Positions 1 to 64,000 of a stretch of 64,000 nucleotides of DNA are shown here, piece after piece. The stretch lies in the NCBI RefSeq assembly GCF_011297335.1, contig NZ_JAAOTJ010000014.1, positions 124,001-188,000 of the forward strand. Reading direction: 5' to 3'. Positions within the stretch are counted from its first letter, which is position 1, and each line of letters opens with the position of its first letter. Under the pieces are notes generated by a model that was not told where the DNA came from, made no database searches, and saw nothing but the letters and a program-made list of their open reading frames with translations. Both the position numbers and the translations under genes were made by a program. The DNA is from Catellatospora methionotrophica. Its GTDB lineage: Bacteria > Actinomycetota > Actinomycetes > Mycobacteriales > Micromonosporaceae.

Positions 1-655
1 CCTCCACGGCCAGCAGCGACGCCCTAACCAGGCGGCGCCGGGCGGAGCCGCCGCCGGCAAGGGCGGCCAGGGCGGCGTGCAGCGGCGGTTCGGGACGGCA
101 GCCCACCAGGATCGCCGGGGGATACGAAGCGCCGGGCCGCTCGACGAACAGGCCACTGATGTCGAGGCACTCACCCAGGTCCCCGTCATCGTCGGGGCCG
201 GTCAGGTGGAAGCCGATCGCGTCCGGACGTCGGGCCGGTGTGCGGTCGGTATACCCTGAGTCGAGGCGGACCCCGCCCTCCAGGTCGATGTCGACCAGGC
301 CGTCACCGTGCGCAGAGGGACGGCAGCCCAGCACGGTGACGTCGACAAGTTCCTCCATGCAGCTGCACCGGATCGTTGCGCAGTCGCAGCCGGGCGGCGG
401 CGGCCGGTCAGGATCGTGCTTGCTGTCCACTATGACGTTGCCCAGCCAGTACCGATGGTCGTTCCGGTCGATCGCCGCCGCCAGTCGGCCCGTGGGCTGA
501 CAGCCGTGCAGCGTGTATCTCTCGTACGGCAGGGAAGGTGGATCGGCGAAGAGTCCCTGCACGTCAACGCAGTGGGCGACAATGCGGTCCGGGTCGCCTG
601 CGCTGCCGCTGTACTCATCAAGGAGCTGCCAGCGCATCGGCAAAGGCTCGATCAC
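1..655 (-). CDS. Cys-rich hypothetical protein, truncated by the window edge
   Basis: An open frame of 218 codons runs leftward off the edge of the window. It starts at GTG 655; an in-frame TAG at 665-667 lies just upstream, so the start cannot be earlier (ATG at codon 7 is the alternative). Base composition and third positions look coding. The middle of the protein holds a Cys cluster (CDCATIRCSC) that could bind a metal, followed by acidic stretches such as GPDDDGDLGE. I recognise no family, and the C-terminus is missing. The short plus-strand frames across the same bases look like shadows. The next gene to the right, at 860-1243, lies on the same strand about 200 bases upstream. Confidence 0.6.
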   Translation of the reverse strand, partial: MIEPLPMRWQLLDEYSGSAGDPDRIVAHCVDVQGLFADPPSLPYERYTLHGCQPTGRLAAAIDRNDHRYWLGNVIVDSKHDPDRPPPPGCDCATIRCSCMEELVDVTVLGCRPSAHGDGLVDIDLEGGVRLDSGYTDRTPARRPDAIGFHLTGPDDDGDLGECLDISGLFVERPGASYPPAILVGCRPEPPLHAALAALAGGGSARRRLVRASLLAVE

Positions 656-859
656 GACCCGACCCTACGTGACCTGTACGAGCGGCAGCGCATCACCCGT
701 TGACGGGCATGAACGGGAGAGTGGCTCCGCCGTTCAACCCGTGGGCCTGTCCAACCGGTACTTGCTGGTGACAGCGACGACGGAACGGCACAGCATGATG
801 GAGCCGGCGTGATTCGCCGACGGCCGTCGCAACGACGAGGCAGCTGACGACCGAGCCCG

Positions 860-1243
860 TCACGGGCCTCGCTCGGCGAGCGCGGCTCGCCAGGCGGGAG
901 CGACGAAGGGGTCGGCGAAGTACTGCGTTTCGCGCACCACCCGCTCGCCGTCGAATTCCATGATGCTCACCGCGTGTGTGGGTGAGCCGTCGTAGGTGAT
1001 GATGCATTCGCTCACCCACAGGTTTCGACTGCCGGTTATCCGAACGACGGTGAAGTGCCGATCGGCAGGGTGCCCGCCGCGTTGCGCCTGGATCGTGGCT
1101 CGGCCCCGGAATCGTTCTCCCGACTGGGGATAGCTGAGGGTCGCGTCGTCGGCGTAGATGGCGTGCTCCGCATCGGTCTCACCGGACTCCGAGGCCCGCC
1201 AATGTTCCTCGATGGCAGCCCGGATCCGGGCGTCGGCATCCAT
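860..1243 (-). CDS. SnoaL/NTF2-like fold protein
   Basis: A 127-residue protein with the layout of the NTF2-like superfamily: an N-terminal helix (MDADARIRAAIEEHW), an acidic loop (YADDATLSYPQSGE), then strands ending in the typical FDGERVVRETQYFADPF pattern near the C-terminus. Members are small cone-shaped proteins that act as isomerases, hydrolases or ligand binders; the substrate cannot be read from the sequence. The start at 1243 has a good ribosome binding site (GGAAGG, about 5 bases upstream). It stands alone, and the next sequence upstream is the MFS remnant ending at 1378. Family call good, function unknown. Confidence 0.8.
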   Translation of the reverse strand: MDADARIRAAIEEHWRASESGETDAEHAIYADDATLSYPQSGERFRGRATIQAQRGGHPADRHFTVVRITGSRNLWVSECIITYDGSPTHAVSIMEFDGERVVRETQYFADPFVAPAWRAALAERGP

Positions 1244-1377
1244 CGCATCCTTCCCCTCTCCCGAACCTGACGACAGCTTGCCGGGGTCGGAGGTGCCGCG
1301 ACCGTCCCCCGGTTGGTGGTCAGTACGAGCGTAGGCGGTGACAGGTGCGCTGGCCTGCGCATTAGTGTCACGGGCTG

Positions 1378-1600
1378 CTAAGTTGCCAGGGCGTGCGCTC
1401 TCGGCTCGTTGCGCAGACGTACGGCAGTGATCGCCGCGAGACCGATCGCAGTCAGGACGGCGAACCCGGCCAGCGCACCGCGCGGGCCGGCGAGCTGGCT
1501 GGCGGAGCCGAGCCCGATCACCGGGATGGCCAGGCCGCTGTAGCCGGTGATGAACAGGGCGGCCAGCGTACGGGCGCGCCGGTCAACGGGTCGCGTCAGC
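1378..1600 (-). pseudogene. MFS transporter, C-terminal remnant
   Basis: Reading leftward from about 1600 to the TAG at 1378-1380 gives a clean coding frame with no start codon. It encodes the last part of a major facilitator transporter: a cytoplasmic loop (RPVDRRARTLAALF), two hydrophobic segments (around GYSGLAIPVIGLGSAS and GALAGFAVLTAIGLAAI) and a short charged tail. Everything upstream, about ten membrane segments, is missing. The frame stops being MFS-like where a rightward LysR remnant begins. A LysR regulator divergent from an MFS pump is a common pair, so one deletion probably removed both 5' halves and the shared promoter. Not expected to be functional. Confidence 0.7.
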
Positions 1601-1997
1601 CCCCGGCCACGTCCTCGCCGGCCGGGACGGCGTGGAACTGGCCGAACTCATCGATGAGCCGTTCATCGACTTCCCGCCCGGCTGGGGGATGCGCTGGGCC
1701 GTGGACCACGCGTTCAGGGCGGCGGGCCTGCGGCGGCGGATCACCGTACAGATGAACGATCTGTCGACGATCCTCGACCTCGTCCGGCTCGGCCTCGGAG
1801 TCGCCTTCGTCCCGACCTCACTCGCCACCGACTCCGCTGACCTGCGATTCCTGCGAGTACGAAACGATGCGCCGACCTACGAGATCGCACTCGCGGCTGC
1901 CGAACGTCCTCTTGGCGCGGTCGCCCGTCGCTTCCTCCAGACGGCACTGCCGAACGGACATCACCTGGCGCCGCGGGCGGACCACGATCTTGCTTGA
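1593..1997 (+). pseudogene. LysR-family regulator, C-terminal remnant
   Basis: The frame from about 1593 to the stop at 1997 reads as the last 130 or so residues of a LysR effector-binding domain: PGHVLAGRDGVELAELIDEP, then the strand FIDFPPGWGMR, and DLVRLGLGVAFVPTS, the usual signature of the second subdomain. The DNA-binding domain and first subdomain are absent. A GTG at 1632 could give a 121-residue product, but it would lack the HTH and have no purpose I can see. The 5' end abuts the MFS remnant that runs the other way, consistent with a single deletion across a divergent promoter. Confidence 0.75.
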
Positions 1998-2066
1998 TCG
2001 TATCGGCGAGCGTCTACTCGCAGCGCCGGAGAGGTGACCGTGGACCCTGGGCCGCCAGGGCCGGTC

Positions 2067-3017
2067 TCAACGCGTCGCAGCGGCGATCATGTCAGAGGAG
2101 ACCCGCCAGAGTCGGGCGGCTGCCACGGGGTCGAGTGCGTACCCGGCCACTCCGCGGCGTACCCCCGGCTGGTGCGGCCCAGCCTCCTGGCAGTCTTCGA
2201 AGTAGCGTCCGCTGACGCTGTTCACCAGCGGAGATCCGGCGAGCAGGACCGACGTCGCGGCACCCTGCTCGATGTTCTTCCAGGACACGTCGGTGCTGGC
2301 CGGATCGAACGACGCAGGGGCGTTCGCGATGTCACCGATGTGACGGCCCAGGTTCGTGCCGATGATCCGGCCGGGGTTCAGCGCGTTCGCCGTGATTCCG
2401 TCGGCTGCCCACTGTTTGGCGGCCTCGACGGCGAACAGGATGTTGGCCGTCTTCGACTGCCCGTATGCCAACCAGGGGTCGTAGGGCCGGTGGTCGAAGT
2501 TGATGTCGTCGAAGTCGACATCGCTGTTGACGTGTCCGACCGAGCTGACCGCCACGATCCGGGCGCCGCCAGCGGCTGCCAGGGCATCGTGCAAGCCGAC
2601 CGCCAGGGCGAAGTGGCCGAGGTGGTTGGTCGCGAACTGCGCCTCCCATCCCTGCGGTGTCCGCGACAGCGGGGGAGCCATGATCCCGGCGTTGTTGACC
2701 AGCATGTGCAGCGGTCCGGTCCAGGCCGACACGAACGCGGCCACCGATCCCTGGTCCGCCAAGTCCAATGGCGAAACCAGGACCTGCCTGTTGCCTGTCG
2801 CCGCGGTCAGGTCCCGGGCAACCCGTTCGCCGGCCGCCACGTCGCGCACCGCGAGGGTGACCGCCGCACCGGCATCGGCAAGCGCGCGGGCGGTTTCGAC
2901 GCCGAGGCCGGACGATCCGCCAGTCACGATCGCCCGATGGCCGGTCAGGTCGACGCCGGCGATGACTTCGGCTGCTGTCGACGTGGCCCCGAACGGTGTG
3001 GTGATGTGGTCGCTCAT
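2067..3017 (-). CDS. Short-chain dehydrogenase/reductase
   Basis: A 316-residue classical-type SDR, close to the retinol dehydrogenase/WWOX-like group in length and motif spacing. Residues 32-39 are TGGSSGLG, the nucleotide-binding turn; NNAG sits near residue 108; VSSVGH supplies the catalytic Ser; and YGQSK near residue 184 carries the catalytic Tyr and Lys. Arg in AVRD after the second strand suggests NADP. The substrate is not readable. The start at 3017 follows AGGAGGA at a spacing of 6. Upstream lies a near-perfect palindrome with a second related site, so a TetR-type repressor probably controls it. No TetR gene is adjacent. Confidence 0.9.
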   Translation of the reverse strand: MSDHITTPFGATSTAAEVIAGVDLTGHRAIVTGGSSGLGVETARALADAGAAVTLAVRDVAAGERVARDLTAATGNRQVLVSPLDLADQGSVAAFVSAWTGPLHMLVNNAGIMAPPLSRTPQGWEAQFATNHLGHFALAVGLHDALAAAGGARIVAVSSVGHVNSDVDFDDINFDHRPYDPWLAYGQSKTANILFAVEAAKQWAADGITANALNPGRIIGTNLGRHIGDIANAPASFDPASTDVSWKNIEQGAATSVLLAGSPLVNSVSGRYFEDCQEAGPHQPGVRRGVAGYALDPVAAARLWRVSSDMIAAATR

Positions 3018-3069
3018 ACGTATTCCTCCTGCTGGATGGGTGTGCCGGGCGGCACCGTCAGGAAGTAGG

Positions 3070-3115
3070 CGGATCCGGCTCCGTTACGTGATACTAAGCG
3101 GAGTCGACTCCGTTT
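3070..3115. promoter_or_regulatory. Palindromic operator upstream of the SDR gene (TetR type)
   Basis: Bases 3099-3112 form a perfect 14-base palindrome, CGGAGTCGACTCCG, which extends to AAGCGGAGT/ACTCCGTTT with one mismatch. A related half-conserved site, CGGATCCGGCTCCGTT, lies at 3070-3085. GGAGT-ACTCC palindromes of this kind are typical operators of TetR-family repressors of oxidoreductase genes. The position, 55-100 bases upstream of the SDR start, fits a promoter. That it is an operator is an inference; the repressor is not in the neighbourhood. Confidence 0.6.
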
Positions 3116-3277
3116 AACGATAGATCCAGGTCACATACGCCGACATGATGAGGAGAGCTCTTGGCTGCTGCAACCGGGCGTGGCTGTACCGGGGGACTGA
3201 GCGTGTGAGAAGGAGGTTCGCCAAGTCATTCGGTCGCATATGGTGAATTTTGTCCGCCACCTGACCTGGGAGTGCCG

Positions 3278-3622
3278 ATGAGCAACAGCAGCGGGTACGA
3301 CGGTCCGCTCGACCCCGAGGAACGCGCGCGCCGGATGCGCGAGCAGGCGTCCGCGAAGGGCAACGAGTACGGAAGAGACGTGACGGGCACCGGTGACCAG
3401 GTCCGGCGGACTCCGGTCACGCCCCCTGCCAAGCAGGGTCTGCCGCGTTGGCTGCTTCCACTGATCCTGGCGCTGGTCGTGCTGGGGCTGCTGTGGTGGC
3501 TGCTGGCCTCATGTGGCAACAACAGCCCGGCACCAGCTCCGACGCCTTCTCCGACCATGGTGCCCTCGCCGACCTTGGTCCCGTCACCATCGCTGGTTCC
3601 GTCACCGTCGGTCACGCCTTAA
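3278..3622 (+). CDS. Small single-pass membrane protein with Pro/Ser tail
   Basis: A 114-residue protein. An N-terminal soluble stretch, charged and rich in Arg and Glu (residues 1-50), is followed by one membrane segment (WLLPLILALVVLGLLWWLLA) and an extracellular-type tail made of PSP(T/S)xVPSP repeats. ATG at 3278 is preferred over GTG at 3272 because TGGGAG lies 5 bases upstream. Proteins of this plan are common in actinomycetes and have no assigned function. The Pro/Ser repeat tail looks like a wall-spanning stalk. No operon partner is visible. Confidence 0.75.
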   Translation: MSNSSGYDGPLDPEERARRMREQASAKGNEYGRDVTGTGDQVRRTPVTPPAKQGLPRWLLPLILALVVLGLLWWLLASCGNNSPAPAPTPSPTMVPSPTLVPSPSLVPSPSVTP

Positions 3623-3930
3623 TCGATCGCCGTGCACGGCAGAACGGGCGCACCGGTCCCGCCGAGCGGGGCCGCGAATGATGGGGCTGTGGGTCAACCG
3701 CCCGGGTGGTTGCGAGCTCTGAACTGCGCTGTGGGTGGTGGTGGTTCGGGATCGACGCAGTCGTGAACCAAGATCGGGAACCAGGGGTTTCGACGCCGGG
3801 AAAGCCACGCTGAGCAGCGGCGATATCGGATCCGCTATCGCGCCAGACGAACTTGATGTTGGACACGGGCGCGGCTGTCGGCAAATCTGATCATGTGTCC
3901 CACCTAGCCACTGAAGATCAGGTAAGACAA
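3623..3930. other. Intergenic, no gene seen
   Basis: About 300 bases without a convincing coding frame on either strand. The first leftward frames are antisense to the small membrane protein. The segment presumably holds the promoter of the two-gene membrane-protein operon that follows, but I see no clear -10/-35 pair. Confidence 0.4.
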
Positions 3931-4227
3931 GTGCGGCAAGCCGGCCCATCGACGTCGTTGGCGGTCCGGATGGTCCTCGGCTGGGCGGCCATGCTGCCCT
4001 GCGCGTACTTGTTGGCGCTGCTGTCGCTGCCGGCCAGCCCGGAGATGTCACTGCTGGCGTTCGTGATCGGGTTCACCTACGTGCTGCCGGCAAGCTTCGC
4101 CGTGCTGGTGGTCGGGGTGCTCATCACCATGGCGCTACGCCACTGGACTGCTTCGGGCCTGTGGCTCGGAGTCACCAGCTCATGGCTGGCCACGGCAATC
4201 GTGGCCATCGGAGTGTGGCTGCTGTGA
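3931..4227 (+). CDS. Three-segment membrane protein of unknown function
   Basis: From GTG 3931 the product is about 98 residues with three hydrophobic segments (around MVLGWAAMLPCAYLLALLSL, MSLLAFVIGFTYVLPASFAV and the C-terminal VTSSWLATAIVAIGVWLL). GTG 3931 is chosen because AGG lies 8 bases upstream. The frame also opens earlier (TTG/ATG at 3853-3858, 124 residues) but without a ribosome binding site. The stop overlaps the GTG start of the next gene, so the two are translationally coupled. I recognise no family. Confidence 0.6.
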   Translation: MRQAGPSTSLAVRMVLGWAAMLPCAYLLALLSLPASPEMSLLAFVIGFTYVLPASFAVLVVGVLITMALRHWTASGLWLGVTSSWLATAIVAIGVWLL

Positions 4228-4583
4228 GAGCGTTGTTCTACATCTGGTTCTACGGCGTGCCGCTGATCCTGCTGCCCGCCGTCGCCCGCTACCTCGATGA
4301 CCGCGGCAACCTGCAGCCGCCCCACGGGCCGGCGGGCCCGATCATGCTCGCCATCGCGCTGACCGGCGCAGTCGCCCTGCCGGTAATCGGCCTCGTGCTC
4401 GCCAGGCGGCGCGGTGATCGACAGTGGACGGCCCACCACTGCGCCGCGGCGGCGATAGGCCTCGGGCTCACTGCGGTCGTCGCCCTGGCCACCACGGCGG
4501 CACCTCGCAGCCACGCGCCCGTCGAGCCTGCGCAGCCGCATTGTCAGGCGGTCAGCGGAGGCCGCGGATGTCCAGGCGGCTGA
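4224..4583 (+). CDS. Small membrane protein coupled to the upstream gene
   Basis: About 119 residues from GTG 4224, which overlaps the upstream TGA as GTGA. There are three hydrophobic stretches (ALFYIWFYGVPLILLPAV, IMLAIALTGAVALPVIGLVL and AAAAIGLGLTAVVALATTA) and a short polar tail with two Cys. An earlier in-frame GTG would put 20 odd residues inside the previous gene and is unlikely. With the preceding gene it forms a two-gene membrane unit of unknown function. The 157 bases after it, up to 4740, hold no gene I can support. Confidence 0.6.
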   Translation: MRALFYIWFYGVPLILLPAVARYLDDRGNLQPPHGPAGPIMLAIALTGAVALPVIGLVLARRRGDRQWTAHHCAAAAIGLGLTAVVALATTAAPRSHAPVEPAQPHCQAVSGGRGCPGG

Positions 4584-4740
4584 GGAAGCCCTCCTCCGCC
4601 GCTTGCCGCCTGGACCGTCGCGTCGGACCTGATCGCCGCCGGGGCGGGCGCCCGCTGACCAGGGCCGGTTTCATCGGGCGCGGCGACCACGGCACACTGG
4701 TGCGGTTCACGTCCTGCCGGTGACCGCACCTGAGCGGTGC

Positions 4741-5382
4741 TCAGCGTGTGGAGTCGGCGACCACCTCTAGGCCGCGGGCTGCTACCACCTGCGCGCTGCC
4801 GTCAGCCAGCCGATAGCACAGACCCACGACCGCGGTACGGCCGGTTTCGACCCGCTCTGCCAGCACCCGCGAGCGGTCCAGAAGCAGCTCGACCGTATGC
4901 CTGACATGCTCGGCCAGGATCTCGTCGGGCTCCACGAGCCCGGCCGCCCGTGCGGCGAGCACGCTGGGTGTCACCCGCTCGACGACGTCGCGAACATATC
5001 CAGCAGGGGGCATCCCGCTCTCCAGCGCGGCGCACGCCGCCGCCACCGCGCCGCAAGAGTCGTGGCCGAGGACCAGCACCAGCGGGCAGTCGAGCACGTC
5101 CGCCCCGTACTCGATGCTGCCCAGCACCTCCGGGCCCATCACGTGCCCGGCTGTGCGGACCACGAACAGATCACCGAGACCACGATCAAAAATGATCTCT
5201 GCTGCCAGCCGGGAGTCTGAGCATCCGAACACCACAGCGAACGGGCGCTGGCCGGGCGCGATCTCGGTACGGCGGGCGGCGTCCTGGTTCGGATGCTCTG
5301 GGGCGCCGACAACGAAGCGGTGGTTGCCTGCCAGCAGCAGTTCGAAGGCTTGCTCAGGAGTCGGGGGCGCAACGTGAACCAT
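4741..5382 (-). CDS. Beta-class carbonic anhydrase
   Basis: A 213-residue enzyme that interconverts CO2 and bicarbonate in the cytoplasm. The zinc site is clear: C54 and the D56/R58 dyad in CSDSR, then H107 and C110 in HDSCG. The region after GCSDSR matches the usual GD(L)FVVRTAG strand, and the length is normal for the bacterial family. The last 60 residues (LCYRLADGSAQVV) are also typical. It is a single gene, convergent with the membrane pair to its left and divergent from nothing obvious. No signal peptide, so cytosolic. Confidence 0.93.
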   Translation of the reverse strand: MVHVAPPTPEQAFELLLAGNHRFVVGAPEHPNQDAARRTEIAPGQRPFAVVFGCSDSRLAAEIIFDRGLGDLFVVRTAGHVMGPEVLGSIEYGADVLDCPLVLVLGHDSCGAVAAACAALESGMPPAGYVRDVVERVTPSVLAARAAGLVEPDEILAEHVRHTVELLLDRSRVLAERVETGRTAVVGLCYRLADGSAQVVAARGLEVVADSTR

Positions 5383-5503
5383 GATCGCAGCCTAGTGGAG
5401 CATTCTCGCGCCTCGGAAGCTGAGGCCGGGACGCAAGCCGCTATGGCCTGATCGTCCCGGGCCGGTGTGCACTCAACCGGTCAGCCATCAGCCGCAACTG
5501 GAT

Positions 5504-6460
5504 CTACACCCCAACCGGCCAGCCGGCCACCAGGCGGATGCTGAAGCCTTCTGCGCTGCGGCGCAGAGAGACGTACGCGCACATCTGGTGGGCCAGCCAC
5601 AGCCCCAGCCCGCCAGGGGCGGCCGCGGGCACCAGGCCGGCCACGACGTTGGCTGGGCCGGGCCCGTGGTCGAAGACTGTGACCACGATCCGGCCGGGTA
5701 CGGCCCATGCCCGCAGCAGCACCGGAGCGCGACCGTGTACCAATGCGTTGGTGACCGCTTCACTGGTGCTCAGCAGCAGGCCGTTCAGATCGTCGGTGGA
5801 CAGCCGTGCCACTGGTTGCAGGGCGGTGACCGCCTGACGGGCCTGGTGAGGCTGTGGGTTGGCGACCTCGACCATGGGCGGCTCGGCTTCCAGCGGCTCG
5901 ACCCAGGCCATCACCGCATCGGCCAGGAAATCTGCGGGCTGTTGGTAGGTGCCGCAACGCTCGCGGGTGCCGTCGGACGCGACGATGTGGGGGTGCGTGC
6001 GTCGTGCGTCACGGAGGACCTGGTCAGGGGTTATGCGCAGGTCGTAGGGGCATAGTCCGTACATCGGGTAGTCGTTGTAGACGTCGTTGACGGCGGCCTC
6101 GTAGCGGGCCCACCACTCCCACGGGACCCCGGTGCCCGGATGCGGCACCTCGCTGGCGATACGGATCTGCGTCGCGCCGTCTGCCACATACCCTGCCAGC
6201 ATCTGCCGGTGTCGGTGGATCGCCACAGCCGGCCGTGAGTAGTGCGGGTCGCCGTCGATGAACTCCACGCCGCTGTTCGGGCCCACCGCATCGCGGAGCA
6301 ATCGCTGGTTGTGTGCGGTGAAAAGGGAAACCGTCGGTTCGCCCGCAGCTACACCTTGCCGCAGGAACGGCAGAACGACTGCGAGGAACTGCTCGTCGGA
6401 GTCGTAGAACGTGGCCTCATGGAAGACGCCCACGTGCCCGTTGGGAACACCTGATCTCAC
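5504..6460 (-). CDS. MEDS-domain protein with RsbW-like ATPase domain
   Basis: A 318-residue protein from GTG 6460, which overlaps the stop of the upstream gene as GTGA. Residues 1-170 are a MEDS (DcmR-like sensory) domain: HEATFYDSDEQFLAVVLPFL, then GLCPYDL. Residues 200-318 are a HATPase_c domain of the anti-sigma kinase type: N-box SEAVTNALVHG, G1 box DHGPGP, G2 box GGLGLWLA. Such proteins sense a signal through MEDS and bind or phosphorylate a STAS partner; here the partner is probably the MEDS-STAS protein encoded just upstream. A longer form starting at 6577 would overlap that gene by 120 bases and is unlikely. Confidence 0.88.
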   Translation of the reverse strand: MRSGVPNGHVGVFHEATFYDSDEQFLAVVLPFLRQGVAAGEPTVSLFTAHNQRLLRDAVGPNSGVEFIDGDPHYSRPAVAIHRHRQMLAGYVADGATQIRIASEVPHPGTGVPWEWWARYEAAVNDVYNDYPMYGLCPYDLRITPDQVLRDARRTHPHIVASDGTRERCGTYQQPADFLADAVMAWVEPLEAEPPMVEVANPQPHQARQAVTALQPVARLSTDDLNGLLLSTSEAVTNALVHGRAPVLLRAWAVPGRIVVTVFDHGPGPANVVAGLVPAAAPGGLGLWLAHQMCAYVSLRRSAEGFSIRLVAGWPVGV

Positions 6461-7308
6461 GACATCACCACCCGCACGTCGGGCAGGTGCAGCAACTCCA
6501 GAAGCAGCCGGGTGGAGCTGTCGGCGGCAAGATGCAGCACGGTTGCCGCGCCCTTGCCGCGGATGTGCTCGACGCACTCGAGCAGGCCTTGATGGTCTAT
6601 GAAGCTCAGTTCCCGCGCGTCAATGATCACCTCACCGCCGACGGGTGTCAGGTCGACCCGGGTCAATGCGGAGTGCAACAGGCTGCGGCCGTAGAAGTCG
6701 ACCTCACCGGCCAGCACGGCGGAGATACCGGCCTGGGCCGTGGAGAACAGCCGCAGGGGAGTCGATCCGTTACTGGCCAGCGGATGCAGGCAGGCCAACT
6801 CGGCGATGGTCGTGGCGTTCAACCGGCCCCGGTGAAAGCCGCACATGCCGGTCAGCGGGTGGCGGGCCATGTGCGTGTCGATCAGGTGCTCGTAGCGCGC
6901 GAAGGAGGCAGCCCTGCCGGGGTCGCGTACCAGCGAGGTGACATCAGCGGCGACCCGTAGACCGGTGTAGCCGTCGGCGACCGCCTGTTGACATGCCCGT
7001 ACGAAGGCCCGTGCCGGTGCGGCGGGATCAGCCGGCAGCTCGGCTTCGTAGATGGCCAGGTCCTGTACGTCGGCGGCGCCGCGGCGCCGCGCGGACCCGA
7101 ATCCGTCGATATGGTCGAGTTCGGTTTTCCGAGCCGCGTCTTCCAGGTAGAGAACCTGCTGGCCAGCGGCGAGGCCTTCGATCAGGAACCGCGCGGACAG
7201 CTGCCGGAACTCCTCAGGTGTGTCGAACACCCAGCAGATGTGATCATGGCAGACTGAGCCGTCGACGGTGTCGACGAAACCCGAGCGGCGCACGGGCCAA
7301 GTTATCAC
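6457..7308 (-). CDS. MEDS-domain protein with STAS domain
   Basis: A 283-residue protein. Residues 20-180 form a MEDS domain (HICWVFDTPEEF near the start, GMCGFHRG near residue 160) and residues 190-283 a STAS domain of the anti-sigma-factor antagonist type. The usual phosphoacceptor motif FIDSSGL reads FIDHQGL, so the Ser normally phosphorylated by an RsbW-like kinase is absent. The protein may therefore be locked in one state or act only through binding. It is coupled by a GTGA overlap to the MEDS-ATPase gene downstream, which strongly suggests that the two proteins interact. The GTG start at 7308 has no clear ribosome binding site. Confidence 0.85.
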   Translation of the reverse strand: MITWPVRRSGFVDTVDGSVCHDHICWVFDTPEEFRQLSARFLIEGLAAGQQVLYLEDAARKTELDHIDGFGSARRRGAADVQDLAIYEAELPADPAAPARAFVRACQQAVADGYTGLRVAADVTSLVRDPGRAASFARYEHLIDTHMARHPLTGMCGFHRGRLNATTIAELACLHPLASNGSTPLRLFSTAQAGISAVLAGEVDFYGRSLLHSALTRVDLTPVGGEVIIDARELSFIDHQGLLECVEHIRGKGAATVLHLAADSSTRLLLELLHLPDVRVVMS

Positions 7309-7518
7309 GAGTGGGCAAGAAGGTCGGACACTCGGGCGGGTCGCCTCCCACGAGCCGACGCGCCCTCATCAGTACAACCTCTTCGCCTGGCACGATGGAC
7401 TCGAGCTGGCGCACCGGGCACATCTGCTCACGCAGACCGTCGCCCCGCGCCAACCGGCGCGAGCCTCCGTCAGAGAGCCTCACGGTCGGGTTCCGCCCGC
7501 CCGCAGCCGCCTGGCCGG

Positions 7519-8106
7519 TCAGTGTGGGTCGTCGCCCCCGGGGGCGTCCTCAAGTGGGTACGGCGGCGGGGGAGTGCGGCCGAGGAGCACGGCCAGTGAG
7601 GCGAACAGGCCCGTGTCCCGCTCGCCGACGAGTTCCCAGGCCCGGGCCACCCCGACGATCAAGGATGTGACCAGGGTGTATCCGATGAGGTGCAGGGGCG
7701 TGGCGGTGCGTGCGCCTGCGATGGCCGCGAGCCCCGCCGCCAGCTCGACTCCGAAGATCGCCATGAGGAGGACGATCAGCCCGACCTGACGTGACCACTG
7801 TCCGGCTGTGCGCAGTACGGCGCGCATCGACTTGACGCCGGCCGCGCAGAACAGGATGCCGATCACGCCGAGCACCACGGCCGGATGGCCGAGGTTGGTG
7901 CCGGGCACCAGCCCGTAGAGCGAGACGGCCAGCGCGTTGGTGAAGGCGATCAGTGCGGCCCCGGCCCGGACCTGGCGGACGAGGCGTGCCAGGGGGCCGG
8001 GGGGCGCGGAGGGCGACACCGACAACGCGACGAACAGCAGACCCGTCAGGGCACCCGCGGTCGCTGCGAGCGCTGCCAGGAAGTCCCGCATGCCCGCATC
8101 GACCAC
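7519..8106 (-). CDS. Multi-pass membrane protein
   Basis: A 195-residue protein with about five hydrophobic segments: FLAALAATAGALTGLLFVAL, AALIAFTNALAVSLYGLV, PAVVLGVIGILFCAAGV, VGLIVLLMAIFGVELAAGLA and LIGYTLVTSLIVGVA. It ends in a Pro-rich acidic tail. The start at 8106 has an alternative ATG five codons in. No catalytic motif is visible and I do not recognise the family; similar small integral membrane proteins are common in actinomycetes. The 210 bases between it and the MEDS-STAS gene, and the 198 bases up to the DeoR gene, contain nothing I can support. Confidence 0.7.
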   Translation of the reverse strand: MVDAGMRDFLAALAATAGALTGLLFVALSVSPSAPPGPLARLVRQVRAGAALIAFTNALAVSLYGLVPGTNLGHPAVVLGVIGILFCAAGVKSMRAVLRTAGQWSRQVGLIVLLMAIFGVELAAGLAAIAGARTATPLHLIGYTLVTSLIVGVARAWELVGERDTGLFASLAVLLGRTPPPPYPLEDAPGGDDPH

Positions 8107-8304
8107 CAGCTCACTTTATGCCGCGGGTCGCGTGGCTCAGGCCGGTTCGGTTCCGATGGTCGGGGTGGGACCGGGCCGACTCCTCGCGCGCGTACGCCAT
8201 CAGCACGCCACGCGTGGCGCAGGCGGCGTCGGCGAGGGCGCGGTGGACCACAGGGGAGCGAGCCCAGGTAGCGCCCCGAGCTGCGCGCCTGCCTTCGGCG
8301 CGGG

Positions 8305-9096
8305 TCAGCTGTGTGGCGGACTCGCCACGAGGACGTTGATCTGCCGGCGTAGGCCCTCGACGACGGTGCTGGGCGCCTTGTCGTCGGTGACGACCTGTTC
8401 GAAGTCGGTGAGCGGGGCGACGCGGTGCAGGGCGGTCCGGTTGAGTTTGGTGTGGTCGACCACCACGATCCGCCGGGCGGCGGCGCCGATCATGGCCCGC
8501 TTCGTGAAGACGACCTCCTGCTCCTGGTGGTAGACGCCGGCATTGTCGATGCCGGAGAAGGAGAAGAAGCCGACGTCGGCCCGCAGCGACTGGGCGGCCT
8601 GGGCGCAGGGGACGCCGATGAACGAGTCGTGCATCGGGTTGTACTCCCCGCCCAGCGAGATCAGGTGCACGTCGTCCCATCCCACCACGAGCCGGATGAT
8701 CGGCATGAAGTTGGTGATGATGATCAGCGGGCTGATGTCGCGCAGCGCCTCGGCGATGGCCAGGGTGGTGGTCGAGTCGTCGAGCAGCACCGACATGCCC
8801 GGCTCGACCAGGCTGCGGGTCAGCTGGGCGATGGCTTGCTTCTCGGGTACGGCCGTGTTGAGCCGGAAGGTCACGTTGCTCTCGAACACGCTCGACGGCA
8901 GCGCGGTGACGCCGCCGCGGTACTTGCGCACGATGCCGCGCCGGACCAGCTCGTCGAGATCGCGGTGCATGGTCACCAGGCTCACGCCGAACTGCTCGGC
9001 GAGTTCCTGGGCGACGGCAGTGCCCTCGCTCATCACGTGGTCGGCGATCATCTGCTGGCGCGATGACGGGTCGCGCGCGCCGGCCTTCTTGGCCAT
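8305..9096 (-). CDS. DeoR-family transcriptional regulator
   Basis: A 263-residue regulator. The N-terminal HTH (residues 15-65) reads RQQMIADHVMSEGTAVAQEL, then SLVTMHRDLDELVRRGIVRK, the standard DeoR recognition helix and wing. The C-terminal domain is the ISOCOT sugar-phosphate sensor: LLDDSTTTLAIAEAL, then TNFMPI, LGGEYNP and the end motif VVVDHTKLNR. ATG 9096 is preferred over an earlier start at 9171 because GAGGAGA sits 9 bases upstream. It diverges from the ABC importer operon, with an AT-rich 390-base gap between them, and most probably represses that operon until a sugar phosphate releases it. Confidence 0.92.
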   Translation of the reverse strand: MAKKAGARDPSSRQQMIADHVMSEGTAVAQELAEQFGVSLVTMHRDLDELVRRGIVRKYRGGVTALPSSVFESNVTFRLNTAVPEKQAIAQLTRSLVEPGMSVLLDDSTTTLAIAEALRDISPLIIITNFMPIIRLVVGWDDVHLISLGGEYNPMHDSFIGVPCAQAAQSLRADVGFFSFSGIDNAGVYHQEQEVVFTKRAMIGAAARRIVVVDHTKLNRTALHRVAPLTDFEQVVTDDKAPSTVVEGLRRQINVLVASPPHS

Positions 9097-9237
9097 GGGT
9101 TCAGGTCTCCTCGTCGGCTGAGTTCGACGCCGGTGGCCAAGCGAAGGGTCGCTGCCGATCGGTCTCGTCATCGGCGCACGCTACGCCATCTCCGCCGATG
9201 CGGTCCAGTCTGTACAGCCGTTGTTTTCGACATGTTC

Positions 9238-9329
9238 CACTGTCAGATGTTGCTAAAACTGGACATATGACTACTGAAAAAAACATCCAGTGCGACATCT
9301 TGTCATTAGAACGCGATCCTGATTACATT
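9238..9329 (+). promoter_or_regulatory. Promoter and possible DeoR operator of the importer operon
   Basis: The 9097-9487 gap between the DeoR gene and the binding-protein gene is markedly AT-rich for this genome and carries no gene. TTGTCA (9300-9305) and TACATT (9324-9329), 18 bases apart, make a plausible vegetative promoter for the rightward operon, leaving a leader of about 150 bases. An imperfect inverted repeat, CACTGTCAGATGTT (9238-9251) against AACATCCAGTG (9282-9292), overlaps the upstream part and could be the DeoR operator. Both assignments are inferences from sequence only. Confidence 0.4.
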
Positions 9330-9487
9330 AGCGGCGCTCGGTAACCTCGCCGAAACCTGGTCAGCGGAACCCACCGCTCGGGCTCCGGACCGGTGTCGAT
9401 CACCTGGATTCCGCTCTGACCTCGGCATACCTCACACTTGGGCTCCGCCGAGTCCGCAGAACCGCTCAGTTGACAGGAAGTGCATAG

Positions 9488-10537
9488 ATGAACGGAATGA
9501 AGCTCCGGCTTAGCTTCGTCGCCGCGGTAGCGGTGCTCGGCACCGTCTCGGCCTGTGGCGCGACCGACGGTGCAGGCGCCACCGGCGACGGCGCTGCGGG
9601 AACCACGGTAGTGCAGTACAACAGTGCCGACGCCTGGGCCAACTACAAGGCGATCCGGGCCGCGTTCAAGGCCGAGTCGGGCATCACGGTGCCCGCCGAC
9701 ATCAAGAACAGCGGCCAGGCGATCACCGCGATCGAGGAGCAGAAGGCGCACCCGCAGGCCGACGTCGGCTACTGGGGTGTCACCTTCGGCATTCAGGCCG
9801 CGACGAAGGGCCTGGTGGAGTCCTACCAGCCGGTCGGGGTCGGCGACGTCCCCGCGGACCTCAAGGCCACCGACGGCAGCTGGGTCGGCGTGCACTACGG
9901 CGTCGTGGCGATGCTGGTCAACACCAAGGCGCTCAAGGGCGCGCCGGTCCCGCAGAGCTGGGCCGACCTGCTCAAGCCCGACTACAAGGACAAGGTCTTC
10001 TACGCCGACCCGGCCAGCGCGGCCATCGGCTACTCCACCGCGGTCGCGGTCAACGTCGCCAACGGCGGCACCGAGGACAACTGGGCGCCCGGCATCAAGT
10101 ACTTCCAGGACCTGAAGAAGAACGGCGCCAAGGCTCCCACCAACACCTCGCCCGCCAAGGCGGCGTCCGGTGAGTACCCGATCCTCATCGACACCGACTT
10201 CAACGGCTACAACCAGAAGTACAACAACAACGCCCCGATCGAGGTCGTCATCCCCTCCGACGGCACCGTGAAGGTCGTCTACACCGTGGGCCTGGTCAAG
10301 GGCGGCCCCAACCCGGTCGGCGCCAAGAAGTGGATCGACTTCCTGCTCTCCGACAAGGGGCAGCAGATGTTCGCGCAGTTCTTCGTGCACCCGGTGCGCG
10401 GCACCATGCCCGCCGAGGTGACGGCGAAGATCGCTCCGCAGGCGGCGTACGACGGCGCGCGCAGCGTCGACTTCGTCAAGCTCTCCCAGGCGCAGGCCGG
10501 CTTCAACGAGCTCTACAAGAAAGAGGTCGCCGGCTGA
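9488..10537 (+). CDS. ABC transporter substrate-binding lipoprotein
   Basis: A 349-residue extracellular solute-binding protein of the family that includes iron, 2-aminoethylphosphonate and related binding proteins. Residues 1-23 are a lipoprotein signal ending TVSAC with C23 as the lipidated residue. The mature protein shows YNSADAWANYKAIRAAF at the start, the hinge region PQSWADLLKPDYKDKVFYAD and the end pattern GAKKWIDFLLSDKGQQMFAQ. A ribosome binding site (AGGAAG) lies 7 bases upstream. It is the first gene of an operon with two permeases and an ATPase. The ligand is not readable; the downstream phosphatases suggest a phosphorylated or phosphodiester compound. Confidence 0.9.
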   Translation: MNGMKLRLSFVAAVAVLGTVSACGATDGAGATGDGAAGTTVVQYNSADAWANYKAIRAAFKAESGITVPADIKNSGQAITAIEEQKAHPQADVGYWGVTFGIQAATKGLVESYQPVGVGDVPADLKATDGSWVGVHYGVVAMLVNTKALKGAPVPQSWADLLKPDYKDKVFYADPASAAIGYSTAVAVNVANGGTEDNWAPGIKYFQDLKKNGAKAPTNTSPAKAASGEYPILIDTDFNGYNQKYNNNAPIEVVIPSDGTVKVVYTVGLVKGGPNPVGAKKWIDFLLSDKGQQMFAQFFVHPVRGTMPAEVTAKIAPQAAYDGARSVDFVKLSQAQAGFNELYKKEVAG

Positions 10538-10629
10538 GCCGTCCGGCACCGGCCGCCGGGAGCGGCGACCCTGCGACGACCGCTCCCGGCACCTCTCCAC
10601 TCCCTCGCGTCCACCAGAAAGGGTGGCTC

Positions 10630-11547
10630 ATGTCAGCTCAGGCGATCAGCCCGAGCCGGCGGCAGCGCCGCCGATTCGCACCCACGATCCCCCTCCTGGC
10701 GGCGATCCCCGCCATCGCGCTGCTGGTGCTGCTGATGGTGGTGCCGCTGTGCTCCTTCGTCATCCGCAGCCTCACCGGCATCGACGGCGAGTTCTCCTGG
10801 GGCAGCTACCAGGAGATCTTCACCGAGCCCCGCTACCGCACCGCGCTGTTCAACTCGGTGTGGCTGGCGATCGCCTCCACCGCACTGGCCCTGCTGATCG
10901 CGCTGCCCGCGGCCCTGCACCTGGCCCGGCTGCGCGGACGCACCCGCACCGTCGTGGACGCGGTGCTCACCTTCCCGCTGTCCCTGCCGGGAGTGGTCAT
11001 CGGCTTCTTCATCATCGTGATGTTCGGCCGCTCCGGACTCGCCCAGGCGGCGATGACCGCGCTGACCGGCGAACCGGGACTGGTGCTGGCCTACGCGATG
11101 CCCGGCCTGCTGCTGGCCTACCTCTACTTCCAGCTTCCCCGGGTGCTGGGCACCCTGCGCGGCGCAGCCGAGGCGCTGGACCCCGACCTGGTGACGGTGG
11201 CCCGCACGCTGGGCGCGTCGCGCACCCGCGTCACCTTCACCGTGGTGCTGCCGGCCCTCAAACCGGCCATCTTCGCCGCCACGGCACTGGCGATCGCCAG
11301 CTCGCTGGGCGCCTACGGCACGGTCGCCGCACTGTCGGAGGGATTCCGGGTGCTGCCGCTGGACATCGCCGAGCAGGGCACCATGCTGCAGAACACCCGG
11401 CTGGCCGGTGCCATGTCGATCGTCCTCGCGCTGGTCAGTCTGATCTCGACCCTGCTCAACGACGCCGCCGAGCGGCACATGCGCCGCGGTGCCAAGCCGG
11501 CCGCCGCCACCGCGGTCGCCGCCGCGACAGGAGGTCGCACCTCATGA
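10630..11547 (+). CDS. ABC transporter permease 1
   Basis: A 305-residue inner-membrane permease with six or so hydrophobic segments and the binding-protein-dependent signature EALDPDLVTVARTLGASRTRVTFTVVLP (positions about 178-205), the EAA loop that docks on the ATPase. The N-terminus before the first segment is short and basic (SPSRRQRRRF). ATG 10630 follows an AAAGGGTGG ribosome binding site. Its stop overlaps the start of permease 2 as ATGA. With permease 2 it should form the heterodimeric pore of the importer. Confidence 0.9.
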   Translation: MSAQAISPSRRQRRRFAPTIPLLAAIPAIALLVLLMVVPLCSFVIRSLTGIDGEFSWGSYQEIFTEPRYRTALFNSVWLAIASTALALLIALPAALHLARLRGRTRTVVDAVLTFPLSLPGVVIGFFIIVMFGRSGLAQAAMTALTGEPGLVLAYAMPGLLLAYLYFQLPRVLGTLRGAAEALDPDLVTVARTLGASRTRVTFTVVLPALKPAIFAATALAIASSLGAYGTVAALSEGFRVLPLDIAEQGTMLQNTRLAGAMSIVLALVSLISTLLNDAAERHMRRGAKPAAATAVAAATGGRTS

Positions 11548-12392
11548 CGCTCATCGCGCAACGTCCCGCCTCGCCGGGCCCCGCCGAGCCCGCTGCGGCC
11601 CGCCGACGCCCGCGGCGGGAGCGGCCCTGGCTGACCGCCGGCGCGGCATGGCTGGCCGTCGGACTGGCCGTCGCGCCGATCCTGGTCACCCTGCTGGCCG
11701 CGCTGACCGACAACTGGAACGACGGCCCGCTGGGCGGCGGCGTCACCCTGCGGTGGGTCGGCGAGTCCTTCGCCGAGTTCACCATCGGGCTGTCCACCAG
11801 CGTCGAGGTGGCCCTCTACACGCTGGCCATCGATCTGGTCATCGGGTTGCCGCTGGCGTGGGCGTTCGCCCGCACGAGGCTGCCCGGACTGGGCGTGCTG
11901 CGCTGGCTGACCGGGCTGCCGCTGGCGGTGCCGGGCATCGCGGTGGGTCTGGCGCTGGTGGCCACCTACCCGCAGCTGCAGAGCTCGGGCATGCTGCTGA
12001 TCGCCGGCCACGTGGTGGTGACCCTGCCGTTCCTCACCGCGGCGGTCGCCCCGGTGCTGGCCGACCGGGACCTGGTCGACCTGGAGCACACCGCCGCCAC
12101 GCTGGGGGCCAGATTCGGCCGGCGCAGCCTCACGGTGACCCTGCCCCACATCCGCACCAGCCTGCTCAGCGCGGCGCTGATGATCTTCACGCTGAGTTTC
12201 GGCGAGTTCAACCTCACCTACTTCATCGTCAACCCCGCCGAGCCGACCCTGCCGGTGTCGCTGTTCGGCGCGTTCATCTACGGCCAGACCTCCAACGCCG
12301 CAGCCCTCACGCTGTGGTACTGCGTCGCCGTCGTCCCTATCGCTGTCGCGCTGCAACTGCTCGGCAAGCTCGCTGTAAAGAGGTCAAAGTGA
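11544..12392 (+). CDS. ABC transporter permease 2
   Basis: A 282-residue permease partner. After an Ala/Pro/Arg-rich N-terminus, six hydrophobic segments follow. The EAA-type loop reads LVDLEHTAATLGARFGRRSL near residue 180, and the segment SFGEFNLTYFIVNP is typical of CysW/PhnV-like permeases. ATG 11544 overlaps the stop of permease 1 (ATGA), and its own stop overlaps the GTG of the ATPase gene, so the three are translationally coupled. Located in the cytoplasmic membrane. Confidence 0.9.
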   Translation: MTLIAQRPASPGPAEPAAARRRPRRERPWLTAGAAWLAVGLAVAPILVTLLAALTDNWNDGPLGGGVTLRWVGESFAEFTIGLSTSVEVALYTLAIDLVIGLPLAWAFARTRLPGLGVLRWLTGLPLAVPGIAVGLALVATYPQLQSSGMLLIAGHVVVTLPFLTAAVAPVLADRDLVDLEHTAATLGARFGRRSLTVTLPHIRTSLLSAALMIFTLSFGEFNLTYFIVNPAEPTLPVSLFGAFIYGQTSNAAALTLWYCVAVVPIAVALQLLGKLAVKRSK

Positions 12393-13516
12393 CAACAGCC
12401 GTCAACGTCGAGCAGTCCTCGCGTACCGGGGGAGCGGCCGACCAGCATGCCGCGGTGCGCGCGGTCGGGCTGACCCGCCGCTACCCGGGCGCTGCCCGCC
12501 CCGCCGTGAGCGACGTCGGGTTCACCGTCGGCCAGGGCGAGGTGCTCGCCCTGGTCGGGCCGTCCGGCTGCGGCAAGTCGACCACCCTGCGGATGATCGC
12601 CGGCCTGGAGCCGCTGGACGGCGGCACGCTGCACCTCGACGGCGTCGACGCCACCGGCACCCGCCCGGAGCACCGCCGGATCGGCTGGGTGCCGCAGAGC
12701 TACGGCCTCTTCCCGCACATGAGCGTCGCCGACAACGTCGGCTACGGCCTGCGCGCCCGGCGGGTGCCCGCCGACCAGCGCAGGACCGCCGTGCAGGAGG
12801 CGCTGCGCCTGGCCCGGGTCACCGAACTGGCCGACCGCAGCCCCTCTCAGCTGTCCGGCGGGCAGCGCCAGCGGGTCGCGCTGGCCCGGGCCCTGGCCAC
12901 CGACCCGCGGGTGCTGCTGCTCGACGAGCCGCTGGCCGCCCTTGACCCGCAGCTGCGCGACGAGCTGCGCGCCGAGCTCGCCGAGCTGCTGCGCACCGCC
13001 GGCCGGGCCACGGTGCTGGTCACCCACGACCAGCACGAGGCACTCGCGCTCGCCGACCGGATCGCGATCCTGCGCGACGGCCGGCTGGTGCAGTGCGCCA
13101 CCCCCGCCGAGATCTGGCAGGACCCGGCCGACGACTTCGTGGCCGCGTTCATCGCCCGGGGCAACGTGCTGCCCGCCGAGTCGGCCGGCGACGGTTCTGT
13201 GCTGGTGGCCGACGTATGGCGGCTGCCGCTGCGCGAGCTGGGCGGGGCGGACACCGTCCGGCTCGACCGGGAGCTGGAGGTCGTGCTGCGACCTCGTGAC
13301 CTGGTCGCCGACGAGCACGGCGAGCTGACGCTGATGGTGCGCCAGTGCGAGTACCTCGGCGACGTGGTGCGCGTGCACGGCGAGCCGTTCGGCGGCGACG
13401 TGCGGCTGAGCGTCGAGCTGCCCTCGTCCACCGCGATCAGTGACCGGATAACGCTGCGGCCGAGCCCGGGCAAGGTCACCGTCCGCAACAAGCGGACCGC
13501 CGGTGGCAACCGATGA
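12389..13516 (+). CDS. ABC transporter ATPase
   Basis: A 375-residue importer ATPase of the PotA/FbpC type. Walker A GPSGCGKST at 57-65, Q-loop in GWVPQSYGLFPHMSV, signature LSGGQ near 154, Walker B LLLDEP near 176 followed by the D-loop (LAALDPQLR) and H-loop (LVTHDQHEA). After residue 240 comes a TOBE-type regulatory domain (ADVWRLPLREL, VVLRPRDLV). GTG 12389 overlaps the stop of permease 2. It powers the importer made of the two preceding permeases and the lipoprotein. The gene overlaps the HAD gene by 4 bases. Confidence 0.93.
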   Translation: MTTAVNVEQSSRTGGAADQHAAVRAVGLTRRYPGAARPAVSDVGFTVGQGEVLALVGPSGCGKSTTLRMIAGLEPLDGGTLHLDGVDATGTRPEHRRIGWVPQSYGLFPHMSVADNVGYGLRARRVPADQRRTAVQEALRLARVTELADRSPSQLSGGQRQRVALARALATDPRVLLLDEPLAALDPQLRDELRAELAELLRTAGRATVLVTHDQHEALALADRIAILRDGRLVQCATPAEIWQDPADDFVAAFIARGNVLPAESAGDGSVLVADVWRLPLRELGGADTVRLDRELEVVLRPRDLVADEHGELTLMVRQCEYLGDVVRVHGEPFGGDVRLSVELPSSTAISDRITLRPSPGKVTVRNKRTAGGNR

Positions 13517-14214
13517 GGCCGGTGCTGGTGCTGTGGGACCTCGACCACACGCTGCTGGAGACGGGCGGGGTGGACCGGGAGATCTGGTTCGCACTCTGCG
13601 CGCAGCTGCTCGGACTGCCTGTCGCCCCCGCTGAGGTGGTGCCCGGCAGCACCGCGCCGCAGCTGCTGCGCGCCATCCTGGTCCAGCGCGGTGCGACGCC
13701 GGACGAGGCCGACCGGCTGCTGCCGGACGCGCTGCGCCTGGAGCTGGAGTTTCTGACCGCCAGGCGGGACGAGCTGCGCCGCCGGGGCAGGGCCATGCCG
13801 GGCGCGCTGGCGGCGATCGCGGTCCTGGCGGGACGACCCGACGTGCTGCAGTCGGTGCTGACCGGCAACCAGCGGCCCGGCGCCGAGGCCAAACTCGGGG
13901 CGTACGCGCTGCTGGGCAGCCTGGACCTGGACATCGGGGCGTACGGCTCCGACGACTCCCACCGCCCGGCCCTGGTGGAGGTGGCCCGTAAGCGGGCCGA
14001 GGCCGCGCAGCCGCTGCCGATCAGCGCCGAGCAGATCGTCCTGATCGGCGACTCGCTGCTCGACATCGACGCGGCCCACCGCAACGGCGCCCGGGTGGTG
14101 GCGGTGGCCACCGGGGAGATCACCGCCGAGCAGCTGCGCGCGGCCGGGGCCGACGCCGTGCTGGACGACCTGACCGACACCGGCGCCTTTCTTGCGGCCG
14201 TGTTGGGACGATAA
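13513..14214 (+). CDS. HAD-superfamily phosphatase
   Basis: A 233-residue HAD hydrolase of the phosphoglycolate-phosphatase-like group. Motif I is WDLDHTLL (nucleophile Asp near residue 9), motif II is SVLTGNQRPGAEAKL with the usual Thr, motif III is the Lys in KLGAY, and motif IV is LIGDSLLDIDAA. An alpha-helical cap lies between motifs I and II. It is coupled to the ABC ATPase gene by ATGA, so its substrate is very likely derived from what the transporter brings in. It is most simply a phosphatase that removes phosphate from an imported or released polyol phosphate. Confidence 0.88.
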   Translation: MRPVLVLWDLDHTLLETGGVDREIWFALCAQLLGLPVAPAEVVPGSTAPQLLRAILVQRGATPDEADRLLPDALRLELEFLTARRDELRRRGRAMPGALAAIAVLAGRPDVLQSVLTGNQRPGAEAKLGAYALLGSLDLDIGAYGSDDSHRPALVEVARKRAEAAQPLPISAEQIVLIGDSLLDIDAAHRNGARVVAVATGEITAEQLRAAGADAVLDDLTDTGAFLAAVLGR

Positions 14215-14217
14215 ATC

Positions 14218-15057
14218 ATGAAGAACTGGGAACCGTACCGGCTGGCTCATCTCAGCGACCTGCACCTGCTGCCCGAGGGCGAGCTGCTGCGCGGCAGCCT
14301 CGACACGTCCGCGCACCTGACCCGGGCATTGGAGATCATCGAAGAGTCCGGTCAGCCGCTGGACGCGCTCCTGCTCACCGGTGACCTCATCGAACACGGC
14401 GGCGACGCGGCCTATCGGCGCCTGCTCAGCCTCGTCGAGCCGGTCGCCGACCGGCTCGGCGTCCCGGCGATCTACGTCGTCGGCAACCACGACGAGAAGG
14501 AGGCATTCGCCCAGACCCTGCTGCGCGGTGACCGGTCCGCCTTCGACGCGGTGCACCGCGTCCGGGGGCTGCGCGTCATCGTGCTGGACAGCACGATCGA
14601 CGGCCAGACCGGCGGGGCTCTCACGGCCGGCCAGCTGGACTGGCTCGCGGCCGAACTCGCCGAACCGGCCGAGCACGGCACCCTGCTCGCCCTGCACCAT
14701 CCACCCCTGCCCGGCACCTCCGCGCTGATCGACCGGATCACCCTCGACCCGGCCTCCCGATCGGCGCTGGGCGACGTGGTCGCGGGCACCGACGTCCGGC
14801 TGATCGCGGCCGGGCACTACCACCAGCCGATGGGCGGTGTCCTGCGCGGCATTCCCGTGTGGGTCGCCGGCGCGGTGGCCTACACCTCCGAGGCGTTCCC
14901 GCCCCCGGGCACGCACCGGGGCCTGCCGCTGCCGAGCTTCGCCCGTCTAGAGATCCACCCGGACACCGCATTCGGCCTGTTCCAGCCGGTGCACTCCGGG
15001 CCAGTGGCCTACACCCAAGCGGCGCCCCCCGCCGCACCCCGAACGGAGCAGCTGTGA
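14218..15057 (+). CDS. Calcineurin-like phosphoesterase (GpdQ/CpdA type)
   Basis: A 279-residue binuclear metallophosphoesterase. All metal-ligand motifs are present in order: HLSDLHL (D, H) near residue 13, TGDLIEHGG near 57, VVGNHDEKE near 90, LALHHPP near 160 and the final GHYHQP near 200. The spacing fits the class III cyclic-nucleotide/glycerophosphodiester phosphodiesterase group, and no signal peptide is present. Three bases separate it from the HAD gene, and its TGA overlaps the next GTG. In this operon I infer that it cleaves an imported phosphodiester to a phosphomonoester for the HAD enzyme. Cyclic nucleotide hydrolysis is the alternative. Confidence 0.88.
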   Translation: MKNWEPYRLAHLSDLHLLPEGELLRGSLDTSAHLTRALEIIEESGQPLDALLLTGDLIEHGGDAAYRRLLSLVEPVADRLGVPAIYVVGNHDEKEAFAQTLLRGDRSAFDAVHRVRGLRVIVLDSTIDGQTGGALTAGQLDWLAAELAEPAEHGTLLALHHPPLPGTSALIDRITLDPASRSALGDVVAGTDVRLIAAGHYHQPMGGVLRGIPVWVAGAVAYTSEAFPPPGTHRGLPLPSFARLEIHPDTAFGLFQPVHSGPVAYTQAAPPAAPRTEQL

Positions 15058-16400
15058 GATCCAAGCTCGTTCTTTCAGCCCTGACCTCGGCATCCCTCCT
15101 CCTGTCCGCGATCGGCGCGGCCCCCGCCGCGGCCGACCCCGGCACCAGCTACACCTTCACCAAGATCTTCGACACCCCGTACCTGCAGAATCAGCAGGGC
15201 CTGGCCTGGGCCGACGGCAGCCTCTACGTCAGCTTCGACATGGGCAGCGACCAGGGCCGGATCGTGCAGTACAGCACCACCGGCACCGAGATCAAGCGCA
15301 GCGGGCTGCTCGCCCTGGGCCACGCCGCCGAGATCAGCTTCCGCCAGGCCGACGGCAACTTCTACGTGGCCACCGGCGGCGGCAGCAACCCGACCTACGT
15401 CAACGTCGTCGACATGCGCCCGGCCACTCCGGTGATCAAGAAGACCTACAACTTCACCGCGCTGGGCAACAACGGCATGGTCGGCATCGACAACAAGAAC
15501 GACCGGATGGTCGTCTTCGCCGGGCCCAGCGGAGGCCCGTACACGATCGCGTTCGCGAACTTCAGCGGCACCGTCACCTCCAGCTTCACCCTGCCCAACC
15601 TCGGCACGCCGCAGGGCATCGAGGTCGCCGGAGACCAGGTCCTCTACTACACCTCCGGGCCGAACTACGCCTACAACACCATCACGGTGTTCAGCGCGAC
15701 CGGCACCAACCTCTACTCGATCAACGTGCCGGTGACCAACGAGGGCGAGGGCCTGGCGATCAACACCCAGAGCAACCAGCTCTACCTCGGCTTCCACAAC
15801 CCGCGCCGGGTCTACTCGATGAGCCCGGTGCTCACCGCGCCGCTGGGCGTGAACGTCATCGCCAACCCCAACGCCGAGTCCGGCACCGCCGGACCCGGCC
15901 ACCCCACCACCGTGGCCATCCCCAGCTGGACGGTCGCCGGCGGCATGAGCACCATCGGGTACGCCGTCGGCGGCGGTTACCCGACCGCGGCCAGCCCCGG
16001 CCCGGCCGCCCGCGGTGCGACGTTCTTCAGCGGCGGCACCGCCGCGAGCGCCACCCTCACCCAGACGGCGAACATCGCGACGCTCGCCACCGACGTCGAC
16101 GCCGCCGACATCAACTACAGCCTGGCCGGCTACCTGGGCGGCTACCTGACCCAGACCGACAACGCCAAGGTCGTCGTCACGTTCAAGAACAGCGGCGGCA
16201 CCTCGCTCGGGACGGCGCAGATCGGCCCGGTCTCCCCGGCCGACCGGGCCAACGTCACCGGTCTGCTCCAGCGCACCACCACGGGAACGGTGCCGGTCGG
16301 CACCCGCACGATCACGGTGGTGGTGACGTCCACCCGCGACAGCGGCACCAACAACGACGGCTACTTCGACAACCTGTCGCTGGTGCTGACCAAGCCGTAA
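15054..16400 (+). CDS. Secreted propeller-like protein with C-terminal jelly-roll-like domain
   Basis: A 448-residue protein from GTG 15054 (GTGA overlap with the phosphoesterase). Residues 1-27 are a signal peptide ending APAAAD. Residues 30-265 hold repeating strands of a beta-propeller kind (GLAWADGSLYVSFD, EISFRQADGNFYVATGG, GIEVAGDQVLYYTSG, EGLAINTQSNQLYLGF). From residue 275 a domain opens with NPNAESG and ends DGYFDNLSLVL, the pattern of carbohydrate-binding jelly-roll modules. No catalytic residues are recognisable. It may bind or hydrolyse an extracellular polymer that feeds the importer. An exported protein in the middle of a cytosolic-enzyme operon is unusual. Confidence 0.7.
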   Translation: MRSKLVLSALTSASLLLSAIGAAPAAADPGTSYTFTKIFDTPYLQNQQGLAWADGSLYVSFDMGSDQGRIVQYSTTGTEIKRSGLLALGHAAEISFRQADGNFYVATGGGSNPTYVNVVDMRPATPVIKKTYNFTALGNNGMVGIDNKNDRMVVFAGPSGGPYTIAFANFSGTVTSSFTLPNLGTPQGIEVAGDQVLYYTSGPNYAYNTITVFSATGTNLYSINVPVTNEGEGLAINTQSNQLYLGFHNPRRVYSMSPVLTAPLGVNVIANPNAESGTAGPGHPTTVAIPSWTVAGGMSTIGYAVGGGYPTAASPGPAARGATFFSGGTAASATLTQTANIATLATDVDAADINYSLAGYLGGYLTQTDNAKVVVTFKNSGGTSLGTAQIGPVSPADRANVTGLLQRTTTGTVPVGTRTITVVVTSTRDSGTNNDGYFDNLSLVLTKP

Positions 16401-16426
16401 CCCCACATTTGGCCAAGCCGAACACA

Positions 16427-16464
16427 GCGGGCAGGGTGCCCACCCGAGGGTTCACCCTGCCCGC
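16427..16464 (+). terminator. Intercistronic hairpin
   Basis: Perfect 12-base inverted repeat, GCGGGCAGGGTG (16427-16438) and CACCCTGCCCGC (16453-16464), with a 14-base loop and no T-run. It follows the propeller gene by 26 bases and precedes the ribosome binding site of the dehydrogenase. It could terminate or attenuate the importer half of the operon. Confidence 0.6.
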
Positions 16465-16490
16465 TCGCCATAAGCGAAGAGGAGAGAACC

Positions 16491-17564
16491 ATGTCAGAGA
16501 CGATGCAGGCCGTGGTGTCCCACGGGCCGCACGACTACCGGCTCGAAGAGGTGCCCGTGCCGACCCCGGGACCGGGTGAGGCTTTGGTACGGGTCGAGGC
16601 GGTCGGCATCTGCGCCAGCGACCTGAAGTGCTACCACGGGGCCACGAAGTTCTGGGGCGACGCGTCCCGCCCGGCCTGGGCCGAGACCGAGGTGATCCCC
16701 GGCCACGAGTTCGTCGGCGAGATCGTGCAGCTCGACGACGCGGCGGCCGCGCGCTGGAAGGTCGGCGTCGGCGACCGGGTCACCTCGGAGCAGATCGTGC
16801 CGTGCTGGAAGTGCCGCTACTGCCAGCGCGGGCAGTACTGGATGTGCGCCCCGCACGACATCTACGGCTTCAAGCGGCGCACCCCCGGCGCCATGGCCCA
16901 ATACATGATCTTCCCGGCGGACGCCCTCGTCCACAAGATCTCCAAGGACCTGCCGCCGGCCCACGCGGCCTTCGTGGAGCCGCTGTCCTGCGCACTGCAC
17001 GCCGTCGAGCGCGGTGGCATCCGCTTCGACGACGTCGTGGTCGTGGCGGGCTGCGGCCCGATCGGGCTCGGCATGATCGCCGGCGCGGCGGCGAAGTTCC
17101 CCGCCCGGATCATCGCCCTGGACCTGTCCGACACGAAGCTGGAGCTGGCCAAACTCTGCGGCGCCGACGTCACGGTCAACATCTCCCGGCAGGACCCGAC
17201 GCAGATCGTGCGCGACCTCACCGAGGGCTACGGCGCGGACGTCTACTTCGAGGGCACCGGCCACCCTTCCGCCGTGCTGCAGGGCCTGAACCTGCTGCGC
17301 AAGCTCGGCACCTTCGTCGAGTACGGCGTCTTCAAAGACGACGTGACCGTCGACTGGAGCATCATCAGCGACGACAAGGAACTCGACGTCCGGGGCGCGC
17401 ACCTGGGCCCGCACTGCTGGCCCGCCGCGGTCCGCATGCTGGAGTCCGGCCGGCTGCCGATGGACCGGATCTGCACCCACCAGCTCCCCCTGGCCGACTT
17501 CCAGGCCGGGCTGGACCTGGTCGGCGACGGCACCACCTCGATCAAGGTATCGCTGCTGCCATGA
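16491..17564 (+). CDS. Zinc-dependent medium-chain polyol dehydrogenase
   Basis: A 357-residue MDR enzyme resembling erythritol/L-threitol and related polyol dehydrogenases. The catalytic zinc motifs are GICASDLKCYHG (Cys near 43) and PGHEFVGEI near 75. The structural zinc lobe has four Cys in PCWKCRYCQRGQYWMC. The Rossmann motif is VVAGCGPIGLGMI near 190, with Asp in ALDLSD favouring NAD. ATG 16491 follows AGAGGAGAG. It overlaps the kinase gene by ATGA. Here it should oxidise the dephosphorylated polyol to a ketose, the substrate for the downstream FGGY kinase. The exact polyol is not readable. Confidence 0.9.
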   Translation: MSETMQAVVSHGPHDYRLEEVPVPTPGPGEALVRVEAVGICASDLKCYHGATKFWGDASRPAWAETEVIPGHEFVGEIVQLDDAAAARWKVGVGDRVTSEQIVPCWKCRYCQRGQYWMCAPHDIYGFKRRTPGAMAQYMIFPADALVHKISKDLPPAHAAFVEPLSCALHAVERGGIRFDDVVVVAGCGPIGLGMIAGAAAKFPARIIALDLSDTKLELAKLCGADVTVNISRQDPTQIVRDLTEGYGADVYFEGTGHPSAVLQGLNLLRKLGTFVEYGVFKDDVTVDWSIISDDKELDVRGAHLGPHCWPAAVRMLESGRLPMDRICTHQLPLADFQAGLDLVGDGTTSIKVSLLP

Positions 17565-19051
17565 GCGAGCTGCTGATCGGCATCGACATCGGCACGGCCA
17601 GCACCAAGGCGGTGCTGGCCACCCCCGACGGCACCGTGCTGGCCACCGCCTCCCGCACGCACGCGATGTCGCTGCCCCGACCCGGCTGGGCGGAGATGGA
17701 CGCCGAGTCGCTCTGGTGGGGCGACGTGGTGGCCGTCTGCCAGGAGCTGGTGCCGCAGGCCGCGGGCCACCGGATCGCCGGAGTCTGCGTGAGCGGCGTC
17801 GGCCCGTGCCTGCTGCTCTGCGACGAGCAGCTGCGCCCGGTGCGGCCCGCGATCCTCTACGGCATCGACATGCGCGCCACCGCCGAGATCGCCGAACTGA
17901 CCGGGCGCTACGGGGCGGAGCGGATCGTCGCGCGCGGCGGCACGGCCCTTTCCACACAGGCCGTCGGCCCGAAGATGCTGTGGGTACGGCGCCACGAGCC
18001 CGACGCCTGGGCCCGCGCCACCCGCTGGTACAACTCGTCGTCCTACGCGGTCGCCAAACTCACCGGCGAGTACGTGCTTGATCACCACACGGCCAGCCAG
18101 TGCGATCCGCTCTACGACATCACCACCCGGCAATGGTCCGCTGACTGGGCCGACGACATCGCCCCGGGCCTGGCGATGCCCCGTCTGGTCTGGCCGAGCG
18201 ACGTCGTCGGCACGGTCACCGCCGAAGCGGCGGCACAGACGGGGCTGCCGGTCGGCACGCCGATCTCCGCGGGCACCGTCGACGCGTGGGCCGAGGCGTT
18301 CAGCGCCGGGGTCCGCCGCCCCGGCGACCTGATGCTGATGTACGGCTCGACGATGTTCTTCGTACAGGTGCTCCAGCGCCTGCGGTCGCACCCGATGCTG
18401 TGGACGACGGCCGGGGTGGATCCGGGGTCGTACACGCTGGCGGCGGGCATGGCCACCTCGGGCAGCCTGACCGCCTGGGTACGTGAGCTGACCGGCGGGG
18501 CGAGCTTCGCAGAGCTGGTCACCGAGGCGGCGGCCACCCCGGCCGGCGCGGACGGGCTGCTGGTGCTGCCCTACTTCGCCGGTGAGCGCACCCCGATCTT
18601 CGATCCGCAGGCCCGCGGCGTGATCGCGGGGCTGACCCTGCGGCACCAGCGGGGCCACCTCTACCGGGCCGTCTACGAGGGCATCGCCTTCGGCATCCGG
18701 CAGATCCTGGACTTCCTCGACCAGGCAGCCGGTCCCGCAACACGCATCATGGCGGTCGGCGGCGGCACCCAGGGCGGGCTCTGGACCCAGATCGTGTCCG
18801 ATGTGACCGGCCGCGAGCAGCTCGTACCGGACCAGACCATCGGCGCCAGCTACGGCGACGCGCTGCTGGCCGCGATCGGCGCCGGGCTGGTCACCGCGGA
18901 CACCGACTGGGCGCGGGCGGGCTCGACCGTCGCGCCCGACCCGGCCAACCGGGAGCTCTACGACGAGCTCTACCGCACCTACACGCAGCTGTACCCGGCC
19001 ACCCGCGAGCACATGCACCGCCTCGCCGGCATCCAGGAAGCGGCGTTTTGA
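17561..19051 (+). CDS. FGGY-family carbohydrate kinase
   Basis: A 496-residue sugar kinase of the xylulokinase/erythrulose-kinase kind, which phosphorylates an open-chain ketose or polyol with ATP. The N-terminal phosphate-binding strand is GIDIGTASTKAVLA; the substrate-side motif is ILYGIDMRATAEI near 100; the second ATPase motif is LMLMYGSTMFFVQ near 258; and the adenosine motif AVGGGTQGGLWTQIVSDVTG lies near 400. The length is normal. It is coupled to the dehydrogenase by ATGA and to the PiT gene by TGATG. With the dehydrogenase it completes a route from free polyol to ketose phosphate. Confidence 0.9.
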   Translation: MSELLIGIDIGTASTKAVLATPDGTVLATASRTHAMSLPRPGWAEMDAESLWWGDVVAVCQELVPQAAGHRIAGVCVSGVGPCLLLCDEQLRPVRPAILYGIDMRATAEIAELTGRYGAERIVARGGTALSTQAVGPKMLWVRRHEPDAWARATRWYNSSSYAVAKLTGEYVLDHHTASQCDPLYDITTRQWSADWADDIAPGLAMPRLVWPSDVVGTVTAEAAAQTGLPVGTPISAGTVDAWAEAFSAGVRRPGDLMLMYGSTMFFVQVLQRLRSHPMLWTTAGVDPGSYTLAAGMATSGSLTAWVRELTGGASFAELVTEAAATPAGADGLLVLPYFAGERTPIFDPQARGVIAGLTLRHQRGHLYRAVYEGIAFGIRQILDFLDQAAGPATRIMAVGGGTQGGLWTQIVSDVTGREQLVPDQTIGASYGDALLAAIGAGLVTADTDWARAGSTVAPDPANRELYDELYRTYTQLYPATREHMHRLAGIQEAAF

Positions 19052-19998
19052 TGGTCGCCGCGCTGGCGGCAGCGCTGTTCGTACTGTTCACCGGCTTCAA
19101 CGACGCGGGCGCGCTGGTCGGGATCGGACTACGCGCCCGGGGCCTGCGGCCGGGGGCCGCACTGGTGATGCTCACGGTCGCCGTCGTGGCGGTGCCCGCG
19201 GTCCTGGGCGCGGCGGTCGCCACGACGCTGACCACCCGGCTGGTGTCGTTCGGCTCGGATCGCACACCGCTGCTGGTCGGCATCGCCGTAGCGGTCGCCG
19301 TCACCGTGGCCCTGGCCGCGCGGCGGCTGCCCACCAGCCTGACACTGGCCCTGATCGGCGGCATCTCCGGCGCGGGCATCGCGGCCCGCGCCGACGTCGA
19401 CTGGGTGGTGATCGGCACCGTGCTGGTCATGGCGGCACTGGCCCCCTTCGTGGGAGGGTTCGCCGCCCTGCTGCTCAGCCGGCTGGTCGCCCGCACCCCG
19501 GCACCGCGCGGAGCAGGACGGCGGCTGCGGTGGCTGCACATCGCCGGATTCGCCGCCTGCTGCGTCGCCTACGGCGCCAACGACGGCCAGAAGATGCTCG
19601 CGGTGTACGCGGCGGTGCACGCGACCAGCCCCCAGTCCTACGCCACAGCGCTGTGGCCACAGGTCGTCATCGGCGGCTGCTTCCTGACCGGAGCGCTGCT
19701 GGGCGTACGCAGGCTCGCCGCGTCCATCGGCGGCGGACTGGCCAGCGCCCAGCAGGACGCGGTGGTGGTCACCGAGATGTCGGGCGCGGCGGTCGTCCTG
19801 GGCACAGCCGCCCTGGGCGCGCCGGTGAGCATGACGCAGTCGCTGTCCGGAGCCATGATCGGCACCGGACTGGCACGTAAGACAAGGAGAGTCAGATGGC
19901 GGTCCGTCCTACGTCTTGGCGCGGCATGGCTGCTGACGCTGCCGACCGCATTGGTGGCCGCCGCCGCGGCAAGCGCAGCCCTAAGCGCGTTCCGGTGA
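19051..19998 (+). CDS. PiT-family inorganic phosphate permease
   Basis: A 315-residue membrane protein. The two PiT signature half-sites are visible: TGFNDAG near residue 12 in the first repeat and VAYGANDGQKMLAVYAA near 172 in the second. The end pattern VSMTQSLSGAMIGTGLAR and a last membrane segment (WLLTLPTALVAAAAASAA) are also typical. Nine to ten segments in all. ATG 19051 shares its first base with the kinase stop. PiT proteins move metal-phosphate with protons, and direction depends on gradients. In this operon the protein may export phosphate released from the imported substrate or work as an ordinary uptake system. Confidence 0.88.
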   Translation: MVAALAAALFVLFTGFNDAGALVGIGLRARGLRPGAALVMLTVAVVAVPAVLGAAVATTLTTRLVSFGSDRTPLLVGIAVAVAVTVALAARRLPTSLTLALIGGISGAGIAARADVDWVVIGTVLVMAALAPFVGGFAALLLSRLVARTPAPRGAGRRLRWLHIAGFAACCVAYGANDGQKMLAVYAAVHATSPQSYATALWPQVVIGGCFLTGALLGVRRLAASIGGGLASAQQDAVVVTEMSGAAVVLGTAALGAPVSMTQSLSGAMIGTGLARKTRRVRWRSVLRLGAAWLLTLPTALVAAAAASAALSAFR

Positions 19999-20633
19999 GC
20001 GACGGAAGGCTGGCCGGTCTGCTGCGCGACCTGTCGGGCCGCACCGACCGGGTGCTCGTCGCCCTGGTCGTGGAGCAACTGGCGGCGACTGCGCGGGGCG
20101 TGCGCCTGGCGCATGCGGCCACCAGCGGAGACATCACCGCCGCGCAGGCCCGGACCCGGATGACGGTGGTCGAGCACGACGGAGACGATCGGCGAGCCGC
20201 CCTGGTGCTGCGGATGCAGGCGAGCATCACCTCGCCGATCGACCGCGAGGACCTGTTCCGGCTGTCCCGGTCCGTCGACGACGTCCTCGACGCGCTGCGC
20301 GACTTCGTACGCGAACTCGACCTGTTCGACGCCGCGCCCCAGCCGTCCTACTCGGCGATACTGCAGGCGCTGACCACCAGCGTGGACCACTTCACCGAGG
20401 CGGTCCACCTGCTGGCGGCCGCTCCCCGGCAGGCGGCCCAGCAGGCGCTGCAGGCGAAGAAGCCGGGAGTACGGCTGCACTACCAGCTGGCCCTGGCCGA
20501 GCTGCTGAACCAGCCGCTCACCGCCGAGACACTCAAGGCGACACTGCTGCTCGGACGGCTGGACGCCGCCGGGGTGAGCCTCGCCGGAGCTGCCGACGCG
20601 CTCGCCGACGGCGTCGTCAAGAGGTTCCAGTAG
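19995..20633 (+). CDS. DUF47/PhoU-like partner of the phosphate permease
   Basis: About 212 residues, almost wholly alpha-helical, with the heptad-rich look of the DUF47 family that accompanies PiT permeases (TSPIDREDLFRLSRSVDDVL is the characteristic stretch near residue 75). Probably a cytosolic regulator of the neighbouring permease. GTG 19995 overlaps the permease stop as GTGA. An alternative ATG at 19896 lies inside the permease gene but has a near-perfect AGGAGA 7 bases upstream, formed by codons (AGG AGA) that are rare here. It would add 33 mostly basic residues. I list the shorter form; the start is unsettled. Confidence 0.8.
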   Translation: MSDGRLAGLLRDLSGRTDRVLVALVVEQLAATARGVRLAHAATSGDITAAQARTRMTVVEHDGDDRRAALVLRMQASITSPIDREDLFRLSRSVDDVLDALRDFVRELDLFDAAPQPSYSAILQALTTSVDHFTEAVHLLAAAPRQAAQQALQAKKPGVRLHYQLALAELLNQPLTAETLKATLLLGRLDAAGVSLAGAADALADGVVKRFQ

Positions 20634-20675
20634 TCGACCAGAACTCCACCGTCACAGGGAACGAGGACACCAACG

Positions 20676-21467
20676 GTGATCAACCCAGCGGACCTGATGA
20701 ACACTGCCGTCCAGGCGACCGGCATCGCACTGGACCTGATCAGGTCGGTGCCCCGAGGCAGATCCACCGCCAAGGGCGATCGGGACATGGCGACCGAGAC
20801 CGACTACGCGATCGAACGCGCCGTGCGCGCCTTCCTGGCCGAGCGGACACCGGACATCGGTTTCCTCGGCGAGGAGGACGGGCTCAGCGGCAGCGCGGGG
20901 GAGTGGATGTGGGTCCTCGACCCCATCGACGGGACGGTGAACTTCGTCCATGGGCTACCGCTGTGCGCGGTGTCCCTCGCGCTGCTGCACGGTGACCGCC
21001 CGGTCCTCGGCGTGATCGAGCTACCGCTCCTGGGTGCCCGGTTCACCGCGGTCGAAGGCCACGGCGCGTACGAGAACGACATGCCGGTGACCGTGTCACA
21101 GGTGTCCGACCTCGGTAGCGCGGTAGTGGCGACGGGGGACTACTCGGTCAGCCCCGACGCCGCAGACGACAACCGCGTACGGCTGGCGGTCACGGCAGAG
21201 CTGGCGGCAAGGGCGCAGCGGGTCAGGATGCTCGGGTCCGCCGCGATCGACCTGGTCTGGCTGGCCTCGGGCCGCCTCGACGCGAGCGTCACGATGGGCA
21301 ACAACGCCTGGGACATGGCAGCAGGGGTCGTCATCGCCCGGGAAGCCGGAGCCCTGGTCCTCGACGCGGACGGCACCGAGCACACCACCAGGTACACAGC
21401 GACCATCGCGGTAAGCCCCGGCATCCGAGACGACATCCTGGCGATCGTCAGCCGGGCCAGCGGGTAG
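20676..21467 (+). CDS. Inositol-monophosphatase-family phosphatase
   Basis: A 263-residue member of the IMPase/FBPase superfamily, magnesium-dependent phosphatases of sugar and inositol phosphates. The metal motifs are GEEDG (65-69), LDPIDGTVNF (81-90) and NNAWDMAAG near 211. Length and order are normal. The GTG start at 20676 has ACGAGG 9 bases upstream and lies 42 bases after the DUF47 gene, so it is probably the last gene of the polyol-phosphate operon; a terminator hairpin follows at 21591. The substrate could be an inositol, histidinol or sugar phosphate. It is the third phosphate-ester hydrolase in the cluster. Confidence 0.9.
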   Translation: MINPADLMNTAVQATGIALDLIRSVPRGRSTAKGDRDMATETDYAIERAVRAFLAERTPDIGFLGEEDGLSGSAGEWMWVLDPIDGTVNFVHGLPLCAVSLALLHGDRPVLGVIELPLLGARFTAVEGHGAYENDMPVTVSQVSDLGSAVVATGDYSVSPDAADDNRVRLAVTAELAARAQRVRMLGSAAIDLVWLASGRLDASVTMGNNAWDMAAGVVIAREAGALVLDADGTEHTTRYTATIAVSPGIRDDILAIVSRASG

Positions 21468-21519
21468 CGGCGTCGCGAGGGCCTCGACCAGAGCTGCCCC
21501 GACAGTGACGTCTGCCCCG

Positions 21520-21915
21520 GCTGGCAGATCTGACAGCGGCGCGCAGACGATGCTGCGGCTGCGCAGGGAAGGCGAAAGAGCGTGGCGCGACCCGCGGTTC
21601 GGTCGGCAGGCCGAACCGCGGGGTCAGGCGCAGATGAGGCGTCAGTCGCGTTTTTCCGGGATGTCCACCTCGCCGCGCCATGCGCCGGTCTCTGCGCCGC
21701 GCTCTTCCATGAACTCCTTGAACCGCTGGGCGTCGGCCTTGACCTGGCGGCTGTCCGCGCCGATCGCACTGCCGACGTTCTCCACGAACCCTTCGGGCTT
21801 CCAGTCCAGTTGGACGGTCACCCGGGTGTCGGACTCGCCGAGGCGGTGGAAGGTGACCACACCGGCGTGTTCGGTCTCACCGCTGGTGCTCTTCCAGGCG
21901 ATCCGCTCGTCCGGG
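21520..21915. repeat. Duplicated segment, intact copy (partner at 33056-33290)
   Basis: The 3' half of the SRPBCC gene, its stop region, the terminator hairpin and 70 bases beyond recur in degraded form at 33056-33290. Both copies share the hairpin core CGCGGTTCGG/CCGAACCGCG, then GATGAGGCGTCAG across the stop codon and GGGATGTCCACCTCGCCG in the coding part. By eye the shared parts are roughly 70-80% identical. Confidence 0.7.
21591..21622. terminator. Bidirectional terminator hairpin
   Basis: Perfect 12-base stem CCCGCGGTTCGG (21591-21602) and CCGAACCGCGGG (21611-21622) with an 8-base loop. It lies between the convergent IMPase gene and the SRPBCC gene and can serve both. The same hairpin core recurs at 33141-33172. 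Confidence 0.75.
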
Positions 21916-22112
21916 TGCTGCTCGGTGATCTCAGTGTCGAACTCCCGCTTTGCCCCGGCTACGTCGACGACCCAGTGGCTGTGGGTGTCGTCGATCTGGC
22001 GGACCGACTCGACGCCCTTCATGAAGTGCGGGAAGGACTCGAACTGGGTCCACTGGTTGTACGCCGTGCGAACCGGCACATGAACGTCGACGGATTCTGT
22101 CACCGTGCTCAT
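21642..22112 (-). CDS. SRPBCC-family (polyketide cyclase/START-like) protein
   Basis: A 156-residue START-fold protein: ESVDVHVPVRTAYNQWTQFE at the start, FPHFMKGVESV, then WVVDVAGAKREFDTEI and WKSTSGETEHAGVVTFHRLG, the standard strand order of the SRPBCC cyclase/dehydrase-like group often annotated as coenzyme Q-binding. It binds a hydrophobic ligand in a cavity; no enzyme activity can be assigned. ATG 22112 follows GAGGAGG. A decayed second copy of the gene's end is found at about 33.2 kb, after the urease operon. Confidence 0.88.
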   Translation of the reverse strand: MSTVTESVDVHVPVRTAYNQWTQFESFPHFMKGVESVRQIDDTHSHWVVDVAGAKREFDTEITEQHPDERIAWKSTSGETEHAGVVTFHRLGESDTRVTVQLDWKPEGFVENVGSAIGADSRQVKADAQRFKEFMEERGAETGAWRGEVDIPEKRD

Positions 22113-22276
22113 CGAACGCCTCCTCGGCATCAGGTCAAGATCGTGACCGCGCCAAGGCTTATTACCCGATTCGCGCATATTTAAACCGGCAGGACCCAGC
22201 CCCTGGAAGGGCGCACACACCTCACCCGTGACGATCGGCAGCCGTGTGGCGCGCTGCTGGCCGCGTAGCTCCGCAC

Positions 22277-22640
22277 TCAGCGCTTCCGGACTGGCAACCG
22301 CAGGTAGGACGGGGTGGAGCCTCCAGTGTGGATGACGTGTCGACCGGTGTTGGCGCCGACGTACTCGCCGATGCCGGCCATCATGGTGCCGAGCAGGTTG
22401 CGTACGCTGATGGCGAACCGCAGTTGCTCGCCGGGGTTGAACCGCAGCCCGATGGGCAGCAGGTCGATCTCGATGTCGACGACCTGGCCGGGGGAGATTT
22501 TGTCGACGCGGTCGAAGGAGTGCGCTGGGACGTCCTCGGTAGACAGGATCGGGTCGATGTGTCGTGCCGAGGTGCGTAGCCGACCGTCGGAACCCTTGTA
22601 CTTCCGCAGGCCAGCGAACCGGTCCTGCCGACGGTGATCG
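22277..22640 (-). pseudogene. CocE/NonD-family hydrolase, C-terminal remnant
   Basis: A leftward frame ending at 22277 encodes about 115 residues typical of the C-terminal beta-sandwich of X-Pro dipeptidyl-peptidase/CocE-type hydrolases: GRLRTSARHIDPILSTEDVP, then GQVVDIEIDLLPIGL, FNPGEQLRFAIS and the terminal GRHVIHTGG..SYLRLPV. The alpha/beta-hydrolase catalytic part is absent: the sequence right of about 22640 is unrelated in all three frames. An ATG exists at 22696 but would give a domain fragment with no active site. I treat it as a deletion remnant. Confidence 0.65.
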
Positions 22641-22847
22641 CGAGGGTCTCGCCAGCTGCGGCATCGAAGCCGCACGACCGCATCGAAGCTGAGCAAGCGG
22701 CCGGGTTGTCGGCTGAAGCTCCACGGCCGACGAAGCGGCGACGACTGCGGTGCACCGCCGGACCCACGTGTCAGGCGTCACAGTCCATCTCGGATTCGCC
22801 GACCCCGGCGCGGCAATGGGCGCACGGTCGTCAATGAAGGGCTGGCA

Positions 22848-23150
22848 ATGGGCCAAGAAATGTTCTCGTTCGTCGATCTGCTCGTGGTCGGAGCCGTCGC
22901 GCTGGCGCTGGGCGCCCTGGCGACCGTCGTCTTCCTGTCCTCGGCAGTGCACGAGATGCGCACCGCCAGGTCAGCCGCGACCCGCCAGCGCCGCCAAGCG
23001 GCCGAACTGCTCCGCCTGGCCGAACAGCCCGGTGCTTTGACCGGTGGTGCCTGGAACGCCGACCTGCTGCGCCGGGTGCAGTCTGAGCGGCTGCCGCTCA
23101 ATCGCGGGCACGCCTGGCGGACGTCCGGGCCCCGTCACCGTGAGCTGTGA
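22848..23150 (+). CDS. Small single-pass membrane protein
   Basis: A 100-residue protein with one hydrophobic segment near the N-terminus (LLVVGAVALALGALATVVFL), followed by a basic helix rich in Arg, Ala and Gln (RTARSAATRQRRQAAELLRL) and a hydrophilic tail. ATG 22848 has an AAGGG ribosome binding site. No family recognised; the layout suggests an anchored cytoplasmic helix. It sits alone between the CocE remnant and the STAS gene, so no function can be drawn from context. Confidence 0.55.
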   Translation: MGQEMFSFVDLLVVGAVALALGALATVVFLSSAVHEMRTARSAATRQRRQAAELLRLAEQPGALTGGAWNADLLRRVQSERLPLNRGHAWRTSGPRHREL

Positions 23151-23339
23151 GCGAGCGCCTGGCGCACATCGCGACGATGAGCCGGTGGACCGACCGCCGG
23201 TTTCAGGTCGCGTCAGACGTGCCCAGTCGAGCGACTGGGGTACACCACGCGGCCGTAAGGGTAGGATCTTCACGTTGACTGATTGATCTTCCACTGCCCC
23301 GGACCTCGGCAGCTTGCTGGACGAGCCAGAGGCGAGGAC

Positions 23340-23759
23340 GTGGATAAGCACCCCATGAGCATCAGTGTCGCTCGTAGCCCTGGAGGGCGAATCGCCTGCA
23401 TGTCCATAGCCGGCGACGTCGACTTGGTCGACCCTGTCGATGTGGACGTCGCTCAGCGTCAGCTGGTGGGCATGTCCTGCGATGTTCTGTACGTGGATCT
23501 TGCGCGCGTCACCTTCGGCGGATCTGGCTTGATTCATTACCTCTACAACGTCTCGGAGCAGCTACCGGACGTGCCGATAACGCTCTGCGGATCGACGGAG
23601 ATCACTCGCCAGGTCCTCGAACTGGCAGGCCTGGACGGGCTTGCCGCCATGTGCGACAGCCTGCCGCAAGACTGGGCGTCGGCGAAGACGTCGCCTGCCT
23701 CCGACCTGCGGCTGGCCGGGGATCGGGTGACACCGGTCAGGCCGCAACCAGCCACGTGA
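23340..23759 (+). CDS. STAS-domain anti-sigma-factor antagonist
   Basis: About 139 residues from GTG 23340, which has GAGGCGAGG just upstream; earlier in-frame starts lack a ribosome binding site. The core is a STAS domain: GRIACMSIAGDVDLVDPVDV, VLYVDLARVTFGGSGLIHYL (the phosphoacceptor Ser is kept in GGSGL) and the helix ITRQVLELAGL. The last 30 residues are an unstructured tail. It should switch an anti-sigma kinase; the RsbW-like protein encoded convergently at 23858-24292 is the natural candidate partner. Confidence 0.82.
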   Translation: MDKHPMSISVARSPGGRIACMSIAGDVDLVDPVDVDVAQRQLVGMSCDVLYVDLARVTFGGSGLIHYLYNVSEQLPDVPITLCGSTEITRQVLELAGLDGLAAMCDSLPQDWASAKTSPASDLRLAGDRVTPVRPQPAT

Positions 23760-23857
23760 GAAGACCGGGTCGTCGACGCGCATCGCGCGGCCGGCACCGG
23801 CGTCGCTGCGTGACCGCATCGCCGTCCTTGGTGGCTGATGGAACGATCGAGCCTGGT

Positions 23858-24292
23858 TCAGGCGCTGACGGCGGATGCGCAGCCGTTCAGGTTCATCACG
23901 AGCCGCCATACGTTCGTTCCCGGTCGGCTGTAGAGGTCGACCCGGTCGCATACTTCGTCGGCGATCCTCAGTCCCCATCCGCCAGGCGATGCGGAGGAGC
24001 GTCCGGGCGGCGCGAAGGTGCCGCTGTCGGTGACTTCGCTGATGAGTGCGCCCGTCTCGCTCCACACACGAACGGCACCGCCCTGCGACGTATGGCGCAG
24101 AACGTTCGTGGCGATCTCACTGATCGCGACCCCCAGCGCGGGTAGCCGTGTAGCACACAGCCCGAGACTCTGGGCGCACTCGCTCGCGAATGTCCGGACT
24201 CGGCTGAGGTCGCCGGCAACGTCGAAAACCAGAACGGGGACGCCGGCCGGAGGCGGGTCGAAAGGTCTGCTCACCACATTCACATCGTTCAC
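23858..24292 (-). CDS. RsbW-like anti-sigma-factor kinase
   Basis: About 144 residues with a stand-alone HATPase_c_2 domain. N-box GVAISEIATNVLRHT near residue 65, G1 box VTDSGTF, G2 box GGWGLRIADEVCDRV, ending VWRLVMNL. Such proteins bind a sigma factor and phosphorylate a STAS antagonist. GTG 24292 is the likely start; the frame is open to 24412 but the added 40 residues are low-complexity and unconserved in look. Convergent with the STAS gene, 98 bases apart. No sigma factor gene is in the window. Confidence 0.82.
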   Translation of the reverse strand: MNDVNVVSRPFDPPPAGVPVLVFDVAGDLSRVRTFASECAQSLGLCATRLPALGVAISEIATNVLRHTSQGGAVRVWSETGALISEVTDSGTFAPPGRSSASPGGWGLRIADEVCDRVDLYSRPGTNVWRLVMNLNGCASAVSA

Positions 24293-24523
24293 CGCTCTGA
24301 GTGCCGTGCTCGAGCTATACCGGCCGTGACGCCTGGTAGCTGCGGATACGGCGTACTGGCCGCCTACACCGCAAGACTCTTGTCTACCCGATGTAAGTGG
24401 AATCAAACTCATCCCGCTCGACGCGGCCCGCCCTTTCGCTCAAAGGCTCACTGCCCCGTGCGCTCGCGGACCTCGGGATTGGTCGGTCACGCCGCGATGG
24501 TGCGTTGTGGCCTGCCGGCTCGC

Positions 24524-25126
24524 CTACGACGGCAGCTCCACGCCGACGACCTGCGCGGCGTAGCCGGTCATGAGGCGCAGTGCGTCATGCCGGTTCACCG
24601 ACGTGCCGGTGATGATGTGGTAGCCGTAGGCGTCCTCTAGGGCGACCAGATTGCGGGCGGCGTCGGCCGCGGGCACCGCGAGCCGGAAGGCCTGCCGGTC
24701 GGCGCCGTCGCGCAGGATGTGCTCGTAGAGTTCGGCTTGGCGGTCGAACAGGCTGCGTCGCATGGCGGCCTCGCCGTGGCGCATCCTGGCCTGGGGGGAG
24801 AATTCGTACAGCAGGCAGCACAGCTCGTCGTCGGGTCCGGACGGCAGCCCGGAGTCGATCATCGCGGCGAGGCGCCGTGTGGGGTCGTCGTGGAGTGTGG
24901 CGGCGTGACTGCGGTGCAGGTAGAAACGTTCGACGGCCTCGTCGTAGACGTCTTGGAACAGGTCCTGCACGTCGCGGAAGTAGTAGGTGACGGTGCCGGG
25001 CGACATGCCGGCCGCGTCGGCGATGTCGCGTACGCGCACATGTGCCAGGCCTCGCGCCATGATCGCAGACCGGGTGGCGGCCAACAGGTAGGCGCGGCGC
25101 GCGTCCTGCCGCTTGGGTCGTGCCAC
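24524..25126 (-). CDS. TetR-family transcriptional regulator
   Basis: A 200-residue repressor. The N-terminal HTH at residues 31-50 reads RVRDIADAAGMSPGTVTYYF, preceded by the first helix (RRAYLLAATRSAIMARGLAH). The ligand domain carries a TetR C-terminal pattern with LCCLLYEFSPQARM and the dimer helices near the end. GTG 25126 follows GGGAGAG at a spacing of 3-4; earlier in-frame starts run through low-complexity sequence. The gene stands alone with remnants beside it, so its target is unknown. It could in principle act on the orphan palindrome near 3.1 kb, but nothing in the sequence ties them. Confidence 0.88.
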   Translation of the reverse strand: MARPKRQDARRAYLLAATRSAIMARGLAHVRVRDIADAAGMSPGTVTYYFRDVQDLFQDVYDEAVERFYLHRSHAATLHDDPTRRLAAMIDSGLPSGPDDELCCLLYEFSPQARMRHGEAAMRRSLFDRQAELYEHILRDGADRQAFRLAVPAADAARNLVALEDAYGYHIITGTSVNRHDALRLMTGYAAQVVGVELPS

Positions 25127-25215
25127 ATTCTCTCCCGTCGCATGCGTGCGCACCACCGTACCGCCGCCGTCGGCCGGGTCCGCCGAGACGTGTTCTCTGC
25201 CGTTGTGCACGAGAA

Positions 25216-25372
25216 TCGGCGGCCTTACTCCGCGCCCGCCATGCGGGACTGGACCTGCCCGGCGAACCCGGGCCGCACACGCGATGACCGACGTGGCCGG
25301 CGTCGGGGTCGGCACCATCACCCTCATCGAACGGCAAGGCCGCCGCGCAGGGCCGGTGCGCACCGGCCGGTG
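25216..25372 (+). pseudogene. Possible XRE-type HTH remnant
   Basis: Two short pieces in different frames look like one helix-turn-helix: GRTRDD in one frame and VAGVGVGTITLIERQG in the next. Together they resemble the RxxLxWSRDDLAxxAGVGxGTITxIE pattern of XRE-family regulators. Nothing else of such a gene is recognisable. It lies between the TetR and NlpC/P60 genes in a 288-base stretch without another feature. Weak evidence. Confidence 0.25.
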
Positions 25373-25414
25373 ACCGGCCGGTGCGCAGCGCCCGGTGGGA
25401 GGTCCGGGCGGTCT

Positions 25415-25936
25415 TCAGTACCCGTGGGGAGTGAGTACGTCGATGAACAGGGGGTCGGGTTCGGTGCCGCCGAGAGTCACGCTGTCGCGTTTGACATAGC
25501 CGTAGTAGGCGTTGGCGTCGACGACCCGGTTGTTGCCGATGTAGACGCCCGTGTGGTCCAGGTCGCCGCCGTAGCGGATGCCGTCGTCGGGGTCGGTGTC
25601 CCAGAAGACCAGGTCACCTGGCCGCGGATTCGTGACACGTCGTCCCTGGTTGATCTGGCCCTGCAACCAGTAGTTCAACTGCAGCCCGCGGCCGGTCGCG
25701 CGCTCGGTGCCGTCCCAGATCGCGTGGCGGTTCAGGCATTCGCAGTCCACCGCCTGCGTGCCGCACGTCCATCCGTATGCGAGCTTGTATGGCGTCCCCA
25801 GGTAGGCCTCGGCCGCATCCACCACGGCGGCTCGTACCCCGATGGCCTGCGCCGGCGTCGGGGCCACGACCAGTGGCGTCACGATGACGGCCAGGCCACA
25901 CATGAGCCGGGCGATCATCCGTTTCCACAGTCCCAT
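25415..25936 (-). CDS. Secreted NlpC/P60-family cell-wall peptidase
   Basis: About 173 residues. The start at ATG 25936 is preferred because GGAG lies upstream; ATG 25951 has none. Residues 1-31 are a signal peptide ending APTPAQA. The NlpC/P60 core begins AAVVDAAEAYLGTPYKL. The nucleophile is C65 in VDCECL, unusual next to the common DCSG, and the catalytic His is in DLDHTGVYIG near residue 127. PRPGDLVFWDTD is the standard strand before it. Such enzymes cut peptide crosslinks in peptidoglycan. A short signal-peptidase-type gene with no neighbour in an operon. Confidence 0.83.
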   Translation of the reverse strand: MGLWKRMIARLMCGLAVIVTPLVVAPTPAQAIGVRAAVVDAAEAYLGTPYKLAYGWTCGTQAVDCECLNRHAIWDGTERATGRGLQLNYWLQGQINQGRRVTNPRPGDLVFWDTDPDDGIRYGGDLDHTGVYIGNNRVVDANAYYGYVKRDSVTLGGTEPDPLFIDVLTPHGY

Positions 25937-26051
25937 CCGTACCCACTCCATCCGTTATTCGTCGTACGACACAGTAAACAATGTCTGTCGATGGAAGGGA
26001 AGAGGTACGCCTGGTCCCGGGCGGTGATCAACGCCCGGGACCAGGTGGCCT

Positions 26052-26753
26052 TCAGTGCGCGAACCGGCCGCGGAGCAGGCCGGCGATGGCAGCTGACACC
26101 CACAGCATGGGCAGCGCCGCGCCGGCGGCCACCAGCCGGAAGTCGCCTGCGCCGAGCCCGGCACCCATCAGCAGGACGTAACCGGCCACCACTGCCCAGG
26201 CCAGCACTGCCTAGCCCGGCCGGCGCAGCCGTAGGAAGCGGCGTGAGAACACCAGGCACACGCCGACCAGCGCCAGTCCCATCGCCGGAGCCGCGAAGGC
26301 GTGCAGCGTGCCGTGCCAGCTCCACGTGGACGGGTCAGGCGCACCCTGTGGCGTGCCCGCCGGGAAGCCTGAAGCCGGGTCGGTGACGAAGACCCCGCCC
26401 CAGACCAGCGCTGCGCCGTAGGCGGCGACGAGGATCGGCCCCCAGGTGCCCGCGGGCCGACCTCGCAGCAATCGGCGGATGCCGAACGCGGAGCCGATGG
26501 CCAGCACACCGCACAGGAGGAAGTTGACGATCTGGATCCACCCGGCCTCACCCAGGCTCAGCAGGCTCATCGGCTGGCTCCTGGCGTCTACGCCGTCTCG
26601 GACAGCCTGCTGCACCACGACGGTGGCCAGGAACAGCGGGCCGGCCAACACGCCACCGGCCAACAGTGCGCGGGTGCCCGGGGTCGGCGCCGCGACCGTG
26701 TCCTTCGGTGCGGCGGGAGTGGGAGCGGGGAGAGTGGGAACGGTGACGGTCAT
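26052..26753 (-). pseudogene. DUF998-type membrane protein broken by an in-frame TAG
   Basis: From ATG 26753 (GGAG upstream) the frame encodes a multi-pass protein of the DUF998 kind: ALLAGGVLAGPLFLATVVVQ, WIQIVNFLLCGVLAIGSAFG, GTWGPILVAAYGAALVWGG, FTDP-like VTDPASGFPAG and HAFAAPAMGLALVGVCLVF. A TAG at 26211-26213 interrupts it after LRLRRPG. The same frame then continues for about 52 codons with two more hydrophobic stretches (AVLAWAVVAGYVLLMGAG, LPMLWVSAAIAGLLRG) to a TGA at 26052-26054. One change of TGG (Trp) to TAG explains it. The truncated product would lack the last one or two membrane segments. A sequencing error is the alternative. Confidence 0.75.
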
Positions 26754-26786
26754 GGCTACTCCGTGGGTCAGCATATGGATGGGGGC

Positions 26787-27185
26787 CTAGATGGTGCTGG
26801 CATCCTGCGGATACCAGCGCAGTTCCACGACGTTGCCGTCCGGGTCGCGGACATAGATCGATGTCGCGTCACCTCGCGCACCGAACCGGCCGACAGGCCC
26901 CTCGATGACGGAGAAGCTGCCCGAGTCGATGACTTCCTGCCAGGCCAGTGGCTGCACGACCAGGCAGATGTGGTCGACGTTCGACTCACCCCGCGGGTAG
27001 CTGACCAGATCGATGATGGTGTCCGTGCTGACCCGTACGGAGGGGAAGCCGACCTGCCCGGCCCGCCACTCGTCGACACGGACCGGTTCCAGACCGAGGA
27101 GCCCGCAGTAGAACTCCAGGGAGCGTTCGACGTCGGCGACGTTGAGCACCAGGTGGTCGAAGGCGATCACGCGCATCGTGTTCAC
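26787..27185 (-). CDS. VOC-family (glyoxalase-like) protein
   Basis: A 132-residue vicinal-oxygen-chelate protein: FDHLVLNVADVERSLEFYCG at the start (metal-ligand His near residue 11), DHICLVV in the second repeat (His near 65) and DPDGNVVELRWYP at the end (Glu near 122). Members include glyoxalases, dioxygenases and antibiotic-binding proteins; the substrate is unknown. GTG 27185 overlaps the stop of the DUF1801 gene (GTGA), so the two are coupled. ATG 27176 is possible but lacks its own signal. Confidence 0.85.
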   Translation of the reverse strand: MNTMRVIAFDHLVLNVADVERSLEFYCGLLGLEPVRVDEWRAGQVGFPSVRVSTDTIIDLVSYPRGESNVDHICLVVQPLAWQEVIDSGSFSVIEGPVGRFGARGDATSIYVRDPDGNVVELRWYPQDASTI

Positions 27186-27541
27186 CGGCTTTCCAGGTCG
27201 AGGGCGGCGCGCAGCCAGCCGGTGAACAGGTCCGGATCGATGTCGTCCGCCGTGGCGAGTTTCACCGATGCCATCCGGCGGGCGCCCGGCGTCAGCCGCC
27301 CGGACGGGTCGGTGACGTCCTGGCCGCGCCACAGCCCGAAGGTGACGTAGGCGGGGTACGCCTTGAGCAGGCAGACCGGTCTGCGTCCCGGATGCTCGCC
27401 GAGGCCCCAGACCGGGTGGCCGTGGTACAGGACGCCGGTCGTGCCGGGCAGCGCGGACTCGATGACGGGACGCATCGCGGCGGCGACGTCGCGCAGCGGG
27501 TGGTCGAGACCGGCCAGGTAGTCGGTGATCTGTGCGGTCAT
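27182..27541 (-). CDS. DUF1801 (YdhG-like) family protein
   Basis: A 119-residue protein with the DUF1801 pattern: ITDYLAGLDHPLRDVAAAMRP at the start, VLYHGHPVWGLG in the middle and PAYVTFGLWRG, then KLATADDIDPDLFTGWLRAA at the end. Function unknown, although the fold resembles frataxin-like YdhG proteins. ATG 27541 is the start. It and the coupled VOC gene diverge from a LysR regulator 148 bases away, which probably controls them. Confidence 0.8.
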   Translation of the reverse strand: MTAQITDYLAGLDHPLRDVAAAMRPVIESALPGTTGVLYHGHPVWGLGEHPGRRPVCLLKAYPAYVTFGLWRGQDVTDPSGRLTPGARRMASVKLATADDIDPDLFTGWLRAALDLESR

Positions 27542-27656
27542 GGTGTGACGGCTCCAAGGGGTGGGGTGCGGGTCCGGTGCGCTCCTGCGGCACCGGGTGA
27601 CGACCCCTACTCTTCGGCAGCCGACAGCCGCGACCAAGCCAAGATCGGTCTAGGAT

Positions 27657-27675
27657 CGTTGACCTGGATTCAACG
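27657..27675. promoter_or_regulatory. Candidate LysR box between divergent genes
   Basis: CGTTG-N9-CAACG (27657-27675), containing TTG-N9-CAA, matches the T-N11-A form of LysR binding sites. It lies 14 bases before the LysR start and about 115 before the DUF1801 start, as expected for an autoregulated divergent promoter. Assignment by pattern only. Confidence 0.5.
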
Positions 27676-27688
27676 AACTGGACGGGAC

Positions 27689-28579
27689 ATGCTGGAACGG
27701 CACGAGATCGAGACCTTCCTGACCCTCGCCGTCGAGCTGCACTTCGGGCGTACCGCCGAGAAGCTCGGCGTCACCACCGGGCGCATCAGCCACGTGGTCA
27801 AGAAGCTGGAACGCCGTATCGGCGCTCCACTTTTCGAACGCACCAGCCGCGTGGTGAGGCTCACCCCGATCGGACACCGGTTCGCCGAAGACCTCACGCC
27901 CGCCGTAGCCGGCCTGGAGCACGCCCTGCGGCGGGCCGTCGAAGCCGGCCGCGGCGTCACGGGTCGCCTGCGGGTCGCGTTCCTCGGCGAGTGGACCGCG
28001 CCGACGCTGCTCAAAGCAGTCAGCCTGTTCAACCGGCGCCACCCCGAGTGCGAGGTGAGCGTGCACGAGGTTCAGCTGTACAACTCGCGAGCCAGCCTGG
28101 TCGACGGATCCATCGACCTGCTCCTCGCCTCGTACCCGTTCGACGGCATGGCCTGCGGCCCGACGCTGCTGCGCGAGAACCGGGTCCTGGCGGTCCCCTC
28201 CGCGCACCCGCTGGCGAAAGTGCCATCGGTGTCGCTGGAGGCTCTCGCCGACCATCCGGTCGTACAGTACCCGGCGGCCACCTCGGCGGTGTTCAAACGC
28301 GACCGCACGCCCGACCACACCCCGTCAGGCAGGCCGATACCGAAGGGGCCGGCCGGCAACACGTTCTCGGAGATGCTCACCCTCGTCGCCATGAGCAGAG
28401 GGGTGCTGCCGGTCGGCGAACACACCCGGTTGTACTACCCGCGCGCCGACGTCAGCTACGTGCCCATCCACGACGCGCCGCCGATCGAACGAGGCCTGGT
28501 CTGGCTGGAGACCAACACCACCGCCCGGGTACGCGAGTTCGTGCACGCCGCCTCCGACGCCAACACCGGCACCGTCTGA
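27689..28579 (+). CDS. LysR-family regulator A
   Basis: A 296-residue LysR protein. The HTH (residues 1-60) reads HEIETFLTLAVELHFGRTAE, then ISHVVKKLERRIGAPLFER, and the effector domain runs from about 90 with RLRVAFLGEWTA and GVLPVGEHTRLYYPRADV. The GRTAE variant of the HTH (usual: GSTARAA) and the end pattern YVPIHDAPPIERGLVWL are shared with the regulator at 30336, so the two are close paralogues. It diverges from the DUF1801-VOC pair, with a candidate LysR box between them. Confidence 0.9.
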   Translation: MLERHEIETFLTLAVELHFGRTAEKLGVTTGRISHVVKKLERRIGAPLFERTSRVVRLTPIGHRFAEDLTPAVAGLEHALRRAVEAGRGVTGRLRVAFLGEWTAPTLLKAVSLFNRRHPECEVSVHEVQLYNSRASLVDGSIDLLLASYPFDGMACGPTLLRENRVLAVPSAHPLAKVPSVSLEALADHPVVQYPAATSAVFKRDRTPDHTPSGRPIPKGPAGNTFSEMLTLVAMSRGVLPVGEHTRLYYPRADVSYVPIHDAPPIERGLVWLETNTTARVREFVHAASDANTGTV

Positions 28580-28706
28580 CGTTGCCGGTCCGCTGATCCG
28601 GGCAGCGGAGGTCGGCGGTGAGCGCGCCCCGGAACGTACAGCGATGACGGCTCGGTGGGTGGCCCGGTGGCGCCCTCGGTAGGCGCCCGCACCGGGTAAC
28701 CGGTGG

Positions 28707-29639
28707 TCAATGCCAGGCCATGTTGATGGCGCGTTCGAAGGTGGCGTACCCGGCGCGGGCGAACGCGTCGGCCATCGGCTCGTTGTCCAGATCGGTGGCC
28801 GCCCTGATGTAGGCGGCACCGTGGGCGGCCAGCACGCGGGTGCCTTCGGCGAGGATGGCGTCGACGTAGCCGCGGCCACGATGTTCGGGGAGCACGCCGA
28901 GGTACGCGATGATCGGGTGGTAGGAGTTGCGGGCGGCGATGACGAACCCGACCGGTTCCCCGGTGCCCGGCAGCTGCGCGATCTGCCACCAGTCACGCGG
29001 GCTGGTGAAGCTCGCGAACTCGCCGTGCAACTGCGCGGTGGCGGTGTCGCGGGCCGGCATCGTAGCCAGGTCTGCCCGGCTGTGATGGTCGAGCGTGCCG
29101 TCCAGCACCCGGGTCATCAGGTCGATCAGCTCGGCCGGGTCGTCGGCCGGCCGGAACGCCAACCGCGAAGCGGCTGGTGGCACCGCGGTCCCGGGACCCC
29201 ACTGCAGGCGCAGGCGTTCGACGGTGAGTTTCGCACCTGTCTCGGACAGCAGCGCCATCCGGGTCTCGACCGCCCGCCGGGCGGCGGGGTCGTCGCGCCA
29301 GTCGCCCGGCACGTAGCGACCGTATTCGGGCGGCTGGCCACCGGTCGGCACGACGGCCGCGAACGCCGCCGCGAGCAGTCGCCGGGCGACGTCCGGCTCG
29401 CTGTCGTCGAGGTCGAAGATGTCCAGGAACACCGGCGCGTCGCCACCGGGCCGCGACCACCAGGCGACCCGGGCCAGTACGGTGTCACCGCGCTGCGCCA
29501 GCCACATCCACTCCGGTCGGCGGCGGCCTTCGGCGAGGTCGTCGGCCAGCTCGTGGTTGAGGGTGTAGTCGAGACGGTTGAACAGCGCGATCTCGGCCGG
29601 TCCGGTGATCGGCCGGATGACCAGGTCGTCGGCGCTCAT
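28707..29639 (-). CDS. GNAT-family N-acetyltransferase, tandem-domain size
   Basis: A 310-residue acetyltransferase. The C-terminal half is a standard GNAT fold with acetyl-CoA motif AYLGVLPEHRGRGYVDAIL near residue 260 and the following DLDNEPMADAFARAGY. The N-terminal half (LVIRPITGPAEIALFNRLDY onward) resembles a second, degenerate GNAT repeat, as in mycothiol-synthase-like tandem enzymes. The substrate is unknown. ATG 29639 overlaps the stop of the reductase gene upstream (ATGA). Together they diverge from the second LysR gene. Confidence 0.85.
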   Translation of the reverse strand: MSADDLVIRPITGPAEIALFNRLDYTLNHELADDLAEGRRRPEWMWLAQRGDTVLARVAWWSRPGGDAPVFLDIFDLDDSEPDVARRLLAAAFAAVVPTGGQPPEYGRYVPGDWRDDPAARRAVETRMALLSETGAKLTVERLRLQWGPGTAVPPAASRLAFRPADDPAELIDLMTRVLDGTLDHHSRADLATMPARDTATAQLHGEFASFTSPRDWWQIAQLPGTGEPVGFVIAARNSYHPIIAYLGVLPEHRGRGYVDAILAEGTRVLAAHGAAYIRAATDLDNEPMADAFARAGYATFERAINMAWH

Positions 29640-30211
29640 GCCGCGGCCTTGGCGTAGCTGGTGATGGTGAACCCGTTGTCGAAGGAGACCTCGCCGGTCC
29701 GGGTGAAGCTGACCGGCGCGTGCGGGCCGGCGAACAGCGCGATGCCGGCGCCGAGCACGATCGGGTGCCGTTTGATGATCAGCTCGTCGATCTCGTCGAG
29801 CAGTACGCCGGCCAGCCTGCCGCCGCCGGCCAGCCAGATGCCGAGGCCGTCACGCTGCTTGAGGTCGCGGACGACGCCGACCGGGTCGTCGGCGACGAAG
29901 GTGACAGCCGGGTCGACGCCGGTCAGGGTGCGGCTGACGACGTACTGCTCCAGGTGGCCGTACGGGCTGGTCAAGCCGACGGCCAGGCCCGGGTCGTAGG
30001 TTCCCCGGCCCATGATGACGGCGTCGAAGTGCCGGGCCGGGCGGTCGGCCACCCCCAGCGGCACCCGGGCGGGGGTGGGCATGGTCTCCGGGTACTCGGC
30101 CAGGATCGCGGCGGCCGGTTCGCCCTCGAACGGGAAGAAGTCGTATTCGCCGCCTGGTCCGGCGATGTAGCCGTCCAGGGTGGCGGAGATGTAATAGGTC
30201 AACTTACGCAT
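29636..30211 (-). CDS. Dihydrofolate-reductase-like (RibD C-terminal) protein
   Basis: A 191-residue protein of the DHFR/RibD-C superfamily: YYISATLDGYIAGPGGEYDF at the start, DAVIMGRGTYD near residue 65, then GLGIWLAGGGRLAGVLL (the NADPH site) and PIVLGAGIALF. Such proteins are putative NADPH reductases of unknown substrate. Start at ATG 30211. It is coupled to the GNAT gene by ATGA. The 124-base gap to the divergent LysR gene holds a perfect palindrome. Confidence 0.87.
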   Translation of the reverse strand: MRKLTYYISATLDGYIAGPGGEYDFFPFEGEPAAAILAEYPETMPTPARVPLGVADRPARHFDAVIMGRGTYDPGLAVGLTSPYGHLEQYVVSRTLTGVDPAVTFVADDPVGVVRDLKQRDGLGIWLAGGGRLAGVLLDEIDELIIKRHPIVLGAGIALFAGPHAPVSFTRTGEVSFDNGFTITSYAKAAA

Positions 30212-30249
30212 GATCGATGTGTGCTTTCGGGTTGTCGGGAAGGGCTGCT

Positions 30250-30263
30250 CAGAACATGTTCTG
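30250..30263. promoter_or_regulatory. Perfect 14-base palindrome in a divergent promoter
   Basis: CAGAACATGTTCTG lies between the divergent reductase-GNAT pair and LysR regulator B, 39 bases upstream of the former. It resembles but does not match the actinobacterial LexA box, which needs GAAC-N4-GTTC; the spacer here is two bases. It could be the binding site of the adjacent LysR protein or of another dimeric regulator. Confidence 0.4.
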
Positions 30264-30335
30264 CCACCGCGCTACGGTGATCAACGGGCGAACGCGAAAC
30301 GGCCGTTAACCCGGCGCTTAACGAAGGAGGACCTG

Positions 30336-31250
30336 GTGGAGCTGCGCGACATCGAGATCTTCCTGGTCCTGGCACAGGAGCTGCACTTCGGCCGGACGGC
30401 CGAGCGCCTGCACGTGACGCCCGCGCGCGTCAGCCAGGCGATCAAGAAGCAGGAACGCCGGGTCGGGGCGGCGCTGTTCGACCGCACCAGCCGCAGCGTC
30501 ACCCTGACCCCGCTCGGCGAGCAGCTGCGCGCCGATCTGGCGCCGGCCTTCCAGAGCCTGCACGAGGGTATGCGCCGGGCCAGCGCGGCTGCCCACACGA
30601 CCAGTACCCCGCTACGTGTCGGCGTCGTCTCCAGCAACGCCTACGACCTGCGCCCGTACTGGCAGGCGTTCCGCGACCGCCACCACGACTGGGCGCTGCA
30701 GGTGCGCCATGCCCCGTTCCACGACTGCTTCGACCGGCTGCGCAGCGGCGACCTCGACCTCCTGGTGGTGTGGCTGCCCGTCGAGGAACCGGACCTCACC
30801 GTCGGGCCCGTGCTGTTCACCGAGCCCCGGGTGCTACTGGCCGCCGCCGACCACCCGCTGGCCGACCGCACCTCCGTCACGCTGGAGGCGCTCGCCGACG
30901 TCGGGGTGCTCGGCAAGGACGCGCCCGGACCGGACTACTGGGTCGACGCCTTCCTGCCCTTCGCCACCGGGACCGGCCGGACCATCGAGCGGCTGCTGCC
31001 GATGTCGAGCCTGGACGAGATGTTCACCCATGTCAGCAACGGTGACGCCGTGCACAGCCTGGGCGCGCACACCGCGCGTTACCATTCGCGTCCCGACATC
31101 GCCTACGTGCCGATCACCGATGGTGCGCCGCTGAGCTGGGGTCTGGTCTGGCATACCGCGTCCGAGACCGCGTCGATGCGCGCCTTCGTCCGGCTGGTGA
31201 GCGACCTCGGGCCGATGCCGATCAAGCCGACCATCCGCCGCCGCCCGTAG
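30336..31250 (+). CDS. LysR-family regulator B
   Basis: A 304-residue LysR protein. The HTH (ELRDIEIFLVLAQELHFGRT, then VSQAIKKQERRVGAALFDR) is closely similar to regulator A. The effector domain runs from LRVGVVSSNAYDLRPYWQAF to YVPITDGAPLSWGLVWHT. GTG 30336 follows a strong GAAGGAGG at spacing 5. It is divergent from the DHFR-like/GNAT operon, which it probably controls. Same arrangement as regulator A and its neighbours, suggesting duplication of a regulator plus divergent-operon design. Confidence 0.9.
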   Translation: MELRDIEIFLVLAQELHFGRTAERLHVTPARVSQAIKKQERRVGAALFDRTSRSVTLTPLGEQLRADLAPAFQSLHEGMRRASAAAHTTSTPLRVGVVSSNAYDLRPYWQAFRDRHHDWALQVRHAPFHDCFDRLRSGDLDLLVVWLPVEEPDLTVGPVLFTEPRVLLAAADHPLADRTSVTLEALADVGVLGKDAPGPDYWVDAFLPFATGTGRTIERLLPMSSLDEMFTHVSNGDAVHSLGAHTARYHSRPDIAYVPITDGAPLSWGLVWHTASETASMRAFVRLVSDLGPMPIKPTIRRRP

Positions 31251-31342
31251 CCGCTGCCGACCGTGACGCTGCTCGGCGAGTACTCGCCAGACGCCTCGCC
31301 GTCCCCTACCGCCGACACCGATTCTGGCGCGGGCCGCGCCGG

Positions 31343-32833
31343 TTAGTGGACCCAGGCCCGGGTGCGGTACAGGTAGGCCCTGAGCTCGCGCTCGTCGGGG
31401 TAGTCGGTCGCGGGGAAGTTGACGTACCAGGGGATCGCATCGTTGGCCGGGGACCGGAACTGCCAGCCACGGGTGGCCTTCTGCGCCGCGTGGGCCGAGC
31501 GCAGTGCCGTGGTGTCGCCGACCGGTGCGCCGAAGAAGTACTGCTGGGAGGTGTCGGCGACCGAGTCGCTGGCCTGCTGCTCGGCGTACATGACCTGCCG
31601 GTAGGTGATCCGGCCGGAGCCGTCGGGGTTGCGCAGGGTGTACCGCAGGGTGTCGGCCGGGAACCGGTCGTCACCGCGCGTGTACACGCGTACCTCGGGC
31701 TGGCCGGCGACGATGCTGGTGGTCTTGCTGATGCGCTCGCTGGTCGGTGACTGGCCGCCCAGGGTGACGGTACGCTTCGCCGGGTCCAGGGTCATGACGC
31801 GCGCGTAGCGCTGGGTCCCGCCGACAGGCGTGTCGATCTCCAGGAAGGCGTTCGCGCGGGGCGGGTCGAGCCGGATGGTCGGGTCCTCGGCACTGGACTG
31901 GTACCTCGTGCTCGGCCCCCAACTGATCTGGCCGCTGGGCAGGATCTCGCCGACGTGGTAGTACAGGTTCGCGAAGTTCTGTGATCGGTGGACCTCGATG
32001 AGCAGACCGTCCGGTCGCAGCGCGACAGCCGGGTTCCTGCCTTTGTCGTAGCGGCCGTGGGCGCGCCATTCGATCTTCTTGTCGGCGGCCCTGACCTGGC
32101 CGGTCCAGTACCAGAGGTTGTTGTCGCGGTCCGCGTGGACCTGGACGACCTGGCCCTTGGTGTTGACCGAGACGGCGGGGCCGACCCCGGTGTCGCGAAG
32201 GTAGGACACCCGTGACGTCTGGTTCCCGGACAACACGACCATGATCTTGTTTCGCAGTTCGCCCACCCTGCCGGGTTCGGTCTCGCGACCCTCGGCCCAC
32301 ACCAGCTTGTCCTCGAATGCGGCGGTGACCTTCTGGTTGAGTGTGCTCAGGTTGCCGTCGGCACTGTTGACCACGGCGGAGATGTTGCTCTTCAGGTCGA
32401 GCATGACCGTGATGGGGGCGTGTCCAGGGTTGTTGTCCGACCAGGAGCGGACCTGGTTCAGCCAGGGCGTCAGCAGGGCGGTCCGGGGGTTGGTTCCCTC
32501 CTTGTACACCTCGCTGTCGGGGCCCCAGTGGCCGATGCGGAAGTCGTGGTGCTTCGCGTACTCGTTGTTGTAGACGTCGAACTCCAGGAAGCGCACCCAG
32601 TTGTTCAACTGCTGCTCGATGGTGCCCCGGTGCATGCCGCCGAGGTCGCCGGAGTAGGAGTTGTGCGTGGACATGAAGACGGCCTGCCGGACGAGCAGGT
32701 TGTCGCCGAAGGCCAGGGCCGTCCGGGTCTGCGGGACGGGCGGGGCCGCAGCCGCCGTCGAGGGAAGGGCGGCCAGCACCGCCGCGATCGGCAGGGCCAG
32801 GGCGCGGCGGCGTACGCGGTTCGGGATCAGCAC
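31343..32833 (-). CDS. Secreted PI-PLC-like phosphodiesterase
   Basis: A 496-residue protein from GTG 32833, with GGGAGG 5 bases upstream. Residues 1-30 are a signal peptide (ALALPIAAVLAALPSTAAAA). The PI-PLC X-type barrel follows, with catalytic His 57 in FMSTHNSYSG, RFLEFDVYNNEY near 80-92 and the second catalytic His 102 in IGHWGPDSEVY; ITVMLDLKS supplies a later strand. Residues about 225-330 hold two or three repeats of WxxHGRYDxGxxPAVAL type, resembling tectonin/propeller blades. The C-terminal part (SQQYFFGAP) is specific to this group. It presumably cleaves a phosphatidylinositol or glycosyl-PI outside the cell. Confidence 0.8.
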   Translation of the reverse strand: MLIPNRVRRRALALPIAAVLAALPSTAAAAPPVPQTRTALAFGDNLLVRQAVFMSTHNSYSGDLGGMHRGTIEQQLNNWVRFLEFDVYNNEYAKHHDFRIGHWGPDSEVYKEGTNPRTALLTPWLNQVRSWSDNNPGHAPITVMLDLKSNISAVVNSADGNLSTLNQKVTAAFEDKLVWAEGRETEPGRVGELRNKIMVVLSGNQTSRVSYLRDTGVGPAVSVNTKGQVVQVHADRDNNLWYWTGQVRAADKKIEWRAHGRYDKGRNPAVALRPDGLLIEVHRSQNFANLYYHVGEILPSGQISWGPSTRYQSSAEDPTIRLDPPRANAFLEIDTPVGGTQRYARVMTLDPAKRTVTLGGQSPTSERISKTTSIVAGQPEVRVYTRGDDRFPADTLRYTLRNPDGSGRITYRQVMYAEQQASDSVADTSQQYFFGAPVGDTTALRSAHAAQKATRGWQFRSPANDAIPWYVNFPATDYPDERELRAYLYRTRAWVH

Positions 32834-33055
32834 GGGTACCTCCCGGTCGGGGCGGGTGGACAGATCCACTAGACGCTCCGGCCGCAGGCGCGGACGATCC
32901 CCGGAAGTGATGATCCGCGTGGTGAGCACGGGGGCGGGGGGATGAGTGAATCGTTCATCCGCGATGCCGTTGGCGTGGCGTGGTTGCCGCCCTGATCGGC
33001 AGGGCATCGCGCCGCCGTACGTTAGCTGAGCTGTGCCAACGTAATGTCAGGTGGC

Positions 33056-33290
33056 TGTGCCCGGTGTCTCGGCCGGCAGACCGGACAGAGGCGCGGGCGA
33101 GGCTGAGGCTGTGCGGGAGACCGGGAGAGAGCGGCGCAAAGCCGCGGTTCGGCCTGTCGGCCGAACCGCGGCGTGAGATTCAGATGAGGCGTCAGTTGTC
33201 CCGGGATGTCCACCTCGCCGAGCCGATGGCAGGTGACCCAGCCGGCATGTTCGGTGTCGCCGCTGGTGCCCTTTCAGGCGATCTCCGACC
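33056..33290 (-). pseudogene. Degraded second copy of the SRPBCC gene end
   Basis: Read leftward, 33290 to 33190 gives a damaged version of the SRPBCC C-terminus: the codons for WKSTSGETEHAGVVTFHRLG appear with a TGA in place of the first Trp, and the text then jumps from HRLGE straight to GEVDIP, omitting about 55 codons. The jump falls at a CGGCGAG that occurs at both ends of the missing part in the intact gene, so the loss looks like recombination between short direct repeats. A 5-base loss alters the last codons. The hairpin and flank beyond (33056-33172) match those after the intact gene at 21.5 kb. Confidence 0.7.
33141..33172. terminator. Terminator hairpin in the duplicated segment
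   Basis: Perfect 14-base stem GCCGCGGTTCGGCC (33141-33154) and GGCCGAACCGCGGC (33159-33172) with a TGTC loop. It is the counterpart of the hairpin at 21591-21622 and now lies downstream of the urease operon, where it may terminate leftward transcripts. Confidence 0.75.
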
Positions 33291-33321
33291 CTTGTCGGGA
33301 ACCAAGCACGGCCGGGGTCGG

Positions 33322-34983
33322 TCAGCGGGCTGGTTCGTCGCGGTCCACGATGGCCTGCTGCACCTCTTGCACGTAGCGGTCGCGGGTGCCGGCCAGCCGG
33401 TCCAGGGCGGCCAGCACGGCGGCGGTGCCGTCGGCGTCGACGAGGACCTCCACGCGGAGCCGGTCGGGGAATTCCTGTTCCCGCCGCAGTCCCCGGTAGA
33501 TCTGCGGTCGCCGCGACGGGGTGCGCGCGTGTGCGTCGGATAGCACGATGGTGGAGGCGCCTGCGTCGAGCATGGCCTGCTCGAGTTCGTCGGCTCGCAG
33601 GTGCTGCGGGTCGATCATGCAGGTGACCAGTTGTACGCGCCCGGTGGGCAGAGCCTTGGCGGCGGTCACCGGTGCCGGTGCGACGCTGGTTCCCTGGGGC
33701 CGGGCGGTGCCGGGCAGCGCGGCCGGGCCGTCGAGGTGGTAGGCGTCCATGCCCTGCTGGACCTGGTCGAGGTTGTGCTCGTCGGCGGGGTCGGCCCGCA
33801 GGCCGATGGTCTTCTGCACGCCGGTGGCGATGAGCCAGGTCAGGCAGAACGAGAACACGACGACGGACAGCAGCGCGACGGCCTGGTCGCCGAGCAGTCC
33901 GGGTCCGCCGCCGGTGAGCAGGCCGTCGGCGCTGACCGGGTTGACGGCTCTGCTGGCGAAGAAGCCGACCAGCAGGGTGCCGAGCACGCCGCCGACGAAG
34001 TGCACGGCTACCACGTCGAGGGCGTCGTCGAAGCGGAACGTGAACTTGAGCCGCAGCGCCAGGTGGCAGACCAGTCCGGCGAGCGCACCGATGAGCAGGG
34101 CGGACAGGGTGGTGACGTACCCGGCGGCGGGGGTGATGGTGGCCAGGCCGGCGACCGCGCCGGTGACCGCGCCCAGCACGGTGGCGTGCCCGTCGATGGA
34201 CTTTTCGATGATCAGCCAGACGATCATCCCGGCGGCGGCGGCGATATGCGTGTTGAGCAGGGCTTGGGCGGCGACGTCGTTGGCCTGCAGGCCGTCGCCG
34301 GCGTTGAAGCCGAACCAGCCGAACCACAGGATGCCTGCTCCGGCGATGGTCAGTGGCAGGTTGTGCGGCAGGCTGCCGGCGTGGGGCCAGCCGCGGCGGC
34401 GGCCGATGACGAGCAGTACGGCGAGCACGGCGGCTCCGGCGCTGGCGTGCACGACCATGCCGCCGGCCCAGTCCTGGGCGCCGAGCCGGGCCAGCCAGCC
34501 GCCGACGCCCCAGAGCCAGTGGGCGATGGGGGAGTAGACGAGCAGTGACCAGACCGCGACGAACGCGACCCAGCCGCCGAATTTCAGCCGGTCGGCGGTG
34601 GCCCCGGTGATCAGCGCGGGGGTGATGATCGCGAACATCATCTGGTACGCGACGAACGCCAGGGTGGGGATGGTGATCGCGCCGCTGACGATGTGGAACG
34701 CGGGGGCGGGGGAGGTGTCGCGGGCGCCGTGCAGCCCGAACAGTTCCAGGTCGCCGATGATTCCGCCCTGGTCGTTGCCGAAGGCCAGTGCGTAGCCGAG
34801 CAGGATCCATACGATGCTGACCACGCCGAGGGGGATGATGTTCTGCTGGAGCATGACCAGGGTGGTGCGGGTGCGGACCATGCCGGCGTAGAACAGGGCC
34901 AGGCCGGGTGTCATGAACAGCACGAGCGCGGCGCAGGTGAGCACCCACGCGGTGTCGCCGGGTTCGACGCCGGTTGCGGGCAT
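33322..34983 (-). CDS. Ammonium transporter fused to a C-terminal PII domain
   Basis: A 553-residue protein. Residues 8-405 are an Amt/Mep/Rh channel with eleven segments and its motifs (ALFYAGMVRTRTTLVMLQQN, GGWVAFVAVWSLLVYSPIAHW, DWAGGMVVHASAGAAVLA, HFVGGVLGTLLVG). After a linker, residues about 446-545 fold as a PII (GlnB/GlnK) domain: RVQLVTCMIDPQHL, a T-loop with the conserved IYRG Tyr near 495, and LRVEVLVDADGTAAVLAAL. Separate GlnK normally plugs AmtB; here sensor and channel are one chain, as known from a few Amt-GlnK fusions. Last gene of the urease operon, 18 bases after the urea transporter. Confidence 0.9.
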   Translation of the reverse strand: MPATGVEPGDTAWVLTCAALVLFMTPGLALFYAGMVRTRTTLVMLQQNIIPLGVVSIVWILLGYALAFGNDQGGIIGDLELFGLHGARDTSPAPAFHIVSGAITIPTLAFVAYQMMFAIITPALITGATADRLKFGGWVAFVAVWSLLVYSPIAHWLWGVGGWLARLGAQDWAGGMVVHASAGAAVLAVLLVIGRRRGWPHAGSLPHNLPLTIAGAGILWFGWFGFNAGDGLQANDVAAQALLNTHIAAAAGMIVWLIIEKSIDGHATVLGAVTGAVAGLATITPAAGYVTTLSALLIGALAGLVCHLALRLKFTFRFDDALDVVAVHFVGGVLGTLLVGFFASRAVNPVSADGLLTGGGPGLLGDQAVALLSVVVFSFCLTWLIATGVQKTIGLRADPADEHNLDQVQQGMDAYHLDGPAALPGTARPQGTSVAPAPVTAAKALPTGRVQLVTCMIDPQHLRADELEQAMLDAGASTIVLSDAHARTPSRRPQIYRGLRREQEFPDRLRVEVLVDADGTAAVLAALDRLAGTRDRYVQEVQQAIVDRDEPAR

Positions 34984-35001
34984 GGCGGATGCTCCTTTGG
35001 C

Positions 35002-36021
35002 TCAGGCTTTCGGGTGTGTCCCGGCGATGACGCCGTCGTCGATGTGCCGGTGGTGCGGTATGGGCGTGAGGTCGCGTTTGGGGAGCAGGAACAGCCAGGT
35101 CGCGAACACGAACGGGGCGGTGAAGCTGGGGATGCCGATCGGGGCGAGGGCGGTGTTGAGCGCGGCCTGGACGAACACGGTGAACACCGTGCCCAGCAGC
35201 GCGTACAGCAGGACGGGCCAGGTGGGGTGGTAGAAGACGCAGCCGAGCGCGACGGCGGTGAGGACCGCGGAGAATCCGTACAGCCCGGCGGTGACGCTGG
35301 TGGCGTCGGCGCCGAGCCCGGCGGCCAGCAGCGTGGCGACGATGGTGCCGACGGCGGCCAGTGCGGCGGCCCAGCGCGAGTTGACGGCGAGCGCGACCAG
35401 GATGATCAGTCCGCTGACCCAGTTGTCGATGAGGAAGACCTGGGCGACACCTTTGAGCATGCTGGTGGCCAGGTCGGCGGCGGACATGTCCAGGCGGTCG
35501 CCGGAGACGGGCTTGGGCAGCATGGGCTGGGCCAGCGAGCTGATGCTGACCTTGCGGAACTGGTAGGCGGCGAGCATCAGAAACCAGGAGGTCAGCACGA
35601 ACGGGAAGGTCAGGGCGGGCACCCGCCAGGTGTTGAACACGGTGGTCAGTGCCAGGGTGACCACCGTCGTCGTCGCCGCTCCGATGATCAGGTAGGTCCA
35701 CATGAGCGGGGTGTTGTCGAGGAACGTGGGCACGGCCGCGCCGGTGAGCAGGGGGCTGAACCCGTAGAGGCCTTGGCGCAGGGAGGCGGTGTCGACGCGC
35801 AGTGCCATGGCGGTCAGCGTTCCTGCGATCAGGCCGACGACGGCGCCGATCGCGACCTGCGGCATCCGGGCGGCGATCGCGCCCCAGACGACGGCGAGCA
35901 GGATGAGAGCGCCCGTGATCGGGTTGTTCATGAACATGACCTGCCCGGCGCCGCGCAGGTTCGTGTCGATGAACGCCCGGGCCGGGTGTGCCGACCGGGC
36001 TGCTGTGGTGGTGCCCGTCAT
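35002..36021 (-). CDS. Urea transporter (UT family)
   Basis: A 339-residue membrane protein with two homologous halves, as in UT-family urea channels: GAGQVMFMNNPITGALILLA and GVAQVFLIDNWVSGLIILVA are the paired signatures, followed in each by GLYGFSPLLTGAAVP and GLYGFSAVLTAVALG. The selectivity-filter region LPALTFPFVLTSWFLML and IPSFTAPFVFATWLFLL matches the family. ATG 36021 follows GGGAAGG. It lies 32 bases after ureD and 18 before the Amt-PII gene, so urea uptake is made together with urease. Confidence 0.92.
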   Translation of the reverse strand: MTGTTTAARSAHPARAFIDTNLRGAGQVMFMNNPITGALILLAVVWGAIAARMPQVAIGAVVGLIAGTLTAMALRVDTASLRQGLYGFSPLLTGAAVPTFLDNTPLMWTYLIIGAATTTVVTLALTTVFNTWRVPALTFPFVLTSWFLMLAAYQFRKVSISSLAQPMLPKPVSGDRLDMSAADLATSMLKGVAQVFLIDNWVSGLIILVALAVNSRWAAALAAVGTIVATLLAAGLGADATSVTAGLYGFSAVLTAVALGCVFYHPTWPVLLYALLGTVFTVFVQAALNTALAPIGIPSFTAPFVFATWLFLLPKRDLTPIPHHRHIDDGVIAGTHPKA

Positions 36022-36053
36022 CGCCGGTGCCTTCCCGTCGGATCGGTTGTCGC

Positions 36054-37001
36054 TCAGCGCCAGCGGAAGTTGTCGGGAACCTCGTTGCCGGTCACCTCGC
36101 GGCGGACCACCGACCAGAACGCGCGGACCTGGGCGCGTACGGGTTCGGTCTCCATGCCGAGCACCTTGTAGATCAGTCCGGCGTCGTTGGGCAGCACGCT
36201 GATGCCGGTGGCGGTGCGGTCGTCGCCGGTTCCGGTGTGGCCGACGGGCGCCTGTGCCGCGACGCGGGCCGCGGTCTCGGGTGGGGTCATCAGGATCGCG
36301 TTGGCCAGCACGTGGTAGCCGCCCATGAGCCCGGGTGCGTCGACCGGCCAGGTGCCGGGTTCGATGACGAGGTTCTCGGCGAACAGTTCGCGGCCGTCGG
36401 GGCGTACGCCCTGGACGGCGGCGCTGTAGAGGCGGTAGGCGAAGATCTCGCCGTCGCGGTGGTGTTTGCGGCCGGGCAGCAGGATCTCGGCGTACAGGGC
36501 GGTGGCGTCGGCGGCCACGCACAGCCGGGTGCGGCTGGCGTAGCGGCTGTCGCGGTACGGAATGATCGGGTCGGGCAGGAACTCCAGGTAGCTGCCTGCG
36601 GCCAGGGTGATGTCCTGGACCATGGTCGCGTAGTTGGCGTCCATCTGCTGGATCTTGGTGGCGGCCTGGGTGGTGACGTGCGCCTGCGCCCCCGGGTCCA
36701 GGGTGATGTCGACGGCGTACCGGTCGCCCTGCAGGATCCCGCCGGAGGTCGAGATCATGAACACGCACGGCAGGTCCGGCATGCCCTCGTCGAAGTACAG
36801 CGCCTGCTGGACCAGCAGCGGTGCGCGCCGGTGCAGGTCGGCCAGGACGGTGCGCTCGCCCCGGCGGGCGAAGCCCAACCGCAGGTAGGCGTCCTTGCCC
36901 ACCGCCCCGGCCGGCTGCTGCGCCGGCTGGTCCTGGTAATCGGCCAGCTGCGGCAGCCCGTCGAGCGGATGCCGCGGCGGGGCGGGGGCGGCGGTGCTCA
37001 C
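36054..37001 (-). CDS. ureD: Urease accessory protein UreD
   Basis: A 315-residue UreD (UreH), which binds apo-urease together with UreF and UreG during nickel insertion. Recognisable UreD text: [19 protein letters not shown], then [33 protein letters not shown] and the tail [20 protein letters not shown] 37001 overlaps the UreG stop (GTGA). The N-terminal 30 residues are Pro-rich and not conserved in look. Placed after ureG and before the urea transporter. Confidence 0.92.
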
Positions 37002-37627
37002 GCGGGGACCGCCAGGTCGAACAGGGCGTCGCGGCGGATCAGCCCGATCAGGTCGTCGATGCCCTCGCCGGTCTTGCAGTTGGTGAACACGAACGGTTTC
37101 GTCCCGCGCATCAGGGCGGCGTCGTGCTCCATCACGGCCAGGCTCGCGCCGACGTGCGGGGCGAGGTCGGTCTTGTTGATGACGAGGATGTCGGACTTGG
37201 CGATGCCGGGCCCGTTCTTGCGCGGGATCTTGTCGCCGGCGGCGACGTCGATGACGTAGACGAAGAAGTCGACCAGGGCGGGACTGAACGTCAGGGTGAG
37301 GTTGTCGCCGCCGCTTTCGATGAGCACCACGTCGGTGTCGGGGAACCGCGACTCCATGTCCTCGACGGCGGCGAGGTTCATGCTCGGGTCCTCGCGCACC
37401 GCGGTGTGCGGGCACGCGCCGGTCTCCACACCGAGGATGCGGTCCTCGTGCAGCACGCCCTTGAGGGTGCGCTGGACGTGTTTGGCGTCCTCGGTGGTGA
37501 CGATGTCGTTGGTCACCACGAGGATCTTCGTCCCGTCGGCGACCAGGCGCGGCACGATCGCTTCGATGATCGCGGTCTTTCCCGACCCGACGGGCCCGCC
37601 GATGCCGATACGGCTGATCTTCTTCAC
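36998..37627 (-). CDS. ureG: Urease accessory GTPase UreG
   Basis: A 209-residue SIMIBI GTPase that supplies GTP-driven nickel delivery to urease. P-loop [17 protein letters not shown] at the N-terminus, [12 protein letters not shown], the conserved [19 protein letters not shown] with the metal-binding CPH motif, [13 protein letters not shown] and the specificity motif [12 protein letters not shown] 37627 has GGAGG 6 bases upstream and leaves 20 bases after ureF. No His-rich nickel-storage N-terminus is present. Confidence 0.95.
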
Positions 37628-37647
37628 AGTCGCCTCCAGTGATCCGG

Positions 37648-38367
37648 TCAGTTCATGAACATGCGGACGTGGGCGCGCACGTGCACGGCGGCCAGCACGT
37701 CGACCTGCGGCGCGAAGCCGCTCATGTCGGCCAGCTCCCGCCCGCGAGCCGTCTGGTAGTCGCCGGCGCAGTGCCCGTTGACCTCGAACAGCACCTCCTG
37801 GGCGGCGAGGTGGTGCAGCGGCAGGAGCCGCACGGCGGCGCCGACCATGGTGGCGGCGAGGCTGTACTGGTGCATCGCGAACACGTCGGTCTCGGCCAGG
37901 CCGAGCGCCACGCCGCTCACCCCGAGACCGGCCGGGTAGCAGCCGGCGGTCTGCCCGGTGCTGATCCGCTCCAGCCACCCGTCGACCATCGGGCCGGGCA
38001 CGATCCGCGCGGCGGCCTCGGCGAGTTTGCGTCCCGTACGCACTGTCATCGTGCGGGTCTCCTCGTTGAGTTTGCGCACGTACACGGCCCGGTCCGCCGC
38101 GGCCACCCCGTCGAGGTCGCCACGCAGGGCTGCCCGGTGGGCGTGCAGTACGGCGACCCCGTCGCCGGTGGCGGCATTGCGGGTCGCCGCGCGGACCCAC
38201 CGCGACAGCGTGACCGCGTCGTGCACCGTCCCTTCGGCCAGCGCGGTCTCGACGCCGTTGGAGAACGAGAACCCGCCGACGGGGAACATCGAGTCGCCGA
38301 ACTGCAGCGCCCGCAGCACCCCCGTGACCGCGGCCAGGCCCTCGGGGCCCTCAGCGAGGGTCGTCAT
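37648..38367 (-). CDS. ureF: Urease accessory protein UreF
   Basis: About 239 residues, all-helical UreF, which acts with UreD as the gate for nickel transfer. Typical stretches: [21 protein letters not shown] at the N-terminus (the SFALSNGLE-like motif), [12 protein letters not shown] and [23 protein letters not shown] 38367 overlaps the end of ureE by 17 bases and has GAGG upstream; an earlier ATG at 38391 lacks one. Translation is likely coupled to ureE. Confidence 0.9.
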
Positions 38368-38932
38368 GGGTGTGGGAGGCCTCTGCCGCACCGCCGAACA
38401 GTCGCCGTGCCTCGTGCGGCGCCAGGAACGGCGTCACCTCCGAACCGGGCACGAACTCGCATACCACCCCGGGCAGGTTGTGCGTCTTCATCACCGCCGA
38501 TGTCACCTTCCGGTCGACCGTCAGCGGCACGAACACCCGCGAGCCCTTGATGACCGCCGGCCAGTGCTGGTTGCCCAGCGCGTGCCCCAGCTCCACGGCC
38601 GTGCGCGCCAGCTCCTGCGGCGCCAGGCCGTACAGCGGGGCGAGGTCGATCACCATCACCTCGCCGAGCTCGATGCGGGCCACCACCGCGGCGTTGCGGT
38701 CGGGATCCCAGCGCAGCACGTCCCCGTCGCGCAGCCGGGCGGCCCGGTCCAGCGACACCGCCACCTCCACCCCGCCGACGGTGGCCTTGCGCAGCCGGTT
38801 CTTCTGCGCCTCCCACTGGTCCAGCGCCAGCGTGTCCACGCTCGCCCCGGCCAGCCGTTCGCGCCAGTGCGGGTCCGCGGCATTGCCCAGCACCTGCTCG
38901 ATGAGGGCCGTGCGCACGTCACTTGTGGTCAT
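38351..38932 (-). CDS. ureE: Urease nickel metallochaperone UreE
   Basis: A 193-residue UreE. N-terminal peptide-binding domain (LRKATVGGVEVAVSLDRAAR, LRDGDVLRWDPDRNAAVVAR) and C-terminal metal domain with LGHALGNQHWPAVIKGSRVF, where the conserved dimer-interface His is kept in GNQHWP. The C-terminus ends in a short HTHDD stretch rather than a long His tail, so nickel capacity should be low. Length is above the usual 150 because of both ends. It lies 11 bases after ureC. Confidence 0.9.
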   Translation of the reverse strand: MTTSDVRTALIEQVLGNAADPHWRERLAGASVDTLALDQWEAQKNRLRKATVGGVEVAVSLDRAARLRDGDVLRWDPDRNAAVVARIELGEVMVIDLAPLYGLAPQELARTAVELGHALGNQHWPAVIKGSRVFVPLTVDRKVTSAVMKTHNLPGVVCEFVPGSEVTPFLAPHEARRLFGGAAEASHTHDDPR

Positions 38933-38943
38933 GGCTGCTCCGA

Positions 38944-40662
38944 TCAGCTGAAGAAGTACATCTGGGCGAGCGAGACGGTCTCGGCCGGCGGCACGGTGGC
39001 GTGCTCGCCGTCGACCTTGACCGCGAACGTCTCCGGGTCGACCTCGATCCGGGGGGTGTTGCCGTTGCGGACCATGTCCCGTTTGGTCAGCGTCCGGGTC
39101 CGTTTCACCGGGATGACCTGCCGGCGCAGGTCCAGCCGCTCGGCGACGCCGGCGTCGAACCCGGCCTGCGAGACGAACGTCGCGCACGTGTCGGTCAGCG
39201 CGCCCCCGTACGCACCGAACATGGGCCGGTAGATGACCGGCTGCGGCGTCGGCAGCGACGCGTTCGGGTCGCCCATCAGCGCCCAGCTGATCATGCCGCC
39301 CTTGATGACCATCTTCGGCTTCGCGCCGAAGAACGCCGGCTCCCACAGCACCAGGTCGGCCATCTTGCCCGCCTCGACCGACCCGAGCACGTGCGAAACA
39401 CCCTGGGTGATCGCCGGGTTGATGGTCACCTTCGCCACGTAGCGCAGCACCCTGAAGTTGTCGTTGCCCGCCGCGTCCTCGGGCAGGCTGCCCCGGGCGG
39501 CCTTCATCGCGTTGGCGGTCTGCAGCGCCCGCAGCCAGTTCTCGCCGACCCGGCCCATCGCCTGTGAATCGCTGGAGATCATCGAGATGACGCCCAGATC
39601 GTGCAGCACGCTCTCGGCCGCGATCGTCTCGGCCCGCACCCGGCTCTCGGCGAACGACACGTCCGAGGGGATCTTCGGGTTCAGGTTGTGGCAAACCATG
39701 ATCATGTCGAAGAGTTCGGCCTGCGAGTTCACCCCGAACGGCAGCGTCGGGTTGGTCGAGCTGGGCAGTACGTTCAGCTCGCCGGCGACCTTCATGATGT
39801 CGGGGGCGTGCCCGCCGCCCGCGCCCTCGGTGTGGAAGGTGTGGATGGTGCGGCCCTCGAACGCCGCGATGGTGTCCTCCACGAACCCCGCTTCGTTCAG
39901 CGTGTCCGTATGGATGCTGACCTGCACGTCGAAGTCCTCGGCCACGCTCAGCGCGGCGCGGATCGCCGCCGGTGTCGTGCCCCAGTCCTCGTGGATCTTC
40001 AAGCCCGACGCGCCGGCCAGGATCTGCTCGACCAGCGGCGCCCGACCCGAGCAGTTGCCCTTGCCGAGGAAGCCCATGTTGATCGGCACGCCCTCGACCG
40101 AGCGCAGCATCCGCTCCAGGTTCCACACCCCGGAGGTGATCGTCGTGCCGTTGGTGCCGTCGGTCGGCCCCACACCGCCGCCCCACAGGGTCGTGACCCC
40201 GTTGCTCAGCGCCGCGTACGCCTGCTGCGGAGAGACGTAGTGCACGTGGGCGTCGAAACCGCCCGCGGTCAGGATCATGTGCTCGCCCGAGATGGCGTCG
40301 GTGGCCGGTCCGACCGCCAGTTCCGGCGTTACACCGTCCATGGTGGCCGGGTTGCCCGCCTTGCCGATTCCGACGATCTTGCCGTCCTTGATGCCGACGT
40401 CGGCCTTGACCACGCCCTGCACCGCGTCGATGATCACCACGTTGGTGATGACGACGTCGAGCGCGCCGCCGCTGCTGGTGAGCTGGTTGTCCAGGCCCAT
40501 ACCGTCGCGCAGCGTCTTGCCGCCGCCGTAGACGGCCTCGTCGCCCAGCACCCGCAGGTCGCGCTCGACCTCGACATACAGGTTCGTGTCGCCGAGGCGG
40601 ATCTTGTCGCCGACGGTCGGGCCGAACAGGTCGGTGTACTGCTGGCGCGAGATCCGGCTCAT
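38944..40662 (-). CDS. ureC: Urease subunit alpha
   Basis: The 572-residue catalytic subunit, hydrolysing urea to ammonia and carbamate with two nickel ions. Metal and catalytic motifs: [19 protein letters not shown], the carbamylated Lys near 220 in [40 protein letters not shown] and [12 protein letters not shown]. The flap reads MVCHNLNP, so the mobile Cys and catalytic His are kept but the next residue, usually His, is Asn. Wording such as [13 protein letters not shown] also differs from the common bacterial form, suggesting a divergent urease lineage. ATG overlaps the ureB stop. Confidence 0.95.
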
Positions 40663-41195
40663 CGGCCCGCCTCCTTGTCCTTCGCCGCGGCGGCCGTTCC
40701 GGTGGCCGCGTCCTTGCCGGTGGTGGCGGAGGGCCGGTTCTTGAAGCCGCGCAGCGCGGCCCGCTCGCCCGCCAGCGCCTGGTCAGGGTTGTAGCCGGGC
40801 GTCGGTCCGTGTCCGGTCCAGCCCTGCACCAGGCCGTTGAATCCGAACACCCGCTGCTTGCCGGCGAAGGGCACCAGGTCGACGGTCTTCTTGTCGCCGG
40901 GCTCGAAGCGCACCGCGGTGGTCGCCGGGATGTCCAGCCGCTTGCCGTACGCGGCGGCGCGGTCGAACTCCAGCATCCGGTTCGCCTCGTAGAAGTGAAA
41001 GTGCGAGCCGACCTGCACCGGCCGGTCCCCGGTGTTGTAGACCTCGACGGTGGTCACCGGGCGGCCCGCGTTCAGCTCCAGATCACCGGCGGCGAGCACA
41101 TAGCCGCCGATCGGGCGTATCCGCTTGTGCTGCGTCTGCTCATGTCCGCCGGCGGCAGGGTGCGCCTGCGTCTTGACGGGCTTGTCCTTGGCCAT
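40659..41195 (-). CDS. ureB: Urease subunit beta
   Basis: A 178-residue beta subunit. Core motifs [20 protein letters not shown], then [42 protein letters not shown] and [10 protein letters not shown] are all standard. It is longer than the usual 105-110 residues: about 24 extra residues at the N-terminus (Lys/His/Gln-rich) and some 45 at the C-terminus (Ala/Lys/Thr-rich) look disordered. It ends in an ATGA overlap with ureC and starts 46 bases after ureA. Confidence 0.94.
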
Positions 41196-41241
41196 CGTTC
41201 CCCCATGCGAGTGCCGGCCGTCGACGGGCCGGGCTGAGCGG

Positions 41242-41544
41242 TCACTGGATCGGGCTGTGCACGGTCACCAGGCGACTGCCGTCGGCGAACACCGCTTCGA
41301 CCTGGATGAACGGCACCATGTCGGCGACTCCGTCCATCACGTCGTCCCTGGACAGCGCGCTACGGGCTTCGGTCATCACCTGCTCGACCGTCTTGCCCTC
41401 GCGGGCACCCTCCAGAGCCGCGGCCGAGATGAGAGCCACCGCCTCCGGATGATTGAGCTTGAGACCGCGGCCCTTGCGGTCCTGTGCCACGCGCGCCACC
41501 ATCAAGATCGTCAACTTGTCCAGTTCCCGCGGTGTCAAATACAT
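41242..41544 (-). CDS. ureA: Urease subunit gamma
   Basis: The 100-residue gamma subunit, first gene of the operon: [40 protein letters not shown], then [20 protein letters not shown] and the end [15 protein letters not shown] 41544 has GGAG 7 bases upstream; the frame is open further but family length fixes the start here. Separate gamma and beta genes are the standard bacterial three-subunit arrangement. Confidence 0.95.
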
Positions 41545-41883
41545 CCCGCACTCCTTCACGCCAACCGCCAAGCCGCAGCCCGCTTGCCGTCGATGAACGG
41601 AAAGCGAGCCGCGCCCACATTGCCCCAAGCTATCCGTTTCTCCGGTTATTTGCGCTGAAACAACTCATTCCGGGGCCTGGTCGCCTCGTGGGCCGAACTC
41701 GCCTCCCCGGCAGGTCACCTCGGACGCCCGTACCGTGCTGGGGTTCTGACAGAAAGATCTCCGTGTCTGTACTGGTGATCCGCCCGCCTGCTGCCGATCA
41801 TCCGATCCAGGACCACCGCAATGTTCACGGAAGACCACTGTTGGCGGTATTCCCTCTCATAAATGGATCAATAGGATCTGTCT
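41545..41883. other. Divergent promoter region between ureA and the zinc-ribbon gene
   Basis: 339 bases without a supported gene. It must carry the promoter of the leftward urease operon and that of the rightward zinc-ribbon gene; the last 30 bases before 41884 are AT-rich (ATAAATGGATCAATAGGAT), with AGGAT as ribosome binding site. GTTTC (41636-41640) and GAAAC (41657-41661) form a loose inverted repeat reminiscent of GlnR half-sites, but the spacing does not fit the GlnR consensus. Confidence 0.45.
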
Positions 41884-42684
41884 ATGCGTTGTGCGAGCTG
41901 CGGCCAGACCAACAGCGACCCGTCCCGTTCCACGTGCGCCCGCTGCGGCGCGCCGCTGTCGGCCGGGCAATTCGAGCCGGTGGCCGAATCCCTGCCGGTC
42001 GCCGCCTCGCACCCCGACTTGCTGACGCCGACGTCCGCCGGCGGCCCGAACGGACGCCGCTCCCGGGCGCGCACACCCGTCCTGGTGACGCTCATCGTCG
42101 TGGCCGGCGTCGTCGCCACGGTGTGGCTGTGGCGCGACGGGGGCGGCACGCCGGACGCTCAGTCGACCACCGCCCCGTCTGCCGCCGCGAGTGCGTCGCC
42201 CATCTTCTCCCCGCCGCCCGCGCCCATGCCCGGTCCCGACCCCGCCGTGCAGGCCCGTGAACTGGACCGGCTGCTCGACTACAGCGTGACCAGCCGCACC
42301 CGCCTCATCTCCGCGAACGGCCGGGTGGGCGGGTGCTCCGGGGTTGCCCGAGCCGTCGACGACCTGGTCCGAGTCGGCGACGAGCGCCGCGACCAGCTTC
42401 GGCGGCTCGACGCGCTCGACCTGTCGGAGCTGCCCGACGGCGCGCGGCTGCGCCAGTCGCTGCGCCGGGCGCTGGAACTGTCGTTGCAGGCCGACGAGCA
42501 GTACGTCGTCTGGGGCAAGTCGGTGGTCGGGTACGGGTGCGGGTCGGGCGCGAACGATAACGCCCGCAAGCAGGGCGACGCCTACTCCCGCTCGGCGGGC
42601 GTGCACAAGTCCGACTTCCTGGCGATGTGGAACCCCGTGGCCGACCGGTTCGGATTGCGGCAACGCGATCGCGAGCACATCTGA
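41884..42684 (+). CDS. Zinc-ribbon, single-pass membrane protein
   Basis: A 266-residue protein. The N-terminus is a zinc ribbon of two CxxC knuckles, RCASCGQ and CARCGA, spaced 12 residues apart. A Gly/Arg-rich linker, one membrane segment (VLVTLIVVAGVVATVWLW) and a Ser/Pro/Ala stalk follow, then an extracellular helical domain (residues 120-266) with the pair GGCSGV and GYGCGS, likely a disulphide, and ARELDRLLDYSVTSRTRLI at its start. No family recognised. It is divergent from the urease operon and convergent with the motif-sharing pair. Confidence 0.7.
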   Translation: MRCASCGQTNSDPSRSTCARCGAPLSAGQFEPVAESLPVAASHPDLLTPTSAGGPNGRRSRARTPVLVTLIVVAGVVATVWLWRDGGGTPDAQSTTAPSAAASASPIFSPPPAPMPGPDPAVQARELDRLLDYSVTSRTRLISANGRVGGCSGVARAVDDLVRVGDERRDQLRRLDALDLSELPDGARLRQSLRRALELSLQADEQYVVWGKSVVGYGCGSGANDNARKQGDAYSRSAGVHKSDFLAMWNPVADRFGLRQRDREHI

Positions 42685-42689
42685 CCCGG

Positions 42690-43058
42690 TCAGAACGGCC
42701 AGTACCGGGTCACGATGTCGGTGGCGCGGGCCAGCGTCTCGGCGAGGTCGGTGCCGCTGGTCACGAGCGCCTTGAGCCGGTCCAGCCCGCGCTGGACCCG
42801 GCCCTGGTTCGGAGTGCCGTTGCCCAGCTCGCCGGTGATGGCGTCCAGCTCGTCGCGCGCGGTGTCGCGATCGGACAGCTCGTCGAGCCGCTCCTCGATC
42901 TTCCGGAGCAGCTCCTGCAGCTCCTGGTACCTTTCCGCCGACTCGGCGCTTCGGAAGTTGTACTGGTTGAACGTGCCGCCCGTGCTGGCGATGGCGGCCT
43001 GCGCGTGCGGATGGACGGTGGTGTGGAAGACCTGCTGCGGCCGTGCGGGTTCAGTCAT
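42690..43058 (-). CDS. Small coiled-coil protein with N-terminal shared motif
   Basis: A 122-residue protein. Residues 11-34 carry a motif (FHTTV, a short spacer, then ASTGGTFNQYN) that recurs almost unchanged at the extreme C-terminus of the membrane protein encoded 16 bases upstream. Residues 37-70 form a charged coiled coil (ERYQELQELLRKIEERLDEL) and the rest is helical (RDELDAITGELG, LVTSGTDLAETLARATDIV). No catalytic residue is visible. The Gly/Asn/Gln-rich motif at a chain terminus, followed by a helical domain, resembles the plan of effector partners that dock through short beta motifs. Function unknown. Confidence 0.75.
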   Translation of the reverse strand: MTEPARPQQVFHTTVHPHAQAAIASTGGTFNQYNFRSAESAERYQELQELLRKIEERLDELSDRDTARDELDAITGELGNGTPNQGRVQRGLDRLKALVTSGTDLAETLARATDIVTRYWPF

Positions 43059-43074
43059 CGATGGGCGCTCCTGT

Positions 43075-44856
43075 TCAGGACTGATGCTGCTGGAAGATGC
43101 CGCCGGTGCTGGCGACGGCGACCTGGCCGCCGAACACGGTGGTGTGGAAGTTCTGCACCTGGGCGATGCGCTGCGCGAACTCGGCGGTGTCGTAGCCGTT
43201 CTCGGACAGGAAGCCCAGTACCGCGTCGCCGGCCGCCCGCTCGATCAGCTTGGCGTACTTGGCCGCGTCGAGCTCCTGCAGGTGCTTGACGATCAGCGGG
43301 TCGGCCGCCAGCTCCCGGACGCTGCGCCGCGCACCGTAGTCGCGGATGCGCAGGTCGCGCTCGGTGCGCGGGGAGCGGTACATGCGCCAGTGGGTGAGCG
43401 CCATGCGCCAGGCCAGCCGCCCGGCCCGCCAGCCGGACGCCGCGACGTCGGCGGGGAAGTCCCGGAGGGTGTCCAGCAGGGCGCGGGTCGCGACCCGTTC
43501 CGGTCGCAGGGTGTCGCCGAGCTGGTAGCGGTCCTGGATCGGCGGCAGCACAGCGGAGACGAACTCGGTGTAAAGCATGCCTCCCTCCACCGCCACGTGG
43601 ACGAACGCCGAGACCGTGATGCCGAGCTCCTGGGCCCGGACGAGCAGCCGGCCGTCGGCGTCCTGGACGTCGTTGCCGACTCCGGTGACCAGAACCCGCT
43701 CGTAGTAACGCAGGCCGGACTGCGGCTGGCGCTTGACGGCCTCCACCACCTCGTCGGACGCCGTCGAGTAGGGCACGCAGTTCACCGGTTCGAGCAGCGG
43801 GTCGGTGAGCGTCCGTACGCCGTCGGCGACCAGGTACTCCATCTGGTGCGCGTTGGGCAGGCGGGCCCCGTACGGCAGGGCGGGGTCGTTCATGGCCGTC
43901 ACGGAGTCCTTGAGCCGCTGGTAGATGCGCGGGCCGACATCGGCGGCGATCGGCGCGTCGCTGCCGGGGTCGGCGGGCCGCAGGATGAGCGCGAAGCTCC
44001 AGCCGTACTTGAGCCGGGACCCGCTGCCGAGGAACGGCTCGCTCTGCTGGACGGTGATGTTGCCGTACTGGGCTGCGGCGACGGTGTTCACGCGGCGCAC
44101 GATGCGCTCGTTGGGCAGGTCAGGCCGCGACGGCGGGGCGTCGAGGGCCAGCTCCTCGCTGATCACCCGGTACGCCTTGACCCGGAAACTCCACAGCAGG
44201 CCGAGGCAGGCCGCAGTGAGCGCGAACGGTGCGATCCGGCCGATGGCAGCCTGCGCCTGCACCGCGTACCCCAGCAGGTCTGATTCGACGGCGAAGCGCA
44301 GCAGGTCCTCGACCAGGCCGGCGAGCGGCGACGGCTCCTGCGGCGACGGCGTCAGCGGCGAGCGCGGCGACGGCGTGGAGGCCGGCGCGGTGTCGGCCAG
44401 CAGGGTCAGCGGCAGCAGCAGCGCGTTGGGCAGGCAGCACAGCGCGATGAGGCCGCCGGCCAGATACATTCCCAGCCGCCGCAGGCGCTGTGGAGTCACG
44501 GTCCGCGACCAGCGGACCCCGAGGATGGTGTATCCCAGCGAGAGGAAGGACATGGTCGCCAGCGGGGCCAGGCACAGCCCGGCGACGACCAGTGCCGCGA
44601 TGGTGAGGTGGCGGGCCAGCAGCAGCCGCCGGGCGCGGAAGCAGTGCCGGATGACCGGGTCCAGGTCGAAGCCGAACGAGGGGGCCACGGCGCGGTGCTC
44701 GTCCTCGACTGTCTCGGCGATCACCTGGTGGGCGAAGTCCTGGTCGACGTACGGCGCTGCGCACAGGTGGCGGGTGTCGTCGGTGAGCCGCCGGGGCGGG
44801 TGGTAGGTGGGAAAGCCGAACGGGCGGGCGGGGCTGGACTGGCTGGGGACCGACAT
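43075..44856 (-). CDS. Multi-pass membrane protein with C-terminal shared motif
   Basis: A 593-residue protein. Residues 1-75 are soluble (HLCAAPYVDQDFAHQVIAET and APSFGFDLDPVIRHCFRAR look conserved). Hydrophobic segments lie near 82-103, 104-113, 130-155 and 208-225, with a Pro/Ser linker between. Residues 245-560 form a large cytoplasmic domain (QYGNITVQQSEPF, ERVLVTGVGNDVQDADGRLL, EGGMLYTEFVSAVLPPIQDR). The last 24 residues (FHTTV, spacer, ASTGGIFQQHQ) match the N-terminal motif of the next protein. I do not recognise the family. The two genes are 16 bases apart and surely co-transcribed. It may recruit its partner through the shared motif. Confidence 0.75.
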   Translation of the reverse strand: MSVPSQSSPARPFGFPTYHPPRRLTDDTRHLCAAPYVDQDFAHQVIAETVEDEHRAVAPSFGFDLDPVIRHCFRARRLLLARHLTIAALVVAGLCLAPLATMSFLSLGYTILGVRWSRTVTPQRLRRLGMYLAGGLIALCCLPNALLLPLTLLADTAPASTPSPRSPLTPSPQEPSPLAGLVEDLLRFAVESDLLGYAVQAQAAIGRIAPFALTAACLGLLWSFRVKAYRVISEELALDAPPSRPDLPNERIVRRVNTVAAAQYGNITVQQSEPFLGSGSRLKYGWSFALILRPADPGSDAPIAADVGPRIYQRLKDSVTAMNDPALPYGARLPNAHQMEYLVADGVRTLTDPLLEPVNCVPYSTASDEVVEAVKRQPQSGLRYYERVLVTGVGNDVQDADGRLLVRAQELGITVSAFVHVAVEGGMLYTEFVSAVLPPIQDRYQLGDTLRPERVATRALLDTLRDFPADVAASGWRAGRLAWRMALTHWRMYRSPRTERDLRIRDYGARRSVRELAADPLIVKHLQELDAAKYAKLIERAAGDAVLGFLSENGYDTAEFAQRIAQVQNFHTTVFGGQVAVASTGGIFQQHQS

Positions 44857-45150
44857 GACCTCGCCTAGGGATCGGGATGTGAGCGGTCACTCTACCTATG
44901 TCGATCTTGGCTGGCCCATGCGCCTTCACGTCGATGAATGGATCCTCATGTGCGTTTGGTGACGACGTGGGTGCACTGTGCGGTCGTCGGCGCGGGCAGT
45001 GGCTGGCACGACACGGCCAGGTGTCGGCGACGGGTGGGCGTCCGGCGTCATCCGGACGACCGACCCGACGATCGATCCGCGTCGCGGCAAGACCTGAATG
45101 CTCGTACAGGCCGGCGTTCGCCACCGGCACGACATGCACGAGGTGCCTAT
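44857..45150. other. Intergenic between the membrane protein and the megasynthase gene
   Basis: 294 bases. It holds the promoter of the leftward two-gene operon and the 3' end of the leftward megasynthase gene. No gene, hairpin of note or repeat is visible; short rightward frames here have no ribosome binding site. Confidence 0.4.
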
Positions 45151-55487
<10,337 letters not shown>

Positions 55488-55491
<4 letters not shown>

Positions 55492-56687
55492 CGGGCTGCC
55501 TCCACGGTGCGCAGACGTCCCTTCCGGACGACGGATGCCAGATATGCCAGCGCCACGACCACGACGACCGCGTGCGCGACCAGCACCACCGGCAGCGGCT
55601 CGAACACCTCCAGCAGTGCCGCGCAGCCGACCATGCCCAGGCCGAACCCCGCGTTCTGCACGGCCGCCGCCCACCCGAACACTCCGGCCCGCTGCGCGTC
55701 GTCGACAGCCTGCAACCGTGTCGTGTAGACGACCTCGGCATACGTGTCGGCCGCTCCGGCGGCGAACACCACGGGGACGAGCAGCCAGATCGGCAGTCCG
55801 GTGAAGGCCGCGACGAAGAACACCGACATCAGTGCGGTGGCCGCGCCGAAACCGCGCGTTCCACCCACGTCGCCCCGGCGGGTCAGCCACCTGCCGGTGA
55901 CCAGGCTTCCCAGCGCCCACGCGGTGGTGAACGTCGCCGCGAACGCCGCCGGGGCGGCAGGGAAAGCCTTCGTGGCGTACAGGGGCAGGGCGATGTTGTG
56001 GGAGGCCGAGCCGAACGCGTCCGCCGCCCGCAGCCCGATCATCGCGATCAGGGCCGGGGTAAGTTCGGCCAGCACGGCCCCGGGGCGGCGCGTCCCGCGC
56101 TGCCGGGCGGTCGCGGCGGCCCGGCGCGGGAACGGCACCGCGACCAGCAGCGCGGCGCTGAGCAGGTAGGTTGCCGCGTCCGTCAGCAGTACGGCCCGAT
56201 AGCCGAGCCAGGTCACCAGCACCCCGGACGCGGCGAACCCGAGCAGCATGGCGGCGGACCTGCCCGTCACCAGCAGGCTGTTCGCGCGGGCCCGGCGGTC
56301 GTGCCCGACGATCTCCGGAACGCTGCTGCGCAGGGCCACCCCCCACAGCGCCTGAACCGCCCCCAGGATCACTGCCAGCCCGTACAGCAGTCCCATGGAA
56401 GGGGTCGCCGCGAGCACCAGCAGCGAGACGGCCGCCAGCACGTCGGCGCAGACCATCAGCGGCTTGCGGGGCAGCCGTGTGGCCAGCCAGCCGGCTACAG
56501 GCCCGCAGACGAGACCCGACCCGAGGCGCAAGGCCATGAACAGGCCCGTCTGCAGCGGGGATCCGGTCAGGTGCAGGGCGAACAGGCCCAACGCCACCAT
56601 GTCGAGATAGCTGCCGAAGGAGGAGATCGCGTACGCGGACACGAGCAGCCGCAGCCGCGAAGGCACTGAAACCTGCTCAGATGTCAC
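55488..56687 (-). CDS. MFS transporter, likely product exporter
   Basis: A 399-residue major facilitator with about twelve segments, of the enterobactin-exporter/macrolide-efflux-like group (MFS_3): LRLLVSAYAISSFGSYLDMV at the start, GLFMALRLGSGLVCGPVAGW, the loop LATRLPRKPLMVCADV and later GLGMVGCAALLEVF. GTG 56687 is the start. Its stop overlaps the megasynthase ATG (ATGA), so exporter and synthase are translated together, which points to export of the product or self-protection. Confidence 0.9.
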
Positions 56688-56744
56688 GTTTCAGGCCCCG
56701 TCGCACGAGATCCAATCATCGCCGATTAATGGGCTCGTATCAAT

Positions 56745-56763
56745 ACTTCGATCAATGCGAAGT
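56745..56763. promoter_or_regulatory. Inverted repeat upstream of the exporter-synthase operon
   Basis: ACTTCG-N7-CGAAGT (56745-56763) lies in an AT-rich patch about 60-75 bases before the exporter GTG. Direct repeats of ATCAAT (56740-56745 region and 56751-56756) overlap it. A candidate operator or activator site for the natural-product operon; no regulator gene is adjacent. Confidence 0.35.
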
Positions 56764-56868
56764 CGGATCATCGCCCGTACGGCCCGACGGTAGACCCCGT
56801 TCGGCCGCTTGAGACCTGCGGCTGTCAGATACGCCCGACACGTCTCTCGGATTCCCCAGTGTTCGTCC

Positions 56869-57120
56869 ATGCCCGTCGACGACGTCAAAGCCCTGCTGCG
56901 CGAGCGCGGCGCGCAGACCATCGACCACCCTGGCAGCACCCTCTACCGCCATCTGGTACGCGTACACGACCGTCTCGCCGCACACGGCCTGCCGGAGCCG
57001 ACCGCGCTCGCGGGCCTGGCCCACGCCGCGTACGGCACCGACGGCTTCGACACCACCCTGCTCACCCGCGACGAACGCGACCTGCTGCGCGCCGTCGCCG
57101 AACTAGCCTTCCACCGCCGG
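56869..57120 (+). pseudogene. DUF6817-like protein, 3' truncated
   Basis: From ATG 56869 the first 80 codons read like a DUF6817-type protein: DVKALLRERGAQTIDHPGST, LYRHLVRVHDRLAAHGLP, GLAHAAYGTDGFDTTLL and RDERDLLRAVAELAFH. At about 57115-57120 the frame enters sequence that belongs to a leftward acetyltransferase gene and runs on as nonsense to 57255. The usual C-terminal half is missing. The gene and its convergent neighbour lost their 3' ends in the same event. Confidence 0.6.
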
Positions 57121-57328
57121 TGGCAGTGCCGTACCAGCGCCGCAGCGCCTTCTCCCGCTCACCCGCGTCCTTCTCGACGGCGCTGCTGCCCGTCAACCGG
57201 ATCACCTCCGGATCACTCAGCGCGGCCCGGATACCGTCCAGGTCCGCGTCGGTGAAGGGGCGCAGGACGACCCGCTCGCCGGCCAGGGTCGGTTTGACGG
57301 CGAAATCGGTGGTCTGTCGCTCGGTCAC
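57115..57328 (-). pseudogene. GNAT acetyltransferase, 3' truncated
   Basis: From GTG 57328 leftward the frame encodes the first 70 residues of a RimJ/RimL-type acetyltransferase: LAGERVVLRPFTDADLDGIR, AALSDPEVIRLTGS, then EREKALRRWYGTA. It then breaks at about 57115, where the rightward DUF6817 remnant begins. The acetyl-CoA-binding half is absent. The frame continues open into unrelated sequence, so a chimeric peptide could be made but would not be an acetyltransferase. Confidence 0.65.
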
Positions 57329-57485
57329 TCCGCGATGATGGCGACCCGCGGCCCACCGCGCAATCACAAAACCGCACCCGTCACCGCTTACTGCAGCACC
57401 GCTGTCGCCGCAGCGGCCGCGATGTTGGTCGGAGCCGCCTGTCGCAGACTCGGCAAGGCCTGCGACAGGCGGCTGCGGTGCTGCT

Positions 57486-58163
57486 TCAGAGGGTGGGCAG
57501 GACCAGTACGTCGGACGGGAAGCGCGGGATGATCTCGTAGTGCGTGTCGAACTGGCCGCTGAATCCGGTGACGACGACAGCCGGGCCGGCCACGATCCGG
57601 GAGAGGTCGATGCCGGACTGGACGCTGACGAAGACGGTGAGCTCGCCGGAGCCGTCGTCGACGAGGAACTTGTGGCCGTACGGCAGGTCGGACTCGGGTG
57701 CCTGGGTGACCTTCGCGACGACGCGGACCAGGCTTCCCTCGCTCTGCTCGTTGACCGCGCCGGTGGCAAGCCACCTGGGCAGGATCGGCAGCCCCCGGCC
57801 GTGGATCGTGATCCCGGCCGGGCCGTCGGGAACGAGGATGAGCAGCCCGTAGCTGTCCTGCAGCGCGCCGGTCACCCGGATGCGGTCTCGGGGCTTGACG
57901 TGCGGGTCGGCAGGGACGCTGACGTAGATCCCGCCGGTGAGGTCCTGGAGCCCGAACCCCTTGTCGAAGGAGCTGGACTCCGTCCAGCCAGAAGGAGTGG
58001 TCGCCGTTCCGCTGACCGTGACGACGCTGCCCAGTGGCAGCGAACGCGCCTGGCCGATCGATATCGCGTGGGGTGGGGCGGCCGCGGCGGAGGGCATGGC
58101 GACGCCCAGGGATCCGGTGGCCAGGGCCAGCGCCAGGATGGCTGCACGGCGGAGTAACGACAT
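57486..58163 (-). CDS. Secreted OB-fold-like protein
   Basis: A 225-residue protein from ATG 58163 (GGAAGGA 6 bases upstream). Residues 1-28 are a signal peptide (AAILALALATGSLGVAMPSA, then AAAA). The mature part has two repeats of a beta-barrel kind: LGSVVTVSGTATTP.. with GLQDLTGGIYVSVP, and GSLVRVVAKVTQAP.. with FLVDDGSGELTVFV, each ending in a VTG strand (RIRVTGALQ, VVVTGFSG). This is the OB-fold pattern seen in secreted nuclease-associated domains. No catalytic residues. It lies between truncated genes and the P450; a link with the natural product is not evident. Confidence 0.7.
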   Translation of the reverse strand: MSLLRRAAILALALATGSLGVAMPSAAAAPPHAISIGQARSLPLGSVVTVSGTATTPSGWTESSSFDKGFGLQDLTGGIYVSVPADPHVKPRDRIRVTGALQDSYGLLILVPDGPAGITIHGRGLPILPRWLATGAVNEQSEGSLVRVVAKVTQAPESDLPYGHKFLVDDGSGELTVFVSVQSGIDLSRIVAGPAVVVTGFSGQFDTHYEIIPRFPSDVLVLPTL

Positions 58164-58390
58164 GGTGATTCCTTCCGCAACAGCCGGATCGACGGCCGTT
58201 GGTGGACAGCGATGATCCCGGGGAGCCGGGCAATCGACGGTGCCACGGCGGTCCGGTCGGGCGCGGACAGCCATCCGACCGCAGGCGCCATGTTCACCCG
58301 AACGGGTGTCGGCGCGCTCGCTGCCGACAACCTGGCAGGGCATCCGCGCACGACGGCAGGCAGGGCAACACTCCTGCAGGACCGGACGGC

Positions 58391-59623
58391 TCACCCCGCC
58401 GACGGCCGCAGCAGCACCGGCACCGCCTGCCTCCCGTTCATGATGAAGCTCTCCTGTGGCTCGACCTGCTCCGCGGGCACCCCGAGGCGAAGATCGGGGA
58501 ACCGGGCGAACAGCGACGACAGCGCGATCCGGACCTCCAGCCGGGCCAGCGCGACGCCGACGCAGCGGTGGATCCCGTGTCCGAAGGCGAGGTTCTCCTT
58601 GGACTGCCGGGTGACGTCGAACCGCCCGGCATCCTGGCCGTGCAGCTCGGGATCGCGACCGGCCGCCGCGTAGTTGATCAGCACCGGTTCCCCCTTCCTC
58701 ATGGCGACCCCGCAGATCTCCACGTCGTCGACCGGGAACCGGAACGGCAGGTGGGCCACCGGTGCCTCCGCCCGCAGCGACTCTTCGATGACGTCGTCCC
58801 AGGTCACCTGTCCGGTGAGCACCAGTTCACGCTGGTCCGGGCGGGTCAGCAGCGCGAAGACCGTGTTGCCGAGGAGGTTCATGGTGGGCACCGTCCCGGC
58901 GGCCCGCAGGAAGTGCAGTGTGTTGATGATCTCGGCGTCGGTCAGGCGGGCGCCGTCGGCCTCCTGCGCGGCGATGAGGTCCGTGGTGAGGTCGTCGCCT
59001 GGCAGGCGCCGTTTGGCCTCGACGAAATCCTGCATCGCGCCACGCCACCGAGCCACGTTGGCGGCCGCCTCCTCGGGGGTGATGGTGGTGGTGACGTTCA
59101 CCTCGCCTCCGCGCAGCATCTCGTCGCGGAAACCGGCCGGCACGCCGATCAGCTCGCAGACGACCTCGGTGACCAGTGGCTGCGCGAAGCTGGTCCTGAT
59201 GTCGACCACGGCACCCGCCGCAAGCCCGGCCAGCTCATCGAGCAGACGGTCCACGATCCGCTCGATGCTCGGCCGCATCGCCTCCACCCGCCCGCCACTG
59301 AACCCGCGCATGACGAGCCGTCGTAGCCGGGCGTGGTCCTCACCGTGCGCCGTCGCCAGGTTGTCCATCAGCGCCCAGCTCAGCAGCGGGAAGTCTGGCC
59401 CCACCGCGCCGGCCGCGAACGCGGTCCAGTGCCTGCGCGCGTCCTTGGACAGGCGCGGGTCGGCCAGCGCCTGCCGAACCGCCTCATACCCGGTGACCGA
59501 CCACGCGGGCATACCGCCCGGCAGTTCGACCCGGGCGATCGGCCCGAGGGCACGGAGCCGGCTGTTCTCCTGGTGAATGTCGCGGCCGGTCCGGTCGATG
59601 ACGACGGGGCATTGCTCTTCCAC
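58391..59623 (-). CDS. Cytochrome P450
   Basis: A 410-residue bacterial P450 of the CYP105/107-like type. I-helix AAGTVPT near residue 245, ExxR in EESLRAEAP near 285, and the heme loop FGHGIHRCVG with the Cys ligand near 354. The N-terminus has PGGMPAWSVTGYEAVRQALA, the usual first strands. GTG 59623 follows GGAGG at spacing 7. Class I enzymes need a ferredoxin and reductase, and none is encoded nearby. It is divergent from the flavin hydroxylase operon, and both probably tailor the megasynthase product. Confidence 0.92.
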   Translation of the reverse strand: MEEQCPVVIDRTGRDIHQENSRLRALGPIARVELPGGMPAWSVTGYEAVRQALADPRLSKDARRHWTAFAAGAVGPDFPLLSWALMDNLATAHGEDHARLRRLVMRGFSGGRVEAMRPSIERIVDRLLDELAGLAAGAVVDIRTSFAQPLVTEVVCELIGVPAGFRDEMLRGGEVNVTTTITPEEAAANVARWRGAMQDFVEAKRRLPGDDLTTDLIAAQEADGARLTDAEIINTLHFLRAAGTVPTMNLLGNTVFALLTRPDQRELVLTGQVTWDDVIEESLRAEAPVAHLPFRFPVDDVEICGVAMRKGEPVLINYAAAGRDPELHGQDAGRFDVTRQSKENLAFGHGIHRCVGVALARLEVRIALSSLFARFPDLRLGVPAEQVEPQESFIMNGRQAVPVLLRPSAG

Positions 59624-59855
59624 AGGAATTCCTCCACCTGAGCGGTCCGCGACAGCGTCACCAGAACCGTAAACGGGCGCGCGTTGCCGGGTCTTCTTCA
59701 CCTTTGCTGGATTGCGGTCACAGCGGCGGTGGGGGTGGCGGCCGCACTTTGAAAGGTGCGTGCCACCGGCGGGCGCTGAGACCCTGCCACTACGGCAACG
59801 GCCCGCCCGGCCGCGCGCTGTTCTCCGTACCCCATTGGCCAAGGAGCGTGCCGCA
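59624..59855. promoter_or_regulatory. Bidirectional promoter region, P450 / hydroxylase operon
   Basis: 232 bases between two divergent starts. It contains an imperfect inverted repeat GCACTTTGAAAGGTGC at about 59743-59758 and AAGGAG before the hydroxylase ATG. No clear -10/-35 pairs. Shared control of the two tailoring units is likely from position alone. Confidence 0.4.
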
Positions 59856-61112
59856 ATGACTCTCGCCGCGGATCTGTCGGCATCAGATGAATCGACGTCC
59901 CACCCGGAGCCGGCGACACCGCAAGACATCCTGCGGCGGGCCCACGACATCGCCGCGACCCTGGTGCAACGCCAGGCCGAGACCGAGCAACGCACCTACT
60001 ACGCCGAGGACACCCATCGGGCGTTCGCCGAGGCCGGCTTCTATCGGCTGCTCGTGCCCCGCCGCTTCGGGGGGTATGAGTTCGGCGTCGACACCTTCTT
60101 CCAGGTGGTGAAGATCCTGGCCCGGGCCTGCCCGTCCACCGCCTGGATGTACTGCCTGGGCGCCACCCACGCGATACCGGCGGCGACGCTGTTCAGCGAG
60201 CGGGCGCAGCAGGAGATCTTCCAGGGCACCGACTTCATCGCACCGGCCACGATCGTCCCCGGCGGAAGCGCCCAGCGGCAGGACGACGGCACCTGGCTCC
60301 TCAACGGCACCTGGAACTACTGCTCCGGATCGCCGTACGCCACGCACTTCATCGGCCACACCCTGACCGCGACGGAGCCGGACGCCCCGCCGATCCCGGT
60401 GCTGTTCATCGCCCCCCGTTCGCAGTGGCGGCGGCTGGACGACTGGGGCGGCCAGCTCGGCCTGCGCGGCAGCGGCTCGCACAGCATCACGATCCGCAAC
60501 GGGCGCGTCCCCGACCACTTCGTGCTGCCGGGATCGCACATCAGCGAAGTGGACGTCACCGCGGGCACCCCGGGCCGGGCGCTGCACGGCAACCCCCAGT
60601 ACGGCGGCGGCCAGCTCAGCTACATGGTGCTCGAAGCCGCCGTGCTCGCCGTGGGCATCGCCCAGGGCGCCCTCGACGCGTACGCCGACCTGATGCGCAG
60701 CCGTACCACGCTGCTGCCGCCGTTCGTGAGCCGGACCGAGAACGTCGACTACCAGTTCTGGTACGGCGAGGCCGCAGGCATGATCGCCACCGCGGAGGCG
60801 GCTGCCGACAACGCCGTCAAGCAGTGGCAGGACATGGCCGCCCAGGGCCCCGATGCCTTCACCCGCGAGCAGGACATCCGCCTCACGACGATCTGCCGGC
60901 ACGTGATCAAGCTCTGCTGGCACGCGGTGGAGCAGCACATCTTCCCCACCGCGGGTTCCAGTGCGGTACGCCACGGCGAGCGGATCGAACGGGTCTGGCG
61001 GGACCTGTCGATGCTGCAGAGCCACTCCGGCTTCGGCGTCTTCCTGCCGACGGTGGCCAACCGCGACCTGGCCCGGCTGCGCTTCGGCGCGGCGAGCGGG
61101 GTGTTCTCGTGA
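59856..61112 (+). CDS. Class D flavin-dependent monooxygenase (acyl-CoA-dehydrogenase fold)
   Basis: A 418-residue protein of the HsaA/DszC-like oxygenase group, which uses reduced FMN from a separate reductase to hydroxylate aromatics or amines. Features: FAEAGFYRLLVPRRFGGYEF at the start, FQVVKILARACPSTAWMYCL, GTWNYCSGSPYATHFIG, then GLRGSGSHSITI and the C-terminal WRDLSMLQSHSGFG. The catalytic base of acyl-CoA dehydrogenases is not apparent, which fits the oxygenase group. ATG 59856 has AAGGAG 8 bases upstream. No flavin reductase is next to it. Coupled to the FAD oxidase by GTGA. Probably a tailoring step of the natural product. Confidence 0.85.
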   Translation: MTLAADLSASDESTSHPEPATPQDILRRAHDIAATLVQRQAETEQRTYYAEDTHRAFAEAGFYRLLVPRRFGGYEFGVDTFFQVVKILARACPSTAWMYCLGATHAIPAATLFSERAQQEIFQGTDFIAPATIVPGGSAQRQDDGTWLLNGTWNYCSGSPYATHFIGHTLTATEPDAPPIPVLFIAPRSQWRRLDDWGGQLGLRGSGSHSITIRNGRVPDHFVLPGSHISEVDVTAGTPGRALHGNPQYGGGQLSYMVLEAAVLAVGIAQGALDAYADLMRSRTTLLPPFVSRTENVDYQFWYGEAAGMIATAEAAADNAVKQWQDMAAQGPDAFTREQDIRLTTICRHVIKLCWHAVEQHIFPTAGSSAVRHGERIERVWRDLSMLQSHSGFGVFLPTVANRDLARLRFGAASGVFS

Positions 61113-62521
61113 TCCGGGTCGCCCGGCCCGGCGAGGCGGACTACGCGTCGGCGACACAGGTCTTCAACCTGGCCGCCCCACTGCACCCGGCCGTCGCGGT
61201 CACGGCGCGTTCGGTGGCGCAGGTGGGGGAGGCGGTCGAGTACGCGGCCGCGCACGGGATGCCCGTGCGCGTGCACGGCGCCGGCCACGCTTCGGCCACC
61301 TCGGCGCCGATGGAGGGCTGCCTGCTGGTGCGGACCATGATCGACGGCGGTGTGGAGGTCGACGCGTCCAGGCGCGTGGCGCGGGTGCCCGCCGGGACCA
61401 GCTGGGGCGCTGTCGTCGAGGCAGCCGTACCGCACGGGCTCACCGCACCGCACGGCTCGTCGCCGCTGGTGGGTGTGGTCGGTTACCTGCTGCGCGGCGG
61501 GCTGAGTTTCTACGGCAGGCGCACCGGGCTGGCGGTGAACTGCCTGCGCGCGATCGAGCTGGTCACCTCGGACGGCAAGGTGCGCCGGGTGGACGCGTCC
61601 TCGGACCCGGACCTGTGGTGGGCGATCCGCGGTGGCGGTGGCGGGTTCGGGATCGTCACCGCCGTCGAGATAGACCTGCTGCCGATGGGGCGGGTGGTCA
61701 CCGGCGCGGCCTTCTGGCCGGCTGAGGATGCCGCCCGGTTGCTGCCGCGCTGGGCCGAGTGGACCCGGCACGCGCCCCGGGCGGCGACCACGTCGCTGCG
61801 GCTGATGCGGCTGCCGACGCTGCCCGGGATCATCCCGGCCGAGCTGAGCGCCGGACCGGTGCTGTGCATAGACGGCGCCGTGTCGTCCACCGGCGAGGAC
61901 GACTGGCCGAACGCGCTGAGCCACGCCGAGGAGCTGCTCGGGCCGTTGCGCTCGATCGCCGCCCCGATCGTCGACTCCTGGCGGCCGGCGACCGCCGAAG
62001 CCGTTCTCACGGCGCATCTGGACCCCCCGGAGCCCGTTCCGACCAGCACCGATCACCTGCTGCTCACGGAACTCGACGACGACGGGCTGCGCGAGTTCCT
62101 GCGCGTGACCGGCCCCGGATCGGGTTCGCCACTGGTCGATGCCGAGCTGCGCCAGCTCGGCGGGGCGTTCGCGGTCCCGGACCCGGCCGGCGGCGTGCTC
62201 AGCCACGTCGACGCCCCGTACGCGTACGTCGGGGCGGGCCTGCCGGACAGCGCTGAGACGGCGGCTGCCATCGCGCAGCATCACGCCGTCGTGCGTACAG
62301 CCCTCGGGCGGTGGGACACCGGCCGCACGGCGCCCACCTTCGCCGGCCGCCGCGAGCACCCGCAGGGGCACCTCAGCCCGTCACAGCTCGCCCGGGTCGA
62401 CCGGATACGGGAAGCGGTCGATCCCGTGCGGATGTTCGCCGGCGACATCGCCGCCCACCATCTCCGGCCGGGCAGTCCTGATCGTATCGACAGAGAGGTT
62501 GCACGCCATGACCATCGCTGA
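61109..62521 (+). CDS. FAD-linked oxidoreductase (BBE-like)
   Basis: A 470-residue flavoprotein of the PCMH/berberine-bridge-enzyme group. The FAD domain shows AAAHGMPVRVHGAGHASATS (His as possible covalent flavin ligand), ARVPAGTSWGAVVEAAVPHG, GVVGYLLRGGLSFYGRRTGL and DLWWAIRGGGGGFGIVT. The second covalent ligand, a Cys of bicovalent members, is not seen. The end has the family's PVRMF stretch followed by an unusual basic tail. GTG 61109 overlaps the hydroxylase stop, and the gene overlaps the condensation gene by 14 bases. It likely oxidises a product intermediate to an imine, alkene or cyclised form. Confidence 0.87.
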   Translation: MIRVARPGEADYASATQVFNLAAPLHPAVAVTARSVAQVGEAVEYAAAHGMPVRVHGAGHASATSAPMEGCLLVRTMIDGGVEVDASRRVARVPAGTSWGAVVEAAVPHGLTAPHGSSPLVGVVGYLLRGGLSFYGRRTGLAVNCLRAIELVTSDGKVRRVDASSDPDLWWAIRGGGGGFGIVTAVEIDLLPMGRVVTGAAFWPAEDAARLLPRWAEWTRHAPRAATTSLRLMRLPTLPGIIPAELSAGPVLCIDGAVSSTGEDDWPNALSHAEELLGPLRSIAAPIVDSWRPATAEAVLTAHLDPPEPVPTSTDHLLLTELDDDGLREFLRVTGPGSGSPLVDAELRQLGGAFAVPDPAGGVLSHVDAPYAYVGAGLPDSAETAAAIAQHHAVVRTALGRWDTGRTAPTFAGRREHPQGHLSPSQLARVDRIREAVDPVRMFAGDIAAHHLRPGSPDRIDREVARHDHR

Positions 62522-63899
62522 CACGGCCCCGGCCGTGGCCGGCCTGCCCGCGCCCATCCCGCTCTCGTTCAACCAGCAGTTCCTGAGCCTGTGGGACCAG
62601 GGCGACGATGCCGGCCCGTTCGGCCCGCGCTACCACCTCGCGCACGGCTGGCGGCTGCGCGGCGAGATAGACGTCGACGCGCTGCGACGGGCGCTGACCG
62701 CGCTCGCCGCCCGGCACGAGACCCTCCGGACGGTGCTGGTCGCGCAGCCCGCCGGCCCGCGCGTGCCCACCGTTTTCCCGCCCAGCACCCCGCACCTGGA
62801 GGTGCGCGACCTGCCCGGCGTCGACCCGCACCGGCGCGAACAGGCGGTCGAGGAGCTGCTGATCGAGATCGAGTCGGGTGTCGTCAGCTCGCAGGAACCG
62901 CCTCTGATCCGCGCGGTGCTGGCCCGGTTCGACGACACCGACAGCGTGCTGGCGATCCTCGTGCACCATACGGCGACCGACGGGTGGTCGATGCGGGTGA
63001 CGATGCGCGATCTCGCCGCCCTCTACGCCCGCGAACGCGGCCTGACCGACGCGGGCCTGCCCGACACCCCTGCCTACCGGGAGTTCGCCGCCTGGCAGCA
63101 GGAGAACTCCGCCGGGCCCGTCATCGACGACGCCAAAGGCTACTGGCGTGACCAGCTCGCGCACGCGGGGATCTACACCGAGCCCACGGACCGGCCCCGC
63201 TCGGCCGGGCTCGGCCAGGAGACCTCGGTCTACCGCTTCGCCATCGGCAAGGACCTCATCGGGCCCGCGCTGGAACTTGGCCGGGCCACCCGCAGCTCGC
63301 CGTTCATGGTCCTGCTGTCGGCGTTCTACGTGCTCGCTCATCGGCGCATTGGAGCGACGGATCTGGCCGTGCCGACGTTCACGCCCGGACGTGGCGAGGA
63401 CCTGGAGCACACCGTCGGGTCCTTCTTCAACTTCATGCCGATGCGTACCGACATCGCCGGCTGCGCTACTTTCCGCGAGCTGGTCGGCCGGACCCGGGCC
63501 AGTTGCCTGGACGCCTACTCCTACGACATCCCCAGCCTGTTCATCTTCGGTGAGGCCCCGGAGCTGATGGCCCCGGCCATGGCCGACGACCGGGCCACCG
63601 TCGTGTTCCAGGCGTTCCCGTTCCCGTTCCTGATGGAGGGCGAACTGGTGGGCGACGTCGAGTACACCGAGGTCCGGCAGCGGCTGCTCGGCCAGCCGGT
63701 GGGCTCGGACGTCCCGGACGGGATGCTGTGGACGCTCAACGTCGACCCGGCCGGTGAGGTGCTCGGCAGCGTGCAGTTCAAGCGTGCGCTGTTCGACGAG
63801 GCGACGGCGGCCGCGATGGTGGCCGGTTACGTCGAGGCACTGCGCGACACCGTGCTCGACCCGGACGCGCCGCTGCGCCTGGACGCCGCGAAGGCGTGA
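62508..63899 (+). CDS. Stand-alone NRPS condensation-domain protein
   Basis: A 463-residue free condensation enzyme: LSFNQQFLSLWDQG at the N-terminus, catalytic HHTATDGWSM near residue 152, later FVVLLSAF-like PFMVLLSAFYVLAHR and DLAVPTFTPGR, then VGSFFNFMPMR. All core C-domain motifs are in order and no carrier or adenylation domain is attached. ATG 62508 lies inside the end of the oxidase gene (14-base overlap). It may join the megasynthase-bound chain to a free amine or alcohol, or release it, complementing the terminal C domain of the synthase. Last gene of its operon; a terminator follows. Confidence 0.9.
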   Translation: MTIADTAPAVAGLPAPIPLSFNQQFLSLWDQGDDAGPFGPRYHLAHGWRLRGEIDVDALRRALTALAARHETLRTVLVAQPAGPRVPTVFPPSTPHLEVRDLPGVDPHRREQAVEELLIEIESGVVSSQEPPLIRAVLARFDDTDSVLAILVHHTATDGWSMRVTMRDLAALYARERGLTDAGLPDTPAYREFAAWQQENSAGPVIDDAKGYWRDQLAHAGIYTEPTDRPRSAGLGQETSVYRFAIGKDLIGPALELGRATRSSPFMVLLSAFYVLAHRRIGATDLAVPTFTPGRGEDLEHTVGSFFNFMPMRTDIAGCATFRELVGRTRASCLDAYSYDIPSLFIFGEAPELMAPAMADDRATVVFQAFPFPFLMEGELVGDVEYTEVRQRLLGQPVGSDVPDGMLWTLNVDPAGEVLGSVQFKRALFDEATAAAMVAGYVEALRDTVLDPDAPLRLDAAKA

Positions 63900-63911
63900 C
63901 CGTGCATGCTT

Positions 63912-63942
63912 GAGGGGCAGCGGCGCGATGCCGCTGCCCCTC
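63912..63942. terminator. Strong terminator hairpin at the end of the cluster
   Basis: Perfect 13-base stem GAGGGGCAGCGGC (63912-63924) and GCCGCTGCCCCTC (63930-63942) with a 5-base loop, 12 bases after the condensation gene. A TCA at 63968-63970, in frame with an open leftward sequence to the window edge, may be the stop of a convergent gene; too little is visible to say more. Confidence 0.85.
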
Positions 63943-64000
63943 ATCCGTGCACCCGGACCGCCGTCCGTCAGCGCGCCGGGCTGCGCGACGGCTGGCCGCG

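Follow-up and report, generated by a model that had tools for sequence, protein, structure and literature searches.

Two adjacent genes in the 64,000-nucleotide window, the whole stretch of DNA analysed here, encode a 593-residue membrane protein (gene 1) and a 122-residue DUF5955 protein (gene 2), and the C-terminal tail of the first matches the N-terminal head of the second. Across relatives the motif changes from locus to locus, and the matching is specific, locus-specific, mutually insulated, and maintained. On balance, we favor the reading that the two genes encode a signaling module of two proteins in which a private motif, most likely of the amyloid type, joins like with like and the partner body is switched on. 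Filamentous soil bacteria would thus probably use the pair as a lock-and-key alarm system of the amyloid type. The matching itself is observed directly, and we infer physical binding, a cross-beta structure, the direction of the signal, and an immune role.

Gene pair in the window

The features of the locus are as follows.
41884..42684, plus strand: 266-aa protein; zinc-ribbon-like start (CxxC..CxxC), a single hydrophobic segment, and additional C-terminal sequence; convergent with gene 2
42690..43058, minus strand: gene 2, 122-aa partner, DUF5955 (PF19380, residues 47-112)
42702..42947, minus strand: gene 2 body, predicted four-helix bundle, residues 38-119 (AlphaFold2)
42960..43034, minus strand: gene 2 N-terminal matching motif, residues 9-33, QVFHTTVHPHAQAAIASTGGTFNQY (alignment to the gene 1 tail)
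43068..43072, minus strand: AGGAG, ribosome-binding-site-like, within the 16-base gap ahead of the gene 2 ATG (sequence)
43075..44856, minus strand: gene 1, 593-aa membrane protein (open reading frame [ORF])
43084..43155, minus strand: gene 1 C-terminal motif, residues 568-591, QNFHTTVFGGQVAVASTGGIFQQH (alignment to the gene 2 head)
43147..44109, minus strand: gene 1 predicted folded alpha/beta domain, residues 250-570 (AlphaFold2, pLDDT mostly >90)
44194..44628, minus strand: gene 1 membrane region, residues 77-221 (hydropathy; long helices in the AlphaFold2 model)

The first-pass annotation had reported both ORFs and a terminal motif shared between them, and the two frames and both sets of coordinates were correct. 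Local alignment of residues 568 to 591 of the 593-aa protein with residues 9 to 33 of the 122-aa protein gave 15 identities with one gap and a score of 65. Of 20,000 shuffled versions of the first 60 partner residues, none reached 65 against the 50-residue tail (maximum, 52). With both proteins taken at full length, 1 of 2,000 shuffled partner sequences reached the score (maximum, 77), and the window pair alone is therefore strong only for the end-versus-end comparison. The main weight for the matching comes from the relatives and not from this single pair. A motif profile built from 4 sequences was searched against the window's own genome, and it returned these two places at E values of 7.5e-14 and 2.8e-13; the next two matches were noise (E values of 1.8 and 3.7). 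The DNA identity that had been noted around the motif is present, yet most of it reflects codon bias, with 13 of the 15 identical residues using the same codon where 10.0 were expected.

Gene 1 had no Pfam or NCBIfam match at E values up to 10. Hydropathy gave three to four hydrophobic segments (the overlapping 77-108 and 94-112, then 128-155 and 203-221). The single-chain AlphaFold2 model had a mean pLDDT of 89 and a pTM of 0.86, and its alpha/beta domain, which is probably cytosolic, found weak fold matches only, START/Bet v 1-like or KA1-like. Gene 2 scored 28.3 bits against PF19380, above the gathering cutoff of 27.1, and its single-chain model had a mean pLDDT of 81; no convincing PDB match to its body was found, and the DUF5955 body lacks an assigned fold or catalytic site. 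The pLDDT fell below 50 at residues 576 to 593 of gene 1 and at residues 11 to 15 and 17 to 29 of gene 2. Both motifs are thus mostly unfolded, beside well-folded bodies, in predicted monomers, which are single-chain models and silent on assembly. Gene 2 also matched the last third of the PADLOC candidate defense protein PDC-M14B (E value of 2.6e-7), which suggests that the gene 2 module is elsewhere fused to another domain.

Distribution of relatives

Gene 1 is a single copy in its own genome. At E values up to 0.001, 72 of 200 genomes from its family and 64 of 394 from its class contain relatives. A phylum-wide draw with a larger gene 1 profile matched 23 of 396 genomes, 15 strongly and 8 weakly (E values of 6e-7 or worse). 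The named relatives are two Micromonospora. Within its own genus, gene 1 was present in only 3 of 11 genomes among those listed, the window's own included, and the system is therefore patchy. DUF5955 likewise matched once in the own genome. Across the 200 genomes it was above the cutoff at seven places, six of which adjoin gene 1 when the coordinates are compared. At the seventh (L215; 27.4 bits), no gene 1 relative lay within the 3.2 kb examined, and a gene 1 relative was likewise absent at four places below the cutoff (L211 to L214).

From 180 first loci, 172 had a gene 1 ORF (the eight without were L074, L101, L128, L134, L145, L149, L168, and L170), representing 156 distinct proteins and 120 genomes, counted as loci mapped to genomes. 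A partner candidate, picked by third-position GC (GC3) and not by the motif, was present at 170 of the 172; 168 loci were complete enough for analysis, and 85 were retained after gene 1 bodies at least 50% identical were dropped. By-eye reading was done among the loci listed, and the statistical tests took in every row.

Matching of tails and heads across relatives

In the 85 nonredundant loci, tails scored a mean of 66.7 against their own heads and 27.6 in other combinations, and none of 10,000 permutations reached the own-pair mean. The own partner ranked first for 54 of the 85 tails (one tie allowed). Two control regions were at background and not significant: when the head was compared with an upstream stretch of gene 1, the own partner was first in 3 of 85 cases and 2017 of 10,000 permutations reached the observed mean, while with the tail against the partner's C terminus the values were 2 of 85 and 1331 of 10,000. 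A score of at least 45 was reached by 68 of the 85 own pairs versus 412 of 7140 mismatched combinations, which supports the proposal in the first-pass annotation of a docking or amyloid-type signaling pair. The window pair and those 68 loci share one layout: one protein carries the motif at its C terminus, and the protein of the adjacent gene carries it at its N terminus.

Nineteen genomes carry two or more matched systems. Among these, 40 of 40 tails preferred their own partner over the others in the same genome, in a comparison that took in only systems with an own score of at least 45. The own-pair preference and this insulation within genomes indicate that the motif differs between loci but is kept matched in each. 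In addition, tail-tail and head-head similarities covaried in the 68 pairs when gene 1 body similarity was held constant (partial Spearman coefficient, 0.345; reached by 0 of 500 Mantel permutations). The tail and head are NNIFGGQQAFDSSNVKFEQHN and NTIHGGMQAFASDHFTMVQHN at L031 (Micromonospora) and NSGVLNLGGTNDFTNTTFGDQAQVQNHGS and NSGIVNAGGTNSFTNTTFGDQAQVQNHGS at L166, and NTGPVYTAAQGTGSTGYVAAQGP occurs in tail and head alike at L063. At L216, from Nonomuraea gerenzanensis, both proteins carry a tandem octapeptide repeat (tail, GSNFGNAPGSNFGNAPGSSF; head, GTNYGNAPGSNFGHAPGSHF). Accordingly, the family does not conserve the FHTTV and ASTGG letters first proposed as the shared motif; conservation lies in the agreement between the two ends.

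Seventeen of the 85 loci scored below 45. In three, gene 1 ends before the tail (L024, L095, and L159), and in four the tail is present and a recognizable partner next door is absent (L017, L079, L103, and L111). A matching neighbor is absent at L047, and at L119 the wrong ORF had been chosen and the matching partner lies in another frame. The remaining eight look related by eye and score low. The two families occurring widely without the motif, or the motif occurring in one partner only, had been named beforehand as the sign of a chance duplication. The finding is mostly the opposite, with 68 of 85 loci matching; the other 17 include the four loci with a tail and no adjacent partner and the three without a tail. 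Three paralogous loci (L198, L199, and L200) of genus g70, probably Streptomyces, have the body without the motif tail and without a matching neighbor; such tail-less gene 1 paralogues are possibly a housekeeping form. In the phylum-wide draw, 11 of 11 genomes of family f21 that matched gave matches of this tail-less type, at profile positions of about 27 to 510. At L117, two gene 1 paralogues stand in tandem at the expected partner position.

A recent local duplication or gene conversion of the tail, with no shared function, was a competing explanation for the shared ends, and the motifs in the window are indeed only about 50 bases apart. Over the 68 pairs, 603 of 1039 identical residues used identical codons, compared to 542 expected from the codon use of both genes (0.580 versus 0.522). 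This excess, seen in 45 of the 68 pairs, is small, and it is clear in a few loci, for example L063 (22 versus 12.6) and L166 (23 versus 14.5). However, the match is kept in 68 of 85 loci whose gene 1 bodies are less than 50% identical and whose motifs differ. Codon use and the many different yet matched motifs thus speak against recent duplication as the general cause, which we regard as highly improbable. Because a few loci clearly exceed the codon expectation, gene conversion may occasionally contribute to maintaining the match.

Character of the motif

The tail motif had a median aligned length of 28.5 residues. Relative to the bodies, it was enriched in N (6.2-fold), G (2.3-fold), Q (1.9-fold), and S (1.7-fold) and depleted in L (0.2-fold), R (0.4-fold), and E (0.4-fold). 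A G-x(3-5)-G-x-x-A-x-G spacing, a pattern picked after looking at the data, occurred in 40 of 136 segments versus 5.2 in shuffled ones, with each pair contributing its tail and its head as separate segments. Glycine spacings peaked at 5 to 6 residues with a second rise at 10 to 11, which is compatible with short stacked beta turns. The PP/RHIM-type G-x-Q-x-G core was not enriched (3 of 136 segments versus 5.5 shuffled), and G-x-Q-x(1-4)-G was not clearly enriched among the same segments (22 versus 15.0 shuffled; maximum, 25). Against Pfam at E values up to 10, 88 motif segments gave two unrelated weak matches; RHIM, HET-S, PP (Ses_B), and sigma were absent from these matches, and profile HMMs are weak on motifs this short. 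The RHIM model is presumably present in Pfam. HET-S, PP (Ses_B), and sigma models are named in PMC12261475.

Docking without amyloid formation, in which tail and head pair as a discrete beta-strand or beta-helix heterodimer that anchors the partner at the membrane without polymer or templating, would account equally well for matched and insulated pairs, and it fits the absence of any known amyloid-motif Pfam family among the matches of the 88 segments (E values up to 10). In contrast, the two ends are alike rather than complementary, which would favor like-with-like stacking. The N/G/Q/S-rich composition and a C-terminal/N-terminal layout that is that of published amyloid pairs point the same way, and we consider nonamyloid docking unlikely.

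Partner bodies and gene coupling

The partners of 76 of the 85 loci were scanned against Pfam; the nine low-scoring loci named individually above were left out because a credible partner ORF had not been chosen there. At E values up to 0.01, 13 Pfam families were matched in all, including PNP_UDP_1 in 20 partners, DUF5955 in 20, EAD1 in 2, bDLD3 in 1, and CAP12/Pycsar TIR in 1; in other partners, the Pfam match was weak or absent. All three of the PNP-type partners scanned matched the PADLOC PN-superfamily effector model. The partner body is swappable, being a PNP-superfamily enzyme, DUF5955, EAD1, bDLD3, or a CAP12-type TIR. In the portions available, PMC7159879 and PMC8195603 describe PNP, TIR, EAD1, and bDLD3 as modules that act as effectors or recruit them in conflict systems, with enrichment of these systems among multicellular bacteria. 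At 33 of the 76 loci, the partner start codon lies one base before the gene 1 stop codon and overlaps it.

Such tight gene coupling, together with a small, helical partner in the window, would suit a brake, an antitoxin-like arrangement in which the membrane protein is kept inactive by the head occupying its tail. However, a brake does not account for partner bodies that are enzymes or a TIR domain and is very unlikely.

The roles could also be reversed, with the membrane protein as executioner, like Bell or HeLo, whose motif is also C-terminal, and the partner as trigger or regulator. In favor of this reading, the position of the motif on gene 1 is Bell-like: the motif order is the same as in Bell/NLR pairs, and at least 55 of the 76 partners have no recognized enzyme domain. 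Against it, 20 of the 76 partners have a PNP-superfamily domain and 1 has a CAP12-type TIR, which are effectors in described conflict systems, and gene 1 is large and has an alpha/beta domain, whereas the available part of PMC7889193 describes Bell as a small domain. We judge the reversal to be decidedly unlikely and favor the partner as the effector because its bodies are swappable.

Proposed mechanism

In the favored signaling module, gene 1 would be a multipass membrane sensor that combines a folded alpha/beta domain with a flexible tail, and gene 2 would be a soluble protein whose flexible head is joined to a body serving as effector or adaptor. Once triggered and clustered, the membrane protein would start a short cross-beta (amyloid-type) assembly of tails and heads. 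This assembly would recruit or template the partner at the membrane, and the partner body would be switched on. A PNP-type or TIR body would then cleave nucleotides, and a DUF5955 body, as in the window, or an EAD1 or bDLD3 body would act by recruitment or by membrane or adaptor action. Such a module would probably serve an anti-phage or other cell-suicide response. It is an evenly balanced question whether these loci make up an NLR-free class of amyloid signalosome, with a polytopic membrane sensor, interchangeable immune effectors, and dozens of orthogonal, coevolving amyloid codes, two or three of which operate side by side per cell without cross talk.

If this is true, bacterial amyloid signaling extends beyond NLR proteins to a membrane protein, DUF5955 and the unnamed membrane family of gene 1 acquire a role, and nature supplies a large collection of motif pairs, both matched and mismatched, for studying short-motif specificity. 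The triggers of such amyloid systems are given as an open question in the accessible part of a review (PMC7889193), and a membrane-embedded candidate sensor makes this question testable.

Comparison with known systems

The closest likeness of layout is to the Bell/NLR pairs of BASS (Dyrka et al. 2020, as described in PMC8086366 and PMC7889193). In the sections of these sources available, BASS genes are adjacent or overlapping, the motif is C-terminal on a membrane-targeting protein and N-terminal on its partner, and there are many motif families, which occur in actinobacteria. BASS motifs are also described there, less often, with CHAT or TIR domains. In contrast, no NLR (NB-ARC/NACHT NTPase) was among the 13 Pfam families of the 76 partners at E values up to 0.01, and the window partner, at 122 aa, likewise lacks one. 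The partner bodies here are instead a PNP-type enzyme, DUF5955, EAD1, bDLD3, or TIR. Judged on architecture, gene 1, with 593 aa, three to four hydrophobic segments, and an alpha/beta domain, is not the small helical bundle of Bell. Because these two defining features, the NLR and Bell, are lacking, we do not file the pair under the Bell/NLR pairs.

Gene 1 is not assigned to EACC1 either, as it had no Pfam match and EACC1 was absent among the weak matches of 20 relatives; the EACC1 model is presumably present in Pfam. No caspase family was found among the 76 partners (Pfam, E values up to 0.01). The EACC1 system is similar in being an actinobacterial two-gene system with the membrane protein first and varied effector domains in the second gene, but it has a single conserved membrane helix and a partner frequently with a caspase-superfamily domain, and matched terminal motifs do not feature in the available part of its description (PMC7159879). 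EAD recruitment (Kaur et al. 2020, 2021; PMC7159879 and PMC8195603), as far as those texts are accessible, shares the like-with-like pairing of small domains from adjacent genes, with the paired domains closest to each other within a locus. However, EADs fold into small domains and belong to named families, whereas the motif here has about 28 residues and many letter codes.

The fungal PUASM (PNP_UDP-associated motif) is a further parallel, since a PNP_UDP enzyme and the receptor encoded beside it are coupled by a short G/Q-rich motif whose peptides form fibrils and show prion behavior (PMC9815663, in part). PUASM differs in being fungal, in lying at the C terminus of the enzyme, and in having a NACHT NLR rather than a membrane protein as the receptor (PMC9815663). 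A literature search, limited in reach, found no published report on this membrane family or on DUF5955.

Neighborhood of the pair

On visual inspection, the window pair has a large PKS/NRPS-like ORF on one side and urease-like ORFs on the other, and the region is not a recognized defense island. The 266-aa protein convergent with gene 2 gave zinc-ribbon matches that were weak and below the cutoff. By tblastn, relatives of it lie beside the pair at 17 of 178 loci of other genomes, one of the 17 being N-terminal only, and this protein may be a third component.
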